DNA from: Burkholderia sp. BCC0506
Lineage (GTDB): Bacteria > Pseudomonadota > Gammaproteobacteria > Burkholderiales > Burkholderiaceae
DNA: 64,000 nt
Reading direction: 5' to 3'
Assembly: GCF_902833145.1 (NCBI RefSeq)
Contig: NZ_CADFEN010000011.1
Span: 186,001 to 250,000, forward strand
Part shown: positions 1 through 64,000 of the stretch, piece after piece
Position numbering within the stretch: the first letter of the stretch is position 1
Layout: each line of letters begins with the position of its first letter
Position numbers and translations under genes: made by a program
The notes under the pieces: generated by a model
Told to the model about the DNA's origin: nothing
What the model saw: the letters and a program-made list of their open reading frames with translations, nothing else
Databases searched by the model: none

Positions 1-31
1 GATCGTCGCCACCCAGCTCTAGGGAGGCGGC

Positions 32-1144
32 ATGAGTCACTGCGTAAAGGCGCTGATGCAACCTGCTCTAGAGCCGAATGTAACGTGTCACGCGGATTCG
101 GACATCAGGACCGCCGGCATGGTGCTGGCGGCGATCGCTCGAGGCAGGGTGATACTGTGTGCTCAGCCGATTGTGAGCGTGCAGGACGATGAACAGGTGT
201 TGTATCACGAATGCTTGGTACGTATCGTCGGCCCGGACGAATGTCCAATCGCCTATCCATCAGCGTTCATACCTGGTCTGGAACGTCTTGGTCTCATGCG
301 ATTCCTCGATCGCTATGTCGTGGGCATGGCCATCGAATTCATGGAGTCGAATGTCGATCTGAGCTTGGGCGTCAATATTTCCGCGCAAAGCGCCAATGAT
401 ATTCAGTGGTGGGAATCAATCCTCCTGCGACTCGAAAGCAGGCCGGAAGTTGCTAGTCGCCTGGTCGTGGAGATTACCGAGACCACGCAACTGTCGTCGG
501 TGTCAGGGCATATGTTTGTCGAGCGCCTCCAGCGCATCGGTTGCGGTATCGCCGTGGATGACTTCGGTGATGGATTCAGCGTCGAGAATTGCTCCCGAAT
601 CCCAGCCCCCGATATCGTCAAGATCGCGGGCCGCATGGTACCGACCGATGCCGATGACGGGGTGGCGCACAATCGGTTCAGAAAAATGGTGGCCTGTGCC
701 CTAAACCATGCAAGGCAAGTGGTGGTAGAGGGTATAGAAAGCGTTGACGAGTTGCGTATGGCCGCGTTCTATGGGGTGCAATGGGTGCAGGGTTACCACA
801 CGGGCCGGCCCGGGCGATTACGAATGGCGGAATGCTCCGCCGTCGGACCGATAGAAGAATCGATGCGTCAGTTCGAGCGTCTCGCAGATGCATTGATGGA
901 TCGGCAGGGCGAAAAAAAATCCCGTGACGATGCGAGGCGCGCCTATTCGTTTGGACTGTCATGCAGTTTGTATGGAAGACATTCCGCCATCGCCAAAGGC
1001 TTGCACGATGACCTTATCGATGAGATGCGAATGAACTCAGGTCATTCGAATATATCGGTACCGTTGCTTCAGTGTTTTGTGGTGCTTGGCCGGCTCAATG
1101 GCCGGACATTGGCCGGTTCGTTCGGCCCGGGAGCTTCTTCGTGA
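32..1144 (+). CDS. EAL-domain protein, probable cyclic-di-GMP phosphodiesterase or binding protein
   Basis: 370 aa, start backed by GGAGG seven bases upstream. An EAL-like domain fills roughly residues 30-260: the signature EALLR is degenerate (ECLVR), but the Asn of VNIS, the Glu of EITET, the DDFG pair, the Lys of VKIA, the VEGIE Glu and the QGY...P tail are all present, so metal and c-di-GMP binding are possible and hydrolysis cannot be excluded. The last 100 residues match nothing I recognise and may be a regulatory tail. There is no GGDEF, sensor or membrane segment. Base composition and codon use are clearly less GC-rich than downstream genes, hinting at transfer. By family it would lower or sense cyclic-di-GMP. 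Confidence 0.8.
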   Translation: MSHCVKALMQPALEPNVTCHADSDIRTAGMVLAAIARGRVILCAQPIVSVQDDEQVLYHECLVRIVGPDECPIAYPSAFIPGLERLGLMRFLDRYVVGMAIEFMESNVDLSLGVNISAQSANDIQWWESILLRLESRPEVASRLVVEITETTQLSSVSGHMFVERLQRIGCGIAVDDFGDGFSVENCSRIPAPDIVKIAGRMVPTDADDGVAHNRFRKMVACALNHARQVVVEGIESVDELRMAAFYGVQWVQGYHTGRPGRLRMAECSAVGPIEESMRQFERLADALMDRQGEKKSRDDARRAYSFGLSCSLYGRHSAIAKGLHDDLIDEMRMNSGHSNISVPLLQCFVVLGRLNGRTLAGSFGPGASS

Positions 1145-1206
1145 CACAAGGCGCCATCGAGGCTGAGTACTGCAATCGCGCGAAGTCGCTCAAACTTGAG
1201 GAAAGC

Positions 1207-2361
1207 ATGGCAAGGTTAAATACTCGCGCAGCGCCGGCTGCCGGGAAAGGTCTCGTCGTCGGCGTGTCGCTGTTCGTGCGCGGCGTAGGCCAGTCGCTGT
1301 GGGAAAACGGCATTTTCCAGAACTGCCTGCTGCTGATCCTGCTGCTGCGCCAGTCGCCGCTCGTCGCGGATGCCGTGATGGTGAACGGCGGGGAACAGGT
1401 CGCCGATCCGCAGATGATGCTCGGCGAGTGGAACGTGCCGCTGCTGTCGATGGACGAAGCGCTCGAGCGCTGCGACGTGCTGATCGAAATGAGCGCGCAG
1501 TTCGGCGCGGACTACCTGCGCGCGTTCCGCGAGCGCGGCGGCAAGGTCGTCACGATGCGGGTCGGCAACGACTACGTGATCGACATCGAACGCGCGATGT
1601 TCGACAAGCCGTCGGGCTTCCTGTTCTCCGGTGCGCCGTACGACGCGGTGTGGACGATTCCCGAGTTCGAGCGCTCGTGCCTGCACTACTACCAGACGGG
1701 CCTGCGCGCGCCGGTCACGATCGTCCCGCACATCTGGCATCCGATGCTGTTCGACAAGGCGCGCGCGACGCTCGGCGACGGTTTGTCGTTCGGCTATCAG
1801 CCCGGCAAGCCGCGCTGGCGCGTGACGATGTTCGAGCCGAACATCTGCATGGTGAAGACGAGCATCATTCCGATGCTCGTGACCGAGGAAGCGTATCGCG
1901 CGAAGCCCGGCTTCCTCGAGTTCGTGCGCGTATGCAACACGCTGCACCTGAAGGAACACGCGACGTTCGTTCACTTCGCGAAGAGCCTCGACATCGTGAA
2001 CCACGGGATCACGACGTTCGAAAGCCGCTATGCGGTGTACGAGTTCATGGCCGCGTACGGCGACGCGGTGGTGTCGCACACGTGGGAGAACGCGCAGAAC
2101 TACCTGTATTACGAGCTGCTGTACGGCGACTATCCGCTGATCCACAACTCGCCGTTCCTCGGCAAGGCCGGGTATTTCTATCCGGACTTCGACTGCCAGG
2201 CCGGCGGCCGCGCGCTGCTGAAGGCGTTTGCCGAGCACGACGCGAACCTCGACGCATACCGCGAGCAGTCGAAGCACGTGCTCAGCTCGGTCAGCATCTA
2301 CAACCCCGAGAACGTCGCGGCCTATACGGACGCGATCGCCGCCCTCTATCGCGACGCGTGA
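1207..2361 (+). CDS. DUF2827 family protein
   Basis: 384 aa. Start taken at the ATG of MARLNTR, since the longer in-frame version would overlap the preceding EAL gene. It resembles the DUF2827 family, cytoplasmic proteins that in Burkholderia usually sit beside glycosyltransferases in surface-polysaccharide or glycosylation loci. The fold looks glycosyltransferase-like (alternating beta/alpha, an ENAQNYLYYE segment followed by a short LIHNSP motif near the C terminus), but no catalytic residue can be named. No signal peptide. The next gene starts 25 bases after its stop, so the two may be cotranscribed. Codon use is typical of the host, in contrast to the gene upstream. Function unknown. Confidence 0.8.
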   Translation: MARLNTRAAPAAGKGLVVGVSLFVRGVGQSLWENGIFQNCLLLILLLRQSPLVADAVMVNGGEQVADPQMMLGEWNVPLLSMDEALERCDVLIEMSAQFGADYLRAFRERGGKVVTMRVGNDYVIDIERAMFDKPSGFLFSGAPYDAVWTIPEFERSCLHYYQTGLRAPVTIVPHIWHPMLFDKARATLGDGLSFGYQPGKPRWRVTMFEPNICMVKTSIIPMLVTEEAYRAKPGFLEFVRVCNTLHLKEHATFVHFAKSLDIVNHGITTFESRYAVYEFMAAYGDAVVSHTWENAQNYLYYELLYGDYPLIHNSPFLGKAGYFYPDFDCQAGGRALLKAFAEHDANLDAYREQSKHVLSSVSIYNPENVAAYTDAIAALYRDA

Positions 2362-2386
2362 CGCGCCGCCCTTTCCGGACCCAACA

Positions 2387-2854
2387 ATGAACGCACACTC
2401 GCCCCTGACCCGCGCAAAATGGCTGATCGGCTGTGCCGCCGCATCGATCGCGATCGGCGCGCACGCGCAAGCAGCCGGCGAATCGGCCGACACGCTGCTG
2501 CGCGACTCCGATGCCGTATTCAAGCAGCTCGACGCCGGCCAGTACGGCGCGGTGTGGACCGACGCCGCCGCGTTCGTGAAGGCGCGCATCAAGCAGGACC
2601 AGTTCGCGGCCGACATGCAGCATGCGCGCCAGTCTGTCGGCGCGGTCAGCCATCGCGGTTGGGCCCAAGTCACGCGCATCCGCTACACGAATGCGTCAAC
2701 GATACCCGACGGACTCTACGCGAACGTCGACTTCGCCACGACGCTGAAGAACGGGTCGACCGTGTTCGAGAAGATGAGCTTCCGTCTCGAAGACGACGGA
2801 AGCTGGCGTTTGACCGGCTATGTGCCACGCCAAGTGCAGGATCTTGCCCAATAA
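2387..2854 (+). CDS. DUF4019-like secreted protein
   Basis: 155 aa with a clear Sec signal peptide (positive N terminus, hydrophobic residues about 10-25, AHAQA cleavage region). The mature part (DAVFKQLDAGQYGAVW ... SFRLEDDGSWRLTGY) has the layout of the DUF4019 family, small periplasmic domains related to the NTF2-like and DUF3828/4019 fold, with no known activity. The start is the ATG 25 bases after the DUF2827 stop; the longer frame is shadow sequence. It is probably the last gene of a transcript with DUF2827. Role unknown; a periplasmic binding or accessory role is only a guess. Confidence 0.75.
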   Translation: MNAHSPLTRAKWLIGCAAASIAIGAHAQAAGESADTLLRDSDAVFKQLDAGQYGAVWTDAAAFVKARIKQDQFAADMQHARQSVGAVSHRGWAQVTRIRYTNASTIPDGLYANVDFATTLKNGSTVFEKMSFRLEDDGSWRLTGYVPRQVQDLAQ

Positions 2855-3157
2855 TTGTAGGGCAAGTTCGGCTGAAGATCGTCCGCCGGTACGACGTCGG
2901 GTGCGTACGGAGCTGCTGGATCGAGTTACCCGATGGCGCTCTGACGCTGGGACAGGGGGACTCCGACGTGGGACCGCTCGCGATAACCGATCCTGCCGAT
3001 CGAAGCGCATCTTGTCGCGCGGGTGGCGACGTGATGGCACGCGCGCTGCTTATGCGCTATGCGGGCGCCCAAACTTATAGCGGTGCGGGCAGTTTGAGAA
3101 AGATGAGTAATGTGCGGCACACGACAAGATGGGCAGGCGAATGCGCTGAGGACCTGA
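2855..3157. other. Intergenic stretch, no gene supported
   Basis: About 300 bases following the DUF4019 gene. Reading frames here are short, rich in arginine and serine, and lack ribosome-binding sites. Composition begins to drift away from the host average. No tRNA, transposase fragment or clear repeat was seen. Confidence 0.5.
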
Positions 3158-3451
3158 TCAGGAGAGAGTCGTCGCGACCATGATGCCGAATGCGAGGCCA
3201 AGCGCAATGCCGGCGAACCGACCGTAGATCGATGCACGCACGTTTTCGTCCAGCTCGAATGGCGAGCGTTTGTACTTCCATATTGTGTTGAATACTAGCG
3301 GACGCGTGAGCAGCATCACGCAGGCGATCAACACCGGTGTCGCCATGAGCATCACGACGCGCGTGCCGGTCCAGTCGGCGCCATGCATCATCATTGAGAC
3401 GAGCACCGCGAGGGGGCACCTCAACGCACAGGCCGAGCAGTGTACCCTCAA
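3158..3451 (-). CDS. Small hypothetical membrane protein
   Basis: Up to 97 aa; a start at the MMMHG run (3394) would give 78 aa. Two hydrophobic segments (around VVMLMATPVLIACVMLL and the C-terminal FAGIALGLAFGIMVA) flank a charged stretch containing WKYKRSPFELDENV, which reads like real protein rather than shadow. No ribosome-binding site decides the start and no family is recognised. It lies in atypical lower-GC DNA and could be the surviving part of a larger gene or a small inner-membrane protein. Moderate to low confidence. Confidence 0.4.
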   Translation of the reverse strand: MRVHCSACALRCPLAVLVSMMMHGADWTGTRVVMLMATPVLIACVMLLTRPLVFNTIWKYKRSPFELDENVRASIYGRFAGIALGLAFGIMVATTLS

Positions 3452-4248
3452 CGAAGGAATTTCCGGGTGACTGCAACATGGTTCGTTCGTCCGTTCGAAT
3501 CAAATCCGCGCCCGCTATGGAGCAGTTGGGGGGGGGGCGACGGGGCCCGTATCGGTGGCCGTAGTCGATCTTGTGGGCCGACCTATTTGTTGGCGTGCCG
3601 ATCTATTACTACGCATTGCCAGCAATGCGGATTCACGTGCGCGCCAATCCGGGTACCTCGAGCATTGGCTGCACCAGCATGGCGATCTGATCTGCACGCG
3701 TGCGATTTCGCAGGCTCTTTCGTGAGACGGGTTGGATGCACGGATGCTTGGTCCGCTCGTCGTTTAATTTTACATAATTAACACTCTCGTCGGACCGCAT
3801 GCCAGCATCGTGGCGGCTTGTTGGGAGCGTCCCGAACGTAACCGAGCCCGTGAGGGCAACTTTGGGGGCATTGGGGCGGGAAACTGCTCGGCGTCCCTTT
3901 GCCATCAGGGTGTTGCGGCCGATATTGGATTGCCGCTGAGCCAAATATGGGTAGGATTGTGGGTAGGAGGCTATCTGCGACTGCGGGAGTCTTACCTGGC
4001 GGGTCTCCGCGACCGATGGTTGCAGTTTGCTGCCTTCCGCCATCCCGCTTTCTCGCGATCCAGCCTGCTTCAGGCGACGCACGCATGCGTCGGGCGTCGT
4101 CGCCGCGCAACGGCCGCGACCGTGCAAACTTGATCGGGAAAAGCACCAGAAGTGCGGGAATTATTTCCCGGCTATAGTGGAATGACTGAAGGTAGACACG
4201 GCGCTTTTTGCCGATACCGTTCAGGTCATGACTGTAGACGGGTGCTGT
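3452..4248. other. Atypical non-coding stretch with decayed-looking sequence
   Basis: Nearly 800 bases of lower-GC DNA without a convincing gene. It contains a run of ten G residues (3528-3537) and overlapping ORFs on both strands that read as low-complexity shadow. It may be a remnant of acquired DNA or a decayed gene. No integrase, transposase, tRNA or terminal repeats could be identified. Confidence 0.45.
3528..3537. repeat. Homopolymer of ten G residues
   Basis: Ten consecutive G in the lower-GC stretch. Such tracts slip during replication and can cause phase variation when inside a gene, but no coding frame is supported here. It is also the kind of place where assemblies err. Confidence 0.6.
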
Positions 4249-4461
4249 ATGAAAAATAAAATCGACAAGACCGCCGGACCGATCTGGGGTGTGGCTGCAG
4301 GTTTGCTTCTCGCGGTGGCAGGATTGAGTCTCGGCATCTTCCCGACGTCCTTGTACGGCTCGGGAAGCGCGAACGACTTCATGGCGTCCGGCGTGGCGAT
4401 GCTGGGCATCTTCCTCGTCGTCTATTCCACGCACGAACTGCGAAGAAAGCGCGCGCACTGA
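4249..4461 (+). CDS. Small two-helix membrane protein
   Basis: 70 aa from the ATG of MKNKIDK; an upstream in-frame ATG at 4228 would add seven residues. Two strongly hydrophobic segments (PIWGVAAGLLLAVAGLSLG and FMASGVAMLGIFLVVY) are followed by a basic tail RRKRAH, consistent with an inner-membrane hairpin with a cytoplasmic C terminus. No family name can be given. It ends just before a candidate bidirectional hairpin and converges on the Nudix gene. Confidence 0.55.
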   Translation: MKNKIDKTAGPIWGVAAGLLLAVAGLSLGIFPTSLYGSGSANDFMASGVAMLGIFLVVYSTHELRRKRAH

Positions 4462-4494
4462 GCGTTCGCGCACCGCCGATCACGACAATCGACC

Positions 4495-4513
4495 CGAGCC
4501 GGCCGACGGCTCG
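4495..4513. terminator. Candidate bidirectional terminator hairpin
   Basis: CGAGCCG and CGGCTCG form a seven-base-pair stem around a five-base loop between two convergent genes (small membrane protein and Nudix hydrolase). The T tract is weak on both strands, so this is a tentative call. Confidence 0.35.
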
Positions 4514-4521
4514 CGGGTGCG

Positions 4522-4947
4522 TTACGTCTTGCGGATCTCATGGTTGTAGACGAGTTCGACGATTCGTTTCGTCGGAATGCTCGCGCGCAGCGCATCGACG
4601 CCGTCGATCGGAAACCACTTGCACTTCTCGATCTCGTTGTTCGCTTGCGGCGTCTGATCCGGCCCGACTTCCGTGAAGAACACGTGATGGATCTTCGCGA
4701 GCCCGGTGAACTGCATCGAGTACACGAGAGGCTGGCCGGTCATGCCGGTTTCTTCGCGCAACTCGCGATGCGCGGCTTCGAGCGGCGTTTCCCCGCGCTT
4801 GATCGTGCCGCCGGGAAGGGCCCAGCGCGATGCCGCACGCGTGACGAGCAACACGCGCTCGTCGCGATAGCAGACGACGGTCGCGCGTTCCTTGATCGGA
4901 ACGGCACTCGTTTCGGAGGCTTGGTCGGGCGCGAGGGTTTGGGGCAT
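4522..4947 (-). CDS. Nudix hydrolase
   Basis: 141 aa, a single Nudix domain. The Nudix box is complete: the GG-x-GET-x7-REL-x-EETGM pattern at about residues 46-68 supplies the metal-binding glutamates for hydrolysing nucleoside diphosphates linked to another moiety. The flanking WALPGG and a C-terminal region with KWFPID are typical of small MutT/NUDT-like cytoplasmic enzymes. The substrate cannot be told from sequence. The gene stands alone, convergent with the small membrane protein and downstream of the permease gene on the same strand, about 85 bases away. Confidence 0.9.
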   Translation of the reverse strand: MPQTLAPDQASETSAVPIKERATVVCYRDERVLLVTRAASRWALPGGTIKRGETPLEAAHRELREETGMTGQPLVYSMQFTGLAKIHHVFFTEVGPDQTPQANNEIEKCKWFPIDGVDALRASIPTKRIVELVYNHEIRKT

Positions 4948-5032
4948 GCCGTGATTCTAACCAGCGCAAATCGATCGGCCAAGGCGACCTGACCGGGTTT
5001 GACGATCGGCTTGTGCCGCGCGGTGCGTCCGG

Positions 5033-6421
5033 TTACTTCCTTTCCGGCAGGAACCAGTTCATCACGAGCGCGCAGATGCCGCCCGTCGCCACGCCCGATT
5101 CCAGCACGTTCTTCAGTGCATGCGGCAGGCTGTTCAGGATGTCCGGCACCTGCGACACGCCGAGGCCGAGCGCCAGCGACACCGCGATGATCAGCAGCGC
5201 GCGGCGGTCGAGGTGGACGCCCGCGAGGATGTTGATGCCCGACGCCGCCACCGCACCGAACATCACCATCGCGGCACCGCCGAGCACGGGCTCCGGCACG
5301 GCCTGCAGCACGCCCGCGACGACCGGGAACAGGCCGAGCACCACCAGCATGCCCGCGATCCAGATGCCGACGTGACGGCTCGCGACGCCGGTGATCTGGA
5401 TCACGCCGTTGTTCTGCGCGAATACCGAGCTCGGGAACGTGTTGAACACGCCGGCCAGCAGCGAGTTCGCGCCGTTCACGAGCACGCCGCCCTTGATGCG
5501 CTGCATCCACACCGGCCCTTCGACCGGCTCGTTCGAGATCTTGCTGGTGGCCGTGACGTCGCCGATCGCTTCGAGCGACGTGACGAGGTAGATGATCAGC
5601 ATCGGCACGAACAGCGCCCACGAGAAGCCGATGCCGAAGTGCAGCGGCGTCGGCACCTGGAACAGCGCGGCCTGGTGCATGCCGGTGAAGTCGAGGCGGC
5701 CGAGGAACGCGGCCGCGAGGTAGCCGATCGCGAGCGCGATGACGAGCGCGGTGCTGCGCACCCAGACGACCGGCACGCGGTTCAGCAGGATGATCGTGCC
5801 GAGCACGAGGCCCGACAGCGTCAGGTTCTCGGCGCTCGCGAACGTGCCCTTGGCCATCGCGCCGAAGCCGCCGCCCATGCTGATGAGGCCGACCTTGATC
5901 AGCGTGAGGCCGATCAGCAGCACGACGATGCCGGTGACGAGCGGCGTGATCAGGCGCTTCACGAACGGCAGGATGCGCGACACGCCCATCTCGACGAACG
6001 ACCCGGCGATCACGACGCCGAAGATCGCGGCCATCACGGTCTCGACCGGCGTGCCTTGCTTGACCATCAGGCTGCCGCCGGCGATCAGCGGGCCGACGAA
6101 GTTGAAGCTGGTGCCCTGGACGATCAGCAGGCCGGCGCCCAGCGGGCCGAAGCGCCTGCACTGGACGAAGGTGGCGATGCCGGAAATCACGAGCGACATC
6201 GACACGATGAGGGTCGTATCGCGGCTGGACACGCCGAGGGCCTGGCAGATCAGCAGGCCGGGCGTGACGATCGGCACGATGATCGCCAGCAGGTGCTGCA
6301 GCGCGGCCACGAAGGCGACCGTCGGCGCCGGCCGGTCGTTCGGGCCGTAGACGAGGTCGCGGGCCGCTTCTGCGGCGTCGGCGCCATGGGAGGCGGATTG
6401 GGCGGTGGAGGCGGGTTGCAT
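5033..6421 (-). CDS. NCS2 nucleobase:cation symporter (uracil/xanthine permease family)
   Basis: 462 aa inner-membrane protein with about 12-14 hydrophobic helices. The family signature QNNGVIQITG in TM10 and the TM8 motif TSLEAIGD, whose Glu binds purine in XanQ/UapA relatives, are both present. An early QHLLAI motif in TM1 is also typical. It should take up a purine or uracil base with protons. No purine catabolic enzyme is adjacent, so the substrate is open; xanthine or urate types are most like it. Start is the first ATG, with a weak ribosome-binding site; the N-terminal 30 residues are hydrophilic. Confidence 0.9.
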   Translation of the reverse strand: MQPASTAQSASHGADAAEAARDLVYGPNDRPAPTVAFVAALQHLLAIIVPIVTPGLLICQALGVSSRDTTLIVSMSLVISGIATFVQCRRFGPLGAGLLIVQGTSFNFVGPLIAGGSLMVKQGTPVETVMAAIFGVVIAGSFVEMGVSRILPFVKRLITPLVTGIVVLLIGLTLIKVGLISMGGGFGAMAKGTFASAENLTLSGLVLGTIILLNRVPVVWVRSTALVIALAIGYLAAAFLGRLDFTGMHQAALFQVPTPLHFGIGFSWALFVPMLIIYLVTSLEAIGDVTATSKISNEPVEGPVWMQRIKGGVLVNGANSLLAGVFNTFPSSVFAQNNGVIQITGVASRHVGIWIAGMLVVLGLFPVVAGVLQAVPEPVLGGAAMVMFGAVAASGINILAGVHLDRRALLIIAVSLALGLGVSQVPDILNSLPHALKNVLESGVATGGICALVMNWFLPERK

Positions 6422-6509
6422 GGCGAGCGGGCCGGACGAGGTGGAAAGTGCGGCATTTTAGCCGAAGGGGCTGCCGGCGCCGCCCGGCCGTGCCGCAATG
6501 GTCGGGATT

Positions 6510-6638
6510 CGGCGGGGCGCGGAACACGGCCGTGTCGGCCGCGCCGACGAAGTCGGCGAAGCGATCGCGTTCCTGCTGGGCAACCGCTTCATGAATGGTG
6601 AAATCCTGCACATCGACGGCGGCGGCCGGCTGGTCTGA
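6510..6638 (+). pseudogene. 3' remnant of a short-chain dehydrogenase/reductase gene
   Basis: In one frame ending at the TGA at 6636-6638 the sequence reads GRVGRADEVGEAIAFLLG ... NGEILHIDGGGRLV, the unmistakable C-terminal part of an SDR (substrate loop 'GR-x-ADEV', then the 'G-x-x-LHIDGG' end). The Rossmann fold, catalytic Ser-Tyr-Lys and start are absent; upstream is the permease promoter on the other strand. Only about 40 codons survive, so this is a truncated gene relic. It lies just downstream of the LysR gene whose divergent partner is also an SDR. Confidence 0.8.
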
Positions 6639-6661
6639 GCCGCGTGACGTCGGCCAGTGGG

Positions 6662-7639
6662 TCAGCCGGCGGCGCGGGCTCCCTTGCCGCGCGCCGTGGC
6701 GCGTGGCGGGCGGGAATCCGGATACGCGCGCTGGCAGATGGCGATGACCGTATCGCGCAGGCGGCGATGCACGGGGTCGCCGTGCATGCGCGGATGCCAC
6801 AGCGCGGACACGAGAATCGCCGGCAGGCGGACGGGGGGCTCGAAACTGCGCAGCCCGAGGGCTTCGACGAGCCCCGGCGAGCACGCGTTGCCCAGGCTCG
6901 AGCGCGGCACCAGCGCGATCAGGTCGGTGCTGGCCGCGACATGCATCGCGTCGGGGTAGCCCGGCACGACGACGTGCACGGCAGGCCCGGGGCCGGCCTG
7001 GTCGGCCAAGTCGTCGGTCGGCCCGCCGAAATCGCCGAGCTGGGCCGCCATGACGTGGCGGCACGCTGCATAGCGCGCGGGCGTGATCCGGGCCGACGCG
7101 AACAGCGGATGGCCGGCGCGCGCCACCGCGACGTGCCAGTCGTGAAAGAGCATGCGCGCGCGCAGCTCGGGCGTGTCGTCGCGGCGCTTGCCGATTTCGA
7201 GGTCGACCGTGCCGTCGCGCAGCGCTTGCGGATCGCGGTCGAGCTTCGGGACGAAGCGGATACGCACGTGCGGCGCGACGTCGGCCAGTGCGGCGACGAC
7301 CGGCCCGGACAGCATTTCCATGAACGACGCGGCCGCCCGGATCGTGAACGTGGCCGCGAGCGTCGCGAGGTCGACGTCGGCCGTCGCCGGCCGGAGTACG
7401 GCCCGTGCATCGCGCGCGACGGCATGCACGCGGTCGCGCAACGCGGCTGCGTGCGGCGTCGGTACGAGCTTGCGCCCGGCGCGCACGAGCAGTTGATCGC
7501 CGGTCGCGATGCGCAGCCGCGTGAGCGTGCGGCTCATCGCGGACGTGCTCAGGCCCAGCCGGCGCGCGGCGCCGGTCACGCTGCCTTCCGACAGCAGCAC
7601 GTCGAGCGCGGTGACGAGGTTCAGGTCGATGTCTTCCAT
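6662..7639 (-). CDS. LysR-family transcriptional regulator
   Basis: 325 aa from the ATG of MEDIDLNL. Winged helix-turn-helix in residues 1-65 (ALDVLLSEGSVTGAARRLGLSTSAMSRTLTRLR), followed by a type-2 periplasmic-binding effector domain. Its C terminus is basic (RPPRATARGKGARAAG). It is divergent from the SDR gene at 7773 with 133 bases between, the standard arrangement for a LysR activator and its target. Effector unknown. The SDR relic lies beyond its 3' end, so the locus may once have held two dehydrogenases. Confidence 0.92.
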   Translation of the reverse strand: MEDIDLNLVTALDVLLSEGSVTGAARRLGLSTSAMSRTLTRLRIATGDQLLVRAGRKLVPTPHAAALRDRVHAVARDARAVLRPATADVDLATLAATFTIRAAASFMEMLSGPVVAALADVAPHVRIRFVPKLDRDPQALRDGTVDLEIGKRRDDTPELRARMLFHDWHVAVARAGHPLFASARITPARYAACRHVMAAQLGDFGGPTDDLADQAGPGPAVHVVVPGYPDAMHVAASTDLIALVPRSSLGNACSPGLVEALGLRSFEPPVRLPAILVSALWHPRMHGDPVHRRLRDTVIAICQRAYPDSRPPRATARGKGARAAG

Positions 7640-7772
7640 GCTGAAAGGATACGCTTTCGTGCGACCAACATGGCGTTGCATGCAACTATCGATTGCATGT
7701 GGTGCGTCTGGCGCCTTCCATGGTGCGCGCCTATAGTGGGTGCAAGATGAAACACGGCAAAGGCGAACAACC

Positions 7773-8492
7773 ATGCAACCGACTGAATCGAATCGACGCA
7801 GCCTTCCCGCGATCCTGCTCGTCGCGGCGTCGCGCGGCCTCGGGCTGGCGATGGCGGAGACCTTCCTGAACAAGGGCTGGCAGGTGACGGGCACCGTGCG
7901 CGAAGGATCCGGGCGCACGAAGCTGCACGACCTGGCCGACCGGTTCGACGGCCGGCTCGAGATCGAAACGCTCGACATCTGCGAGCCCGCGCAACTGGCC
8001 GTGCTGCGCGAGCGCCTGTCGGGCCGGCGCTTCGACATGCTGTTCGTGAATGCGGGCACGACCAACGACCCGAACGAAACGATCGGCGAAGTGACGACCG
8101 ACGAATTCGTGCGCGTGATGATCACGAATGCGCTGGCGCCGATGCGCGTGATCGAGACGCTGCAGGATCTCGTGCCCGACGACGGGCTGATCGGCGCGAT
8201 GTCGTCGGGGCAGGGCAGCGTCGCGAACAACGTCAGCGGGATGCGCGAGGTGTATCGCGGCAGCAAGGCCGCGCTGAACCAGTTCATGCGCAGCTTCGCC
8301 GCGCGTCAGGCCGATACGCGCCGCGCGATGGCGCTGATGGCCCCGGGCTGGGTCCGCACCGAACTCGGCGGGCCCGACGCACGCCTGACCATCGACGAAA
8401 GCGTGCCGAGCCTCGTCGACGTGCTGCTGGCGAAGCGGGCGCGGCCCGGGCTCGAATACCTCGACTATCTGGGGCGGACGGTGCCGTGGTAG
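7773..8492 (+). CDS. Short-chain dehydrogenase/reductase
   Basis: 239 aa. Nucleotide-binding loop AASRGLGLAMA near residue 20, the DI acidic pair after beta-4, an NAG motif at about residue 92, and the catalytic Tyr-x3-Lys as YRGSK near residue 167 with an upstream serine in MSSGQGS. Short SDR of the 'classical' type, cytosolic, NAD(P)H-dependent; substrate unknown. Start is the ATG after AACAACC; the longer frame lacks support. Divergent from the LysR gene, which presumably controls it. Confidence 0.9.
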   Translation: MQPTESNRRSLPAILLVAASRGLGLAMAETFLNKGWQVTGTVREGSGRTKLHDLADRFDGRLEIETLDICEPAQLAVLRERLSGRRFDMLFVNAGTTNDPNETIGEVTTDEFVRVMITNALAPMRVIETLQDLVPDDGLIGAMSSGQGSVANNVSGMREVYRGSKAALNQFMRSFAARQADTRRAMALMAPGWVRTELGGPDARLTIDESVPSLVDVLLAKRARPGLEYLDYLGRTVPW

Positions 8493-8733
8493 CCGGGGTG
8501 GCGGCGCAAGTGCGCGGCGGCCGGCCAGGTTCCGGCTCGCCGTGAACGCGCTGCGCGAATCGGCCTGCTGTCGGCGGCCCGTTCGCGGCACGGCAAAGGC
8601 CGTGCCGATTCAATACAATGCGACGACGCGTCAGTGATACGGTGCCGCCTCATCGCGTTTGAATCCATCCGGTTCGTAGCGGATCGTGTGCGTTCCCGTC
8701 GTGACGGCCTCGTGTCGAACATGGAGCGCATGT

Positions 8734-9069
8734 ATGAACGAACCCTATCTGCAAGTGATCGCGCATTATTTCGCGAAGCCCGGCAACGGCGACCGCGTGG
8801 TCGAACTGCTGGCCGAACTCGCGCCGGCCACGCGGGCCGAGCCGAAGAACCTCGACTACGCGTATTTCCGGTCGCCGGAGCACCCCGACCACATCGTGAT
8901 CCTCGAGCGTTACAGCGATGCCGACGGCCTCGACGCGCATCGGGAAACGCCGCATTTCCAGCGGATCGGTGTCGGCGAGATCATTCCGCTGCTCGATCGT
9001 CGAGAAGTGATCCGCTACATGGTGCAGCCGGACACCGGCACGGCGACGCCACCGGGAGGCGCCCGATGA
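8734..9069 (+). CDS. Antibiotic biosynthesis monooxygenase (ABM/YgiN-like) domain protein
   Basis: 111 aa, a single dimeric alpha+beta barrel ABM domain (QVIAHYFAKPGNGDRVVELL ... VILERYSDADGLDAHRETPHF). Such proteins oxidise quinols or aromatic rings without a cofactor, or serve as small oxygenase or degradation accessories. The stop overlaps the start of the next gene (ATGA), so it is translationally coupled to the iron-dependent alcohol dehydrogenase. Together they suggest a small aromatic or quinone conversion operon. Start chosen at MNEPYLQV, with GGAGCG upstream. Confidence 0.85.
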   Translation: MNEPYLQVIAHYFAKPGNGDRVVELLAELAPATRAEPKNLDYAYFRSPEHPDHIVILERYSDADGLDAHRETPHFQRIGVGEIIPLLDRREVIRYMVQPDTGTATPPGGAR

Positions 9070-10223
9070 ACCCGTTTCAATTCCGTACCGTTCCAACGCA
9101 GATCGTCGAATTCGGCGCCGCGCGCCGGCTCGGCACGCTGTTGCGCGAACGCTTTCCGGCGCTCGTGCGGCTGTGCGTCGTCACCGATGCGTTCCTGCAT
9201 CGCAGCGGCGTGCTCGCGCCCGCGCTGGAGAGCCTCGCCGCGCACGGCTGGCAGGTCACCGTGATCGACGACGTGATCGCCGATCCGCCCGAGCACGTGG
9301 TGCTCGACGCGACCGCGCGGGCCGTCGAGGCCGATGCCGAGATCGTGCTCGGCCTGGGCGGCGGCTCGTCGATGGACGTCGCGAAGCTGATCGCGGTGCT
9401 GGCGCCGGGGCAGCAGGCGCTGACCGACATGTACGGCGTCGACAAGGTCGCGAGCGCGCGGCTGCCGCTCGTGCAGATGCCGACCACGGCCGGCACGGGC
9501 TCCGAGGTCACGGCCGTGTCGATCGTCACGGTCGGCGACGCGCGCAAGATGGGGGTCGTGTCGCCGCACCTGTTCGCGGACGTCGCGATCCTCGATGCGG
9601 AACTCACGCTCGGGCTGCCGCGCGCGGCGACGGCCGCCACCGGCATCGACGCGATGGTGCATGCGATCGAGGCCTACACGTCGGCGCGCCTGAAGAATCC
9701 GGTGTCCGACATGCTGGCCACGCACGCGCTGACGCTGCTGACGCGCAACCTGCTGGCCGCCTGCGACGACGGGCGGAACCGGCACGCGCGCGAAGCGATG
9801 CTGGTCGGCGCGATGTTCGCGGGGCAGGCGTTCGCGAACGCGCCGGTCGCGGCCGTGCACGCGTTGGCCTATCCGGTCGGCGGCATTTTCCACGTGCCGC
9901 ACGGGTTGTCGAATGCGCTCGTGCTGCCGCACGTGCTGCGCTTCAATGCGCCGGCCGCCGCGCCGCTGTATGCGGAACTGGCGGCCATCGTCGCGCCGTC
10001 GGCCACGGGCAGCGACGACGCGAAGACGCATGCGCTGATCGCCGAGATCGACCGGCTGATCGTCGCGACGGGCATTCCGCGCACGTTGCGCGAGGTCGGC
10101 ATCGGCGAGGCCGACCTGCCGAGGATGGCGTCGGACGCGATGCTGCAGACGCGCCTGCTCGTGAACAATCCGCGCGAGGTGACCGAGGCCGACGCGCTGG
10201 CGATTTACCGGCAGGCCTGGTGA
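9066..10223 (+). CDS. Iron-containing (group III) alcohol dehydrogenase
   Basis: 385 aa. N-terminal Rossmann-like domain with GLGGGSSMDVAK near residue 98, then an alpha-helical domain with the metal ligands: the Asp and His of GIDAMVHAIEAYTS and the two His of VHALAYPVGG and FHVPHG. TTAGTGSE is also typical. Oxidises or reduces small alcohols and aldehydes with NAD(P); maleylacetate reductases and lactaldehyde reductases belong to the same fold. It starts inside the last codon of the ABM gene, so both act in one pathway whose substrate is unknown. Confidence 0.92.
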   Translation: MNPFQFRTVPTQIVEFGAARRLGTLLRERFPALVRLCVVTDAFLHRSGVLAPALESLAAHGWQVTVIDDVIADPPEHVVLDATARAVEADAEIVLGLGGGSSMDVAKLIAVLAPGQQALTDMYGVDKVASARLPLVQMPTTAGTGSEVTAVSIVTVGDARKMGVVSPHLFADVAILDAELTLGLPRAATAATGIDAMVHAIEAYTSARLKNPVSDMLATHALTLLTRNLLAACDDGRNRHAREAMLVGAMFAGQAFANAPVAAVHALAYPVGGIFHVPHGLSNALVLPHVLRFNAPAAAPLYAELAAIVAPSATGSDDAKTHALIAEIDRLIVATGIPRTLREVGIGEADLPRMASDAMLQTRLLVNNPREVTEADALAIYRQAW

Positions 10224-10263
10224 CGCGAAGGACGGCGCGTTCGGGCGCGACCGCCCACCGTGC

Positions 10264-12444
10264 TCACATGCGCGCCGCGTCGGCGCCGGCCGCGACCACG
10301 TAGGCCGACGCCTGCTTCGTGCCGTCCGGCCTCGTCTGCAGGTACACGCCCTGGATTTCCGGCTCGAAGCCCGGCAGCGCGTTGATTCCGGCTTCGAGCG
10401 CGCGGAAGTAGTCGAGCGCCGGGCCGCCCCACACTTCGCCGGGCACCACGCAGAAGATGCCGGGCGGATAGGGCAGCGCGCCTTCGGTCGCGATCCGGCC
10501 TTCGATGCGCTCGAGCGTGACGAGCTCGACGTTGTTGCGGATCAGCTCCGTATTCGCGGCCTGCGGCAGCATTGCCTGCTTCGGGAACCGCGCGCGCCGG
10601 AACATCTGTTTCTGCAGATGCTTCATGTCGTGGCTGCGGTAGAAGTCGTGCATGCGCTGGCACAGCTGCCGCAGGCGCATCGAGCCGTACAGCTCCGGAT
10701 ACGCTTCGCACAGCGACGGAATCGCGTCGCGCAGCGGCGTGTCCTGGTCGAGATGGCGCTCGAACTGCGCGAGGTGCGCGACCAGGTGCTGCAGCTTGCC
10801 GAAGCTCTCCGACGGCGTGAGCAGGAACAGGATCGTGTACAGGTCGGCCTTCTCCGGCACGACGCCGTGTTCGCGCAGGTAGCGCGCGAGGATCGGCGCC
10901 GGCGCGCCGAACGGCGCATATTCGTGCGTGTCGCGATCGATGCCGGGCGTGGTCAGCAGCAGCTTGCACGGATCGACGAAATACTGGTCGTCCGCATAGC
11001 CTTCGAAGCCGTGCCACGTGTCGGCCGGATGGAAGCGGAAGAAGCGCAGGTCGTCGACGATCTGCTCGGTCGGATGGTCGGCCCACGGGCGGCCGTCGAT
11101 CTGCTGCGGAACGAACGGGCGGATCTGGCGGCAGGTTTTCAGCAGCAGCTTGCGCGCGTCGACGCCGTGCGCGACGCAGTCGCGCCACAGGCGCTTGCCG
11201 GCGGGGCCGGCATGCATCTGCGCGTTGACGTCGAGCGCCGCGAACATCGGGTAGAACGGGCTCGTCGACGCATGGATCATGTACGCGTTGTTGAAGCGCC
11301 GGTGATCGCAGAAGCGCTTCTGGCCTTCGATGTGGCTGTCCTTCTTGTGGATCTGCGACGTCTGCGAGAAGCCGGCCTGCTGCTTGTGCACCGACTGCGT
11401 GACGAAGATGCCGGGATCGTCGGGGCCGAGCGTCAGCATCAACGGTGAGCAGTCCTGCATCATCGGGATGAACTGCTCGTAGCCGACCCACGCCGAATCG
11501 AACAGGATGTAGTCGCACAGATGCCCGATCCGGTCGACGATTTCGCGCGCGTTGTAGATCGTGCCGTCGTAGGTGCCGAGCTGGATCACCGCGAGCCGGA
11601 ACGGGCGCGGCAGGTCGGCGCGCTCGGGCGCGACGTCGCGGATCGCGTCGCGAATGCGCGCCTCGCCGAGCGCCGCGCTGTCGACGCCGCCGATCAGGCC
11701 CCACGCGTTGCGCGCGGTCTCGAGGTAGACCGGCCGTGCGCCGGACAGCACGAGCGCGCCGAGGTGCACCGACTTGTGATTGTTGCGGTCGAACAGCACG
11801 AGATCGTCGGGCGCGAGCAGCGCGCTCGTGACGACCTTGTTCGAGGTCGACGTGCCGTTCAGCACGAAGTAGGTCTTGTCCGCGTTGTAGATCCGCGCGG
11901 CGTTGCGCTGCGCTTCCAGCGCGGGCCCTTCGTGGATCAGCAGGTCGCCGAGCCGGACGTCCGCGTTGCAGAGGTCCGCGCGAAACAGCGTCTCGCCGAA
12001 GAAATCGAAGAACATCCGGCCGAGCGGATGGTTCGAGAAAAACTGGCCGCCCTGGTGGCCCGGGCAGTCGAATTCGACGTAGCCGCGCTGCACGTAGTCG
12101 CGCATGACCTTGAAGAACGGCGGCAGCAGGTTCTCGCTGTAGATGTCGGCGGCGGCGGAAATCTGCCGGCCGTGGTAATGGCGGCCGCCGTGCCGCAGCT
12201 GGATCACGCCGCTCGCGCTCGGCAGCACCGACGGCGGCACTTCCTGGTCGGGCTCGACCGCGACGAAGAATGGAATCGCGAAACCGGTTCTCTCGACGGT
12301 TTTCAGCACCTTTTCCGCGGCATCGATGCCGACGACGATTGCCGCGATATTCGTGAAATCGGTCTGAAATACGTCGACCTGTTCATGCGTGGTGAGGAAG
12401 GCGCCGATCAGCGCCGGCTCGACTGCGATTTTCAACAGGCTCAC
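10264..12444 (-). CDS. speC: Ornithine decarboxylase, SpeC-like, PLP-dependent
   Basis: 726 aa from a GTG start at 12444, chosen because GGAGAG sits five bases upstream; an ATG 39 bases further out lacks such a site. Very close in length and motifs to E. coli SpeC: N-terminal wing domain, then the PLP core with CPGHQGG, VLNGTSTSNKVV, FDRNNHKS, FDSAWVGYE and the Schiff-base lysine in TQSVHKQQAG, and the C-terminal PYPPGI and VPGEVWGG motifs. Converts ornithine to putrescine in the cytosol, using up a proton. Divergent from the AdiA-like decarboxylase; a short ORF ends overlapping its start (see findings). Confidence 0.93.
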   Translation of the reverse strand: MSLLKIAVEPALIGAFLTTHEQVDVFQTDFTNIAAIVVGIDAAEKVLKTVERTGFAIPFFVAVEPDQEVPPSVLPSASGVIQLRHGGRHYHGRQISAAADIYSENLLPPFFKVMRDYVQRGYVEFDCPGHQGGQFFSNHPLGRMFFDFFGETLFRADLCNADVRLGDLLIHEGPALEAQRNAARIYNADKTYFVLNGTSTSNKVVTSALLAPDDLVLFDRNNHKSVHLGALVLSGARPVYLETARNAWGLIGGVDSAALGEARIRDAIRDVAPERADLPRPFRLAVIQLGTYDGTIYNAREIVDRIGHLCDYILFDSAWVGYEQFIPMMQDCSPLMLTLGPDDPGIFVTQSVHKQQAGFSQTSQIHKKDSHIEGQKRFCDHRRFNNAYMIHASTSPFYPMFAALDVNAQMHAGPAGKRLWRDCVAHGVDARKLLLKTCRQIRPFVPQQIDGRPWADHPTEQIVDDLRFFRFHPADTWHGFEGYADDQYFVDPCKLLLTTPGIDRDTHEYAPFGAPAPILARYLREHGVVPEKADLYTILFLLTPSESFGKLQHLVAHLAQFERHLDQDTPLRDAIPSLCEAYPELYGSMRLRQLCQRMHDFYRSHDMKHLQKQMFRRARFPKQAMLPQAANTELIRNNVELVTLERIEGRIATEGALPYPPGIFCVVPGEVWGGPALDYFRALEAGINALPGFEPEIQGVYLQTRPDGTKQASAYVVAAGADAARM

Positions 12445-12971
12445 GCGAACTCTCCGGTAAATGACCTGAAACGGGAGCCGCATTCATGCCGGTGCGTCAT
12501 GTTGACCCGACACGCGCTGCAGCCGATTGAAAACGGTTCCGCGAATGCCGGACGCTGAATACCGATTGCGCACCGCATCGGAAAGCCTGGCGGGAAACCT
12601 TGCGCGGCGCGGCGCTGCCGCGATCGGGCCGTGCCCGGCGCAGCCGATCCTAGCAACAAAGGCACGCGAATTCAATCGAACCGAATCGGTCATGCCATTA
12701 CCGCATGAGCACGATCAAATAATCGGGAATGGGCGTGCTGCGGCGCACACAAAAATGATCCAATGACGAAATCCGATTCGAAAGGCGCCGATGGTTTCAC
12801 CGAAACGTCAGCTTTTCAGGGAAAGGTATCCATGGCATAGTCGGCTCCGAATTGCATGGCCAATCGAGCCGGAAGGGCGAGCGTCTCATGCCGCTGCCCG
12901 CGACTTGTTGTCCGCGTGCTCGTGAGACGAACGATACCAATCGAAGCAACGCAACAGCGAGGGGAAACACC
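12445..12971. promoter_or_regulatory. Divergent control region between two amino-acid decarboxylase genes
   Basis: 527 bases without a clear gene of standard size, AT-richer in the middle (about 12660-12800). It must hold the promoters for both speC and the AdiA-like gene. On the minus strand an ORF ends with TGA overlapping the speC GTG by four bases; its last possible start encodes MTHRHECG... (19 residues). On the plus strand the AdiA start is preceded by GAGGGG. No regulator gene is adjacent. Confidence 0.5.
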
Positions 12972-15272
12972 ATGAACACTTCCGTCGGCGGCATTCGTCG
13001 TCTCGGCATGCGTGCGCTACTGGTCGACGACGAAATCGCGCAGGAAACCGCGACCGGGCGCGCGGTCCGCACGCTGAGCGCGGAGCTCGCGCAACGCGGT
13101 ATCGACGTGTTGACGGCCACGTCCGCCGACGATGCGATCGTGCTGATCCGCTCCGACCCGTCGATCCAGTGCGTGCTGCTCGACTGGGATCTCGGCGTGG
13201 ACGGCCATGGGCCGTCCGAGGCGGTGGTCGATGCGATCCGGCATCGCAACGGCGGCGTGCCGATCTTCCTGCTGGCCGATCGCAGCGTCGCGTCGACGGT
13301 GCCGGCCGCGGTGATGGGCAAGGTCGACGATTTCGTATGGCTGCTCGAGGATACGGCCGACTTCATCGGCGGACGCATCCACGCGGCGATCGAACGCTAT
13401 CGCTCGACGGTCCTGCCGCCGATGTTCGGCGCGCTCGCGAAGTTCTCGCGCGTCTACGAATACTCGTGGCATACGCCGGGTCACACCGGCGGCACCGGCT
13501 TCCTGAAATCGCCGGTCGGCCGCGCGTTCTTCGAATACTTCGGCGAATCGCTGTTCCGCTCGGACCTGTCGATCTCGGTGGGCGAGCTCGGCTCGCTGCT
13601 CGATCACTCGGGGCCGATCGGCGAAAGCGAGCGCTATGCGGCGCGCGTGTTCGGCGCGCATCGCACGTATCACGTGACGAACGGCTCGTCGACGTCGAAC
13701 CGCATCATCCTGATGGCGAGCGTGAGCCGCGACCAGATCGCGCTGTGCGACCGCAACTGCCACAAGTCGGCCGAGCACGCGATGACGATGTCGGGCGCGA
13801 TCCCGACCTACCTCGTGCCGACGCGCAACCGCTACGGGATCATCGGGCCGATCGCACCGGAGCGCCTCACGCAGACGGCGATCCGCGAGGCGATCGCATC
13901 GAACCCGCTCGCGGCGGGGCTGGCGGACCGCCAGCCGAAACACGCAATCGTCACGAACTCGACGTACGACGGCCTCTGCTACAACGTGACGCGCGTGGAG
14001 GAGCTGCTCGGCGCAAGCGTCGACCGGCTGCACTTCGACGAAGCGTGGTACGGCTACGCGCGTTTCAATCCGATCTACCGCGACCGCCATGCGATGCACG
14101 GCGATCCGCGCGATCACCACAAGGACCGGCCGACGGTGTTCGCGACGCAGTCGACGCACAAGCTGCTGACCGCGCTGTCGCAGGCGTCGTACATCCACGT
14201 GCGCGACGGCCGCAGCCCGATTCCGCATGGCCAGTTCAACGAAACGTTCATGATGCATGCGTCGACGTCGCCGAACTACGCGATCATCGCGTCGAACGAC
14301 GTCGCGGCCGCGATGATGGACGGCCCCGGCGGCGCCGCGCTGACGCGCGAATCGATCGAGGAGGCCGTCGCGTTCCGGCAGATGATCGCCCGGATGAACG
14401 GCGAATTCGCCGCGAAGGGCGACTGGTTCTTCGAATGCTGGCAACCCGACACCGTGCTCGAGGCGCGCACGGGCCGCACGCTGCCGTTCCACGAAGCGCC
14501 GCCCGAACTGCTCGCGAGCGACCCGGCGTGCTGGGTGCTGCGCCCCGGCGCGCAATGGCACGGCTTCGGCAATCTCGAGGACGGCTACTGCATGCTCGAT
14601 CCGATCAAGGTGTCGATCGTCACGCCGGGCGTGGCGCCGGCCGGCGGCCTGATGCCGGTCGGCATCCCGGCGAGCGTCGTCACCGCGTATCTCGATGCGC
14701 GCGGCATCGTCGTCGAGAAGACGACCGATTTCACGATCCTGTTCCTGTTCTCGATCGGCATCACGAAAGGCAAGTGGGGCTCGCTCGTCAGCGCGTTGTG
14801 CGATTTCAAGCGCGACTACGATGCGAACCTGCCGCTCGACATCGCGATTCCGTCGCTCGCGAAGGCGCATGGCGCGCGCTATGCGGGCATGGGGCTGAAG
14901 GATCTGGCCGACACGATGTTCGCGGCGATGGAGCAGCTCGGCACGACGCGCCTGATGTCGGACGCGTTCTCGATCCTGCCGAAGCCGGAGATGAGCCCGG
15001 TGCGCGCGTACGAGCATCTCGTGCAGGGCCGCGTCGAGCAGGTCACGCTCGACGAGCTGGCCGGGCGCACGGTGGCCACCGGCGTCGTGCCGTATCCGCC
15101 GGGTATTCCGCTGCTGATGCCGGGCGAGAACGCGGGGCCGGCCGGCGGTCCGGTGCTCGGCTATCTGAAGGCGCTCGAGGCGTACGACCGGCGTTTCCCG
15201 GGGTTCGCGCACGACACGCACGGCGTGGAGGTCGAGGACGGCACGTACCGCGTGTACTGCCTGACGGCCTGA
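12972..15272 (+). CDS. adiA: Biodegradative arginine decarboxylase, AdiA-like
   Basis: 766 aa; start preceded by GAGGGG at good spacing. Aligns end to end by eye with E. coli AdiA: receiver-like wing domain (residues 13-130, MRALLVDDE...), then EYSWHTPGHTGG, TNGSSTSN, DRNCHKS, NRYGIIGPI, NSTYDGLCYN, FDEAWYGYARFNPIY and the PLP lysine K397 in TQSTHKLL. C terminus has PYPPGIP and MPGEN. Arginine to agmatine plus CO2 with proton consumption, a typical acid-stress enzyme forming large oligomers. It is followed 75 bases later by a PotE-type, not AdiC-type, antiporter, which leaves some doubt over its substrate. Confidence 0.88.
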   Translation: MNTSVGGIRRLGMRALLVDDEIAQETATGRAVRTLSAELAQRGIDVLTATSADDAIVLIRSDPSIQCVLLDWDLGVDGHGPSEAVVDAIRHRNGGVPIFLLADRSVASTVPAAVMGKVDDFVWLLEDTADFIGGRIHAAIERYRSTVLPPMFGALAKFSRVYEYSWHTPGHTGGTGFLKSPVGRAFFEYFGESLFRSDLSISVGELGSLLDHSGPIGESERYAARVFGAHRTYHVTNGSSTSNRIILMASVSRDQIALCDRNCHKSAEHAMTMSGAIPTYLVPTRNRYGIIGPIAPERLTQTAIREAIASNPLAAGLADRQPKHAIVTNSTYDGLCYNVTRVEELLGASVDRLHFDEAWYGYARFNPIYRDRHAMHGDPRDHHKDRPTVFATQSTHKLLTALSQASYIHVRDGRSPIPHGQFNETFMMHASTSPNYAIIASNDVAAAMMDGPGGAALTRESIEEAVAFRQMIARMNGEFAAKGDWFFECWQPDTVLEARTGRTLPFHEAPPELLASDPACWVLRPGAQWHGFGNLEDGYCMLDPIKVSIVTPGVAPAGGLMPVGIPASVVTAYLDARGIVVEKTTDFTILFLFSIGITKGKWGSLVSALCDFKRDYDANLPLDIAIPSLAKAHGARYAGMGLKDLADTMFAAMEQLGTTRLMSDAFSILPKPEMSPVRAYEHLVQGRVEQVTLDELAGRTVATGVVPYPPGIPLLMPGENAGPAGGPVLGYLKALEAYDRRFPGFAHDTHGVEVEDGTYRVYCLTA

Positions 15273-15299
15273 AGCCCGAAGCCCGAAGCCTGATCAGGC
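15271..15299. repeat. Short tandem GAAGCCC repeat plus palindrome
   Basis: Nearly three copies of GAAGCCC (15271-15290) run into the 12-base palindrome GCCTGATCAGGC (15288-15299) between adiA and potE. Too short for a known element; it could affect mRNA processing between the two genes. Confidence 0.5.
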
Positions 15300-15347
15300 G
15301 AACGAGCGACCGGCCGCGCGGCGGCCTCACATCGAAGGATCGACATC

Positions 15348-16733
15348 ATGGACAACGCAGCACGCGTATCCGACGCGGCCCCGGCGGCCGCGCAGAAGCA
15401 CCGGATGAACGTCTGGCAGCTCACCATTCTCACGGCGGTCAACATGATGGGCTCCGGCATCATCCTGCTGCCGGCGAAGCTCGCGCAGGTCGGCACGATC
15501 TCGCTGCTGTCGTGGATCGTCACGGCGGGCGGCTCGCTCGCGCTGGCCTATGCATTCGCGCGCTGCGGGATGCTGAGCCGCAAGCCGGGCGGGATGGGCG
15601 GCTACGCGGAGTACGCGTTCGGCAAGGCCGGCAATTACATGGCGAACTACACGTACGGGCTGTCGCTCGTGATCGCCAACGTCGCGATCGGCGTCACGGC
15701 GGTCGGCTACGGCACCGTGCTGTTCGGCGCGACGCTGTCGCCGCTGCAGACGGGCCTGTGGACGATCTTCCTGCTGGTGCTGACGACGGTCGCGAACTTC
15801 GGCGGCTCGCGCATCACCGGCCGGATCGGCGCGGTGACGGTGTGGGGCGTGATCGTTCCGGTCGTCGTCGTGTCGCTGATCGGCTGGTTCTGGTTCAGCG
15901 GCGCGACCTGGGGCGCCGCGTGGAATCCGCACGACCTGCCGTTCGGGACGGCCGTCGGCAGCTCGATCGCGGTGACGCTGTGGGCGTTCCTCGGGCTCGA
16001 ATCGGCGTGCGCGAACTCGGACGCCGTCGAGAACCCGGAGCGCAACGTGCCGATCGCCGTGCTCGGCGGCACGATCGCGTCGGCGATCTTCTACATCGTG
16101 TCCACCAACGTGATCGCGGGGATCGTGCCGAATGCGATTCTCGCGCAGTCGAACGCGCCGTTCGGCATCGCGTTCGCGACGATGTTCACGCCGGCCGTCG
16201 GCACGATCGTCACCGCGCTGATGGTGATTGCGTGCATCGGCTCGCTGCTCGGCTGGCAGTTCACGGTCGCGCAGGTGTTCAAGAGCTCGGCGGACGTCGG
16301 CTACTTCCTGCCGGTGTTCGGACGCGCGACGCGCACCGGCACGCCGATCGTCGGCATGGTGATCCTGCTGGTCGCCCAGGTCGCGCTCGCGCTGATGACG
16401 ATCAGCCCGGAGCTGAGCAGCCAGTTCCAGAAAATCGTCGATCTCGCGGTCGTCACGAACCTCGTGCCTTACGTGATGTCGATGGCCGCGCTGATCACGA
16501 TCCAGAAGGTCGCGAAGGTGCCGCCGGCCAAGGCGCTGGTGACGAACGCGATCGCGATGGTCGCGACCGCGTACAGCTTCTATGCGTTGTTCAGCTCGGG
16601 CGAGCAGGCGCTGATGCTCGGCGGCCTGTGCGTGTTCCTCGGCTGGACGCTGTTCGGCTTCGTCAGCGCGCGCTTCTACCAGATGGAAGTCGACGCGCAC
16701 GTGAAGGAGCCGGGGAAGTCGCTGCAGGTGTGA
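15348..16733 (+). CDS. potE: Putrescine/ornithine antiporter, PotE-like (APC superfamily)
   Basis: 461 aa, about 12 membrane helices. Strong similarity to E. coli PotE through the whole length: QLTILTAVNMMGSGII at TM1, GGMGGYAEYAFGK, WAFLGLESACAN, NPERNVPIAVLGG, GSLLGWQFT and LTISPELSSQF-like stretches. PotE exchanges ornithine for putrescine across the inner membrane. Ribosome-binding AGGA precedes the ATG. Downstream of adiA on the same strand, so probably cotranscribed; speC lies divergent. The set would import amino acid, decarboxylate it and export amine, raising internal pH. Confidence 0.92.
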   Translation: MDNAARVSDAAPAAAQKHRMNVWQLTILTAVNMMGSGIILLPAKLAQVGTISLLSWIVTAGGSLALAYAFARCGMLSRKPGGMGGYAEYAFGKAGNYMANYTYGLSLVIANVAIGVTAVGYGTVLFGATLSPLQTGLWTIFLLVLTTVANFGGSRITGRIGAVTVWGVIVPVVVVSLIGWFWFSGATWGAAWNPHDLPFGTAVGSSIAVTLWAFLGLESACANSDAVENPERNVPIAVLGGTIASAIFYIVSTNVIAGIVPNAILAQSNAPFGIAFATMFTPAVGTIVTALMVIACIGSLLGWQFTVAQVFKSSADVGYFLPVFGRATRTGTPIVGMVILLVAQVALALMTISPELSSQFQKIVDLAVVTNLVPYVMSMAALITIQKVAKVPPAKALVTNAIAMVATAYSFYALFSSGEQALMLGGLCVFLGWTLFGFVSARFYQMEVDAHVKEPGKSLQV

Positions 16734-16736
16734 CGG

Positions 16737-17645
16737 TCAACGCCCGCGCGGCGTCAGCCGCGGCGGGATTTCCCGTTTCAGCAGATCGACGACGGCCCGC
16801 ACGCGCGGCGGCAGCGGCCGCTGTGCGTGCACCAGCACGTTGAGCGCGAAGTCGGGCACGTCGTAGCGCGGCAACAGGCGCACGAGCCGGCCGTGCGCGA
16901 GCGCATCGGCGCAAGCCGGGTGCTGGACCACGCCGATGCCGCCGCCCGCCGCGATCGTGTCGAACATCGGCCGCCAGTGGCTAGTCGTGATGACCGTGCG
17001 GATGCGCGCGTATTCGACCGCGCCGCCGTCGCGCTGCAGCGGTACCTGTTCGTTCGCGAACACGCCTTTCACGCGGACGAACGGATGGTTCGCGAGATCG
17101 GCCTGCGTGTCGATCGGGCCGTGCCGGTCGAGATACGACGGCGAGGCGACGAGCACGCGGCCGACCGCGCCGAGCGCGTACGCGACGAACCCGCCGTCGC
17201 GGAGCTGGCCGACCCGGATCGAAACGTCGACGCCCTCGGTGACCGGGTCGACGATCTCGTCGTTCAGCACCAGGTCGACGTGCAGTTTCGGATACGCGGT
17301 ACGGATCTGCATCAGCACGCCCGGCATCACGACTTCGCCGAAACATTGCGGCGCCGCGAGCCGGATCGCGCCGTCGAGCGCATTCTCCGGCTTCGAGACC
17401 GACGCGACGGCCATGTCGGCCGCTTCGAGCAGCGCCTTGCTGTGTTCGTAGAAGAGGCGGCCTTCCTCCGTGCACGCGAGGGTGCGCGCGCTGCGCATCA
17501 GCAGCCGCGTGCCGAGATGCCTTTCGAGTTTCTCGATGCGCTCGCTGACGGCCGGCTGACCCATGTCGAGATCCCGCGCCGCGCCGGACATCGTGCCGCG
17601 CTCCACGACCCTGACGTAGATGCGCATCGTCGCCAACAAATCCAT
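16737..17645 (-). CDS. LysR-family transcriptional regulator
   Basis: 302 aa. HTH in residues 1-60 (MRIYVRVVERGTMSGAARDLDMGQPAVSERIEKLERHLG), then a substrate-binding domain of the CrgA/DmlR type, the subgroup with VPLQRDGG-like and GGGIGVVQHP stretches. It ends three bases from the potE stop (convergent) and is about 200 bases from the divergent glycolipid-binding gene at 17843, its most likely target. Start ATG preceded by AAGGCG. Confidence 0.92.
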   Translation of the reverse strand: MDLLATMRIYVRVVERGTMSGAARDLDMGQPAVSERIEKLERHLGTRLLMRSARTLACTEEGRLFYEHSKALLEAADMAVASVSKPENALDGAIRLAAPQCFGEVVMPGVLMQIRTAYPKLHVDLVLNDEIVDPVTEGVDVSIRVGQLRDGGFVAYALGAVGRVLVASPSYLDRHGPIDTQADLANHPFVRVKGVFANEQVPLQRDGGAVEYARIRTVITTSHWRPMFDTIAAGGGIGVVQHPACADALAHGRLVRLLPRYDVPDFALNVLVHAQRPLPPRVRAVVDLLKREIPPRLTPRGR

Positions 17646-17842
17646 GGAGTCGCGCCTTGTATCTTGCTGTTCGAGGATGACCGATCGACCGATGGTACCA
17701 AAGCCGTATCGACGCGATGGTGTGCGTCGGGCCGATATTGGCTATCGGCGCCATACGCGCTTGGTGCCGTCGAAGCCGCGTGCGTTTGCCGGCGCCGTGA
17801 GCGAAAATCGGCTTCCTTCCGCGCGACCGACAGGAGGTACGA

Positions 17843-18427
17843 ATGACGCAACGCAATGACAGCCGACGGATGCACTGTGTCGCCTGGCAGATCGTGCAGA
17901 CGTGGCAGGCGGCCGAATGGTGCCGGCTCGTCGAATCGCAATCGGGCATCGACCTGTCGGGCTCGGTGGCGGGCGCGATCGACGGCGCGCCGTTTCGTAT
18001 CGATTACGCGATCGCATGCGGCGCCGACTGGCTCACGCGCTCGGCACGCGTGACGCAGTGGACCGGCACGGCGCCGCCACGGCAATGGGACATCGCCTGC
18101 GATGCGGGGCGGTGGACGATCGACGGCGTCGATGTCCCGGCGCTCGCGGGCGCGACCGACATCGATCTCGGCTTCAGTCCGTCGACCAATACGCTGCCGA
18201 TCCGGCGGCTGGCGCTCGCCGTCGGCGAGTCCGCGGAGATTCGTACCGCGTGGCTGCGCTTTCCGGATCTCGCGATCGTGCGCGGCGAGCAGCGCTATAC
18301 GCGCACCGCGCCGCACGTGTACCGCTACGAGAGCGGCACGTATGCGGCGGATATCGGAACCGACGACGCAGGCCTCGTCACCGATTACGACGAATGGCGG
18401 CGCATCGGCGCGGCATCCGCGTCGTGA
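17843..18427 (+). CDS. Putative glycolipid-binding domain protein
   Basis: 194 aa with AGGAGGT before the ATG. The sequence, especially LGFSPSTNTLPIRRL at about residues 112-126 and FPDLAIVRGEQRYTR, matches the putative glycolipid-binding family (PF06475), small cytosolic beta-rich proteins of unknown biological role. No signal peptide. Divergent from the LysR gene and convergent with the sulfonate-type binding-protein gene that ends four bases after its stop. Confidence 0.8.
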   Translation: MTQRNDSRRMHCVAWQIVQTWQAAEWCRLVESQSGIDLSGSVAGAIDGAPFRIDYAIACGADWLTRSARVTQWTGTAPPRQWDIACDAGRWTIDGVDVPALAGATDIDLGFSPSTNTLPIRRLALAVGESAEIRTAWLRFPDLAIVRGEQRYTRTAPHVYRYESGTYAADIGTDDAGLVTDYDEWRRIGAASAS

Positions 18428-18431
18428 CGCG

Positions 18432-19424
18432 TCAGCGCGCGCTGGCGACCGACAGCTTGCCGGGGATCAGCTTCAGCGTGCTGAACGCGTCGGCGATGCT
18501 CTGCTGATACGCGACCGTCGCATCGGTGATCGGCTGCACGCCGTAGCCGGCGCGCTTGAGCGCGACTTCGAGCGTCGGCGCGTCGAGGCCGACGAGCGGC
18601 GACAGTTGCGCGGCCACGTCGGGCACGTGATCGCGCGCCCAGCGGTCGACCGCGTCGACTTCGTCGAGCAGCGCGCGCAGCACCTGCGGGTGCGCGGCCG
18701 CGTACTTGCGCGCCGCGAGGTAGTACTGCGTGTTGCGTACAAGCCCGTCGCCGTTCGCGACCACGCGTGCGCCGAGCTGCCGTTCGGCGGCGGCCAGATA
18801 GGGATCCCAGATCACCCACGCATCGACGCTGCGCTGCACGAACGCGGCGCGCGCGTCGGCCGGCGTCAGGTAGATCGGCTGGATGTCGGCATACGTGAGG
18901 CCCGCGTGTTCGAGCGCCTTCACCAGCAGGTAGTGGACGTTCGAGCCCTTGTTGAACGCGACCTTCTTGCCGCGCAGTTGCGCGACGGTGCGGATCGGCG
19001 AGTCGGGCAGCACGACGATCGCCTCGCCCCGCGGCGCGGGCGGTTCGTTGCCGATGTACACGAAATCGACGCCGGCGGCCTGCGCGAAGATCGGCGGCGT
19101 TTCGCCGACGGTGCCGACGTCGATCGCGCCGGCGTTCAGCCCTTCGAGCAGTTGCGGGCCGGCCGGGAATTCGAGCCATTGCACGGTGACGCCCTGGCTC
19201 GCGAGACGCTTCTCGAGCGTGCCGCGCGCCTTGAGCACGACGAAGTTGCCGTATTTCTGGAAGCCGATGCGCAGCCGCGTGCCGTCGGCGTCGGCACGCG
19301 CGGGGCCGGCCGCGAGCGGCCCGAGCGCGAGGCCGGCCAGCCCGACGGCCGCGCCTTGCAGCCACTGGCGGCGGCGCGGGTCGACCGGGGTCGTTTCAAG
19401 GTCTGCGTGCGGTGTGTCGTTCAT
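18432..19424 (-). CDS. Aliphatic-sulfonate-type ABC transporter substrate-binding protein
   Basis: 330 aa. N terminus RRRQWLQGAAVGLAGLALGPLAA is a twin-arginine-like export signal ending near ARADA. The mature domain is a SsuA/TauA-type periplasmic binding protein: IGFQKYGNFVVLKARG, GAIDVGTVGETPPIFAQAAG, VVLPDSPIRTVAQLRGKKVAF, AWVIWDPYL. It binds a sulfonate or similar anion for an ABC importer, but no permease or ATPase is adjacent; the nearest is the operon at 24329-27991. AGGA eight bases before the ATG sets the start. Confidence 0.87.
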   Translation of the reverse strand: MNDTPHADLETTPVDPRRRQWLQGAAVGLAGLALGPLAAGPARADADGTRLRIGFQKYGNFVVLKARGTLEKRLASQGVTVQWLEFPAGPQLLEGLNAGAIDVGTVGETPPIFAQAAGVDFVYIGNEPPAPRGEAIVVLPDSPIRTVAQLRGKKVAFNKGSNVHYLLVKALEHAGLTYADIQPIYLTPADARAAFVQRSVDAWVIWDPYLAAAERQLGARVVANGDGLVRNTQYYLAARKYAAAHPQVLRALLDEVDAVDRWARDHVPDVAAQLSPLVGLDAPTLEVALKRAGYGVQPITDATVAYQQSIADAFSTLKLIPGKLSVASAR

Positions 19425-19635
19425 CGAGGCGTCCTGCTGGCGGGTTCGCGGATCGCGCGGGCATCGCGCGATCGGCACGGGATGCGGCCGGTGGCGGGCG
19501 ATGCGCGCGCGGCCGGCCCGCGCCGGATTCGAGACGATACGGCCAGCCTGGGACGACGGCCAACCAATGAATCCGCATATGCAAATCACCGGCCGGACGA
19601 TACGTGAACGACGACGCGGCAGGGCGCCGCCGCGC

Positions 19636-20043
19636 TCACTCGGTGACGAGCAGGCTTTCCTCGATCGAATCGACGCGGTCCGGATAGAACGCGAGGTGCC
19701 CGCGAATCGACTCGACGGCCGGATTCGGATGCTCGTACGTCCATACGGCATTGATCGAGCGTTCGCCGCCGGCGGGGATCGAGTAGTACGCGCAATCGCC
19801 CTTGTACGGGCAGTAGGTCGCGTGGTCGGTGCGTTCGAGCAGCGACATGTCGGCATCCTCGCGCGGAATGTACAGCACGGCCGGATAGCTGGCCTCGCGC
19901 AGCACCAGCGCATGGCGCGTATCGGCGACGACCTTGTCGGCCACCTTCACGGTCACGCGGGACGAATGCGGTTCGATCAGGATCGGATGATCGGGGCCCG
20001 GCGACTTCACCGGACGAGAGGGCGTATCGGGGTTCATCGACAT
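19636..20043 (-). CDS. DUF427 domain protein
   Basis: 135 aa. Single DUF427 domain: VADTRHALVLREASYPAVLYIPREDADM, then TYCPYKGDCAYYSI and AVWTYEHPNP, all typical of this small beta-tent fold. Activity unknown; relatives are found with sulfur and cofactor genes in actinobacteria and proteobacteria. The ATG at 20043 is preceded by GGAGG at eight bases; a second ATG two codons in is less well placed. Cytosolic. It stands about 210 bases upstream of the sulfonate binding-protein gene on the same strand. Confidence 0.85.
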   Translation of the reverse strand: MSMNPDTPSRPVKSPGPDHPILIEPHSSRVTVKVADKVVADTRHALVLREASYPAVLYIPREDADMSLLERTDHATYCPYKGDCAYYSIPAGGERSINAVWTYEHPNPAVESIRGHLAFYPDRVDSIEESLLVTE

Positions 20044-20153
20044 TCGTGGGTCCTCCAGAAAGGGCGGCGCGCACGGACGCGCCGTGCCGGCCCGTGCGCG
20101 CCGGGCGGATTCCCGCGCGCCGGTGCCGGCGTCGGCCAACCGCTACGATGCAC

Positions 20154-20273
20154 CCATTCCGCGGAAGTTGCAGGGGGACGGAAGGGCGCCCGCAGCCGTG
20201 AGCGAATGGCGCTGCCGGATGCCGCCGGGGCAGGGCATCGCGGTGGGGTGCGCGAGCATGCCTGCGACGCTCG
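20154..20273 (+). promoter_or_regulatory. Structured leader, possible cobalamin-riboswitch-like element
   Basis: The 371-base gap between the divergent DUF427 and DppA-like genes contains three nested-order hairpins read on the plus strand: CCATTC/GAATGG (20154-20159 with 20204-20209), GATGCC/GGCATC (20218-20223 with 20234-20239) and CGAGC/GCTCG (20253-20257 with 20269-20273). Inside the first lies CCCGCAGCCGTGAGCG (20189-20204), much like the CCCGCAACTGTGAGCG core of cobalamin riboswitches; the conserved CAGGAGACC box is absent. Either a decayed or variant riboswitch, or chance structure. It would control the binding-protein gene at 20415. Confidence 0.35.
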
Positions 20274-20414
20274 GATGGACATTCCCATGCAGCGGCAGCG
20301 GGATGCATTCGCGACGATAAGCAACGCGGAATTAATTGGTAAGCGATCGGCGCGTGGCGCGCGAAGATCGGCGGTCGGCATTCGCACGACATCCCTTTTC
20401 TTCCCTCCGCCACC

Positions 20415-22076
20415 ATGAAGAATCCTTTCGTTTCGTCAGCCGCGCGCCGGATGCGCGGCGTATCGCACGCCGGCGCCGCGCTGCGCCGCATCGCCGCGTC
20501 GCTGCTGCTGGCCGGCGCCGCGACGCACGCGTTCGCGGCGCCCACGGGCAACACACTGGTGTACTGCAGCGAAGGCAGCCCGGCCGGGTTCGATCCCGGC
20601 CAGCACACGACGAGCACCGATTTCGATGCGAGCACGTACACGATCTACAACGGGCTCGTGCAGTTCAAGCGCGGCACGCTCGATCTCGTACCGTCGCTCG
20701 CGACGAGCTGGGACGTGTCGCCCGATCAGCGCACGATCACGTTCCACCTGCGGCGCGGCGTGAAATTCCAGACCACCGCGTGGTTCAAGCCGACGCGGCC
20801 GTTCCAGGCCGACGACGTCGTGTTCACGTTCCGCCGGATGCTCGATCCGGACGATCCGTTTCGCAAGGCCTATCCGGTCAGCTTCCCGTATTTCGGCGAT
20901 CTCGGCTTCGACCGCAACATCGAGCGCATCGAGAAGGTCGACGACTATACGGTGCGCTTCGTGCTGAAGTCGCCCGACGTCGTGTTCGTGCGCAATCTCG
21001 CGATGGCGTTCGCGTCGGTGCTGTCGGCCGAATATGCGGGGCAGCTCGCCGCGCGCCATCGCGAGTCGGACATCAACCAGTTCCCGGTCGGGACGGGGCC
21101 GTTCCTGCTGCGCACGTACCAGAAGGATGCGCTGATCCGCTACGACGCGAATCCCGACTACTGGAAGCCGGACGACGTGAAGCTCGCGCACCTCGTGTTC
21201 GCGATCACGCCCGATCCGGCCGCGCGCTTGCAGAAGCTCGTGGCCGGCGAGTGCCAGGTGTCGGTGTTTCCGCGGCCGGCCGATCTCGAGACGGTGCGGC
21301 GCGACCCGAAGCTGACGCTGTTTTCGGGGACGGGCTTCAACGTCGGCTTCGTCGCGTACAACACGCAGCATCCGCCGCTCGATCGCGTCGACGTGCGGCG
21401 CGCGCTCGACATCGCGATCGACAAGGCGGCGATCATCAAGACCGTGTTCAACGGCGATGCGACGATCGCGACGAACCCGATGCCGCCCGCGCAATGGTCG
21501 TACAACCCGCGCCTGAAGGACGCCCCGCGCGATCCGGCCGCCGCGAAGGCGCTGCTCGCGCAGGCCGGCTTCCCGAACGGCTTCGACCTGACGCTGTGGG
21601 CGATGCCCGTGCAGCGTCCGTACAACCCGAACGCGCAGCTGATGGCGCAACTGATCCAGCAGGACTGGGCGAAGATCGGCGTGCGCGCGAAGATCGTCAG
21701 CTACGAATGGGGCGAATACAACCGTCGCGCGAAGCACGACGGCCAGCACGATGCGATCCTGTACGGCTGGTCGGGCGACAACGGCGATCCCGACAACTGG
21801 CTCGGCACGCTGCTCGGCTGCGAGGCGGTGCACGGCAGCAATCTCGCGAAGTGGTGCAACCAGGACTTCGAGCGGCTCGTGACGGCGGCGCGCTCGAATG
21901 CGGACGTCGCGAAGCGCACGGCGCTGTACGAGCAGGCGCAGGTGGTGTTCAAGGACCAGGTGCCGTTCACGCCGATCGCGACGTCGATCGTGTCGCTGCC
22001 GATCTCCAGGCGCGTGCACGGGCTGACGTTCTCGCCGCTTGGCGGGCACCGGTTCGACGGCGTGTGGCTCGAATGA
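20415..22076 (+). CDS. Peptide/nickel-type ABC substrate-binding protein (SBP_bac_5, DppA-like)
   Basis: 553 aa with a Sec signal (AASLLLAGAATHAFAA). The mature protein is a class C binding protein: TLVYCSEGSPAGFDP at its start, VPSLATSWDVSPD, FQADDVVFTFRRMLDP, PVGTGPFLL and a C-terminal YGWSGDNGDPDNWLG stretch, as in DppA and its dipeptide- or haem-binding relatives. Periplasmic; binds a peptide or similar ligand. No permease or ATPase is adjacent, so it must lend itself to a transporter elsewhere. The start has CTCCGCCACC before ATG, a weak site, which fits leader-controlled translation. Confidence 0.9.
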   Translation: MKNPFVSSAARRMRGVSHAGAALRRIAASLLLAGAATHAFAAPTGNTLVYCSEGSPAGFDPGQHTTSTDFDASTYTIYNGLVQFKRGTLDLVPSLATSWDVSPDQRTITFHLRRGVKFQTTAWFKPTRPFQADDVVFTFRRMLDPDDPFRKAYPVSFPYFGDLGFDRNIERIEKVDDYTVRFVLKSPDVVFVRNLAMAFASVLSAEYAGQLAARHRESDINQFPVGTGPFLLRTYQKDALIRYDANPDYWKPDDVKLAHLVFAITPDPAARLQKLVAGECQVSVFPRPADLETVRRDPKLTLFSGTGFNVGFVAYNTQHPPLDRVDVRRALDIAIDKAAIIKTVFNGDATIATNPMPPAQWSYNPRLKDAPRDPAAAKALLAQAGFPNGFDLTLWAMPVQRPYNPNAQLMAQLIQQDWAKIGVRAKIVSYEWGEYNRRAKHDGQHDAILYGWSGDNGDPDNWLGTLLGCEAVHGSNLAKWCNQDFERLVTAARSNADVAKRTALYEQAQVVFKDQVPFTPIATSIVSLPISRRVHGLTFSPLGGHRFDGVWLE

Positions 22077-22120
22077 TGCGGGCGGGGCCGGCGCGCCCGT
22101 GCTCGCCGGCATGCGTCGCG

Positions 22121-23068
22121 TCAGTCGAGCGCGACGGCGGCCGCCGTTTCGACCGGCGTGCCTTCGAGCGCGACCGACGGCCGGCCGTCCGGGCCGACCG
22201 GCACGTCGCCGATCAGCGTCGTCCGATAGAGCTGGCGGTCGAAGTCGAGATCGAAGATGTCGACGGGCGCGAGATGCGCGGTCGCACGGTTGTCCCAGAA
22301 CGCGATGCTGCGCGGCTCCCACTTGAAGCGGATCGTGAATTCCGGCCGCGTCACGTGCTCCCACAGCAGTTCGAGCAGCGCCTGGCTCTCGCGCGGCGTC
22401 AGCCCGACGATCGATTTCAGGAAGCTCGGGCTCACGTACAGCGCGCGTTCGCCGGTCTCGGGATGCACACGCACGAGTGGATGTTCGGTCACGAGCGGGC
22501 GGCGCTCGACCGCGTCGTCGAATGCGCCGGTCGCGCGCGCGCCGGGCGGCGGCGTGAAGCGATGGATCCCGCGCAGCGTGTCGACGAAGCCGCGCAGCGG
22601 CGCGGACAGCGTTTCGTACGCACGCACGAGGTTCGTCCAGTGCGTGTCGCCGCCGTACGGCGGGATCGTCACGCCGCGCAGGATCGATGCCCACGGCGGG
22701 TTCACGGCGGCCGTCACGTCGGTATGCCAGCCGGTCCAGGGCCGGCGTACCGGCTCGCCTTCGAAGCGCGTCGCCTTGCGATGCTTCGCGATCGAATAGA
22801 CGGCCGGATGGCCGTCGACGTGCCCGAATACCGGGTGGCCGACCGTCGGCTCCCCGAACTGCGCGGAGAACGCGACATGCTGCTCGTGCGTGAGGAATTG
22901 TTCGCGGAAGAATACGACGCGCCATTTCAGCAGCGCGGCGCGGATTGCCGCGATCTGCGGCGTGGTCAACGGTTGCGTGAGGTCGACGCCGCGGATTTCC
23001 GCACCGATGTGGGCGGACAGCGGGATCACGTCGACCGGCTGGGCGGCGGGTTCGGGTAGGGCGCTCAT
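22121..23068 (-). CDS. TauD-family alpha-ketoglutarate-dependent dioxygenase
   Basis: 315 aa from the ATG at 23068 (GGAG nine bases upstream). Fe(II)/2-oxoglutarate site: HTD in WTGWHTDV at about residue 115, distal His in RATAHLAP, and the Arg of YRTTLIGDVP. TauD-type enzymes cut the C-S bond of taurine or other sulfonates, releasing sulfite, with succinate and CO2. Last gene of the transport operon at 22121-27991, with 157 bases to the second dioxygenase. Substrate uncertain; some relatives act on alkylsulfates or aromatic acids. Confidence 0.9.
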   Translation of the reverse strand: MSALPEPAAQPVDVIPLSAHIGAEIRGVDLTQPLTTPQIAAIRAALLKWRVVFFREQFLTHEQHVAFSAQFGEPTVGHPVFGHVDGHPAVYSIAKHRKATRFEGEPVRRPWTGWHTDVTAAVNPPWASILRGVTIPPYGGDTHWTNLVRAYETLSAPLRGFVDTLRGIHRFTPPPGARATGAFDDAVERRPLVTEHPLVRVHPETGERALYVSPSFLKSIVGLTPRESQALLELLWEHVTRPEFTIRFKWEPRSIAFWDNRATAHLAPVDIFDLDFDRQLYRTTLIGDVPVGPDGRPSVALEGTPVETAAAVALD

Positions 23069-23225
23069 GCGACGCTCCTGGCGAAAGTGAACGGGGAAGG
23101 CGGACGACATCGTTGCGCGAGCAGGCGTCGATCCGGTGGCGTGCGGTTCATGGCGGGTGTCCTGCAGGAGGTGGCGCGGCGGCGCGCGGGAAAGGGAAAC
23201 AGGGCGCCGCCGCGGGACGTGTGCG

Positions 23226-24179
23226 TTATTGCAGCGTGGCGCCCGGCCCCTTCAGCAGGACGCTGCGGCGGCCGTCGATGCCGACCGGCACGTCGCCGTG
23301 CACGGTCGCGCGGCGCACGACGCGTCGCGCATCGCCGTAGTCGTTGATCGCGTAGTGCTGGGTCGCGCGGTTGTCCCAGATCGCGACGTCGCCTTCCTGC
23401 CAGTTCCAGCGCACGGTGTTCTCGAGACGCGTCACGTGCTCGTGGAACACCTGCAGCAGGTGCGCGGAATCCTGCGCCGACAGCCCCTTGAGCCGCTGCA
23501 CGAAATGCCCGAGCACGAGCGTGCGTTCGCCGGTCTCCGGATGCACGCGCACGACCGGATGCTCGGTTTCGTAGACGGTCGACGTGAACACTTCACGGTA
23601 GCGCTTCAGTTGCGCGTCGTCGGCATGCACGTGCGTCGACGCATAGTCGTACGCGTTCGTATGCAGCGCCCACAGCGTATCGGCGAGCGCGCGCAGCGAA
23701 TCGGGCAGATGCGCGTACGCGGCGGCCGTGTTGGCCCATACGGTATCGCCGCCGAACGGCGGGATCACGACCGCGCGCAGGATCGAGATCTTCGGGTACG
23801 CGTCGACGAAGGTCACGTCGGTGTGCCACGAATTGGCGCGGGCGCCGTGCGCGGAATCGAGTTCGAGCAGGGCCGCGCTGCCGTCGACGGACGGCACGGT
23901 CGGGTGCGCGACCGTATCGCCGAAGCGGCGCGCGAACGCTTCCTGTGCGGTGTCGTCGAGATGGTGCTGGCCGCGGAAGAACAGCACCTTGTGACGCAGC
24001 AGCGCGGCGTTCACCGCATCGAACGTCGCATCGTCGAGCGTGGCCGATAGCCGTACGCCGGAAATTTCGGCGCCGATCCGGCCGGCGACCTGGCGAAGCT
24101 GAAGCGGGACGGCGGCCGTGCGCGGCGCGGCGTGCGAAGCAGGCGAGGACGAGTGAGCGGCGTGCTGGACTTCGGACAT
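23226..24179 (-). CDS. TauD-family alpha-ketoglutarate-dependent dioxygenase (second copy)
   Basis: 317 aa, AGGAG before the ATG. The iron site is intact: NSWHTDVTF, distal His in NRATQHYAI and Arg in RRVVRRATVHGDVP. It shares the same plan with its neighbour but is clearly diverged (central region with HTNAYDYASTHVHADD and no long loop RATGAFDDAVERRP), so the two probably accept different sulfonates. Located between the ATPase gene and the other dioxygenase on the same strand, with gaps of 149 and 157 bases that could carry internal promoters. Confidence 0.9.
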   Translation of the reverse strand: MSEVQHAAHSSSPASHAAPRTAAVPLQLRQVAGRIGAEISGVRLSATLDDATFDAVNAALLRHKVLFFRGQHHLDDTAQEAFARRFGDTVAHPTVPSVDGSAALLELDSAHGARANSWHTDVTFVDAYPKISILRAVVIPPFGGDTVWANTAAAYAHLPDSLRALADTLWALHTNAYDYASTHVHADDAQLKRYREVFTSTVYETEHPVVRVHPETGERTLVLGHFVQRLKGLSAQDSAHLLQVFHEHVTRLENTVRWNWQEGDVAIWDNRATQHYAINDYGDARRVVRRATVHGDVPVGIDGRRSVLLKGPGATLQ

Positions 24180-24328
24180 CGGGAGTCTCCTGGGAGTCGG
24201 GTCGGTCGAGGCTCCATTCAAGCAGGCGCCGCGCGGAACCGGAACCGATGAATCGTCACAACCTTAGCGTGCGCGCTGCGATGAACGATATCTGTCGTGA
24301 TGCTGAACAATGCGCACGCGTGGCATCG

Positions 24329-25174
24329 CTACCACGCGAGCCGCCATTCGCCGATCCGGTGCGGGCGCGCCGTGTCGATGCGCCGGCCGCCCGAAGCGTC
24401 GTCGCCCGGCGGCTCGCCGTCGTCGAAATCGGCGAGCACGGTGTCGCGCAATTGCGCGAACGCCGGCGAATCGCGCCGGCGCGGGCGCGGCAGCGCGACG
24501 TCGACGATACGCGCGATGCGGCCCGGACGCGGCGCCATCGTGACGACGCGGTCGCCGAGATAGACGGCTTCGTCGACATCGTGCGTGACCAGGATCATCG
24601 TGATGCGCTCCTGTTCCCAGATGCGCAGCAGTTCGTTCTGCATCTTCGCGCGCGTCTGCGCGTCGAGCGCGCCGAACGGCTCGTCGAGCAGCAGCACGCG
24701 CGGCCGGTTCACGAGGCCGCGCGCGATCGCGACGCGCTGCGCCATCCCACCCGACAACTGGTTCGGAAACGCGTGCTCGAAGCCGTTCAGCCCGACGAGC
24801 GCGATGTGCTCCGCGATCGCGCGCCGTTTCGCGGCGGCGTCCAGCGGCGCGTTGCGCAGTGCCGCACCGATGTTCTGCTCGACGGTCAGCCACGGAAACA
24901 GCCGGTGATCCTGGAACACGATGCCGCGCTGCAGCGACGTGTCGCGCACGCGTTCGCCGCCTGCGCGGATTTCGCCCGCGTAGTCGGTGTCGAGCCCGGC
25001 GACGAGCCGCAGCAGCGTCGACTTGCCGCAGCCGCTCGCGCCGACGATCGTGACGAATTCGCCGGCGCGCACGTGCAGCGATACGTCGTCGAGCACGGCA
25101 AGCGCCGCGCCGCGTTGCGCGTAGTGCTTGCTGACATGGAGGATGTCGAGCGAATCGGAGGTCAGAGTCGTCAT
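24329..25174 (-). CDS. ABC transporter ATP-binding protein, SsuB/TauB-like
   Basis: 281 aa. Walker A GASGCGKST, Q-loop VFQDHRLFPW, signature LSGGMAQRVAIARGL, Walker B VLLLDEPFGALD and the H-loop THDVDEA are all present. C-terminal 45 residues are Arg/Asp-rich. It belongs to the nitrate/sulfonate/taurine importer ATPases and energises the two permeases upstream in the operon. Start at MTTLTSD. Confidence 0.93.
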   Translation of the reverse strand: MTTLTSDSLDILHVSKHYAQRGAALAVLDDVSLHVRAGEFVTIVGASGCGKSTLLRLVAGLDTDYAGEIRAGGERVRDTSLQRGIVFQDHRLFPWLTVEQNIGAALRNAPLDAAAKRRAIAEHIALVGLNGFEHAFPNQLSGGMAQRVAIARGLVNRPRVLLLDEPFGALDAQTRAKMQNELLRIWEQERITMILVTHDVDEAVYLGDRVVTMAPRPGRIARIVDVALPRPRRRDSPAFAQLRDTVLADFDDGEPPGDDASGGRRIDTARPHRIGEWRLAW

Positions 25175-25215
25175 GGCGGTACGAGGAAGAGGGCGATACG
25201 GGAGGAAAGGGGCGC

Positions 25216-26031
25216 TCAGCGCGTCAGGTCGCCGCGCCGGGCCAGCACCTTGCGTTCGATCGCCCGCGCGGCCGCGTTCAGCGCCCAGCCGGTCACGCCG
25301 ACGACGACGATCCCGAACAGCACGAGATCCATCCGGAACTGCTCGCTGCCGTCGATCAGCGTGTTGCCGATTCCGCTGCCGGCGACGAGCAGGTATTCGG
25401 CGCCGAGCGTCGCGAGCCACGAATAGATCAGGCCGAGATACAGGCCGGTGAAGATCGACGGCAGCGCGGCCGGCAGGATCACGTGGCGCACGAGCTGGAG
25501 CCGCGAGTAGCGCAGCGCGCGGGCGACGTCGACGTACGCGCGCGGTACCGCGTGAATGCCGTCGCAGGTATGGGCGGCGACCGGCAGCAGCGCGGCGAGC
25601 GACAGGAATACGACCTTCGCGACGTCGCCGAGCCCGAACCACACGGAAATCAGCGGAATCCACGCGAACAGCGAGATCTGCTTGAACGTGTCGAAGCTCG
25701 GGCCGACCATCCGCGCGGCGATGCGCGACAGCCCGAGCGTGGCGCCGAGCAGCAGCCCGCCCGTCGCGCCGATCGCGAACCCGCACGCTTCGCGCGCGAG
25801 CGATGCCGACAACGCACGGCCGAGCGCGCCGCTCGCGGCCTGCGCCCACGCGGTGCGCAACACGTCGGCGGGGCCGACGAGCAGGCCGCTTTTCACGAGG
25901 TGGGCGGAAGCGATCGCCCACCAGAGCGCGAACGCCGCGAGCGGCAGCACGACGCCGCGCCAGTCGGGCGCATGCAGGCGGCGGGCGGCAGTTGCGGACG
26001 GGGTGGGTGACGGCGTGGCGGCGTGCGGCAC
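25216..26031 (-). CDS. ABC transporter permease, SsuC/TauC-like
   Basis: 271 aa from a GTG start at 26031 with GGAG seven bases upstream. About six membrane helices; the cytoplasmic EAA loop reads DVARALRYSRLQLVRHVILPAALPSI. Family: binding-protein-dependent permeases for nitrate, sulfonate and taurine. It follows another permease of the same family by 35 bases and precedes the ATPase by 41, so both may pair as a heterodimer instead of the usual homodimer. Confidence 0.92.
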   Translation of the reverse strand: MPHAATPSPTPSATAARRLHAPDWRGVVLPLAAFALWWAIASAHLVKSGLLVGPADVLRTAWAQAASGALGRALSASLAREACGFAIGATGGLLLGATLGLSRIAARMVGPSFDTFKQISLFAWIPLISVWFGLGDVAKVVFLSLAALLPVAAHTCDGIHAVPRAYVDVARALRYSRLQLVRHVILPAALPSIFTGLYLGLIYSWLATLGAEYLLVAGSGIGNTLIDGSEQFRMDLVLFGIVVVGVTGWALNAAARAIERKVLARRGDLTR

Positions 26032-26066
26032 GGGACAGTCTCCTTCGGTTGGGCAGGCAGGCCGGT

Positions 26067-26909
26067 TCAGCCGCGAAACGCGGACGGCACGCCGCGGCGC
26101 AGGCGCGCTTCGAGGGCGTCGAGCGCGCGGTTGATCAGCAGGCCGACCGCGCCGACCACGACCACGGCCGCCATCACGAGATCGAGCTGGAACAGTTGCC
26201 GCCCATACACGATCAGGTAGCCGAGCCCTTCGGACGACGCGACGAGTTCGACCACGACGAGCGCGAGCCACGACTTCGTGAACGCGAGCCGCACGCCGGT
26301 CGCGAGCGTCGGGATCGCGGCCGGCAGCACGACGTGGACGATGCGTTGCCGGCGCGTGTAGCCGAACCCGCGCGCGACTTCGTCGAGGGCGGGCGGCGTC
26401 TGGCGAAATCCTTGCAACGTGCTCAGCGTGACCGGGACGAGCGCCGCATGCGCGATCAGCAGGTACTTGAGCGGTTCGCCGACGCCGACGAGCAGCAGCA
26501 GGAACGGCAGCCAGCCGAGCACCGGGATCTGCACGAGCGCGTTGAAGCTCGGCAGCACGTACGCTTCCAGCGTGCGCGACAGCCCGAGCGCGACGCCGAT
26601 CGCCACACCGAGCAGCGTGCCGGCCGCGAAGCCGACGAGCACGCGCTGCAGGCTGATCAGCGTATGGCGCGCGAGATCGCCGCTCGACGCGAGCTCGGCC
26701 AGCGTGTCGACCACGCGTTCGGGCGGCGGCAGGATCTGCGGCGCGATCCAGCCGCGCGCGCTGCCGACGCTCCACAGCGCGAACAGCAGCGCCGGCAGCA
26801 GCCACGGCGCGAGCTGCCACGCGAGCCGTTGCAGCGCAGCCGCGCGGCGCCGTGGCGCGGCGAGCGCGTGCGATTCGGACGACGGGACGGGAAACGCGGT
26901 GTCGCTCAT
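26067..26909 (-). CDS. ABC transporter permease, SsuC/TauC-like (second permease)
   Basis: 280 aa. Hydrophilic start, then six helices; the EAA loop is DEVARGFGYTRRQRIVHVVLPAAIPTL, the WLPFLLLLVGVGEPLK segment is typical. Start ATG lies 14 bases after the stop of the binding-protein gene, so it is the second gene of the operon. The sequence is distinctly different from the next permease, not a recent duplicate. Confidence 0.92.
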   Translation of the reverse strand: MSDTAFPVPSSESHALAAPRRRAAALQRLAWQLAPWLLPALLFALWSVGSARGWIAPQILPPPERVVDTLAELASSGDLARHTLISLQRVLVGFAAGTLLGVAIGVALGLSRTLEAYVLPSFNALVQIPVLGWLPFLLLLVGVGEPLKYLLIAHAALVPVTLSTLQGFRQTPPALDEVARGFGYTRRQRIVHVVLPAAIPTLATGVRLAFTKSWLALVVVELVASSEGLGYLIVYGRQLFQLDLVMAAVVVVGAVGLLINRALDALEARLRRGVPSAFRG

Positions 26910-26923
26910 CGGGGCCGGTCCGG

Positions 26924-27991
26924 TCAGGAGAGCGGCTTGCCGGCGGCGTCGTAACGCGGCCAGTAGTTGTCGAGCTTCAACGTGCGCAATGCATGGTCGA
27001 GATACTTCGGCTCGAACCAGCCGTCGACGTCGACCGGCTGGCGAATCAGCTTGAGGTTCAGCGCATCCTGCGCGACGGCCTTGTAGCGCGCGATGACGAA
27101 CGGGTCGATCAGCGGGGACAGGCGCTCCTTCAGGCGCTGGTTCGCATAGTCGGCCTGCCATGACGCATACGGCACGCCGCTTTTCGCCCACAGCTTGAAC
27201 AGCGCATCGCGGTTCGCTTCGTCGGACGACCATTGCGCGCCCTTCACGAACGCGGTGACGACGCGCTGCACGATGTCCGGGTGCGCGCGCTCGAAATCGT
27301 CGAGCACGAGCAGGTGAGTCTGGCGCGTCAGTTGCGGGCCGTCGTTCTGCGATTCGTAGATGATCTTCGCGAGGCCCGCGTCGCGCAGCTTGTACAGCCC
27401 GTAATCGCCCACCGATGCGTCGATGCCCTTCGACGCGAGCGCGGCGAGCGAGCTGGCGGCGTCGAGGTTGATCACGCGCAGGTCGCGTTCGCCGAGGCCG
27501 TTCTTCGCGAGTGCGTTGTCGGCGACGAGCTGCAGGTTGGTGCCGCGGAAGATCGACACGCGGCGGTCCTTCAGGTCCTTGATCGAGCGGATCGTGGAAT
27601 CGGGCGGCACCGCGATCTTGATGCCCGAACGCACGCTTGCCGCGAGCAGCAGGCGCGTCTTGATTCCGTTCGAGCGCGCGAGGACGGCGGGCAGGTCGCC
27701 CTGGTACGCGAAGTCGAGTGCCTTGTTGGCGATCGCCTCGTTGACGGCCGGGCCGGCGCCCTTGAAGAACAGCCATTGCACCTGGATGCCGTCGGCGGCG
27801 AATTCCTTTTCGACGAGCTGCTGCAACTGCACGGTCGCGGCGCTCGATCCGCCGAACGTCGGCGGATCGCCGGCACCTTGCTGGGCGACGCCGATACGAA
27901 TGACGGCAGGTTTGTCGGCGTGCGCGGCGGCGGCCGGCAATGCAATGAGGGACGCGATCAGCAGCGATCGCAGCAGGCGCAGTGGAAGCAT
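26924..27991 (-). CDS. ABC substrate-binding protein for sulfonates (SsuA-like)
   Basis: 355 aa with signal peptide ([25 protein letters not shown]). Mature sequence has [15 protein letters not shown] at its start, [47 protein letters not shown], typical of sulfonate and taurine binders. First gene of the importer/dioxygenase operon; 228 bases separate it from the divergent DUF2591-like gene, so that gap should hold the operon promoter, likely responsive to sulfur starvation (Cbl/CysB-like), which was not demonstrated in the sequence. Confidence 0.9.
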
Positions 27992-28219
27992 GAATCGATC
28001 GATCAGGAGTACGTTGTCGGGGCGGCGGTGCCGGCTGTCGGGTGTCGGTCCGTCGGATCATTCTCGATGACCGGTCTGGGCCGGACAAGCAACGATTTGA
28101 ACTATGCTTATCGCGGTGCGACGGGGGACGAAATCCTGTCGCGCGTGGAACGCAGTCCTTGCGGCCGTGCATACGGCACCCAGGGCGTCGTTCGGGAGAA
28201 CGGTCATACGGAGAGGGCC

Positions 28220-28594
28220 ATGCAAGTCCAGGACCTGACAGGCGCGTCGCTGGATTACTGGGTCGCGATCGCGGAAGGTCACGATGCGCCGCGAGCCGAC
28301 GCGTCCGGGTGCACGTCGATCCGCGAACCGGGCGGTGTGCCGACGCCGTTCGCGCCCTCGTCGTCGTGGGCGGACGGCGGCCCGATCGTCGAGCGGCTGC
28401 CGTTTGCCGCGTTCGAGCGCGACGGCGGGCGGGGCGCCTGGCGTGCGGTGCTGCACCGCGCCGTGCCGGCCGCGGGCGAACGCTGCACGTTCAACCAGTC
28501 GGGGCCGACGTTGCTGGTGGCCGCGATGCGCACGCTCGTCGCGTCGACGTTCGGCGACGACGTGCCCGATCTCGAGATGGCGCGGCCGCGCTGA
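28220..28594 (+). CDS. NinX/DUF2591-like small protein
   Basis: 124 aa from the ATG preceded by [26 protein letters not shown], then [17 protein letters not shown] and a C-terminal [23 protein letters not shown] resemble the DUF2591 family typified by phage NinX, whose members are also common as single chromosomal genes in Burkholderia. Function unknown. No other phage gene is nearby, so it is probably a domesticated gene. Convergent with the following sulfonate binding-protein gene. Confidence 0.72.
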
Positions 28595-28622
28595 GCGCGC
28601 GTCGCGCCTCGCGTGGCGCCAC

Positions 28623-29609
28623 TCAGGCCGACACGTCCCGGATGGCGATCGACGCGACGTCGACGCGGCGCGGCAGGATCGCGTCCGCCGCCGCACGATC
28701 GGCGACGCGCTGCAGCACGTCGATGTCGGCGCCGCTGAGGCTGCGCTGCGCGAGCGCGGCCCGGCGTGCGATATCGGTGGCCGCATCGGGCGGCAGGCGC
28801 GTGAGCGACGCATAGACGCTCGCGTAGTCGGCCGGGTGCGCGAGCGCCCATTGGCCCGCGCGGGCGAGCCGCGCGAGCACGTCCGCGAGCGCCGCGCGCT
28901 TGCCGCGATCGTCGAGCGTTTCGACCGGCGACGTGAGGAACGCGAGCCCCGAATTGATGCCGCTGCCGTCGCGGACGACACGCGCGCCGCGTCGCACCGC
29001 ATGCCCGTAGTACGGATCGAACGTGGCCCAGATGCCGATCCGCTTCGCCTCGAACGCAGCGAATGCATCGACCGGCAGCACGAAGCGCACCTCGACGTCG
29101 CGCGGCGCGAGCCCGTGTTCGCGCAGCGCGCCGTACAGCTGGTATTGCGAGATGCTGCCGCGCGCCGACGACACGACGACGGTTTGCCCCTTCAGGTCGG
29201 CCACCGAGCGGACCGGCGAGTCCGGCTGCACGACGATGCCGAGCGACGCCGGCGAGCCGACGCGCGTCGCGACGATCCGCAACGACGGATCGCCGAGCGC
29301 GGCCGTCAGCACGGGCAGGTCGCCGGCCGGCGCGAGATCGATCGCGCCCGCGCGCTGCGCTTCGAACAGCGGCGCGGCGCCCTGGAAGTTGGCCCAGCGG
29401 AACCGGTACGGCGTGCCGTCGAGCACGCGCGCGGCTTCGGCGAGCGCACGCAGGCCGCCGGCCTGATCGCCGAGGACGAGCGTGACGCCCGACAGGTCGG
29501 CGCCCGCCGCGCGGGCGGGCGGTGCGAGACCGCCGGCGAGCGGCGCGGCGGCGAGGGCGGCAAGGCGCTGCAGCGTGCGGCGGCGCGCCGTGGCGAAAGA
29601 GTGAGTCAT
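28623..29609 (-). CDS. Aliphatic-sulfonate-type ABC substrate-binding protein (third in the region)
   Basis: 328 aa with a signal carrying ARRRTLQRLAALAAAPLAGG, Tat- or Sec-type. GAIDLAPAGDLPVLTAALGD, VVQPDSPVRSVADLKGQTVVV and GIWATFDPYYGHA are hallmarks of SsuA-like binders. No transport genes adjoin it; like the one at 18432 it may feed the permeases at 25216-26909. Start ATG has GAGGA eleven bases upstream. Ligand unknown. Confidence 0.87.
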   Translation of the reverse strand: MTHSFATARRRTLQRLAALAAAPLAGGLAPPARAAGADLSGVTLVLGDQAGGLRALAEAARVLDGTPYRFRWANFQGAAPLFEAQRAGAIDLAPAGDLPVLTAALGDPSLRIVATRVGSPASLGIVVQPDSPVRSVADLKGQTVVVSSARGSISQYQLYGALREHGLAPRDVEVRFVLPVDAFAAFEAKRIGIWATFDPYYGHAVRRGARVVRDGSGINSGLAFLTSPVETLDDRGKRAALADVLARLARAGQWALAHPADYASVYASLTRLPPDAATDIARRAALAQRSLSGADIDVLQRVADRAAADAILPRRVDVASIAIRDVSA

Positions 29610-29924
29610 CGGCGGCGTGTCCTCGGTGATCCGCGCGCGGATGGCGCGGCTGCCGGGCAGGTTACGGAATCGCTTTCCGGCCGACAAACATCGAATCGTG
29701 AAATGCATATTCGCGCGGCGACGGTGCGCGGCGACCGGCCCCAATGGACGGCCGATGCGCCGACGGTGAGCGGCGTGCCGGCTGTCGTTGCATGCAGGTT
29801 GCTTGCGCAATCGATGCGTGAACGCGCGTGACGTCGCGCACGATCACGATGTCGACGCTCGGGGCGAGCGTTTCGCCGACATGCGGCGGCCGTGCGGATC
29901 GGGCAGGCTCGGCGGCGGCGCCGG
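29610..29924. other. Intergenic stretch upstream of the third sulfonate-type binding-protein gene
   Basis: About 315 bases between two genes on the minus strand. It should hold the promoter of the binding-protein gene. No repeat, hairpin with T tract or small gene could be supported. Confidence 0.5.
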
Positions 29925-31136
29925 TCAGGGCGACTTCGTCGCGATGCGATGGATGCGTGCCGCCTGCGCGACGCGCGCCCGGTGCGACGCATGACAATGC
30001 GTGGCCCGCCTGCGGCGCGTGCGCCGTGTGGGCTCCGGTGGATCGGCGGCGCTCGGCGAGGTTTTTGCGGCGTCCGCCTCGGCCCCGGAAGCGGCAACGG
30101 CGGTAGCGGTGGTAACCGCGGCGACCGCGGCGACCGCGGCGACGGCCGGCAGCCTCGCCTCGGCGTCGAGCCATGCACGCGTCGCTTCCGCGATCAGTCC
30201 GCGCAGCCACCGGCCGCCTTCCGCGCACGATCCCGATTCGTTCCACGTCATCCGGTACACGATGTCCGGCGGCTCGGCAGGCAGCGCGACCGCGGCGAGC
30301 GGCAGCAGCTTCGCGTAGTGTCGCGCGAGCCGGTACGTGGTGGTGAGGATCAGGTCGGTGCGCACCAGCGCATGCGCGGCGAGTTCGAAGTGCGGCAGCG
30401 TGACGGCGATGCGCCGGTGCAGGCCCACGCGTTCGAGCTGCCGGTCGATCGCGCCGGACGCTTCGAGCCACGACGGCGTCGGGCACAGCTGCGGCGCCGC
30501 CACGAACGTGGCGGCCGTCATCGCGCCGCGCCGCGCGAGCGGATGCGTCGTGCGCATCAGGCACACGACGCGGTCGTCGAACAGGTCGTCCTGCCGGAAG
30601 CGCGACTGGCGCGCGGGCCGGTTGTCGATCACGACGTCGAGCTCGCCGTCGGCCAGCGCGCGCTCGTCGTCGAACCCGTCGCCGAGCGGATGAAACACCA
30701 GTTGCGCGTTCGGCGCGCGCTCGCGAAACAGCGCGACGAGCTTCGGCACGAACAGCACGTTCAGGTAGTCGGGGCAGCCGATCCGGTAGGTGCGCACCGA
30801 CGTGCGCGCGTCGAACCTCGGCTGCTGGATGCGGATGAAGTCGATCACGCGCAGCGCGTTGCGCAGCGGCTCGATCAACCGCGCGCCGAACTCGGTCGGC
30901 ACCATCCCGTAGCGGCTGCGCACCAGCAGCGGATCGCCGAGCAGCGTGCGCAGGCGCTTGAGCGCGGCGCTCGTCGCCGGCTGCGACATGTTCAGGCGCA
31001 CGGCCGCGCGCGACACGGTACGCTCGGTCAGCAGCACGAGCAGGATGCGCATCAGTCGTGCATCGAGCACGTCGAGCGCGCCCGCGGCGTCGGACGTGTC
31101 GCGGAGCGGGGCGGCCGGGTCTAGCGGGTCTCGCAT
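29925..31136 (-). CDS. LysR-family regulator with long low-complexity C-terminal tail
   Basis: 403 aa, roughly 100 more than usual. HTH around residues 25-80 (LMRILLVLLTERTVSRAAVRLNMSQPATSAALKRLR), effector domain to about residue 320. The remainder is Ala/Val/Arg-rich (VAAVAAVAAVTTATAVAA, then a basic His/Arg stretch) and partly coded by a tandem 9-base repeat; it may be a read-through extension with no fold. It is upstream of and on the same strand as none of the catabolic genes: the racemase and permease lie at 31198-33483, reading the same way towards it, so it is the distal gene of a likely operon and their candidate regulator. Confidence 0.85.
   Translation of the reverse strand: MRDPLDPAAPLRDTSDAAGALDVLDARLMRILLVLLTERTVSRAAVRLNMSQPATSAALKRLRTLLGDPLLVRSRYGMVPTEFGARLIEPLRNALRVIDFIRIQQPRFDARTSVRTYRIGCPDYLNVLFVPKLVALFRERAPNAQLVFHPLGDGFDDERALADGELDVVIDNRPARQSRFRQDDLFDDRVVCLMRTTHPLARRGAMTAATFVAAPQLCPTPSWLEASGAIDRQLERVGLHRRIAVTLPHFELAAHALVRTDLILTTTYRLARHYAKLLPLAAVALPAEPPDIVYRMTWNESGSCAEGGRWLRGLIAEATRAWLDAEARLPAVAAVAAVAAVTTATAVAASGAEADAAKTSPSAADPPEPTRRTRRRRATHCHASHRARVAQAARIHRIATKSP
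30115..30141. repeat. Tandem 9-base repeat (ACCGCGGCG) x3 inside the LysR tail
   Basis: Three exact copies of ACCGCGGCG, followed by imperfect ones, encode the Val-Ala-Ala repeats of the regulator's tail on the minus strand. The unit is a multiple of three, so copy-number changes would keep the frame. Confidence 0.8.
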
Positions 31137-31197
31137 GGCGATACGCGTCCCGGCGATACGGGGCGTGCGCGCGGCGCGGCAGCCGGCCGGCGGCCCG

Positions 31198-31926
31198 TCA
31201 TCGTGCGAAGGTGCCCGGCCAGCCGACGATCCGCTTCGGGCGCGGCGGCGCATACGTGCGGACCTTCGACGTCTTCAGCTTCAGGCGCACCAGCGACTCG
31301 GCGAGCGCGACCGCGGCCGATACGCCGTCGACGACCGGCACGCCCATGCATTCCTCGATCTGCCGGTCGAGCCCGGCCATTCCGCCGCAGCCGAGGCAGA
31401 TCACTTCCGCGTGGTCGTCCTTCACCGCGCGCTGCGCCTCGCCGACGATCGACTCGATCGCGCGGGCCGGATTCTCCTCGAGTTCCAGCACCGCGAGGCC
31501 GCTCGCGCGCACCGACGCGCAGCGCGCATCGAGCCCGGCGAGCTTCAGGCGATCCTCGATCAGCGGCACCGTGCGGTCGAGCGTCGTGACGACCGAGTAG
31601 CGATGGCCGAGCAGCATCGCGACGCTCGCGGCCGCTTCGGTGATGTCGACGACGGGCACCGTCAGCAGTTCCTGCAGCCCTTCGCGGCCATGCTCGCCGT
31701 AGCCGGCCTGGATCACCGCGTCGTACGGTTCGTCGTAGCTCGACACGCGATCCATCACGGCGATCGCCGCGAGGTAGCTTTCGAAGTTGCCTTCGACCGA
31801 CTCCGCGCCGAAGCGCGGCGTGAGTCCGACGATCTCCGTGCCGGGCGACGCGGCGGCTTGCGCCTGCGCGGCGATCGCGTCGGTGATCGATGCGGTCGTG
31901 TTGACGTTGACTACCAGGATCCTCAT
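31198..31926 (-). CDS. Asp/Glu/hydantoin racemase family protein
   Basis: 242 aa, GGAGTCACCG before ATG. Begins RILVVNVNTTASITDAI, the common N terminus of hydantoin and allantoin racemases. Those enzymes use two cysteines; the second is present in CLGCGGMAGL near residue 178, but the first, normally in ACFGDPG, is replaced: here AGYGEHG. It may be a racemase with another base, or a related non-racemase. It is followed by LysR and preceded by an NCS1 permease 22 bases away, a setting for uptake and use of a hydantoin or similar ring compound. Confidence 0.85.
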   Translation of the reverse strand: MRILVVNVNTTASITDAIAAQAQAAASPGTEIVGLTPRFGAESVEGNFESYLAAIAVMDRVSSYDEPYDAVIQAGYGEHGREGLQELLTVPVVDITEAAASVAMLLGHRYSVVTTLDRTVPLIEDRLKLAGLDARCASVRASGLAVLELEENPARAIESIVGEAQRAVKDDHAEVICLGCGGMAGLDRQIEECMGVPVVDGVSAAVALAESLVRLKLKTSKVRTYAPPRPKRIVGWPGTFAR

Positions 31927-31947
31927 CGGTGACTCCGTATGCGTGTG

Positions 31948-33483
31948 TCAGTGTTGCGCGCAGGCGACCGCGATGTGTTCGCCCGAACGCGCTTCGTAGT
32001 GCCGTTTGCGATCGGCCAGCAGCCAGTACACGCTGCCGGCGATCGCGGCGCCGAGCAGCCACGAGAAGGGCGTCATCGCGCCGAAGGCCGGCACGACGGC
32101 GAGCGTGATCGAGATCAGCGCGGACGGCGCGAGTGCCGCGAGCGCCTTGCGGTTCACGCCGCGCGTGTAGAAGTACGTGCCCGTCGGCGCTTCGGTATAG
32201 AGATCGGGCACGTTCACGCGCTGCTTGCGCACGAGCCAGTAGTCGACCGTGATGATCCCGTACAGCGGGCCGAGCAGCGCGCCGAGGCCGGACAGGAAAT
32301 AGACGATCACGATCGGGCTGTTGTACAGGTTCCACGGCAGGATCAGCACGGCGATCGTCGCGCTGATCAGGCCCGCGCGGCGAAACGACAGGCGGTGCGG
32401 CGCGAGGCTCGTCAGCACGAAGGCCGGCGCGACGAAGTTCGCCATGATGTTCACGGCCACCGTCACGATCAGGAACGCGAGGCAGCCGAGCACGAGGAAC
32501 AGCTTGTTCGGCACCGTTGCGATGATTTCCGTCGGGCTGTGGATGATCTGGCCGTTCAGCTTGAACTGCGCACCCGCCAGCACGAAGCTGATCGTCGCGA
32601 ATACCAGGATGTTGACCGGCAGGCCCCAGAAGTTGCCGACGCGAACCGTCTTCGCGCTCGGCGACGAACGGGCGAAATCGCAGAAGTTGAGCACCAGCGT
32701 GCCGTAGATCGCGAGCCACAGCGAGCCGCCCGCGAAGATTTCGGTCCACATCTTCAGGCCCGTCATCGGCTTGCCGATCGACATCGCGAGATGGCCGCCG
32801 GTGCGGCTGAACATCCACGCGGCGAGCGACAGCGTCGTGACGAGGATCACCGGGCCGGCGAGGCCCTCGTACTTGCGAACCATCTCCATCCCGTACGTGA
32901 GGATGCCGATCTGCACGAGCCAGATCGCGACGAACGTGATCCAGCCGAGCGTCGACAACCCGAGGATCGCGTTCTGGTCGAATGCGGCGAGGCCCGGCCA
33001 GATCGCGGTGAGCAGCACGCGCAGCACGACGGACGCGAGATAGGTCTGGATCCCGAACCATGCAATCGCGATCACCGCGCGGATCATCGCGGGCAGCATC
33101 GCGCCGTAGATGCCGAAGCTCATCCGGCTGATCACCGGGAACGGCACGCCGGTCTTCTGGCCCATGTAGCCGGTGAGGTTCATGAAGCCGTACACGAGCA
33201 CCGCACCGATCGCGAGCGCGGCAAGCATCTGCCAGCCCGACAGGCCGAGCGCGAACAGCCCGATCGCGAACGAGTAGTTCGCGATGTTGTGCACGTCGTT
33301 GGTCCAGAGCGCAAAGATGCTGTAGCGGCCCCAGGTGCGGCCTTCGGCCCGGGTCGGCGCGAGGTCGGGGTTGTGCAGCCGCGGGCTCGGCGCGGGATCG
33401 CGCGCGGCCGTGTCGGTTCGATGCGATGCGTCGTCATCCGCGCCGGGCCCGAGGCCCGCGCGGTGGATGGCTTCCAGTTGCAC
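31948..33483 (-). CDS. NCS1 family permease (hydantoin/allantoin/nucleobase type)
   Basis: 511 aa from a GTG at 33483, preferred over the ATG 18 bases upstream because GGAG stands eight bases before the GTG while nothing precedes the ATG. About 12 membrane helices; TM1 NDVHNIANYSFAIGLFALGLSGWQ, GVPFPVISRMSFGIYGA, NFCDFARSSPS and GPLYGIITVDYWLVRK are the family marks (Mhp1, PucI, FurE-like). It imports a nucleobase, allantoin or hydantoin with sodium or protons. First gene of the operon with the racemase-like gene. Confidence 0.9.
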   Translation of the reverse strand: MQLEAIHRAGLGPGADDDASHRTDTAARDPAPSPRLHNPDLAPTRAEGRTWGRYSIFALWTNDVHNIANYSFAIGLFALGLSGWQMLAALAIGAVLVYGFMNLTGYMGQKTGVPFPVISRMSFGIYGAMLPAMIRAVIAIAWFGIQTYLASVVLRVLLTAIWPGLAAFDQNAILGLSTLGWITFVAIWLVQIGILTYGMEMVRKYEGLAGPVILVTTLSLAAWMFSRTGGHLAMSIGKPMTGLKMWTEIFAGGSLWLAIYGTLVLNFCDFARSSPSAKTVRVGNFWGLPVNILVFATISFVLAGAQFKLNGQIIHSPTEIIATVPNKLFLVLGCLAFLIVTVAVNIMANFVAPAFVLTSLAPHRLSFRRAGLISATIAVLILPWNLYNSPIVIVYFLSGLGALLGPLYGIITVDYWLVRKQRVNVPDLYTEAPTGTYFYTRGVNRKALAALAPSALISITLAVVPAFGAMTPFSWLLGAAIAGSVYWLLADRKRHYEARSGEHIAVACAQH

Positions 33484-33733
33484 GCCGTTGTCTCCTTCCA
33501 TGTGCGGGGCGCGAAACCCGCCGCGTGTGTACGCGGCGCGGGCCCGGCCGCCGTGGACGTTATGTCTCGGATTTGTTCGCGAGTATGGGCGGCGGGCCCG
33601 GCGATGGGAAATTAAATATTCGGCTGGGCGTCATTCGAAAAACGAATGGAGCGCGTGCGGCCGAGGCGGCCGGGGGCGGCACGCAAATTGCGAATCAACG
33701 GGTTCCATCCACATCGACATCAGCGGAGGTGTC

Positions 33734-33994
33734 ATGCAGCGATATTCATTTCGTCACGTATCGCGAGCCGTCTTCGCCGGGATCCTGATCGCGGGCCTGG
33801 CGGCGGGTGCGGGCTGTCAGAAGAAGAGCGAGAACGACACCGGCACCGGTGCGAGCGCCACGGGCGGCATGTCGCCCGCGCCTTCCACCGCGCCGTCGGG
33901 CACGCCGAGCAGCGGGGCCGCCGGCGGCAGCGGCGACACCGGTGCGAGCCTGCCGGGCGCGGCTTCCGCGCCAGGCGGCGCGAGCGGCGGCTGA
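33734..33994 (+). CDS. Small Gly/Ser/Thr-rich secreted protein, possible lipoprotein
   Basis: 86 aa, GGAGG before the ATG. Signal peptide FAGILIAGLAAGAGCQKK ends at a cysteine followed by lysines, as in a lipoprotein, although the residues before the Cys do not make an ideal lipobox. The mature 60 residues are low-complexity Gly, Ser, Thr, Ala and Pro with no fold. Such small disordered lipoproteins are common and unassigned in Burkholderia. Confidence 0.6.
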   Translation: MQRYSFRHVSRAVFAGILIAGLAAGAGCQKKSENDTGTGASATGGMSPAPSTAPSGTPSSGAAGGSGDTGASLPGAASAPGGASGG

Positions 33995-34015
33995 CGGGCG
34001 GTCGGGGCGCCGAGG

Positions 34016-34041
34016 CGGACGGCGCGTCGGCGCGCCGTCCG
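34016..34041. terminator. Strong hairpin after the small lipoprotein gene
   Basis: CGGACGGCGCG and CGCGCCGTCCG make an 11-base-pair stem with a TCGG tetraloop 22 bases after the stop. No T tract follows, so it may act as a 3' stabiliser or a weak terminator. Confidence 0.4.
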
Positions 34042-34191
34042 TCGCCGAGGGGCCGTGCCGACCGGCACGCGCGCCGGAGGGCGCGCGTGCGCGGCCGCGC
34101 GCATGAAAGATTTGCAAGGACCGTTGTAGCGATTTCCGGCCCGGCGGCGCCGGTGTGATGCCGGCGTCCGCCGGCCGGCCAAGGAGGTGCG

Positions 34192-34743
34192 ATGCAGAAC
34201 GCGGAATCGAACCCTACCCCGGAAAAGCAGCGGGAACAGATCGAGAAGAGCCCGGTGAAGACGCCGGCGGCCGGCGACATGCCCGACGCGGCAACCCAGG
34301 CGGCGCAGGTCGCGCGGCGTCCGCTGACGCCCGAGGCCGTCGCCGGGAAAATGCCGACCGGGCTGCCGGCGATCGACGTCGACGCGCATGCGGTCGACAG
34401 CGGCGATCCGGTACGCCGGGCGGCCGGCCGGATCGTCACGCTGGACAACGCGAACATGGCGATGACCGACAACACGGTCGACGTCGACGGCAAGGGCATG
34501 GAGGCGCGCACCGGCGCGTCGGAGCTGCAGGACAACGTGATCTATTCGAACGCGTCGCTCGACGAGGCGGTCGATACGCCCGACGAAGGGCTCGGCGGGA
34601 TCGAGAGCCGGCCATCCGGCAACATGCCGCAGATCGCGACGCGGCCGGGCTGGCGCGTGCGCCATGTCGGCGACGTCGATATCGAGCACGGCGACGGCAC
34701 GCGTGCCGAGCACGTGATCTGCCTCGAGCGGTCCGACGACTGA
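34192..34743 (+). CDS. DUF3005-like hypothetical protein
   Basis: 183 aa, AAGGAGGT before the ATG. Hydrophilic, no signal or membrane segment. The central part (TDNTVDVDGKGMEARTGASELQDNVIYSNASLDEA) and the end (GGIESRPSGNMPQIATRPGW) resemble the Burkholderia-restricted DUF3005 family, a recollection that should be verified. Function unknown. It ends 10 bases before a perfect 16-base-pair terminator hairpin shared with the convergent gene. Confidence 0.65.
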   Translation: MQNAESNPTPEKQREQIEKSPVKTPAAGDMPDAATQAAQVARRPLTPEAVAGKMPTGLPAIDVDAHAVDSGDPVRRAAGRIVTLDNANMAMTDNTVDVDGKGMEARTGASELQDNVIYSNASLDEAVDTPDEGLGGIESRPSGNMPQIATRPGWRVRHVGDVDIEHGDGTRAEHVICLERSDD

Positions 34744-34753
34744 GGCGGGCGCC

Positions 34754-34800
34754 GACGCGCGGCGGCCGGAGCGAGTCGCACCGGCCGCCGCGCGTCGTTT
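34754..34800. terminator. Bidirectional terminator with a perfect 16-base-pair stem
   Basis: 34754-34769 is the exact inverted complement of 34781-34796, separated by 11 bases, followed by GTTT. It lies between convergent genes ending at 34743 and 34808 and should stop transcription from both. Confidence 0.7.
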
Positions 34801-34807
34801 CCGGCCC

Positions 34808-35569
34808 TTACTGCGGCCCGAGTTCCTGCGCGGACGTATCGGCGTCGTTGCCCTGCGCGACGAGCACGTGGATGTCGTTCGGCGTCACGTCGCCGACCCC
34901 GCCCGACGGAATCGTCAGGAGCAGCCAGTCGGCATTGTTGCCGATGCTGACCGGCGCGGTCTTGAGGATGGGCGACTTGCTGCCGGCCGTCGTGACGACC
35001 ACCTGGTACGTGCCGCCGTTCAGGTAGACGGAATCCTGCGTCGTGGCCGGTACGGCGTTCTGGTAGGCGGCGCCGGCCATCGTCGGGCTGACCGTCGTGA
35101 TGTCGGTGCCCGGCGCCACGACGTACACGTCGACGTTCTGCGCGTTCGGCGATGCGTTGAAGCTGCGCACGCGCGCCTTGTCCGACAGCAGGCCCTTGTC
35201 GTACGGATCGTCGATCACCGAGATCAGCGACGTCGTGCTCGGCAGCGCGATCGTCGTGTAATGGTGACCGTTCGCCGCGCTGAACGATTGAGAGGCGACG
35301 GTCGTGGTCGTGCCCGATACGTCGTAGCTCGCGTTCTGCGTGCCCGAATCGATGTCGTGATAGCGCGTCACGCCCTTGTAGGCGACGCCCGACTGATCGA
35401 TCTTCGCATTCAGGTAGTAGTCGAGGTTCGGGCCGGCCGGCACCGCGTTGATGAAGCGCGCCTGCGGCTTCGAGATGCCGAGTACGGTGCCGGCGTCGTC
35501 GCCGCCGCCGCACGCTGTGAGCACGGAAATGACCGAGCACAGGGCCACTATCGTTCGTATTGATTTCAT
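34808..35569 (-). CDS. DUF4397 lipoprotein
   Basis: 253 aa. Signal with lipobox SVLTAC and a CGGG start after cleavage, so an outer- or inner-membrane lipoprotein. Two DUF4397-like beta repeats: ARFINAVPAGPNLDYYLNAK and, near residue 118, VRSFNASPNAQNVDVYVVAPG, with the family's 'R-x-x-NASP..DVYV' pattern. Ends with a beta strand region and QELGPQ. GAGAGGA precedes the ATG. The role of these extracytoplasmic domains is unknown. Confidence 0.82.
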   Translation of the reverse strand: MKSIRTIVALCSVISVLTACGGGDDAGTVLGISKPQARFINAVPAGPNLDYYLNAKIDQSGVAYKGVTRYHDIDSGTQNASYDVSGTTTTVASQSFSAANGHHYTTIALPSTTSLISVIDDPYDKGLLSDKARVRSFNASPNAQNVDVYVVAPGTDITTVSPTMAGAAYQNAVPATTQDSVYLNGGTYQVVVTTAGSKSPILKTAPVSIGNNADWLLLTIPSGGVGDVTPNDIHVLVAQGNDADTSAQELGPQ

Positions 35570-36012
35570 GTCGTCCTCTCGTTCAGGAAACCTGCATTGC
35601 GATGCGGGACCGCCGCGCGAAGGATCGCGCGGAGCGCAGCGCCGGTTGGAAGGAAGATGGCTGTCCGCCGGATGGCGGGCGCAGGAATGGTGCAAGCGAT
35701 GTGCCTGTACGGAGACAGAGGCCGGCGAACGGCGGTGCTGGGCGCGGGATGGCGCGCGGTGCGGCGGGGGCGGACTGTACGATCGACGCGGTTGTAAAAA
35801 CGCGCATCCGTGCGCTATGCGCCGGCCAGGGCGAAATGACCTGCCCGCCGAAAAAGATCGCCGACGATGGCTGTAAATCTTGCCTGATTCGGCCATCGTT
35901 TAACCATTCGAAACAATGTGTTCACCGAAAGGGGCATGATCTCCGGCGATCGAGCAGGCATACTGACGCCTATGTTGCTCAATGCACGTCGACCGGCGTG
36001 CGCTTGCCCTCC
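35570..36012. other. Divergent intergenic region between two lipoprotein genes
   Basis: 443 bases, AT-richer near 35870-35990. It probably carries promoters for the DUF4397 gene and for the small lipoprotein at 36013. The ORFs running through it lack ribosome-binding sites and read as shadow. Confidence 0.5.
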
Positions 36013-36345
36013 ATGTCCATTCCAGTCTCTTTTCGAACCCTGCGATGGTTGACCATTGCGGCTGCTGCATGCTTGCTCGCCGCATGTTCGACTGCTTCCG
36101 ACGTGACCGCGACGTCGAACCCGAACGTGTTCACCGTGACGACGCGCACGGTCGGCGTGTCGACGACGTGGGCCGATGCCCACGAGAAGGCCGTCAGCGA
36201 AGCCACCCACTACTGCACGCAGCGCGGGATGCGCGCGAGCGTGAAGCAGGAGTCGGTGACCGGCGGCCGCCGCATCGACGCCCGCTCCGAGCTCGCGTTC
36301 GAGTGCCATCCGACCTTCGAGACGGCGTCGAACCCGCGCGGTTGA
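36013..36345 (+). CDS. Small putative lipoprotein
   Basis: 110 aa. Signal peptide WLTIAAAACLLAACSTA with a clear LAAC lipobox. Mature region VFTVTTRTVGVSTTWADAHEKAVSEATHYCTQRGMRASV ... RSELAFECHP has two cysteines likely paired and looks like a small alpha/beta domain found in other short Burkholderia lipoproteins. Function unknown. The start has no obvious ribosome-binding site. A terminator hairpin follows directly. Confidence 0.75.
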   Translation: MSIPVSFRTLRWLTIAAAACLLAACSTASDVTATSNPNVFTVTTRTVGVSTTWADAHEKAVSEATHYCTQRGMRASVKQESVTGGRRIDARSELAFECHPTFETASNPRG

Positions 36346-36351
36346 CCGACC

Positions 36352-36376
36352 GGCGGCATGGCGATGCCGCCTGCGT
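36352..36376 (+). terminator. Rho-independent terminator after the small lipoprotein gene
   Basis: GGCGGCAT and ATGCCGCC form an eight-base-pair stem with a GGCG loop seven bases after the stop codon, followed by TGCGTTTT. Confidence 0.65.
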
Positions 36377-36401
36377 TTTCCTTCCCCCGCATGCAAACCG
36401 A

Positions 36402-36430
36402 CCCGCGATGCCGTACCGGCGCATCGCGGG
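36402..36430 (-). terminator. Terminator hairpin after mmsB
   Basis: CCCGCGATGC and GCATCGCGGG, exact complements with a nine-base loop, lie 31 bases beyond the mmsB stop on the minus strand; read that way, GGTTTGC follows. Likely the end of the mmsA-mmsB transcript. Confidence 0.55.
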
Positions 36431-36460
36431 TCGGCGCACGTCCGCCGTCGGCGGGGCGCG

Positions 36461-37351
36461 TCAGGCCGGCCGCGCCTCGTACAGCTTCACGCACGCGGAG
36501 AAGTCGAGCGTGCCGAGCCCCTGCTGGCTCATCGACTGATAGAGCTGCTGCGCGAGCGCGCCCATCCACACAGGCTGATGCGCGCTGCGTGCGGCTTCGG
36601 TCGCGAGCCCCAGATCCTTCAGCATCAGGTTCGCCGCGAAGCCGCCCGTATAGCCGCGTGCGGCCGGTGCGGTGTCGCTCACGCCCGGATACGGGTTGTA
36701 CGTCTCCGAACTCCAGCAGCGGCCGGTCGACGTGTTGATGATGCCGGCCAGCACGGCCGGCTCGATGCCGAGCGCGGCACCGAGCGCCATCGCTTCCGAT
36801 ACGCCCATCATCGAGATGCCGAGCAGCAGGTTGTTGCAGATCTTCGCGATCTGCCCGGTGCCGGTGCCGCCGCAGTGCACGACGTTCTTGCCCATGTCGA
36901 GCAGCACCGGGCGGATGCGCTCGAACAGCGCGCCGTGCGCGCCGACCATGAAGGTCAGCGTGCCGGCCTGCGCGCCGCCCGTGCCGCCCGACACCGGCGC
37001 GTCGACGAGCGGGAAGTCGCGCTGCGCGGCGGCTTCGGCCACCGCGCGCACGGTGCCGGGGTCGATCGTGCTGCAGTCGATCAGCGTCGCGCCGGCGCGC
37101 GCGCCGGCCAGCACGCCGTCGTCGCCGAGGTAGACGGCGCGCACGTGCTGCGCGGCCGGCAGCATCGTGATCACGATCGCGCCGCGCGCGGCCGCATCGC
37201 GCGGCGAGCCGGCCGCCGTCGCGCCGGCGCGCACCGCGGCGTCGACCGCGTGCGCATCGAGGTCGTATACCGTCAGCGCGTGGCCGGCCTTGAGCAGGTT
37301 GGCGGCCATCGGGCCGCCCATGTTGCCGAGTCCGATGAATGCGATTTCCAT
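36461..37351 (-). CDS. mmsB: 3-hydroxyisobutyrate dehydrogenase
   Basis: 296 aa, the family's normal length. N-terminal Rossmann site IGLGNMGGPMAANLLKAGH, DAPVSGGTGGAQAGTLTFMVG at about residue 120 (substrate loop), catalytic Lys in GQIAKICNNLLLG, and the C-terminal FAANLMLKDLGLA. Oxidises 3-hydroxyisobutyrate to methylmalonate semialdehyde in valine breakdown, with NAD. GAGGAG precedes the ATG. It lies 23 bases behind mmsA on the same strand, which does the next step. Confidence 0.95.
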   Translation of the reverse strand: MEIAFIGLGNMGGPMAANLLKAGHALTVYDLDAHAVDAAVRAGATAAGSPRDAAARGAIVITMLPAAQHVRAVYLGDDGVLAGARAGATLIDCSTIDPGTVRAVAEAAAQRDFPLVDAPVSGGTGGAQAGTLTFMVGAHGALFERIRPVLLDMGKNVVHCGGTGTGQIAKICNNLLLGISMMGVSEAMALGAALGIEPAVLAGIINTSTGRCWSSETYNPYPGVSDTAPAARGYTGGFAANLMLKDLGLATEAARSAHQPVWMGALAQQLYQSMSQQGLGTLDFSACVKLYEARPA

Positions 37352-37374
37352 GTGCGGGCTCCTCGTGCCTGGCA

Positions 37375-38901
37375 TCAGCGCAGCGCGATCGTCGTGTTCA
37401 CGCCGCCGGCCGTCGCGTCGTCGTCGAACCAGCGCGCGGTGACCGTCTTCGTCTGCGTGTAGAACTGCACGACCTGCTTGCCGTACGGGCCCAGATCGCC
37501 GAGCTTCGAGCCGCGCGAACCGGTGAAGCTGAAGTAGGGCACCGGCACCGGAATCGGGATGTTGATGCCGACCTGGCCGACGTCGATCTCGCTCTGGAAC
37601 TTGCGCGCCGCCGCGCCGCTCTGCGTGAACAGGCCGACGCCGTTGCCCATCGGGTTGCGGTTGACGAGCGCGATCGCGTCGTCGAGCGTCGCGGCTTCCA
37701 TCACGACCACCACCGGCCCGAAGATTTCTTCCGTGTAGATCGACATGTCGGTCGTCACGCCCGAGAAGATCGTCGGGCCGACGAAGTTGCCGTGCTCGTA
37801 GCCGGGCACCTTCACGTCGCGGCCGTCTAGTTCGAGCTTGGCGCCTTCCTTCACGCCGGCGTCGATCAGCGACAGGATGCGTGCCTTCGCCGCCTTCGAC
37901 ACGACCGGGCCGACGTCGGTGCCGGCTTCGGCGCCTGCATTCACCTTCAGCGCCTTCGCCTTTTCGACGAGATCGGGCAGCCAGTCGCGCGCGCTGCCGA
38001 CCAGCACGACGACGGACGTCGCCATGCAGCGCTGGCCGGCCGCGCCGAAGCCCGCGCCGACGAGTGCGTTGATCGCCTGCTCGCGATGCGCGTCGGGCAG
38101 CACGACCGCGTGGTTCTTCGCACCCATCATCGACTGTACGCGCTTGCCGTGCTGGCTGCCGAGGTTGTACACGTGCGTGCCGACGCGCGTCGAGCCGACG
38201 AACGAGATCGCCTTGATGTCCGGGTGCGTGCACAGGCGGTCGACCACCGTCTTGCCGCCGTGCACGACGTTCAGCACGCCTTGCGGCACACCGGCCTCGA
38301 TCGCGAGTTCGACGAGCTGCATCGTCGACAGCGGGTCCTGCTCTGACGGCTTCAGCACGAACGTGTTGCCGCATACGATCGCCATCGGGAACATCCACAG
38401 CGGAATCATCCCGGGGAAATTGAACGGCGTGATGCCCGCGCACACGCCGATCGGCTGGCGCAGCGTGTAGGTGTCGACGCCGCCCGCGACGTTCTCCGCG
38501 AATTCGCCTTGCTGCAGCGTGCCGATCGAGCACGCATGCTCGACCACTTCGAGGCCGCGGAAGATATCACCCTGCGCATCGGGCAGCGTCTTGCCTTGCT
38601 CGGCCGTCAGCGTGTGCGCGATCCGTTCGAGATTGCGACGCACGAGATCCTGGAACTTCAGCATGATGCGCATGCGCGCACCGATCGGCGTCGTCTTCCA
38701 GGTCTGGAACGCGCGCTGCGCGGACGCGATCGCGGCATCGACCTCGTCGAGCGTCGCGTACGGCACGCGGCCGATCACTGCCTGCGTCGCGGGGTTGACG
38801 ATGTCGCCCCATTCGGCGCTTTGCGACTCGACGAACGCGCCGTCGATCAGCAGCTTGGCGGTGGGCAGGGCGAGGGTGGTCTGGGGAACTGCGGCGTTCA
38901 T
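37375..38901 (-). CDS. mmsA: Methylmalonate-semialdehyde dehydrogenase (acylating)
   Basis: 508 aa aldehyde-dehydrogenase fold. Motifs: [26 protein letters not shown], and the catalytic Cys in [16 protein letters not shown]-like [11 protein letters not shown] near the C terminus. MmsA makes propionyl-CoA (or acetyl-CoA from malonate semialdehyde) with CoA and NAD from valine and thymine degradation. GGAGAG before the ATG. First gene of mmsA-mmsB; an MHS-type transporter on the same strand lies 118 bases upstream. Confidence 0.95.
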
Positions 38902-39019
38902 GGAACTCTCCGGGGGAAACGGTGGTGATGCGAAGCAAAAGGGCGGCCTGCGTCCGCCGCGCGTGCGGGCACGGTGGACGGCAGGTCGAACTGAAATCGG
39001 GTGAGGCAGGCCCGCGTGC

Positions 39020-40339
39020 TCAGGCGCGCGCCGGACGCATCAGCGCGGTACAGGCAAGCGCGAACACGCCGAAGCCGACGAGGTACGCGATCACGTAGTG
39101 CGGCTGGCCGCCGCCGGCCTTGAGCAGCGACGTCGCGATCATCGGCGCGAAGCCGCCGCCGATCACGCCGGCCAGTTGCACCGACAGCGAGATGCCGCTG
39201 TAGCGGATTTCCGCGGGGAACTGCTGCGCGAACAGCAGCGATTCCGGCGCATAGAGGACCGGGAACACGACGCCGAGGCCGAGCACGATCGCCCACCATG
39301 CATACGACGTCTGCTGCGTGCCGAGCATCATGAAGAACGGCGCGGCGAACGCGCACATCAGCACGAGGCCGATCGCGAACATCCGGCGCTGGCCGATGCG
39401 GTCGCTCAGATGCCCGCACAGCGGCATCGTGACGAGCGACAGCACCGCACCGGCCGTGATCGCGTGCAGCATCTCGGCTTTCGGCAGATGCAACTGCTGC
39501 GTCGCGTAAGCGAGCGCGAACGTGACGACCATGTAGAACCACGTGTTCTCGGCCGCGCGGGCGCCGACGATCGTCAGCACCTCGCGCGGATGGCGGCGCA
39601 GCGCGGCCGTCACCGGCGATTTCTCGGCCTTGCCCTGCTTGCGGATCTTCTCGAAGTCGGGCGATTCCGGCACCTTCGCGCGGATGAACCAGCCGAGGCC
39701 GACGAGCGCGATGCTCGCGAGGAACGGCACGCGCCAGCCCCACGACAGCATGTCGGCTTCCGGCAGCGCGGCCACCGCGGCCATCGCCAGCGACGACAGG
39801 ATCAGGCCGAGCCCGACGCCCGTCTGCGGCAGGCTGCCGAACAGCCCCTTGCGGCCCTTCGGCGCGTGCTCGACGGCCATCAGCACCGCGCCGCCCCATT
39901 CGCCGCCCACCGCCATCCCCTGCAGGAAGCGCATCGCGATCAACAGCGCGGCAGCCCAGTAGCCGATGCTGTCGTACGACGGGATCAGCCCGATGATCAT
40001 GCTCGGCACGCCCATCAGCAGCAGCGTGATCATCAGCATCGACTTGCGGCCGATGCGGTCGCCGAAGTGGCCGAACACGATACCGCCCATCGGCCGGCCG
40101 ATGAAGCCGACCGCGAACGTGCCGAACGCGGCGAGCGTGCCGACGACCGGGTCCAGCGACGGGAAGAAGATGCGGTTGAACACGAGCGCGGCGGCCGTGC
40201 CGTAGAGGAAGAAGTCGTACCACTCGATCGTGGTGCCGGCCATGCTGGCCCAGCCGGCCAGCAGGTAGTGCTTCGCGGTGCGCTCGGGCGCCGGCGTCGC
40301 GATGGTCGCATGCTCATCGAGGGTGGATCGGGTCTGCAT
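39020..40339 (-). CDS. MFS transporter, metabolite:H+ symporter (MHS) family
   Basis: 439 aa with 12 membrane helices. The MHS marks are seen: [20 protein letters not shown] in TM1, [14 protein letters not shown] in the first loop, [15 protein letters not shown] in TM4. Relatives take up proline/betaine, shikimate, alpha-ketoglutarate or dicarboxylates with protons. GGAGA precedes the ATG. Sits upstream of mmsA on the same strand and divergent from a LysR gene, so the three together may handle a branched-chain acid or beta-hydroxy acid. Confidence 0.92.
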
Positions 40340-40448
40340 GGTGTCTCCGGTTTTATTGCCCGCGGCTCATGGTCCGCAGGTCACGGTCGAGTATAGTTAT
40401 GCGCAGATTCATCATGTACCGATAAAGAAACCGTTTGGATGTGCATTT

Positions 40449-41456
40449 ATGCATATCGACGGCCGGCCCGGAGACGCCCGCCTTTTTCCTTCGCCGATGC
40501 GACATGCCACCGAGCCGGTTTCCGGCAACCTGAACTGGGACGACCTGCGCTTTTTCCTCGAGGTCGCGCGCACGCAGCGCGCAAGCGGCGCCGCCAAGCG
40601 GCTCGGCGTCGACTATACGACCGTCGCGCGGCGCATCCGCGCGCTCGAGGCTGCGATGGGCACGCTGTTGTTCGACAAGTCGCGCTCCGGCGGTTTCACG
40701 CTGACGGCCGAAGGGCAGCGGCTCGTCGCGTATGCGGATGCGATGGAAACGACCGTGCAATCCGCGTGCGACCAGGTCGCGAACACGGGCGAGGCGCTGT
40801 CGGGGCACGTGCGGATCGGGTCCACCGAAGGGTTCGGCTGCTTTTTCCTCGCGCCGCAGCTCGCGCGGTTTCGCGCCGAGCATCCGCACGTGACGGTCGA
40901 CCTGCTGCCGGTGCCGCATTTCGTCAACCTGCCCAAGCGCGAGGCCGATCTCGCGATCACGCTCGAGCGCCCCGAGCGCGGGCCTTACGTGGTCACGAAG
41001 CTGTGCGACTACCAGTTGCGGCTCTATGCGACGCGCGACTATCTGGCGAACCACGCGCCGATCGCGTGCACGGACGATCTCGCGCGGCACGCGTTCATCA
41101 GCTACGTCGACGATCTCGCGTTCAGCAACGAACTGCTGTACCTGGACCGCGCGGTACCCGGCGCGACGGCGGGCCTGCGCACGACGAGCGTGATCGCGCA
41201 GTACTTCGCGGCGCTGCAGGGCGGCGGCCTCGCGATCCTGCCGTGCTTCATCGCGGCCACGCAGCCGGCGCTGGTGCCCGTGCTGCCGAACGACGTGGTC
41301 GTCACGCGGTGTTTCTGGCTGACGTGCCGCGAGGATCTGCGCAAGCTGCGGCGCGTGACCGCGCTGTGGGATTACCTGCGCGCGGCGGCGGACGCGAACC
41401 GCGCGTTGCTGTCGGGGGAGTCGGGGGCGCTGCGGTTCGTCGGCGAGCCGGCATAG
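40449..41456 (+). CDS. LysR-family transcriptional regulator
   Basis: 335 aa from the ATG at 40449 (GGAT upstream); an ATG at 40497 would give 319 aa and has no ribosome-binding site. HTH NWDDLRFFLEVARTQRASGAAKRLGVDYTTVARRIRALE, then an effector domain with GSTEGFGCFFLAPQL and GGGLAILPCF. Divergent from the MHS transporter gene with about 110 bases between, so it probably controls the transporter and mmsAB. Confidence 0.88.
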   Translation: MHIDGRPGDARLFPSPMRHATEPVSGNLNWDDLRFFLEVARTQRASGAAKRLGVDYTTVARRIRALEAAMGTLLFDKSRSGGFTLTAEGQRLVAYADAMETTVQSACDQVANTGEALSGHVRIGSTEGFGCFFLAPQLARFRAEHPHVTVDLLPVPHFVNLPKREADLAITLERPERGPYVVTKLCDYQLRLYATRDYLANHAPIACTDDLARHAFISYVDDLAFSNELLYLDRAVPGATAGLRTTSVIAQYFAALQGGGLAILPCFIAATQPALVPVLPNDVVVTRCFWLTCREDLRKLRRVTALWDYLRAAADANRALLSGESGALRFVGEPA

Positions 41457-41487
41457 TGGTCGACGGGCGGGGCGCGACGGGCGGCAC

Positions 41488-42210
41488 TCAACCCGAGCAC
41501 TCGAGCCGATCCGCGAGCTCGTTCAGGTCCCTGACGTCGAAATCCCACGCGTCGTCCGCTTTCAGGTCGGTCGTCTGGCCGGGCCCGTGCTCGGTCGGCC
41601 GCAGCACGAACGCGGTCGACAGCCCGAGCCGGCGCGCGGCGGCCAGGTCGCCGTTGTGCGCGGCCACCAGGCACAGCTCGGCCGGCGCGAGGCCGAGAAT
41701 CTCGACCGCTTCGGTATAGACGGCCGGCGACGGCTTGTACGCGCGGGCCACCTCGGCGCCGAGAATCGCGTCCCACGGCAGCCCGCCGTGTTTCGCGACG
41801 TCGACCATCAGCCGGATATTGCCGTTCGACAGCGGCGCGATGATGTAGCGCTGCTTCAGCCGGTGCAGCCCGGCGACGGCATCGGGCCACGGATCGAGCC
41901 GGTGCCACGCGAGATTGAGCGCGTCGATGTCGGCGTCGGGTACGTTGTCGATCCCGAAACGGTCGAGCGTGCGGACCAGGTTCTCGCGATGCAGCACGTC
42001 GAGCCGCACGTAGCGGCGGCGCCCGCTGCGGATTTCTTCCATCGACGGCGAATATTCGGCGCGCCACGCATCGGCGAACGCGAACGGGTCGAGCGTCGGC
42101 GCGTGGCGGTCCAGGAATGCGGCCGCGCCGCGCGCGACACCGCTTCTCCAGTCGACGATCGTTCCGAAGACATCGAAAACGAGCGCCTTGATTTCGGCAG
42201 GGTTCGTCAA
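41488..42210 (-). CDS. HAD-superfamily hydrolase, haloacid dehalogenase type II-like
   Basis: 240 aa when started at a TTG (42210); the next in-frame ATG is 75 bases upstream. Motif I VFDVFGTIVDWR, an SNGN stretch for motif II (APLSNGNIRLM), Lys in ARAYKPSPAVY and a motif III AAHNGDL in place of the usual acidic pair. That pattern is the one of L-2-haloacid dehalogenases, which use the first Asp as nucleophile. Cytosolic. Convergent with the LysR gene; on the same strand as the YcaC-like hydrolase 213 bases upstream. Substrate unproven. Confidence 0.85.
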   Translation of the reverse strand: MTNPAEIKALVFDVFGTIVDWRSGVARGAAAFLDRHAPTLDPFAFADAWRAEYSPSMEEIRSGRRRYVRLDVLHRENLVRTLDRFGIDNVPDADIDALNLAWHRLDPWPDAVAGLHRLKQRYIIAPLSNGNIRLMVDVAKHGGLPWDAILGAEVARAYKPSPAVYTEAVEILGLAPAELCLVAAHNGDLAAARRLGLSTAFVLRPTEHGPGQTTDLKADDAWDFDVRDLNELADRLECSG

Positions 42211-42422
42211 GGTGATCCAGTGAAGGTCGTTCGATGAGGGTTCACATCGCCGTGCCGCCGGATGGCGCGCCGGTTCAATCGACATTGAATCACGGATACG
42301 AAAACGCGGCCCGGGAGGCCGCGATGCGGGGCTCGCGCGCCGGTCGCGCCGGCGCCACGGAGCAGGGCAAGGGCACGCGGCGTCGGCCCGACAGCGCCGG
42401 CCGCCGCGCGCGCTCGGGCCGG

Positions 42423-43061
42423 TCAGCTCTTGTCGTACGAGAACTGGATGCCGGCCGTGCCGCCGGTTTCGATGAACAGGTTCATGAACGCCGGCACGGT
42501 GGCGCTGCGCGCCCAGTCGCGCTGCAATTCGCAGAACAGCTGCGCGACGCTGATCATCCGGCCGCCGGCCTGCTCGATGCGGCGGAGCGCGGCTTCGTGC
42601 GCGGCGACCGACGTGCCGCCGACCGCATCGACGACTACATACACCTCGTAGCCGGCCTTCAGCGCGTCGAGCGCCGGGAACGTCAGGCACGCTTCGGTCC
42701 ACAGCGCGGTCATGATCAGTTTCTTGCGGCCGGTCGCCTCGACGGCCTGGCGGAACTCGACGTCTTCCCACGAATTGATGCTCGTGCGGTCGTAGGTCGG
42801 ATAGCCTTCGAGCGCCGCGCGCAGTTGCGGGATCGGCGGCTTGTTCAGCCCGGTCTTCACGTTGACGGTCGAGTGAACGATCGGGAGGTCGTACGCCACC
42901 GCCGCCTTCGATGCGCCGACGATGTTGTTGATCAGCAGTTGGCGATCCATCGACGCGATGGAGTTCACCTGGACCGGCTGGTAATCGATGACGATGAATG
43001 CGGCGTTCTGCGGGGTGAGCAGGTGGTCGTTCGCGGGGTCGCGGATCGGTTCGCTTGCCAT
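42423..43061 (-). CDS. Isochorismatase-family (YcaC-like) hydrolase
   Basis: 212 aa. Core motifs: VIDYQPVQVNSI near residue 24 (catalytic Asp), SINSWEDVEF and the nucleophilic Cys in TALWTEACLTFPALDAL near residue 123. Layout follows YcaC and its relatives, small multimeric cysteine hydrolases whose substrates are mostly unknown. Divergent from a LysR gene with 119 bases between, the usual arrangement for this pair in Burkholderia and Pseudomonas. AGGCAACC before ATG. Confidence 0.9.
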   Translation of the reverse strand: MASEPIRDPANDHLLTPQNAAFIVIDYQPVQVNSIASMDRQLLINNIVGASKAAVAYDLPIVHSTVNVKTGLNKPPIPQLRAALEGYPTYDRTSINSWEDVEFRQAVEATGRKKLIMTALWTEACLTFPALDALKAGYEVYVVVDAVGGTSVAAHEAALRRIEQAGGRMISVAQLFCELQRDWARSATVPAFMNLFIETGGTAGIQFSYDKS

Positions 43062-43180
43062 GGTTGCCTCCAGAGACAGGGCAGGATGTAAAAGGACACG
43101 TCGAACCAGAATGCTATGCGTGCGACAACGGCTGTTCCAGTCCCTTAAAATGCCGTCAGTGTTCGACCAGTGGAACAATC

Positions 43181-44074
43181 ATGGATGACCTGAACGACCT
43201 CTACTACTTCGTGAAGGTGGTCGAGCACGGCGGGTTCACGCAGGCCGGGCGCGCGCTCGACATGCCGAAATCGACGTTGAGCCGGCGCATCGCGGCGCTG
43301 GAAGCGCAGTACGACGTGCGGTTGCTGCAGCGCACGACGCGTCATTTCACGGTGACGGAAACCGGACGCGAATTCTACGAACGCTGCCTCGCCGTGCTGG
43401 TCGAGGCCGATGCCGCGCGCGAGGTGGTCGAGCGCCGGCACGCGCAGCCGCGCGGCGTCGTGCGCGTCAGTTGCCCGACCGCGTTGCTCGAATACCGCGT
43501 GAGCGAGCTGATCGCGCGCTTCATGGCGATCCATCCGCAGGTCCAGGTGCATCTCGAGGCAACGAATCGCCGCGTCGACCTGTTGAGCGAAGGATTCGAT
43601 CTTGCGCTGCGCGTGCGCTTCCCGCCGCTGGAGGACAGCGATCTCGTGATGCGCGTGCTCGCCGACAGCCCGCAGCGGCTGGTGGCCGCGCCGCAGTGGC
43701 TGGACGGGCGACCCGCGCCGTCGGGCCCGGCCGAGCTGGCCGGCGCGCCGAGCCTCGACTGGGGGCCGGCGCGGCATCACGTGTGGCAACTGGTCGGGCC
43801 GAACGGCGAGCAGGTGCAGTTGCGCCATCACCCGCGCTTCGTGACCGACGACATGCACGCGCTGCGCGATGCGGCGATTCATGGCGTCGGTATCGTGCAA
43901 CTGCCGTGCATGGTCGTGGAGGACGACCTGCGCAACGGCACGCTGATCGACGTGCTGCCCGGCTGGGCGCCGAAGGGCGGCGTGGTGCACGCGGTGTTTC
44001 CGTCGCGGCGCGGCTTGCTGCCGCGCGTGCGGCTGTTGATCGACTTCCTGGCCGAGCACATCCGCAAGGATTGA
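43181..44074 (+). CDS. LysR-family transcriptional regulator
   Basis: 297 aa. HTH DLYYFVKVVEHGGFTQAGRALDMPKSTLSRRIAALE (residues 6-40), CrgA/DmlR-like effector domain with DFVVRV-like DLALRVRF, VAAPQWL and GVGIVQLPCMV. Divergent to the YcaC-like hydrolase. The short intergenic region should contain the operator for both. Effector unknown. Confidence 0.92.
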   Translation: MDDLNDLYYFVKVVEHGGFTQAGRALDMPKSTLSRRIAALEAQYDVRLLQRTTRHFTVTETGREFYERCLAVLVEADAAREVVERRHAQPRGVVRVSCPTALLEYRVSELIARFMAIHPQVQVHLEATNRRVDLLSEGFDLALRVRFPPLEDSDLVMRVLADSPQRLVAAPQWLDGRPAPSGPAELAGAPSLDWGPARHHVWQLVGPNGEQVQLRHHPRFVTDDMHALRDAAIHGVGIVQLPCMVVEDDLRNGTLIDVLPGWAPKGGVVHAVFPSRRGLLPRVRLLIDFLAEHIRKD

Positions 44075-44331
44075 CGGGCGGCGCGCGGCCTTGGTGCGTC
44101 GCAGCAATCTGTCGGCGCACCGGCCGTGGCCCGGCGACCGAGCGTATCCCCTGATGCAAGCAGGCACGCCGGGCGTCGCGGATTGGTGTTAAATACATTT
44201 CGGCACACCGTGGCCCGGCGCGCAAACGGGGCGTACCGGGTATCGGCGTCCACCCGGGGTGAAACAGGGCACGACATATCGATAACGAATCGGGCGCATC
44301 GGACCCGGTCGGACAGACGGCAGGATTCAGC

Positions 44332-46581
44332 TTGAATACCGAACCGCAACGTTCTCGCTACAGCGGCGGGCTTGCCGCGGAAGTGCTCGCCTCCGAGCAG
44401 AGCGTGCTGAGGCTGATCACGCGCAATACGCCGCTGCCGGACCTGCTGGTCGAAGTTTGCCGGCGTGCCGAGAGTTTGCTTGGCGACGGCGCGTCCTGCA
44501 CGATCCTGCTGCTCGACCCGGACGGCGTGCACGTGCGCGTCGGCGCGGCGCCGTCGTTGCCCGCGCGGTACAGCGCGGCGATCGACGGCGCGGCGATCGG
44601 GCCCGCGGCCGGCTCGTGCGGCACCGCGATGTACGAGCGCCGGATGGTCGCGGTCGAGGACATCGAAACCGATCCGCTGTGGGCCGACTATCGCGCCATC
44701 GCGTTGCCGCTGGGCTTGCGCGCGTGCTGGTCGGTGCCGTTCCTCGACGATACGGGCGCCGTGCTCGGCGCGTTCGCCGTCTATCATCACCGGCCGTGCC
44801 GGCCGAGCGACGAGGAAACCGCGCTGTTGCGCGATATCGGCAACAGCGTCGGCCTCGCGGTGCACCAGGACCGGATCGCGCGGCAGCTCGCGCGCAGCGA
44901 GGAACATCACCGGCTCGTCGTCAACAGCCTGAGCGAGGGCATCCTCGTCATATCGCGCGAGGGCGTCGTGATCGCGAGCAACCCGAGCGCGAACCGGATG
45001 ATGCGCGTGAAGGGCGAACTCGTCGGCCGCCGGCTGTCGACGGTGATCCTGCGCAAGCTGCGCGAGGACGGCACGCCGATCGAGCCGCGCGACTGGCCGA
45101 GCCGGCGCGCGCTCGAGACGGCCACGCCGATGCTCGACTATACGGTCGGCTTCGGTCTCGCGGACGGCGACATCATCTGGGTGCGCGGCAACGCGGTGCC
45201 GATCGTGAGGCCGGGCGAGACGCAGGCCGACTCGGTGCTCGTGTCGTTCAACGACATCGGCCCCGTGCGCGAAGCGCAGCAGCAGTTGCGGTATCTTGCG
45301 ACCCGCGACGCGCTGACGGGCCTCTACAACCGCCGCTGGCTCGGCGATCGCATGCGCGAGCTGTTCGGCGTGCGCGATGCGGTGGCCGGGCCCGCGCGCG
45401 TCGCGATCCTGTTCATCGATCTGGTCGGCTTCAAGAAGGTCAACGACACGGCCGGCCACGATGCGGGCGACACGCTGCTGCGCAGCGTCGCGGCGCGGCT
45501 CGCGGCCTGTGCGGATGGCCGCTACGCGCTGACGCGCGTCGGCGGCGACGAGTTCGTGATCCTCGTCGACGACTGCGACGATCCCGATCGTCTCGCGGTG
45601 CTTGCTCGCGAGGTCATCGACGCGATCGCGAAGCCGTTCGCGATCGCGAACAACGAATACTGGCTCGGCGTATCGATCGGCATCAGCGTCGCGCCGCGCG
45701 ACGGCGACGATGCCGTGACGCTGATGCGCAACGCCGATTCGGCGATGTACGACGCGAAGCAGCGCGGCCGCAACCACTTCACGTTCTTCACCGCGCAGCT
45801 GAACCTGCGGCTGCAGCGCCGCTTCGCGATCGAGCAGTCGCTGCGGCGCGCGCTCGCGTCGGACACGCTGCAGCTCGCGTATCAGCCCGTCGTCGATGCG
45901 CGCAGCGGCCGCACGGTCGGCGCCGAGGCGCTGCTGCGCTGGACGAGCCCCGAACTCGGGCCGATGTCGCCGGCGGAATTCATTCCGGTCGCGGAGGACA
46001 CGGGGCTGATCGTCGCGATCGGCCAGTGGGTGCTCGAAACCGCATGCCGGCAGGCGGCCGAGTGGCGCCGCACGATCGCACCGGACCTGATGCTGGCCGT
46101 GAACCTGTCGCCGCGGCAGTTTCACGACGGGCTCGTCGAATCGGTCGGCCGCTGTCTCGCGCAAACGCGGCTCGACCCGTCCGCGCTCGAACTGGAGATC
46201 ACCGAAGGCGTGCTGATGCACGACACGGACACCGTGCTGCCGATGCTCGAGGCGCTCACGGACATGAACGTGCGGATCTCGGTCGACGATTTCGGCACCG
46301 GCTATTCGTCGCTCGCGTACCTGAAGCGCTTTCCGCTGCACAACCTGAAGGTCGACCGCTCGTTCGTGTCGGGCGTGCCCGATCATCACGACTCGGTCGC
46401 GATCACGCAGGCGGTCGTCGCGATGGCGCATTCGCTCGGGATGAAGGTCACCGCCGAAGGCGTCGAGACGCAGGCGCAGTCGTGGTTCCTGCAGCAGATC
46501 GGCTGCGACATGCAGCAGGGCTACCTGTTCGGCCGCCCGCTGGAGGCGAACGACTACGCGCGCCGGCTCGGCGCCGCATGA
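44332..46581 (+). CDS. GAF-PAS-GGDEF-EAL cyclic-di-GMP signalling protein
   Basis: 749 aa starting at a TTG with AGGA eight bases upstream; no better codon is in frame. Domains: GAF (about 15-180, with CGTAMYERRMVAVEDIETDPLW), PAS (about 190-310), GGDEF with intact RVGGDEF near residue 403, and EAL with EALLRW, EITEG, DDFGTGYS, LKVDRSF and QGYLFGRP. No membrane segment. The inhibitory I-site upstream of GGDEF is not conserved. It can make or break cyclic-di-GMP, with GAF or PAS input. Convergent with the WspR-like gene, 21 bases away. Confidence 0.93.
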   Translation: MNTEPQRSRYSGGLAAEVLASEQSVLRLITRNTPLPDLLVEVCRRAESLLGDGASCTILLLDPDGVHVRVGAAPSLPARYSAAIDGAAIGPAAGSCGTAMYERRMVAVEDIETDPLWADYRAIALPLGLRACWSVPFLDDTGAVLGAFAVYHHRPCRPSDEETALLRDIGNSVGLAVHQDRIARQLARSEEHHRLVVNSLSEGILVISREGVVIASNPSANRMMRVKGELVGRRLSTVILRKLREDGTPIEPRDWPSRRALETATPMLDYTVGFGLADGDIIWVRGNAVPIVRPGETQADSVLVSFNDIGPVREAQQQLRYLATRDALTGLYNRRWLGDRMRELFGVRDAVAGPARVAILFIDLVGFKKVNDTAGHDAGDTLLRSVAARLAACADGRYALTRVGGDEFVILVDDCDDPDRLAVLAREVIDAIAKPFAIANNEYWLGVSIGISVAPRDGDDAVTLMRNADSAMYDAKQRGRNHFTFFTAQLNLRLQRRFAIEQSLRRALASDTLQLAYQPVVDARSGRTVGAEALLRWTSPELGPMSPAEFIPVAEDTGLIVAIGQWVLETACRQAAEWRRTIAPDLMLAVNLSPRQFHDGLVESVGRCLAQTRLDPSALELEITEGVLMHDTDTVLPMLEALTDMNVRISVDDFGTGYSSLAYLKRFPLHNLKVDRSFVSGVPDHHDSVAITQAVVAMAHSLGMKVTAEGVETQAQSWFLQQIGCDMQQGYLFGRPLEANDYARRLGAA

Positions 46582-46602
46582 AGGCGCGCGGCCGGTGTCC
46601 CG

Positions 46603-47670
46603 CTAGCGCGCGTCGAATCCGCCGGTGCCCACCGGTGTTGGCGGCGTCGGCGGCGCATCGATCTCGACCCGGTTCTTGCCTTCGTGTTTCGCGCGATAGA
46701 GCGCGCGGTCGGCGGCCTCGATGAGGAGGGTCGTCGGCAGGCCGGCCGCGGGCACGATGCTCGCGCCGCCGATGCTGATCGTCACGGTGTTGCCGGTCGA
46801 CGAATGCGCGTGCCGCAGCCGCAGCGCCTCGACCGCGAGCCGGATCTTCTCGCCGAGCAGCCGCGCGGCGCCGGGCGACGTGGCCGGCATCACGACCGCG
46901 AATTCCTCGCCGCCGAAGCGCGCGGCGAGATCGCCGGACTGCCCGAGGCAGCGCTCGATCGTCGACGCGATCTGCTTGAGCACGCTGTCGCCGGATACGT
47001 GCCCGTACGTGTCGTTGTACAGCTTGAAGTTGTCGACGTCGATCATCAGCAGCGACAGTTCGCTGCGCTCGCGCGCGCCGCGCCGCCACTCGGCGGCCAG
47101 GTATTCGTCGAGATAGCGGCGGTTCGACAGCCCGGTCAGGCCGTCGGAGTGCGTGAGGCGCCGGAGCTCGAGATTGGCCTCGAGCAGTTGCTGCTGCGAC
47201 TGCCGCAGCGCGCGATAGGCTTCGTCGCGCTGCAGCAGGTTCAGGTACGAGCGCGAGTGGTAGCGGATCCGCGCGACGAGCTCGATGCGATCGGGCAGCT
47301 TGACGAGGTAGTCGTTCGCGCCCGATGCGAACGCCGCGCTCTTGACCACCGGTTCTTCCTGGGTCGACAGCACGATGATCGGCACGTCGCGCGTCGCCGG
47401 ATTCGCGCGGTACGCCCGCACGAGGGTCAGCCCGTCGGTGCCCGGCATCACGAGATCCTGCAGGATCACGGTCGGGCGCGTCTCGATCGCGGTGGCCATC
47501 GCGTCGTCCGAGCGCGGGCAGTAGTGGAAGTCGATGCCTTCCTCGTCGACGAGCGCGCGCCGGATGGCTTCCGCGACGATCGTCTGGTCGTCGACCAGCA
47601 GCACCATCGCCGGCGCGTCGGCGGGCGACGCGGTCGGGCCGCCCGGCGGGCGAGTCAGGTCAATCGTCAT
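46603..47670 (-). CDS. wspR: WspR-like response regulator diguanylate cyclase
   Basis: 355 aa. Receiver domain (residues 20-140: VLLVDDQ, VILQDLVMPGTDG with the phospho-Asp, VLSTQEEP, YLVKLPD), linker coiled coil (RDEAYRALRQSQQQLLEANLELRRL), GGDEF domain with GGEEF near residue 254. The I-site that would be RxxD reads QSGD, so product inhibition is probably lost. Phosphorylation should drive dimerisation and cyclic-di-GMP synthesis. It follows the CheB-like gene by 66 bases on the same strand, as wspF-wspR do in Pseudomonas. Confidence 0.9.
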   Translation of the reverse strand: MTIDLTRPPGGPTASPADAPAMVLLVDDQTIVAEAIRRALVDEEGIDFHYCPRSDDAMATAIETRPTVILQDLVMPGTDGLTLVRAYRANPATRDVPIIVLSTQEEPVVKSAAFASGANDYLVKLPDRIELVARIRYHSRSYLNLLQRDEAYRALRQSQQQLLEANLELRRLTHSDGLTGLSNRRYLDEYLAAEWRRGARERSELSLLMIDVDNFKLYNDTYGHVSGDSVLKQIASTIERCLGQSGDLAARFGGEEFAVVMPATSPGAARLLGEKIRLAVEALRLRHAHSSTGNTVTISIGGASIVPAAGLPTTLLIEAADRALYRAKHEGKNRVEIDAPPTPPTPVGTGGFDAR

Positions 47671-47736
47671 GGTCGAGGCGGGTCGTTGCGGTCGTGGCAG
47701 GGGCAGGCATGGGTGTCGCGCGGGGCATCGTCGGGC

Positions 47737-48741
47737 TCAGATCCGGGCAAGCGCCGCCAGCTCGCCCGCGATGCGCCCGAGCGGCAGGATCGCCCGCGCC
47801 GCGCCGAGCGTCGCGGCTGCCTTCGGCATGCCGTACACCGCGCTGGTCGCCTCGTCCTGCGCGATCGTATGGTAGCCCTTCATCCGCAGCGCCTTCAGGC
47901 CGATCGCGCCGTCGCGGCCCATCCCCGTGAGCAGCACGCCGATCACGCGGCCCGGCCAGTGCTCGGTCAGGCTGTTGAAGAACACGTCGACCGACGGACG
48001 ATACGGCGTGGCGGCCGGTTCCCGCGTGTATTCGAGCGTGCCGGCGCGCGTGATGCGCAGGTGATCGTCGGTCGCGGCGAGCAGCGCGACGCCCGGCTGC
48101 GGGCGGTCGCCTTCGCGCGCGACGCGCACCGTGAGCCGGGTCTGGCCGTCGAGCCATTGCGCCATGCCTTCGGCAAACGCGCGATCGACGTGCTGGACGA
48201 TCACGATCGGCGCATTGAAATCGGCCGGCAGGCTGCCGAGGATCGACGCGAGCGCGCCCGGGCCGCCTGCCGATGCACCGATCGCGATCAGCGGGCCGCC
48301 GCCGTTGCGGGTGCCCGCGCCGGCGACCCGCGTGCCGCCCGGCGCGTCGAGCAGGCGGCCGATCTGGTCGATCTTCGCGAGCAGCAGCCTGGTCGTGTCG
48401 CCGGCCGCGCCGTCGCCGAGCCGCGGCGTGTCGACCGCGTCGAGCGCGCCGGCGCCCATCGCCTCGAACACGCGCCACGCGTTCGCGCCGATGCAGCTCG
48501 TCACGATCAGGATCGCGCACGGTCGTTCGGAGCGCATGATCCGCCGGGTGGCTTCGATCCCGTCGAATTTCGGCATGATCAGATCCATCAGCACGATGTC
48601 GGGCGGTTGCGCGGCGCATAGTTCGACGGCCTGCGCGCCGTCGGTCGCGACCCACAGCACGCGGTGCTCGGGCCGTCGCGCGATCGCGCGGCGCATCGCC
48701 TCGACGGCAAGCGGGAGGTCGTTGACGATGCCGATGTTCAC
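47737..48741 (-). CDS. cheB: CheB-type methylesterase response regulator (WspF-like)
   Basis: 334 aa from a GTG with GGAG ten bases upstream. Receiver domain (IVNDLPLAVEAM, DIVLMDLIMPKFDG), then methylesterase domain with catalytic Ser in IGASAGGPGAL, His in VQHVDRAFAEGMAQWL and Asp in LLTGMGRDGAIGLKALR. CheB and WspF demethylate chemoreceptors when phosphorylated. It pairs with WspR-like, but no receptor, CheW, CheR or CheA gene is adjacent; 459 bases upstream are empty. Confidence 0.9.
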   Translation of the reverse strand: MNIGIVNDLPLAVEAMRRAIARRPEHRVLWVATDGAQAVELCAAQPPDIVLMDLIMPKFDGIEATRRIMRSERPCAILIVTSCIGANAWRVFEAMGAGALDAVDTPRLGDGAAGDTTRLLLAKIDQIGRLLDAPGGTRVAGAGTRNGGGPLIAIGASAGGPGALASILGSLPADFNAPIVIVQHVDRAFAEGMAQWLDGQTRLTVRVAREGDRPQPGVALLAATDDHLRITRAGTLEYTREPAATPYRPSVDVFFNSLTEHWPGRVIGVLLTGMGRDGAIGLKALRMKGYHTIAQDEATSAVYGMPKAAATLGAARAILPLGRIAGELAALARI

Positions 48742-49200
48742 GAGCGGGATTCTCCGGTCGGTTCGTAGTGTTGGAGGTTGGCCGGGTTCATGGAGGGCGC
48801 AGCCGGTTCGGCGCTGCCGGGCGGCATCGGCGGCCGGACGGCGCGGCATTCTTTTCGGTTGGCGACGCCCGAATGCTGTCATGCGGCGCGGGCGGCGGCA
48901 ATCGAAAAATGTGCGCATGATGCCGTTTCAGTGTGTTTCCTCTATGGCGATGCGGCGTTTCCGGCTGGCCACGTGCACAGGCCGCCGAAGCACGCATGTT
49001 ACCGTGCCGGTCTCGACGAAAAGAAAAGCGGAAAACCGGCTGACCGTGCGCGATCCGTCATGCGTCGGCCGCGGGCCGGCCGCCCCGATCGCGACCGGGC
49101 GCGACGGGCCGGCTGCCGGGCACGGCACGGCGCCGGCATGCCGGCCGCGGCGCGGCGCCCGGCCGCGCGCCGGCGGCACGCGGGACGTGCGGCCCCGTCG
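48742..49200. other. Intergenic region, no gene seen
   Basis: 459 bases between two minus-strand genes. It ends with a very GC-rich, partly self-complementary stretch (about 49120-49180, GGCCGCGGCGCGG type) that may fold. Probably contains the promoter of the CheB-WspR pair. No complete small gene could be supported. Confidence 0.5.
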
Positions 49201-49425
49201 TCAATGGCTGCGCGCGTAGCCCTGGATCAGCGCGCGCATCATCCCTTCGACCGTCGCGTCGCGCAGGTCGCTTTCCTGCTCGGCTTCCTCGACGAGCGCG
49301 GCATAGGCGGTCGCGAGCGTCACGCGGTCGACTTCGTGGCGTTGCTCCATCAGCGTCACCATCCCGTCCTTCGCCAGATGAGCGGAGAACGCGCGGCTGC
49401 CGATGGTCTGGAATACGTCAATCAT
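49201..49425 (-). CDS. Small conserved-looking hypothetical protein
   Basis: 74 aa, GGGAGAG before the ATG, so probably real. Hydrophilic, helical: MIDVFQTIGSRAFSAHLAKDGMVTLMEQRH ... VEEAEQESDLRDATVEGMMRALIQGYARSH. No membrane segment or cysteine motif and no family recognised. It is divergent from the DUF969 operon across 271 bases that contain an AT-rich palindrome. Confidence 0.65.
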   Translation of the reverse strand: MIDVFQTIGSRAFSAHLAKDGMVTLMEQRHEVDRVTLATAYAALVEEAEQESDLRDATVEGMMRALIQGYARSH

Positions 49426-49592
49426 GGCGGCTCTCCCGTACGTTGCCGATGCCTTTCAGTTTAGTCGGCGTGCCGGGGCGGCGCCATGCGCGCCGGCCGG
49501 CCCGATTCGTCCGATGAAACGTGACCGGCACACGGTGCGTGCACGGTGCTCGTCGGGTTCAACGTTTACCCGAACCGGCAAATTATCGACTT

Positions 49593-49604
49593 TTTATCGA
49601 TAAA
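49593..49604. promoter_or_regulatory. AT-rich palindrome TTTATCGATAAA, candidate operator
   Basis: Perfect 12-base palindrome 92 bases before the DUF969 start, with a related half (TTATCGAC) just upstream. In this GC-rich genome such an AT palindrome stands out and may bind a regulator of the DUF969-DUF979-DUF2891 operon. Confidence 0.45.
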
Positions 49605-49696
49605 GTCTCGTGTTAGATTTCGCCGTCCGAGCCCGATGCAAACCGGGCCGGCCGCGCGCGGCCGACGTGCCGCGCGTCCAGACACGAGGAGGGGAA

Positions 49697-50386
49697 ATGC
49701 TGGTGCTGATTGGGGTGCCGATCGTCGTGATCGGCTTCGCGCTGCGCTTCAATGCGCTGCTGGTGGTCACGATCGCGGGGCTCGCGACGGGGCTGGCGGG
49801 CGGGCTGAATCTCGTCGACATCGTCAGCGCGTTCGGCAAGGCGTTCGCCGAGAACCGCTACATGGGGCTGATCTGGCTCACGCTGCCGGTGATCGCGCTG
49901 CTCGAGCGCAACGGGCTCAAGGAGCAGGCGAAGCGGATGATCTCGCGCGTGCGGGCGGCCACCACGGGCCGCGTGCTGATGCTGTACTTCGTGCTGCGCC
50001 AGGCGACGGCCGCGCTCGGCCTCACGTCGCTCGGCGGCCACGCGCAGATGGTGCGGCCGCTGATCGCGCCGATGGCCGAGGCCGCCGCGGTCGGCCGGCA
50101 CGGCGAGTTGCCCGAGTCGGTGCGCCAGCAGATCCGCGCGCATGCGTCGGGCGCCGACAACGTCGCCGTGTTCTTCGGCGAGGACATCTTCATCGCGATC
50201 CAGTCGATCCTGCTGATCAAGGGCTTTCTCGAACAGAACGGCATCGCCATCGAGCCGCTGCACCTGTCGGTGTGGGCGATCCCGACCGCCGTCGCCGCGC
50301 TGCTGATCCACTGCACGCGCCTCGCGCTGCTCGATCGCCGGCTCGCACGCGGCTTCGGCCTGGTGAAGCAGGAGGGCGCGCGATGA
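49697..50386 (+). CDS. DUF969 membrane protein
   Basis: 229 aa, AGGAGGGG before the ATG. Several hydrophobic helices (IGVPIVVIGFALRFNALLVVTIAGL, YMGLIWLTLPVIALLE, SILLIKGFL) and the LKEQAKRMISRVRAAT loop. Belongs to DUF969, small transporter-like proteins always found with DUF979. Stop overlaps the DUF979 start by four bases (ATGA). From neighbour patterns in other genomes (as I recall, 5-oxoproline or pyrrolidone-peptide utilisation clusters) the pair may form a transporter; no such enzyme is in this window. Confidence 0.85.
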   Translation: MLVLIGVPIVVIGFALRFNALLVVTIAGLATGLAGGLNLVDIVSAFGKAFAENRYMGLIWLTLPVIALLERNGLKEQAKRMISRVRAATTGRVLMLYFVLRQATAALGLTSLGGHAQMVRPLIAPMAEAAAVGRHGELPESVRQQIRAHASGADNVAVFFGEDIFIAIQSILLIKGFLEQNGIAIEPLHLSVWAIPTAVAALLIHCTRLALLDRRLARGFGLVKQEGAR

Positions 50387-51333
50387 TCGGCCTCGAATCG
50401 CTGTATACGCTCGCGGGGCTGATGTTCGCCGCGTTCGCGTACTTCAACCTGACGGACCGCACGAACCCGCGGCGCGTCGTCAATTTCGCGTTCTGGGCCG
50501 TCTACGCGGTCACGTTCCTGTTCGGCGCGCGGCTGCCGCACTTCGTGACGGGCTGCCTCGCGATCGCGCTCGCGGTGATCGCCGGCTCGGGCAAGCTCGG
50601 GCGCGGCCGGTCCGACGAGGCCGGCGAAGCGGCGGCCGTGCGGCGCGAGACGCTCGCGCAGCGCTTCGGCAACCGGCTGTTCCTGCCCGCGCTGCTGATT
50701 CCGCTCGTCACGCTGATCGGCACGTTCGCGCTGAAGCACGTGCCGTTCGTCGAGCCGAAGAACGTGACGCTGATCTCGCTCGTGCTCGGCACGCTCGTCG
50801 CGTTCGTCGTCGCGCTCGCGATGCTGCGCGATTCGCCCGTGCATGCGCTGAAGGAGGCGCGTCACACGATGGACGCGGTCGGCTGGGCCGCGATCCTGCC
50901 GCAGATGCTCGCCGCGCTCGGCGCGCTGTTCGCGGTGGCGGGCGTCGGCGGCGTGGTGTCGGGGCTCGTGAAGGCGTGGGTGCCGATCGATTCGCCGTTC
51001 GCGGTGGTCGCGGCCTATACGGTCGGCATGGCGCTGTTCACGATGATCATGGGCAACGGCTTCGCCGCGTTTCCGGTGATGACGGCCGGCATCGGCCTGC
51101 CGCTGATCGTCCACCAGTTCCACGGCAACCCGGCGATCATGGGCGCGATCGGGATGCTGAGCGGCTTCTGCGGTACGCTGATGACGCCGATGGCCGCGAA
51201 CTTCAACATCGTGCCCGCGGCGCTGCTCGAACTGAAGGACAAGAACGGCGTGATCAAGACGCAATGGCCGACGGCCGTGCTGCTGCTGGCCGTGAACACG
51301 CTGCTGATGTACGCGTTCGTATTCCGCTTCTGA
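50383..51333 (+). CDS. DUF979 membrane protein
   Basis: 316 aa with about nine hydrophobic helices; TMIMGNGFAAFPVMTAGIGLP and GMLSGFCGTLMTPMAANFNIVPAALLELKDKNGVIKTQWPTA are family marks. Starts inside the DUF969 stop, so both are coupled and probably form one complex in the inner membrane. Such re-entrant GNGFAAFP/GTLMTPM pairs look like the two half-sites of an elevator-type carrier. Substrate not known. Confidence 0.87.
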   Translation: MIGLESLYTLAGLMFAAFAYFNLTDRTNPRRVVNFAFWAVYAVTFLFGARLPHFVTGCLAIALAVIAGSGKLGRGRSDEAGEAAAVRRETLAQRFGNRLFLPALLIPLVTLIGTFALKHVPFVEPKNVTLISLVLGTLVAFVVALAMLRDSPVHALKEARHTMDAVGWAAILPQMLAALGALFAVAGVGGVVSGLVKAWVPIDSPFAVVAAYTVGMALFTMIMGNGFAAFPVMTAGIGLPLIVHQFHGNPAIMGAIGMLSGFCGTLMTPMAANFNIVPAALLELKDKNGVIKTQWPTAVLLLAVNTLLMYAFVFRF

Positions 51334-51352
51334 TTCGATGGACGAGATCCCC

Positions 51353-52375
51353 ATGACCGACCGACTCACCCCCGAACTCGCGTCGAAATTCGCGTCGCTC
51401 GCGCTCGCGCACCTGACCCGCGAATATCCGAACAAGCTCACGCATGCGCTCGCAGGCCCGCACGACGTGCAGGGGCCGCGTGCCTTGCACCCGATCTTCT
51501 ACGGCAGCTACGACTGGCACTCGTGCGTGCACGGCTACTGGCTCGTGCTGCGCGTGCTCGAACGCTACCCGGCATTGCCGGAGGCCGAACGCATCGTCGC
51601 GGTCGTCGACGCGCATTTCACCGACGCGAACGTCGCCGGCGAGCGCGCGTATCTCGCGCTGCCGCACAACAGCGGCTTCGAGCGGCCGTACGGCTGGGCG
51701 TGGTTGCTCGCGCTCGCCGCGCAGCTCGAGCGCCTCGCGCTGAAGGGTGTGCTGCCGCAGGCCGCGCGCTGGGCGAAGACGATGGCGCCGCTGGCCGACC
51801 TGTTCGTGTCGCGCTTCGAGACGTTCCTGCCGAAGGCGACCTATCCGCTGCGCGTCGGCACGCACTTCAACACCGCGTTCGCGCTGGCGCTCGCGCTCGA
51901 TTTCGCGCGCGATACGCAGCGCGACGGGCTCGCGGCGCTGATCGTCGATACCGCGAAGCGCTGGCACCTGAACGATGTCGCGTGCCAGGCGTGGGAGCCG
52001 TCGGGCGACGAATTCCTGTCGCCGGCGCTGATGGAGGCCGAGCTGATGCGGCGCGTGCTGCCGGCCGCCGAATTCGACGGCTGGTTCGCGCGCTTCCTGC
52101 CCGATCTCGCGCGCGGCGAGCCGGCGACGCTGTTCGAGCCGGCGACGGTCAGCGACCGCAGCGACGGCAAGATCGCGCACCTCGACGGGCTGAACCTGAG
52201 CCGTGCATGGTGCCAGCGCTCGCTGGCCGGCGCGCTGCCGCAAGGCGATGCGCGGCGCGCGAAGCTGCTCGACGCGGCCGACCGGCATCTCGCGAGCGCG
52301 CTTGCGCACGTGGCGGGCGACTACATGGGCGAGCACTGGCTCGCGACGTTCGCGTTGCTCGCGCTGGACGCGTAG
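51353..52375 (+). CDS. DUF2891 family protein
   Basis: 340 aa from the ATG of MTDRL (GAG upstream); an ATG 15 bases earlier is possible. Helical, soluble: HPIFYGSYDWHSCVHGYWLVLRVLERYP, LPHNSGFERPYGWAW, RVGTHFNTAFALALALDFAR and LAGDYMGEHWLATFALLAL. The conserved His, Trp and Asp in an alpha-barrel-like repeat recall glycoside-hydrolase-type (alpha/alpha)6 folds, but no catalytic pair can be assigned. 19 bases after DUF979, hence third gene of the operon. Confidence 0.85.
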   Translation: MTDRLTPELASKFASLALAHLTREYPNKLTHALAGPHDVQGPRALHPIFYGSYDWHSCVHGYWLVLRVLERYPALPEAERIVAVVDAHFTDANVAGERAYLALPHNSGFERPYGWAWLLALAAQLERLALKGVLPQAARWAKTMAPLADLFVSRFETFLPKATYPLRVGTHFNTAFALALALDFARDTQRDGLAALIVDTAKRWHLNDVACQAWEPSGDEFLSPALMEAELMRRVLPAAEFDGWFARFLPDLARGEPATLFEPATVSDRSDGKIAHLDGLNLSRAWCQRSLAGALPQGDARRAKLLDAADRHLASALAHVAGDYMGEHWLATFALLALDA

Positions 52376-52531
52376 CGCGCCATCGGGCTCTCGCCGGCGC
52401 GATTGCCTTTGCGTCGTGCGCAACACCGCTTTCCACGACGGCGCCGACGCGCGACGGCGGCGACTCGCTACACTGCCGTACCGGTTGGACGGGCCCCGGC
52501 ATCAGGCCCGCGAGCAAGGAGACGGAAGAGG

Positions 52532-53593
52532 ATGGACACCCCACGCGCAGCGGTCGTCACGTACCGCGGTCATGCGATCGAGAACACGCACGTCGCCCAT
52601 GTGGCGGTCGTCGATGCACGCGGCCGGTTGCTGGCCCGGTTCGGCGATCCGTTCCGGATGACGCTCGCGCGATCGGCGGCGAAGCCGGCCCAGGCGCTGT
52701 CGGTGATCGAGACGGGCGCGCCGGAACGCTTCGGCTTCGACGACGCGGACATCGCGCTCATGTGCGCGTCGCACAGCAGCGAGGATCGCCACATCGAACG
52801 CACGCGCACGATGCTCGCGAAGGTTGCCGCGCACGAATCCGATCTGCGCTGCGGCGGCCACCCGCCGTTGTCCGATGCGGTGTACCGGTCGTGGATCAAG
52901 CGCGACTACACGCCGACCGGCGTGTGCAGCAACTGTTCGGGCAAGCATGTCGGGATGCTGGCCGGCGCGCAGGCGATCGGCACCGCGATCGCCGATTACC
53001 ATCTGCCCGACCATCCGATGCAGGTGCGCGTGAAGCAGGTGGTGGCCGATGCGTGCGGCCTGCGCGACGACGAAGTCGAGTGGGGCATCGACGGCTGCAA
53101 CCTGCCGACGCCGGCGTTCTCGCTGGACCGGCTGGCGCGCCTGTACGCGTCGCTGGCCGACGGCGCGGACGCGGTGGAAGCCGGCGGTGCGCTCACCGAT
53201 CGCGTGCGCGCACTGGCGCGCATCCATCGTGCGATGACCGCCCATCCGGAACTGGTGGCGGGCGAAGGGCGCTATTGCACGGTGCTGATGAACGCGTTCG
53301 GCGGGCAGGTGGTCGGCAAGCTCGGCGCCGATGCGTGCTACGGAATCGGCGTGCGCGCGTCGGAACGCACGCGGCAGCTCGGCGCGGACGGGGCGCTCGG
53401 CATCTCGGTGAAGATCGAGGACGGCAATCTCGACGTGCTGTATATGGTCGTCAGCGAAATCCTCGAGCGGCTGCAGATCGGCACGGCCGGGCAGCGCGCG
53501 CAACTGGCCGGCTTCCACCGGCCGCGGATGCTCAACACGCAGGGCGTCGAGTTCGGGCACGCGACCTTTCCGTTCGAATTGCAGGCGGCCTGA
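52532..53593 (+). CDS. L-asparaginase, Rhizobium etli type (ReAII-like)
   Basis: 353 aa. Catalytic Ser-x-x-Lys in LARSAAKPAQAL near residue 46, metal/thiol site Cys-Ser-Gly-Lys in CSNCSGKHVGM and Cys in GIDGCNLPTPAF, with the middle ASHSSEDRH. These are the residues of the zinc-containing R. etli asparaginase class, unrelated to E. coli enzymes. Hydrolyses asparagine to aspartate plus ammonia in the cytosol. Convergent with the LysR gene that also faces aspA-ansP, so the genes form one asparagine-to-fumarate module. Confidence 0.9.
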   Translation: MDTPRAAVVTYRGHAIENTHVAHVAVVDARGRLLARFGDPFRMTLARSAAKPAQALSVIETGAPERFGFDDADIALMCASHSSEDRHIERTRTMLAKVAAHESDLRCGGHPPLSDAVYRSWIKRDYTPTGVCSNCSGKHVGMLAGAQAIGTAIADYHLPDHPMQVRVKQVVADACGLRDDEVEWGIDGCNLPTPAFSLDRLARLYASLADGADAVEAGGALTDRVRALARIHRAMTAHPELVAGEGRYCTVLMNAFGGQVVGKLGADACYGIGVRASERTRQLGADGALGISVKIEDGNLDVLYMVVSEILERLQIGTAGQRAQLAGFHRPRMLNTQGVEFGHATFPFELQAA

Positions 53594-53618
53594 ACGCCGT
53601 CGCCGCGCCGCGGCCGCC

Positions 53619-53642
53619 GGCCCGCGATCCGGCCCGCGATCC
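53619..53642. repeat. Tandem 12-base repeat GGCCCGCGATCC x2
   Basis: Two exact, adjoining copies between the convergent asparaginase and LysR genes. The flanking GGGCC can pair with it. No known element. Confidence 0.6.
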
Positions 53643-53662
53643 GGGCCGCGCGTCGGCGCGGG

Positions 53663-54637
53663 CTACGCGCGTGCGTCGCGAATCTTCGCGAGTTCGCGCT
53701 CCGACAGCTCGCCGATCTGCGCGAGGTGTTCCGCGAGAAAATCCTTCAGCACCCGCAGCTTCGCCGAGCTGCGCCGGTTCGCCAGGTACGCGATGTAGAT
53801 GTATTCGCCGGTCAGCCGGTTGTGCAGCCGGTAGCGCGGCAGCACGGCCTCGAGCTGGCCGCTCGCGAGCAGGTCGCGCACCAGCCAGATCTCGAATTCC
53901 GCGATGCCGAGCCCCGCGCAGGTCGCCTCCAGCAGCAGCTCCGAATGGTCGGTGACGAGATTGCCGGCCGGCAGCACGCTGTGCCGCGTGTCGCCCCTCA
54001 CGAGATCCCAGCGCGGATCGCCTTCCGGGTGCACGTAGCGCAGGCAGTTGTGGTGCTTCAGGTCGTCCGGCGTTGCCGGGCGACCGCAGCGCTCGAGGTA
54101 GCCGGGCGTCGCGCACAGGATGCTGTCGTTGCGCGACAGCCGGTGGACGACCAGGTTGTCCAGGTAATTCTCGCCTTCGTGGATGTCGAGGTCGAAGCCG
54201 CCGGCCACGAGGTCGTTGTGGTTGTCGGTGAGCCGCACGTCGAGCTGGATCGTCGGATAGCGTGCCAGGAACGGCGCGATCAGCGGCGCGAGATGACGGC
54301 GGCCGAACGCGACCGGCGCGGTGAGCTTCAGCGGGCCGCTCGGCTGCGCATTCAGCTCGGCGACGACGCGCAGCGTGTCGTCGAGATCGGCGATCAGCGT
54401 GACCGCGCGTTCCAGGTAGATATGACCGGCTTCGGTGAGCGTCACGCTGTGCGTCGAGCGGTGCAGCAGCGCGACGCCGAGCGCCTCCTCGATCGCCGTC
54501 ACCTTGCGCGCGACGGTCGACGTCGACACGTGCATCTCCTTCGCGACCGCCGAAAAACTCCCCGTTTCGACCACGCGCACGAACGCGCGCATCGCGCCCA
54601 GATGATCGATGCCGGTTTCTCTCGCGCCTTTTTTCAT
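53663..54637 (-). CDS. LysR-family transcriptional regulator of the asparagine/aspartate module
   Basis: 324 aa from [49 protein letters not shown] (residues 16-54), effector domain with [26 protein letters not shown] and a C-terminal [18 protein letters not shown]. Divergent from aspA across 141 bases and convergent with the asparaginase. Likely controls both, with asparagine or aspartate as the signal; this rests on position only. Confidence 0.88.
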
Positions 54638-54778
54638 TCGATTCTCGCTGTTGCGTCCCACGCAAAACCGCTTTCGATAATACAGAAGGGAGCTTGTTTT
54701 TGCAAAGGCATAGAATGCGAACCCGTCGCGTCGGGAAGCGACGGACCACGAGCGGCACGAGACAATCAGGAGGGCACG

Positions 54779-56185
54779 ATGGCAGAGAACGGCTTCCGCG
54801 TCGAAGCGGATCTTTTAGGCAAACGAAGCATTCCGGACACCGCCTATTACGGCGTCCACACGCTGCGCGCGAAAGAGAACTTCGACATTTCGGGCCGCAC
54901 CATTGCGTCGCTGCCGTACCTCGTGATGGCGCTCGCGTCGGTGAAGGAAGCGGCGGCCGATGCCAATTGCGAACTCGGGCTGCTGCCGCGGCCGTACCGC
55001 GATGCGATCGCCGCCGCGTGCGTCGAGATCCGCGAAGGGCGGCTGCACGACCAGTTCGTCGTCGACGTCATCCAGGGCGGCGCCGGCACGTCGACCAACA
55101 TGAACGCGAACGAGGTGATCTGCAACCGCGCGCTCGAAATCATGGGGCACGCGCGCGGGCAGTACGAATACCTGCATCCGAACGAGCACGTCAATCTCGC
55201 GCAGAGCACCAACGACGTGTATCCGACCGCGATCCGGATCGCGACGTGCTTCGCGGTCGAGCACCTGCTCGAAGCGATGGCGCGGCTGCGCGATGCGTTC
55301 GCCGAGCGCGCCGACGCGTTCGCCGGCTTGCTCAAGCTCGGCCGCACGCAGTTGCAGGACGCGGTGCCGATGACGCTCGGCCAGGAATTCTCGACCTACG
55401 CGGTGATGCTCACCGAAGACATCGCGCGGCTGCAGGAGGCCGGCTGGCTGATTCGCGAGATCAACCTCGGCGCGACCGCGATCGGCACGGGCATCACCGC
55501 GCATCCGCAGTACGCGGAGAAGGCGCTGGCCGCGCTGCGCCGCATCACCGGGCTCGACCTGAGCACCGCGCCGAACCTGATCGAGGCGACGCAGGATTGC
55601 GGCGCGTTCGTGCAGGTGTCGGGTGTGCTCAAGCGCATCGCCGTCAAGCTGTCGAAGATCTGCAACGACCTGCGGCTGCTGTCGAGCGGCCCGCGCGCGG
55701 GCTTCGGCGAGATCAACCTGCCGCCCGTGCAGGCCGGCTCGTCGATCATGCCCGGCAAGGTGAACCCGGTGATCCCGGAAGTCGTCAACCAGGTCGCGTT
55801 CGAGGTGTTCGGCAACGACGTGACCATCACCTTCGCGGCCGAGGCCGGCCAGCTTCAGCTCAATGCGTTCGAACCGGTGATCGCGAGCGCGCTGTTCCGC
55901 AGCTTCAGCCACCTGACGGCCGCCTGCACGACGCTCGCGCAGCGGTGCGTGAGCGGCATCACCGCGAATCCCGAGCGGCTGCGCGAAACGATGGAGCGCT
56001 CGGTTGCGCTCGCGACCGCGCTGAACCCGTACATCGGCTACAAGCGCGCGACCGCCGTGGCCGCCGAAGCGCATGCGACCGGCAAGTCGATCCGCGAGGT
56101 CGTGCTGGCGCGCGAACTGATGACCGCCGCACAACTCGACGAAGCGCTGCAACCCGAAGCGCTGATCCGCCCGCGCGCGTTCTGA
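54779..56185 (+). CDS. aspA: Aspartate ammonia-lyase (aspartase)
   Basis: 468 aa, AGGAGGG before the ATG. Fumarase/aspartase superfamily: [34 protein letters not shown], the [19 protein letters not shown] signature loop near residue 325. Converts aspartate reversibly to fumarate and ammonia, tetrameric, cytosolic. It begins the transcript with the AnsP-like permease (77 bases between). Complements the asparaginase to feed asparagine into the TCA cycle. Confidence 0.95.
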
Positions 56186-56262
56186 CACCGGCCGCGCTCG
56201 CGGCCGTACCGAAAGCGCCCCTGCGCGGGGCGCGACACATCAACAAACGACGGAGACTCACG

Positions 56263-57768
56263 ATGAAACACCCCAGCGAGCGCCCGGCCGGCCAGGCCGG
56301 CGGCGCGGACGCCGTTCATGCCGACCCCGATGCGATGTTCGCGTCGCACGAAGCCGGCTATGCGAAGCAGTTGAAGCCGCGGCACGTGCAGATGATCGCG
56401 ATGGGCGGGGCGATCGGCACCGGCCTCTTTCTCGGCGCGGGCGGCCGCCTGCAAAGCGCGGGGCCGGCGCTCGCGCTCGTGTATCTGGTGTGCGGCGTGT
56501 TCGCGTTCCTGATCATGCGCGCGCTCGGCGAACTCGTGATGCACCGGCCGACCAGCGGCAGCTTCGTGTCGTACGCGCGGGAGTTCATGGGCGAGCGCGC
56601 ATCGTTCGTCGCGGGCTGGATGTACTACCTGAACTGGGCGACGACCGGCATCGTCGACATCACCGCGGTCGCGATCTACATGAAGTACTGGGCCGTGTTC
56701 ACCGACGTGCCGCAATGGGTGTTCGCGCTCGGCGCGCTCGGAATCGTGTCGGTGATGAACATGATCGGCGTGAAGGTGTTCGGCGAGATGGAGTTCTGGT
56801 TCTCGCTCGTCAAGGTCGGCACGCTCGCGGTGTTTCTCGCGGTGGGCGCCGTGTTTCTCGCGAGCGGCCATCCGGTCGCGGGGCAGATGACGGGGCTGCA
56901 TCTCGTCGCGGATCACGGCGGGATCTTCCCGCACGGGATCCTGCCGGCCGTGCTGATCGTGCAGGGCGTCGTGTTCGCGTATGCGAGCATCGAGCTCGTC
57001 GGCGTCGCGGCGGGCGAGACGGCCGACGCGCGCAAGGTGCTGCCGAAGGCGATCAACAGCGTGATGTGGCGCATCGCGCTGTTCTATGTCGGCTCGGTCG
57101 TGCTGCTGACGCTGCTGCTGCCGTGGACCGCGTACAGCGCGCACGAAAGCCCGTTCGTCACGTTCTTCAGCAAGCTCGGCGTGCCTTACGTCGGCACCGT
57201 GATGAACGTCGTGGTGCTGACGGCCGCGCTGTCGAGCCTGAACTCCGGCCTTTATTCGACGGGGCGCGTGCTGCGCTCGCTCGCGATGGGCGGCTCGGCG
57301 CCGCGCTTCGTGTCGCGGATGAACGCGCGCGGCGTGCCGTACGGCGGAATCCTGATCACGGTCGCGATCAACGCGATCGGCGTGCCGCTGAACTACATCG
57401 TGCCGGCGCAGGCGTTCGAGATCGTGCTGAACATGGCGTCGCTCGGGATCATCACGACGTGGGGCTTCATCGTGATGTGCCAGATCCTGTTCCGCCGCGC
57501 GGTCAATCGCGGCGAGATGAAGGCCGTGTCGTTCCGGATGCCCGGCGCGCCGTTCACGTCGTGGCTCACGCTCGCGTTCCTCGTCGGCGTGCTGGTGCTG
57601 ATGGCGTTCGACTATCCGGGCGGCACCTGGACCATCGCGACGATTCCGGTCGTCGTGCTCGCGCTGGTGATCGGCTGGAAGCTCGCGAAACGCGGCGCCG
57701 AGCGCGAGCGGGCGGCGGCGATGCCCGCATCCGTGCACGCCGTGGCGGATCCTGCGCGGAACGCGTGA
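56263..57768 (+). CDS. ansP: Amino-acid permease, AnsP-like (APC superfamily)
   Basis: 501 aa, 12 helices. [65 protein letters not shown] and the [16 protein letters not shown] motif are those of the amino-acid transporter group of AnsP, CycA and GabP. Asparagine or aspartate is the likeliest cargo because of aspA upstream and asparaginase nearby. The terminator at 57789 closes the unit. Confidence 0.88.
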
Positions 57769-57788
57769 CGAGCGCGTAACGTCATGCG

Positions 57789-57836
57789 CCGGGGGCGCCG
57801 GTCCGTTCGCGGGCTGGCGCCCCCGGTGCGTTCGGT
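57789..57836 (+). terminator. Terminator after aspA-ansP
   Basis: CCGGGGGCGCC (57789-57799) pairs exactly with GGCGCCCCCGG (57816-57826), followed by TGCGTTCGGTTC. It lies 20 bases after the permease stop and may also serve the convergent hydrolase gene. Confidence 0.65.
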
Positions 57837-57847
57837 TCGAATTCAGT

Positions 57848-58537
57848 TCAAATTCGGTTCAATCCGGCGCGCTCGCCGACCCATCGGCCGAAATCGCCGG
57901 CCATCTCCGCGGTCAGCTCGTGACCGGCCGCATACAGCCGCGTGTCATGTGCGACGCCGAGCGCCGTCAGCTTCGCGTCGGCCGTGTCGGCCCACGCGAC
58001 GGGCAACTTGTCGTCGAAGCGGCCGTGCATCACGAGCGCGTGCAGCGTGCTCAATGCATCGCGCGGCGCGATCAGCGGATCGATTTCCGGCAGGATGCGG
58101 CCGCACAGCACCGCGAATGCGGAGATGTCGCCCGGCGACGTCAGGCCGACGCTCGCGCTCATGATGCCGCCCTGGCTGAAGCCGGCGATCACGGTCGGCA
58201 ACGCGGAGGCCGCGCCATCCTGCTTGCGCAGCGCATGCAGCAGCGTGATCAGTTGCACGCGGCTCTTGTCCGCCCGCGCCGCATCGATTTCAGGGCCGTT
58301 CGGGCCGAAACGCACCGGAAACCACGCATGCTGATTCGGCCCGAACGTGAGCGGCCCGCGCAGGAACGCGATTTCGATACGTGGATCGATCGCGTCGGCC
58401 ACGTTCAGCAGGTTGGTCTCGTTGCCGCCGACGCCATGCAGCAGCAACAGGCGGGCGGCGGGGCGGCCGGTGGCCGGGCGCAACCGGTACTGGAGGCCGG
58501 ATCCGGAGTCGGTGGTCAGCGGCAGGACGTCGGTCAT
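57848..58537 (-). CDS. Alpha/beta hydrolase, phospholipase/carboxylesterase family
   Basis: 229 aa. LLLLHGVGGNETNLL near residue 30 (oxyanion region), nucleophile Ser in AGFSQGGIMS, acid Asp in HGRFDDKLPV and His in AAGHELT make the triad. Resembles YpfH/EstB small carboxylesterases that act on short acyl esters. Cytosolic. Stands alone between convergent ansP and the VapBC genes. Confidence 0.9.
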   Translation of the reverse strand: MTDVLPLTTDSGSGLQYRLRPATGRPAARLLLLHGVGGNETNLLNVADAIDPRIEIAFLRGPLTFGPNQHAWFPVRFGPNGPEIDAARADKSRVQLITLLHALRKQDGAASALPTVIAGFSQGGIMSASVGLTSPGDISAFAVLCGRILPEIDPLIAPRDALSTLHALVMHGRFDDKLPVAWADTADAKLTALGVAHDTRLYAAGHELTAEMAGDFGRWVGERAGLNRI

Positions 58538-58759
58538 TGCAGGGGTCCGAAAGGGGAGCGATGCGACAGTCTAGAGCGGGCGGATCGGCAGGGGAATCGC
58601 CGGGGCGGGATTGATTGTTTCGTGACGGGAACGAATCGGGCACGGTCCGGTACGGGAACGCTCGCGATGTCGCGCGCCCATGCGTGGATGGACCGTCCGG
58701 ATAGATGCCGACTACAGGCCGATCGGACGACTCGTCATTCTCATGTGCAGTTAATAAAA

Positions 58760-58779
58760 TAGATACATTCTGTAGATAC
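58760..58779. promoter_or_regulatory. Direct repeats TAGATAC upstream of vapB
   Basis: TAGATAC occurs twice (58760-58766 and 58773-58779), 13 bases apart, 15-34 bases before the antitoxin start, in an AT-rich patch with TAATAAAAT. A likely place for autoregulation by the VapBC complex, by analogy with other vapBC operons. Confidence 0.4.
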
Positions 58780-58793
58780 GTGAGGGCGGAAAG

Positions 58794-59036
58794 ATGGATA
58801 CTGCAAAGCTCTTCAAGCATGGCGGCTCGCAGGCTGTCCGGTTGCCGAAAGATTTCCGCTTCGATACGGCCGAGGTCCGCATCCGTCGCCACGGGGCGGC
58901 CGTCATTCTCGAGCCGATGCCGCAAGACTGGGCCTGGCTGGCACCGCTGATCGGCCCGGTCGACGCCGATTTCGAGGCTGCCGCGACCACGCAGCCGGCC
59001 GCTCAGGAGCGCTCGGGTCTGGACGTGTTCGAATGA
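58794..59036 (+). CDS. vapB: VapB-type antitoxin (AbrB/SpoVT fold)
   Basis: 80 aa; GAGGGCGG upstream of the ATG. Swapped-hairpin DNA-binding N terminus DTAKLFKHGGSQAVRLPKDFRF, then VRIRRHGAAVILEPM, and a flexible C-terminal tail (DADFEAAATTQ ... LDVFE) that should bind and block the toxin. Starts four bases before the end overlap with vapC (ATGA), so both are coupled. Confidence 0.88.
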   Translation: MDTAKLFKHGGSQAVRLPKDFRFDTAEVRIRRHGAAVILEPMPQDWAWLAPLIGPVDADFEAAATTQPAAQERSGLDVFE

Positions 59037-59440
59037 AGTTCCTGCTGGATACCAACGCGGTGATCGCCATTCTCAAAGGCGAGCCGGCGATGCTGGCCCG
59101 GTTGCATGCCTGGCAGCCGGCCGATTTCGGGATCCCTGCGATCGTCGCGCATGAGCTTTGTTACGGCGCGTACAAGAGCCAGCGAGCGGCCGCGAACGTC
59201 GCGCGGGTCGAGGCGCTGCAATTCGAGGTCGTATCGTTCGACACCGAGGATGCCCGGCATGCGGGCGAAATCCGGGCGCACCTGATCGCGGCCGGCACGC
59301 CGATCGGCCCTTGCGACGCATTGATCGCAGGGCAGGCGCGTGCCCGGCAGCTGGTGCTCGTCACGCACGACGTCCGCGAATTCGAGCGTGTGCCGGGGTT
59401 GCAATTCGAAGACTGGCTTGCCGAACCGAGCGCGGGCTGA
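59033..59440 (+). CDS. vapC: VapC-type PIN-domain toxin ribonuclease
   Basis: 135 aa. PIN acidic residues: Asp in LLDTNAVI (residue 6), Glu in VAHELCYGAY, Asp in GPCDALIAGQA and Asp in VTHDVREF. Mg-dependent RNase that stops translation, often by cutting tRNA or rRNA. Start overlaps the antitoxin stop. Size and layout are ordinary for VapC. Confidence 0.9.
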   Translation: MKFLLDTNAVIAILKGEPAMLARLHAWQPADFGIPAIVAHELCYGAYKSQRAAANVARVEALQFEVVSFDTEDARHAGEIRAHLIAAGTPIGPCDALIAGQARARQLVLVTHDVREFERVPGLQFEDWLAEPSAG

Positions 59441-59840
59441 ACGGCAGGTCGTGCAGGGTCGGTATTCACGAAGCGGCCGGGCAAACACCGCATCGATCAT
59501 GAAAAGATGCCAAAACAAATCCCCTCGTCGATAATGCGCAAACGTTTTACCGGCATTCAATAAAACGGATTTTGCGGACATGAATAAAACAATGAATATC
59601 CGCTATTCCGGCGATTCGGCGAGTACCGCTGCCTTACTGGGCATGGCGGCCGGAAGTTAACGGCAAATCCGCAAAAAACTTTAGGATTTTCCCCTCGCAA
59701 TTATTCATTTCATTTTCCTCAATGACCGATTGATTTTCGGTCATCGGACCGTCATACAGCATCCCCGATAATTCGGCGCTCACATTCTTTCAATAGACCA
59801 AAGGGCGATCGAACCCGGATCGCTGCGGGGAGCTGTACTC
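59441..59840. other. AT-rich intergenic region upstream of the chemosensory-like cluster
   Basis: 400 bases, clearly AT-richer than surroundings, with several A/T runs (about 59500-59600, 59670-59720). Probably the promoter region of the downstream operon, whose first gene has GGGGAG before its ATG. A 26-codon ORF at 59580-59660 has no good ribosome-binding site and is not called. Confidence 0.55.
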
Positions 59841-62228
59841 ATGACCATCCGTCATCGCATTACGCTGCTAGTCGTCCTGACGTTCTTCGCGCTGTCCGCG
59901 ATCGGCATCTATGCCGTGTACCAGACGCGCAAGAGCGCGTCCGAGGTGCGTCAGGTCACCCAGGGAATCGTGCCGAGCGCGCTGGCGTCGGCCGATCTCG
60001 TCGCCGATGTGAAGAACATCCAGATCGCGACGATGACGCTCGTCTACGCACCCGACGCGAACACCGCCGCACAGGCGCGCGACGAACTGAAGGCGAAGCA
60101 GGCCGCACTGCGCGCCGCACTCGACGCGCAGGCGAAGTCGGCGGTCGGCCAGGCGCAGGTCGGGCTCGTCTCGCAGGCGAAGGAGAGCGCCGCGAACTAT
60201 TTCGCGGCCATCGACGACACCGTGAAGATGAAGGCGGACGGCAAGACCGAGATGGCGCAGGCCTACCTGTTCGCGAATGTCGCGCAGTATCGCGACGAAC
60301 TCGAAAGCATCGTCGACACGCTGCGCGTCGAGAAGAACCGCCAGAAGGACGACGCGATCGGCGCGCTGAACGGGATGCTCGCGACCACGGCGACCGCGAT
60401 CGCGGGCGTCGCCGGCACGGTGATCGTGCTGCTGACCGCGCTCGGCCTCGTGCTGTATCGCCAGATCACGCGCCCGCTGATCGGGATGCAGACGGCGATG
60501 AGCGAGATCGCGACGAGCCAGGATTTCACGCGACGCGTGCCGGTGGGCCGGATGGACGAAATCGGCCATTCGATCGTCGCGTTCAACGGGATGATCGAGA
60601 AGATCCAGGAGAACGCCGCGCAACTGAAGCAGAAGACGGCCGACATCCAGGCGATGCTGCAGAACATGCAGCAGGGCATCCTGACCGTCGTCGAGGGCGG
60701 CGTCGTGCATGCGGAGTACTCGGCGTACCTCGAAACCATCTTCGAGACGAACGACATCGCCGGCCGCGACCTGATGGCGCTCGTGTTCGACGATTCGGCG
60801 ATCGGCGCCGATGCGCGCTCGCAGGTCGATGCGGCCGTGCACGCGTGCCTCGGCGAGGACAGCATGAACTTCGAATTCAACGAACACCTGCTCGTCAACG
60901 AAGTCGCGAAGCGGATGCCGGACGGTCGCGAGAAATGGCTCGACCTGAGCTGGTCGGCGATCACCGACGAGACCGATACGGTCGTGCGCCTGATGCTGTG
61001 CGTGCGCGACGTGACCGAGATCCGCGAGCTGACCGCGCAGGCCGGCGAACAGCAGCGGCGCCTCGAGATGATCGGCGAGATCCTGTCGATCAGCCAGGAC
61101 AAGTTCCACGATTTCGTGCACAGCGCGAAGGGTTTCCTCAGCGAGAACGAGCGGATGATCCGCCAGCACGAGCGCGCCGATCACTCGATCGTCGCGGCGC
61201 TGTTCCGCAACATGCACACGATCAAGGGCAATGCGCGCACGTACAGCCTCCAGCATCTGACGAACATCGTCCACGAAGCGGAGCAGGCGTACGAATCGCT
61301 GCGCTGCGCGGACAGCGGCCCCGAGTGGAACCGCGACGCGCTGATGGAGGATCTGGCGCGCGTACGCGAAGCCGTCGACCACTACGCGACGATCAACGCG
61401 GTGACGCTCGGCCGCAGCGGCGAGCCGGCGCCGGATGGCGCCGATTTCCTGATGGTCGAGCGTGCGCACATCAGCGAGAGCCTGCGCGTGCTCGACGGCG
61501 CCGATCCGGCGAACGCGTCCGACTGGCACGCGGCGCGCGATGCCGTGCGGCGCATGCTGAGCCAGCTCGGCACGCAAGGCATCGGCGACGTGCTCGGCGG
61601 CGTGATCGAGTCGCTGCCGTCGCTCGCGGCCGAGCTCGGCAAGCCGGCGCCCGTCGTGCATATCGACAGCCACGGCCAGCGCGTGCGCAGCGAGATCGTC
61701 GCGACGCTGAAGAACGTGTTCATGCACCTGCTGCGCAATGCGATCGACCACGGGATCGAATCGTCCGACGAGCGGCGCGCGTCCGGCAAGGCCGCGTCCG
61801 GCACGATCGACATCGCGGTCGGCGTCGGCGGCGGCGAGCTGTGGTTCGTGCTCGGCGACGACGGCCGCGGCCTCGCGCTCGACCGGATTCGCGGCATCGC
61901 GCGCGAGCGCGGCTGGATCGATGCCGACGGCGAAGCGGCGCTGTCCGACGAGGAGGTCGCCGAGCTGATCTTCCGGCCCGGCTTCTCGACCGCGCAGACG
62001 GTGACCGAAGTATCGGGGCGCGGCGTCGGCATGGACGCGGTGCGCAATTTCCTGAAGCGCGACGGCGGCGATATCGCGCTGCGTTTCACCGACGATCGCG
62101 TCGGGGCGCCGTATCGCACGTTCGAGACGATCGTGTCGCTGCCGGCACGCTTCGCGGCGGATGGTGCCGCGCATGGCGCGGGGCCCGCGCAGCGGGCGCG
62201 CGTCGCGGATATCGGCGCGGCGGAGTGA
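59841..62228 (+). CDS. Membrane sensor kinase-like protein: 4HB-HAMP-PAS-Hpt-HATPase
   Basis: 795 aa. TM1 8-28, periplasmic four-helix bundle 29-182, TM2 183-206, HAMP 207-259, PAS-like region 265-395, Hpt domain 410-525 with phospho-His H459 in FRNMHTIKGNARTY, then HATPase_c 600-770 with N box LLRNAIDHGIE (N633), GDDGRGL (D673) and GRGVGMDAV (726-733). The order after HAMP is CheA-like, but the P2 and CheW-like P5 domains are missing and the sensor part is fused on. Should phosphorylate H459 in response to a periplasmic or membrane signal. Confidence 0.85.
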   Translation: MTIRHRITLLVVLTFFALSAIGIYAVYQTRKSASEVRQVTQGIVPSALASADLVADVKNIQIATMTLVYAPDANTAAQARDELKAKQAALRAALDAQAKSAVGQAQVGLVSQAKESAANYFAAIDDTVKMKADGKTEMAQAYLFANVAQYRDELESIVDTLRVEKNRQKDDAIGALNGMLATTATAIAGVAGTVIVLLTALGLVLYRQITRPLIGMQTAMSEIATSQDFTRRVPVGRMDEIGHSIVAFNGMIEKIQENAAQLKQKTADIQAMLQNMQQGILTVVEGGVVHAEYSAYLETIFETNDIAGRDLMALVFDDSAIGADARSQVDAAVHACLGEDSMNFEFNEHLLVNEVAKRMPDGREKWLDLSWSAITDETDTVVRLMLCVRDVTEIRELTAQAGEQQRRLEMIGEILSISQDKFHDFVHSAKGFLSENERMIRQHERADHSIVAALFRNMHTIKGNARTYSLQHLTNIVHEAEQAYESLRCADSGPEWNRDALMEDLARVREAVDHYATINAVTLGRSGEPAPDGADFLMVERAHISESLRVLDGADPANASDWHAARDAVRRMLSQLGTQGIGDVLGGVIESLPSLAAELGKPAPVVHIDSHGQRVRSEIVATLKNVFMHLLRNAIDHGIESSDERRASGKAASGTIDIAVGVGGGELWFVLGDDGRGLALDRIRGIARERGWIDADGEAALSDEEVAELIFRPGFSTAQTVTEVSGRGVGMDAVRNFLKRDGGDIALRFTDDRVGAPYRTFETIVSLPARFAADGAAHGAGPAQRARVADIGAAE

Positions 62229-62232
62229 CGGC

Positions 62233-62979
62233 GTGATCGTGCAGGCTTGGATGATGCAGATGGCCGCCGCGCTGGCGGGCGGCGCGATCGTCGCGGTGGC
62301 GGCGGCGCTCGTGTTTCGTATGATGCGCATGCGGCTCGTCGCGTCGATGGCGCGCGACGCGCGGGCGTTGCGCGATGCGCTCCGCGCGGCCGAGGGGCGG
62401 GCGCAAGAGGCGGCGTCGGCGCATGCGGAAGCGGCCGACGCATGGGCGCAACGCGAGGCGCAGCTCGAGGAGACGCTGACACGCGAAGCTTCCGCGAACG
62501 GCGCGCAGCGCGATGCGTTGCAGGCGCTGTCGGCAGACCGTGCGGCGCTCGCGCAGCACGCGATGAAGATCGCCGACGAAGCCGCGCGCCTGCGCGGGCT
62601 CGCCGGCACGTTCGAGCGCTGGCACGAGCAGATGATCTCGCTGACCACGCAGAACCAGGACATGCGGACGAAGAACCAGGAACTGTCGGCGATCGTCGCG
62701 CACGTGTCGATCGTGTCGCTGAACGCGTCGATCGAGGCCGCGCGCGCGGGCGCGGCCGGGCGCGGCTTCTCGATCGTCGCGAGCGAGGTGCGCGGGCTGG
62801 CCGCGCGCTCGCAGCAACTGTCGAACAGCTATCGCGACAGCCTGAACCGCAACGATCTCGTGACGGCCGCGACGTTCCAGGACATCCAGGCCGGCGGCAA
62901 GATGATCACGGCCGCGCTCGCGACCGTCGAGACGCTGGCCGGGCAACTGCACGCGCGGATCGAAGGAGAGGCCGCGTGA
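62233..62979 (+). CDS. Membrane-anchored protein with the tip of a chemoreceptor signalling domain
   Basis: 248 aa from a GTG (GGAG seven bases upstream). One N-terminal helix (9-29) anchors it, then a long coiled coil (38-125, Ala/Glu/Arg-rich), then residues 155-191 resemble the MCP hairpin tip: VSIVSLNASIEAARAGAAGRGFSIVASEVRGLAARS, close to the receptor core that contacts CheA/CheW. Methylation helices, HAMP and sensor domain are absent. Four bases behind the kinase-like gene, so part of the same operon. Confidence 0.8.
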   Translation: MIVQAWMMQMAAALAGGAIVAVAAALVFRMMRMRLVASMARDARALRDALRAAEGRAQEAASAHAEAADAWAQREAQLEETLTREASANGAQRDALQALSADRAALAQHAMKIADEAARLRGLAGTFERWHEQMISLTTQNQDMRTKNQELSAIVAHVSIVSLNASIEAARAGAAGRGFSIVASEVRGLAARSQQLSNSYRDSLNRNDLVTAATFQDIQAGGKMITAALATVETLAGQLHARIEGEAA

Positions 62980-63557
62980 TCAGTGCGCAGGCGAGGGCCG
63001 GTTTCGAACGGATATTCTTCGATGCGGCGCGCACGCGGCTCGCCGCCGGCGGCGCGTGCGACATCCGGCCGGCCGCCGGTCACGAACCCGATGCGCCCGA
63101 GCGGGCGCACGCGCAGTCGCGATGGAAGCCGAAGGTGCCCGAGCATGTCGTGGCGCTGACGATCTCCGCGCTGCATTTCCGCCTGCTGCTCGCGCTGCGC
63201 TTCAGCGACGACGACGCGACACGCCGCCATTTCGCCGGCGCGACGGCAGGCACGGGCAGCCAGCGGCCGCTGACCGAAGCGTTCATGGAAGTGGCGAACC
63301 TGTGTTGCGGCGCGATCAACCAGGCGCTGACCGTGCCGTTTCCCGATCTGGGGATGTCGACGCCTTACCTGCTGAGCGGCGCGAGCATCGACTACATGCA
63401 CGCGCTCGCCCCCGATTACGTGGCCGCGTACGACCTGACGCTCGACGGCGACGTGCGGGTCGGCGCGACGCTGTGCGTGTGCGCGAACGCGCCGGTCGAT
63501 TTCCACGTGCCGGAAACGGCCACGGTGGAAGCCGGCGGCGAGCTCGAACTGTTCTGA
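62976..63557 (+). CDS. CheC/CheX-like protein, putative chemotaxis phosphatase
   Basis: 193 aa from a GTG overlapping the previous stop by four bases (GAAGGAG upstream). The region TEAFMEVANLCCGAINQAL followed by STPYLL fits the CheC/CheX/FliY pattern Glu-x2-Asn-x22-Pro: E105, N108 and P130, one residue shorter. Those residues hydrolyse CheY phosphate in CheX. The overall fold is probable, the activity unproven. No signal or membrane segment. Its presence next to a pseudo-receiver is notable. Confidence 0.65.
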   Translation: MISAQARAGFERIFFDAARTRLAAGGACDIRPAAGHEPDAPERAHAQSRWKPKVPEHVVALTISALHFRLLLALRFSDDDATRRHFAGATAGTGSQRPLTEAFMEVANLCCGAINQALTVPFPDLGMSTPYLLSGASIDYMHALAPDYVAAYDLTLDGDVRVGATLCVCANAPVDFHVPETATVEAGGELELF

Positions 63558-63579
63558 CCGACCATCAGGAATCCATCAG

Positions 63580-64000
63580 ATGACCGAAGACCAACCCGTC
63601 AGCAAGGTGCTCGTGCTCGACGACAGCCGCGTGCATGCCGATGCGATCAAGCGTTTCTGCGACGCGCACAACCTGGTCGGCCTGACCGTGCGGCGCGGCC
63701 GGCTGCTGAAGGTGCTGCGCTCGAACATCGATCTCGGCGCGATCCTGCTCGCCGAGGATTACGGCGGCTCGCCGGCCGAGAGCGCGATCATCGCGACGCA
63801 GATCGACGCGTTGCGCCCGGAGCTGCCGATCATCCTGCGCCGCGAATCGCTCGCGTCGCGCGACGGGCTGCCCGATGCGCTCGCGCGGGTCGCGTGCGCG
63901 GCCTACGTCGCCGACGACATGACGCCGCTCGAGCGCGCGATCGACGAATACCTGTTCGGCCGCGACTACCCGAACGCGCTGGTGCGCGGCATCTCGGAGA
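63580..64000 (+). CDS. Receiver-like protein, lacks phospho-acceptor Asp (truncated by window end)
   Basis: At least 140 aa; the start has CATCAGGA before it. Reads as a CheY-type fold (VSKVLVLDDSRVHADAIKRF, acidic pair D14-D15), but the beta-3 position that should hold the phospho-Asp is Ala (ILLAEDYGG), Thr87 of CheY corresponds to Arg and Lys109 to Asp. Thus probably not phosphorylated. The rest of the gene lies outside the window and may carry an output domain. Fourth gene of the operon, 22 bases after the CheX-like gene. Confidence 0.75.
   Translation, partial: MTEDQPVSKVLVLDDSRVHADAIKRFCDAHNLVGLTVRRGRLLKVLRSNIDLGAILLAEDYGGSPAESAIIATQIDALRPELPIILRRESLASRDGLPDALARVACAAYVADDMTPLERAIDEYLFGRDYPNALVRGISE

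Follow-up and report, generated by a model that had tools for sequence, protein, structure and literature searches.

The window, a stretch of 64,000 nucleotides from Burkholderia sp. BCC0506, ends in a run of closely packed genes on the plus strand. Open reading frames and Pfam matches define the first two: KIN (59841..62228), a membrane sensor kinase of 795 amino acids, and TIP (62233..62979), a receptor-tip protein with a GTG start at 62233 and an alternative ATG at 62251. CHX (62976..63557), 193 amino acids long, was assigned a CheX fold from its open reading frame and predicted structure. RCX (319 amino acids; window-equivalent positions 63580..64539) has its first 140 codons inside the window, which closes at 64000. 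What follows RCX? Extension of the sequence downstream revealed one further gene past the window end: CHY, a complete CheY of 121 amino acids (window-equivalent 64569-64934). The order is KIN-TIP-CHX-RCX-CHY, with intergenic gaps of 4, -4, 22 and 29 bases, the negative value being a 4-base overlap of the CHX start with the TIP end.

An earlier note on this DNA had described a tightly packed, four-gene, chemotaxis-derived operon. The operon is real: it is conserved as a set in distant homologs, which excludes a chance grouping of genes, and the first three gaps bear out the packing. The gene count needs correction, since CHY follows as a fifth gene. We do not regard the copy in the window as a remnant in decay, because all five genes are intact in it and are conserved elsewhere. 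The note had also remarked that no cheW, cheR or cheB lies adjacent; none was found in the window cluster, and this is still so after the downstream extension. On the 3' side of CHY we read an enoyl-CoA-hydratase-like and then an alanine-racemase-like open reading frame, both of metabolic look by reading only, and no cheW, cheR or cheA.

The kinase and the receptor tip

What kind of kinase is KIN? Its domains are a 4HB sensor (residues 1-161; Pfam 4HB_MCP_1, 5.5e-11), HAMP (205-257; 1.5e-8), a weak PAS-like region (268-391) that falls under the Pfam cut-off (17.4 versus 22.6 bits), Hpt (447-509, with His 459; 1.7e-6) and a CheA-type ATPase (622-747; HATPase_c, 1.9e-9). The CheA model matches across the ATPase part with an E of 2e-36. 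KIN has two marks of a CheA, an Hpt (P1) with a phospho-acceptor histidine and a CheA-type ATPase (P4). The boxes FRxMHT[IL]KGNxRT, DDG[RK]GL, SGRGVGM and HxxRNxxDHG[IL]E are present in 22/22 KIN. These counts and those given below for TIP, CHY and the C-terminal tail are based on 23 of 48 loci, with near-identical Burkholderia loci, L045 (decayed) and L056 and L075 (RCX orphans) left out; KIN counts are 22 rather than 23 because KIN is absent from the cluster stretch examined at L073 (genome G486).

No CheW-like P5 domain was found at the C-terminus of KIN, nor any CheW match in the kinases scanned. Past the SGRGVGM box, all 22 kinases have only 50-87 residues left, as against 190 in the host CheA, and so there is no room for a CheW domain. 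The domain content given in the earlier note is thereby upheld, with PAS alone resting below the cut-off. According to the cited part of a CheA survey (PMC10782961), P1, P3, P4 and P5 are core domains present in all of its CheA proteins; KIN resembles these in P1 (Hpt) and P4 (ATPase) but lacks P5. We reject the notion of an ordinary chemotaxis operon because there is no P5 in KIN and no adjacent cheW, cheR or cheB. The host genome also has an ordinary CheW and CheA, so it is possible that CheW acts on KIN in trans.

TIP consists of an N-terminal hydrophobic segment, a coiled coil and an MCP signalling tip. The Pfam MCPsignal match (6.1e-15) covers just 22-136 of 172 positions, and the C-terminal arm is short. 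No Pfam match was obtained for a ligand-binding domain, HAMP or a long methylatable hairpin. TIP is, as first described, a receptor tip alone. It carries GRGF at the tip in 23/23 cases; the receptor tip consensus, which TIP keeps, normally meets CheW and CheA. A second box, FQ[DQ][ILM]QA, is also present in 23/23 TIP and recalls the FQDLTGQ of the host CheZ. We do not take TIP to be a CheZ-like phosphatase; since the glutamine lies in a different register and Pfam gives no CheZ family match, the likeness is merely noted.

Two CheX-type proteins and one CheY

The third protein had been called CheC/CheX-like. Its sequence falls below the Pfam cut-off for CheX (E 0.019), and the assignment is upheld by the predicted structure (mean pLDDT 78.2). 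The 12 best PDB matches of this model are CheX, CheX-like or putative chemotaxis chains, with target TM-scores of 0.58-0.69; they are followed by FliM and CheC, which belong to the same fold group. We conclude that the predicted fold of CHX is that of CheX.

The fourth gene had been read as a receiver without its aspartate. This is correct for the N-terminal half, but RCX is not a receiver alone: its C-terminus matches Pfam CheX at 5.4e-9, and this second CheX domain of the operon, beyond the window end, carries by its sequence the motif ELTN. The N-terminal half has no Pfam Response_reg match, yet the RCX model has a receiver fold there (pLDDT blocks of 78-90 across residues 11-120). The CheX half is modelled with low confidence, and beyond the receiver part the fold matches, too, are weak. 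Among 13 rows aligned by eye, the acceptor-Asp position is occupied by Glu in 10, including the window RCX, by Tyr in one and by Thr in one; the sole Asp is that of L056, a lone-standing RCX relative.

ExxN is the catalytic motif of CheX phosphatases. In CHX it is E105..N108, both residues being invariant in a 15-row alignment, and the motif is present in 23/23 CHX rows compared and in 22/23 RCX (L073 being read by eye), the exception, L051, being broken by a stop codon. CHX diverges to 26% identity, but the intact homologs examined still have ExxN. Within the window genome, CHX and RCX give no BLAST segment better than E 0.42; a profile comparison joins them around ExxN over 26 columns, with a probability of 43%. 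Because the CheX fold is accompanied by an intact ExxN, CHX and RCX are probably both phosphatases of the CheX type.

The two proteins have a second feature in common, a GELELF-type C-terminal tail, found in 23/23 CHX and 22/23 RCX. In the window CHX, the tail and stop codon occupy 63537..63557 on the plus strand, and the last 9 residues of the RCX of this genome all match the CHX end with one gap. A strict ELELF-stop DNA pattern matched 11 times in 9 genomes, each time at the end of a CHX or an RCX (those at CHX of G900 and G902 were assigned by position only), and gave no match in the reversed-pattern control. We regard the tail as a putative docking peptide, most likely for CHY. Its partner may be a different protein, and descent of both CHX and RCX from CheX may be the only reason why they have it in common.

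CHY is a canonical CheY, with the acidic pair, phospho-Asp, Thr and Lys of the active site; [VI]VDDS, DVNMP and LTTE are found in 23/23 CHY. Its alpha4-beta5 segment hardly varies; it is more basic than the corresponding part of the host CheY, from which CHY differs in alpha4. The best-scoring solved relative is V. cholerae CheY4, for which the cited part of one report gives no FliM binding in a pull-down (PMC3774744). CHY probably does not use the usual FliM contact. A search for CHY in phages gave 107 records, all below 60% identity.

Distribution and related systems

How widespread is this set? A search for the same neighbourhood, proposed with the earlier note, found it again in families dispersed over the order and class, sometimes in a different gene order. 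RCX and KIN match strongly in the same 4 of 369 class genomes, the genome itself included; 8 more genomes have weak matches to the RCX profile (E 4e-6 to 6e-5), which cover only part of the model. In the genus of the window, RCX is found in 38 of 41 listed genomes, one copy being frameshifted and one matched in part. RCX relatives also occur without the other four genes (L056 and L075). Caballeronia sordidicola (L045) has a decayed copy, in which RCX is intact and CHX and CHY are fragments; KIN and TIP were not found in that stretch. In one genus the pseudo-receiver is lost in 27/28 matches, and the module persists at the two loci examined. CheW and FliM are each present in 13/13 module genomes tested, FliM as against 167/250 in the order. 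The link to flagella is suggestive and weak, since the module genomes are related, and FliM in all 13 is no less compatible with another output than with a flagellar one.

The canonical MCP-CheW-CheA-CheY pathway (with CheZ, CheC or CheX) has the same CheA-type Hpt and ATPase, an MCP tip, a CheY and a CheX-type protein. The operon differs from it in having no CheW, P5 or adjacent CheR and CheB, a sensor fused to the kinase, a TIP without a sensor, two CheX proteins with a common tail, and a pseudo-receiver. The CheX proteins of Thermotoga, Borrelia, Vibrio and Shewanella (1xko, 3hzh, 6vpw, 3h2d) resemble CHX in predicted fold, are related to RCX in sequence and have ExxN in common with both. 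The differences are the Asp-less receiver to which RCX is joined, the divergence of CHX, which takes it below the Pfam cut-off, and the GELELF-type tail on both.

Related but simpler are kinase-CheY-CheX trios, side by side in five other class genomes (L119-L122, L125), one of which, G486, also carries the module. The trio kinases have a sensor-Hpt-ATPase layout and are related to KIN (E 2.2e-42 to 5.3e-61), and GEVxN or GEIxN is found in 5/6 trio CheX, the second CheX of L119 having no Asn. In contrast to the module, TIP and RCX were not detected in the trios, the tail is missing (0/6 CheX), and the CheY is of another subtype, with the CHY motif MKxRGKAxGxKGW in 0/6. A search for the trio CheX in plasmids gave two distant records.

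In B. thailandensis, according to the cited part of PMC9899790, phosphorylated PdcC binds the PAS domain of the diguanylate cyclase PdcA and inhibits it, and PdcB, a CheC/CheX-domain protein, dephosphorylates PdcC. The likeness is a CheC/CheX-domain phosphatase acting on a response regulator; PdcABC differs in having a diguanylate cyclase, whereas the operon here contains no GGDEF gene, and the cited parts of PMC9899790 and PMC12421958 name no kinase, receptor tip or pseudo-receiver. We recognised no description of the KIN-TIP-CHX-RCX-CHY set in searches of an open-access library. The earlier view that the design is unfamiliar holds, but its logic is not isolated, since the simpler trios and PdcABC are related. 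We conclude that, judged on gene content, the operon is a new form of chemosensory-derived signalling, its function being inferred.

A proposed CheW-less phosphorylation module

How might the five proteins work together? From sequence and predicted folds, we think it probable that they form a self-contained, CheW-less, chemosensory-derived phosphorylation module. KIN would sense a signal via its own membrane and PAS-like domains; its CheA-type ATPase would phosphorylate the Hpt histidine, and the phosphate would pass to CHY, as domain content and operon suggest. CHX and RCX would dephosphorylate CHY-P, their tails docking them, most likely on CHY. The phosphorylation-dead receiver of RCX would be a regulatory decoy, acting without accepting phosphate; it may bind the KIN Hpt or gate the attached CheX. 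TIP, the least certain part, might be a membrane-anchored, receptor-derived coupling piece that holds kinase and phosphatases together or, alternatively, links them to an ordinary receptor array. The pseudo-receiver and TIP would tune the kinase/phosphatase balance. The target protein that CHY-P would bind may belong to the motile/sessile axis, and the binding would probably not use the usual FliM contact.

Could the operon instead be an accessory branch of an ordinary array? TIP would insert via its tip, and KIN, CHX and RCX would adjust a common phospho-CheY pool, biasing the flagella. The constant GRGF of TIP and the CheW and FliM of all 13 genomes are what this reading would lead one to expect. 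However, KIN has no P5/CheW domain, the part by which arrays are joined, TIP has a short arm and no detected ligand domain, the alpha4 segment of CHY is unlike that of the host CheY, and FliM is in any case frequent in the order; we consider such a branch unlikely. Somewhat less doubtful, though still not probable, is a PdcABC-like branch for c-di-GMP control, in which CHY-P would bind and control a diguanylate cyclase whose gene lies outside the operon, until relieved by the CheX proteins. The behaviour of PdcA, PdcB and PdcC and of V. cholerae CheY4, as cited above, agrees with it. Against it, a crude motif scan of open reading frames of at least 150 amino acids found no GGDEF motif at any of 50 loci with the module or a related system. 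PdcABC was also looked for at two guessed stretches of one B. cenocepacia replicon; neither contained a GGDEF motif or anything that matched CHX or RCX.

Other doubts concern single parts. The receptor tail NWETF recruits CheR and CheB, and GELELF might be a tether of this style, or might dock on KIN or TIP instead of CHY. A host receptor-like protein ends in DWETF, and at L074 TIP ends in DVDFELDF and a nearby receptor-like protein in DSFEMF. But GELELF has no Trp, the window cluster has no methylation genes, and the tail sits on the CheX proteins in 23/23 CHX and 22/23 RCX; we think a tether or another dock improbable. It is more improbable still that CHX and RCX are scaffolds without phosphatase function, CHY decaying alone or through KIN: the distance of CHX from the CheX profile would suit this, but ExxN is kept despite the divergence of CHX. 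These rivals and the self-contained module are not mutually exclusive.

CheA activity is normally understood only within receptor-CheW arrays. If a CheA-type kinase has its own sensor and works next to an orphan receptor tip, one can ask which part of chemosensory control needs the array. The common tail offers an easy point at which to test the module, and nature has already run an experiment on the role of the pseudo-receiver, in the genus where this domain is lost. RCX, the marker of the module, is widespread in the genus of the window, and no paper on the module came up in our searches. Tentatively, it may belong to a separate chemosensory-derived class, no longer tied to CheW or to the hexagonal array, in which a former receptor tip serves the sensor-fused CheA-type kinase as a local scaffold, and the complex is organised around a single CheY by a short C-terminal peptide that the two phosphatases have in common. 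If so, this class would be intermediate between ordinary two-component systems and array-based chemosensing, its steps seen as the trio, the five-gene set and the five-gene set with the pseudo-receiver lost.

A five-gene operon at the window's end

How far does the gene cluster at the downstream end of the window extend? The earlier note had described an operon of four genes. The cluster is indeed compact, with intergenic distances of 4, −4, 22 and 29 bases, but it comprises five genes, all on the forward strand: KIN, a membrane sensor kinase (59841–62228); TIP, a receptor-tip protein (62233–62979); CHX, a CheX-fold protein (62976–63557); RCX, a pseudo-receiver joined to CheX (63580–64539); and CHY, a CheY (64569–64934). 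The last two ranges are in window-equivalent coordinates; RCX, the fourth gene, crosses the window end and CHY lies beyond it. Extension downstream, as the earlier note had advised, completed RCX and added CHY, after which come ORFs that, by reading only, appear metabolic. Purine stretches, Shine–Dalgarno-like by eye, precede several module starts; a promoter and terminator scan of the operon returned nothing informative. The window (G000:C11:186001–250000) belongs to a genome of 7.29 Mb and, by megablast of plasmid records, is matched at 86–95% identity by four Burkholderia replicons (arboris, cenocepacia, multivorans, stagnalis; 2.4–3.5 Mb), which suggests a source resembling the Burkholderia cepacia complex. 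Just 5′ of the operon, at 58794–59440, two small overlapping genes read as a putative VapBC-type toxin–antitoxin pair, AbrB-like and then PIN-like.

Domains of the kinase, the tip protein and the two CheX-type proteins

Pfam recognizes in KIN a four-helix sensor, HAMP, Hpt and HATPase, its PAS match falling under the cut-off; CheA models are the best NCBIfam matches to the ATPase part (2e-36). In 22/22 KIN homologs just 50–87 residues follow the SGRGVGM box, as against 190 in the ordinary chemotaxis CheA of the window genome. This leaves no room for a CheW-type domain, and KIN is, as had been claimed, a kinase without one. The sensor part differs among these kinases (4HB-HAMP, HAMP-GAF or none recognized), yet the PAS-like, Hpt and ATPase core is constant. 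Since a survey of CheA architecture takes P5 as present in all CheA (PMC10782961), KIN-like kinases fall outside its scope.

TIP answers to its first description, a membrane protein with only a receptor tip: Pfam finds the MCP tip and matches neither a ligand domain nor HAMP, and with starts as first called 17 of 23 TIPs contain an N-terminal 17-residue stretch of mean hydropathy at least 2. In five of the remaining six the hydrophobic stretch coincides with the called start or immediately precedes it, and alternative in-frame starts may lie upstream of the stretch. C-terminal to the tip, FQ[DQ][ILM]QA is kept in 23/23. This motif resembles the CheZ stretch FQDLTGQ, with Gln in a different register.

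CHX had been called CheC/CheX-like. Although its sequence scores under the Pfam CheX cut-off, its predicted fold (mean pLDDT 78.2) agrees, the 12 best PDB matches being CheX, CheX-like or putative chemotaxis chains. The supposed Asp-less receiver is only part of RCX. Of 13 aligned RCX, 10 have Glu at the acceptor position, one has Tyr, one Thr and one, the stand-alone relative L056, Asp. RCX also has a CheX C-terminus (Pfam; solved CheC/CheX-like 3iic at E 2.3e-6). Its N-terminus is modelled as a receiver fold (mean pLDDT 69.5; 78–90 over residues 11–120), and the best Foldseek matches to the model, all of modest TM-score, are RssB receiver proteins and CheX-like 3h2d. Between CHX and RCX of the window genome no BLAST segment scores better than E 0.42; profile comparison gives a weak link around ExxN (probability 43%). 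Two RCX relatives, L056 8270–9241 and L075 8897–9871, lack other module genes alongside and end in GELEFF.

A shared C-terminal tail and a reduced pseudo-receiver

What else do CHX and RCX have in common? The C-terminus is G[EAM][LM]E[LFM]F in 23/23 CHX and G[ED]L[ED][LF]F in 22/23 RCX, exact GELELF being commonest (16/23 and 17/23, respectively). In the sole RCX without the tail (L051) a stop codon interrupts the gene, and the downstream piece ends GELDLF. In the window genome the final nine RCX residues match the CHX end with one gap. A strict ELELF-stop DNA pattern found 11 sites in 9 genomes, every one a CHX or RCX end (those for CHX of G900 and G902 assigned from position alone); it found no site in G480, and the reversed-pattern control gave 0 sites. 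At L074 a receptor-like protein near the module (1861–3072) ends in the GELELF-like DSFEMF, and TIP there ends DVDFELDF, also tail-like.

CHY is a standard CheY by Pfam. All 23 CHY contain MKxRGKAxGxKGWIVKPF, where host CheY has a different sequence; over the 16-residue segment compared there, six CHY of the module carry a net charge of +2 to +4 and host CheY one of +1. The C-terminus of CheZ binds CheY, and host CheZ ends DDLLASLGF. The module tail resembles that terminus in position and character, and from this likeness we propose that GELELF may dock on CHY.

Is the pseudo-receiver needed? In g5, another genus of the family, 27 of 28 RCX matches begin at model position 93 or beyond. L126 and L127 have all five genes in order with RCX of merely 213–214 aa (8111–8752 and 7866–8510), in which a short stub with FLILDDN leads directly into the CheX part. 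The module is otherwise complete, so the pseudo-receiver is dispensable to it there, which argues for a modulatory role. In a genome of the window's genus (L129 6952–8040) a frameshift splits RCX between its receiver and CheX parts.

Distribution, simpler relatives and proposed mechanism

A search for the same neighbourhood, also suggested earlier, yielded 33 related loci, of which 30 are in Burkholderia and one each in Trinickia, Caballeronia and a beta-proteobacterial MAG. The gene order is usually KIN-TIP-CHX-RCX-CHY; L051 and L053 are KIN-RCX-CHY-TIP-CHX and L054 is TIP-CHX-RCX-CHY-KIN. Among module loci the lowest identities to the window proteins are 26% (CHX), about 36% (TIP), 39% (KIN and RCX) and 64% (CHY). 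With the window genome counted, RCX homologs occur in 96/299 genomes of the family, 8/250 of the order and 5/398 of the phylum; the window's genus has 38 matches versus 3 misses among genomes listed, the family listing running by kinship with 183 misses outside it. In the class 4/369, window genome included, match strongly (≤1e-110) and 8 further genomes weakly and partially. Strong matches to a KIN-specific segment (≤1e-106) fall in exactly those four, in apparently the same draw of 369. One of the four, G486, has no kinase within its module cluster; at other sites it carries two large kinases of KIN type, both with 4HB-HAMP-GAF sensors. Caballeronia sordidicola has a decayed module (L045 6724–8071) with RCX intact and CHX and CHY as fragments; KIN and TIP were not found in that stretch.

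Weaker KIN matches (2e-25 to 3e-16) occur in five class genomes, including the module-bearing G486. Like the module, the clusters L119–L122 and L125 hold a sensor fused to Hpt-ATPase, then CheY and at least one CheX (the L119 cluster is doubled, and one of its halves lacks CheX); unlike it, they contain no detectable TIP or RCX. The sensor is PilJ-like above cut-off in L125 only. Of their six CheX, five keep ExxN and none has the module tail; the CHY alpha4 motif is present in 0/6 of their CheY. The five-gene set would thus be an elaboration of a kinase–CheY–CheX trio. Adjoining the L122 trio, a receiver–Ser/Thr protein kinase fusion (10613–11857) is a possible output of the simpler system.

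How might the module work? Gene order, domains, motifs, the missing P5, the shared tail and co-occurrence are read directly from sequence. On our reading KIN would phosphorylate CHY; CHX and RCX, docked on it by their tails, would dephosphorylate it; the pseudo-receiver would modulate; and TIP would anchor or couple. Among relatives of solved structure, CHY scores best against two entries for V. cholerae CheY4 (4h60, 4hnr), a protein for which a pull-down showed no FliM binding (PMC3774744). FliM and CheW are present in 13/13 module genomes tested, so the module may have a flagellar link. The most useful precedent is PdcABC of B. thailandensis, in which a protein with a CheC/CheX domain removes phosphate from a response regulator restraining a diguanylate cyclase (PMC9899790); PdcABC has that cyclase, whereas a crude scan of 50 loci, module or related, found no ORF with a GGDEF motif.

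The earlier note knew of no system with this gene order, and we recognized no description of the five-gene set in searches of an open-access library, though subscription papers may hold one. We call the module a new form of chemosensory-derived signalling.
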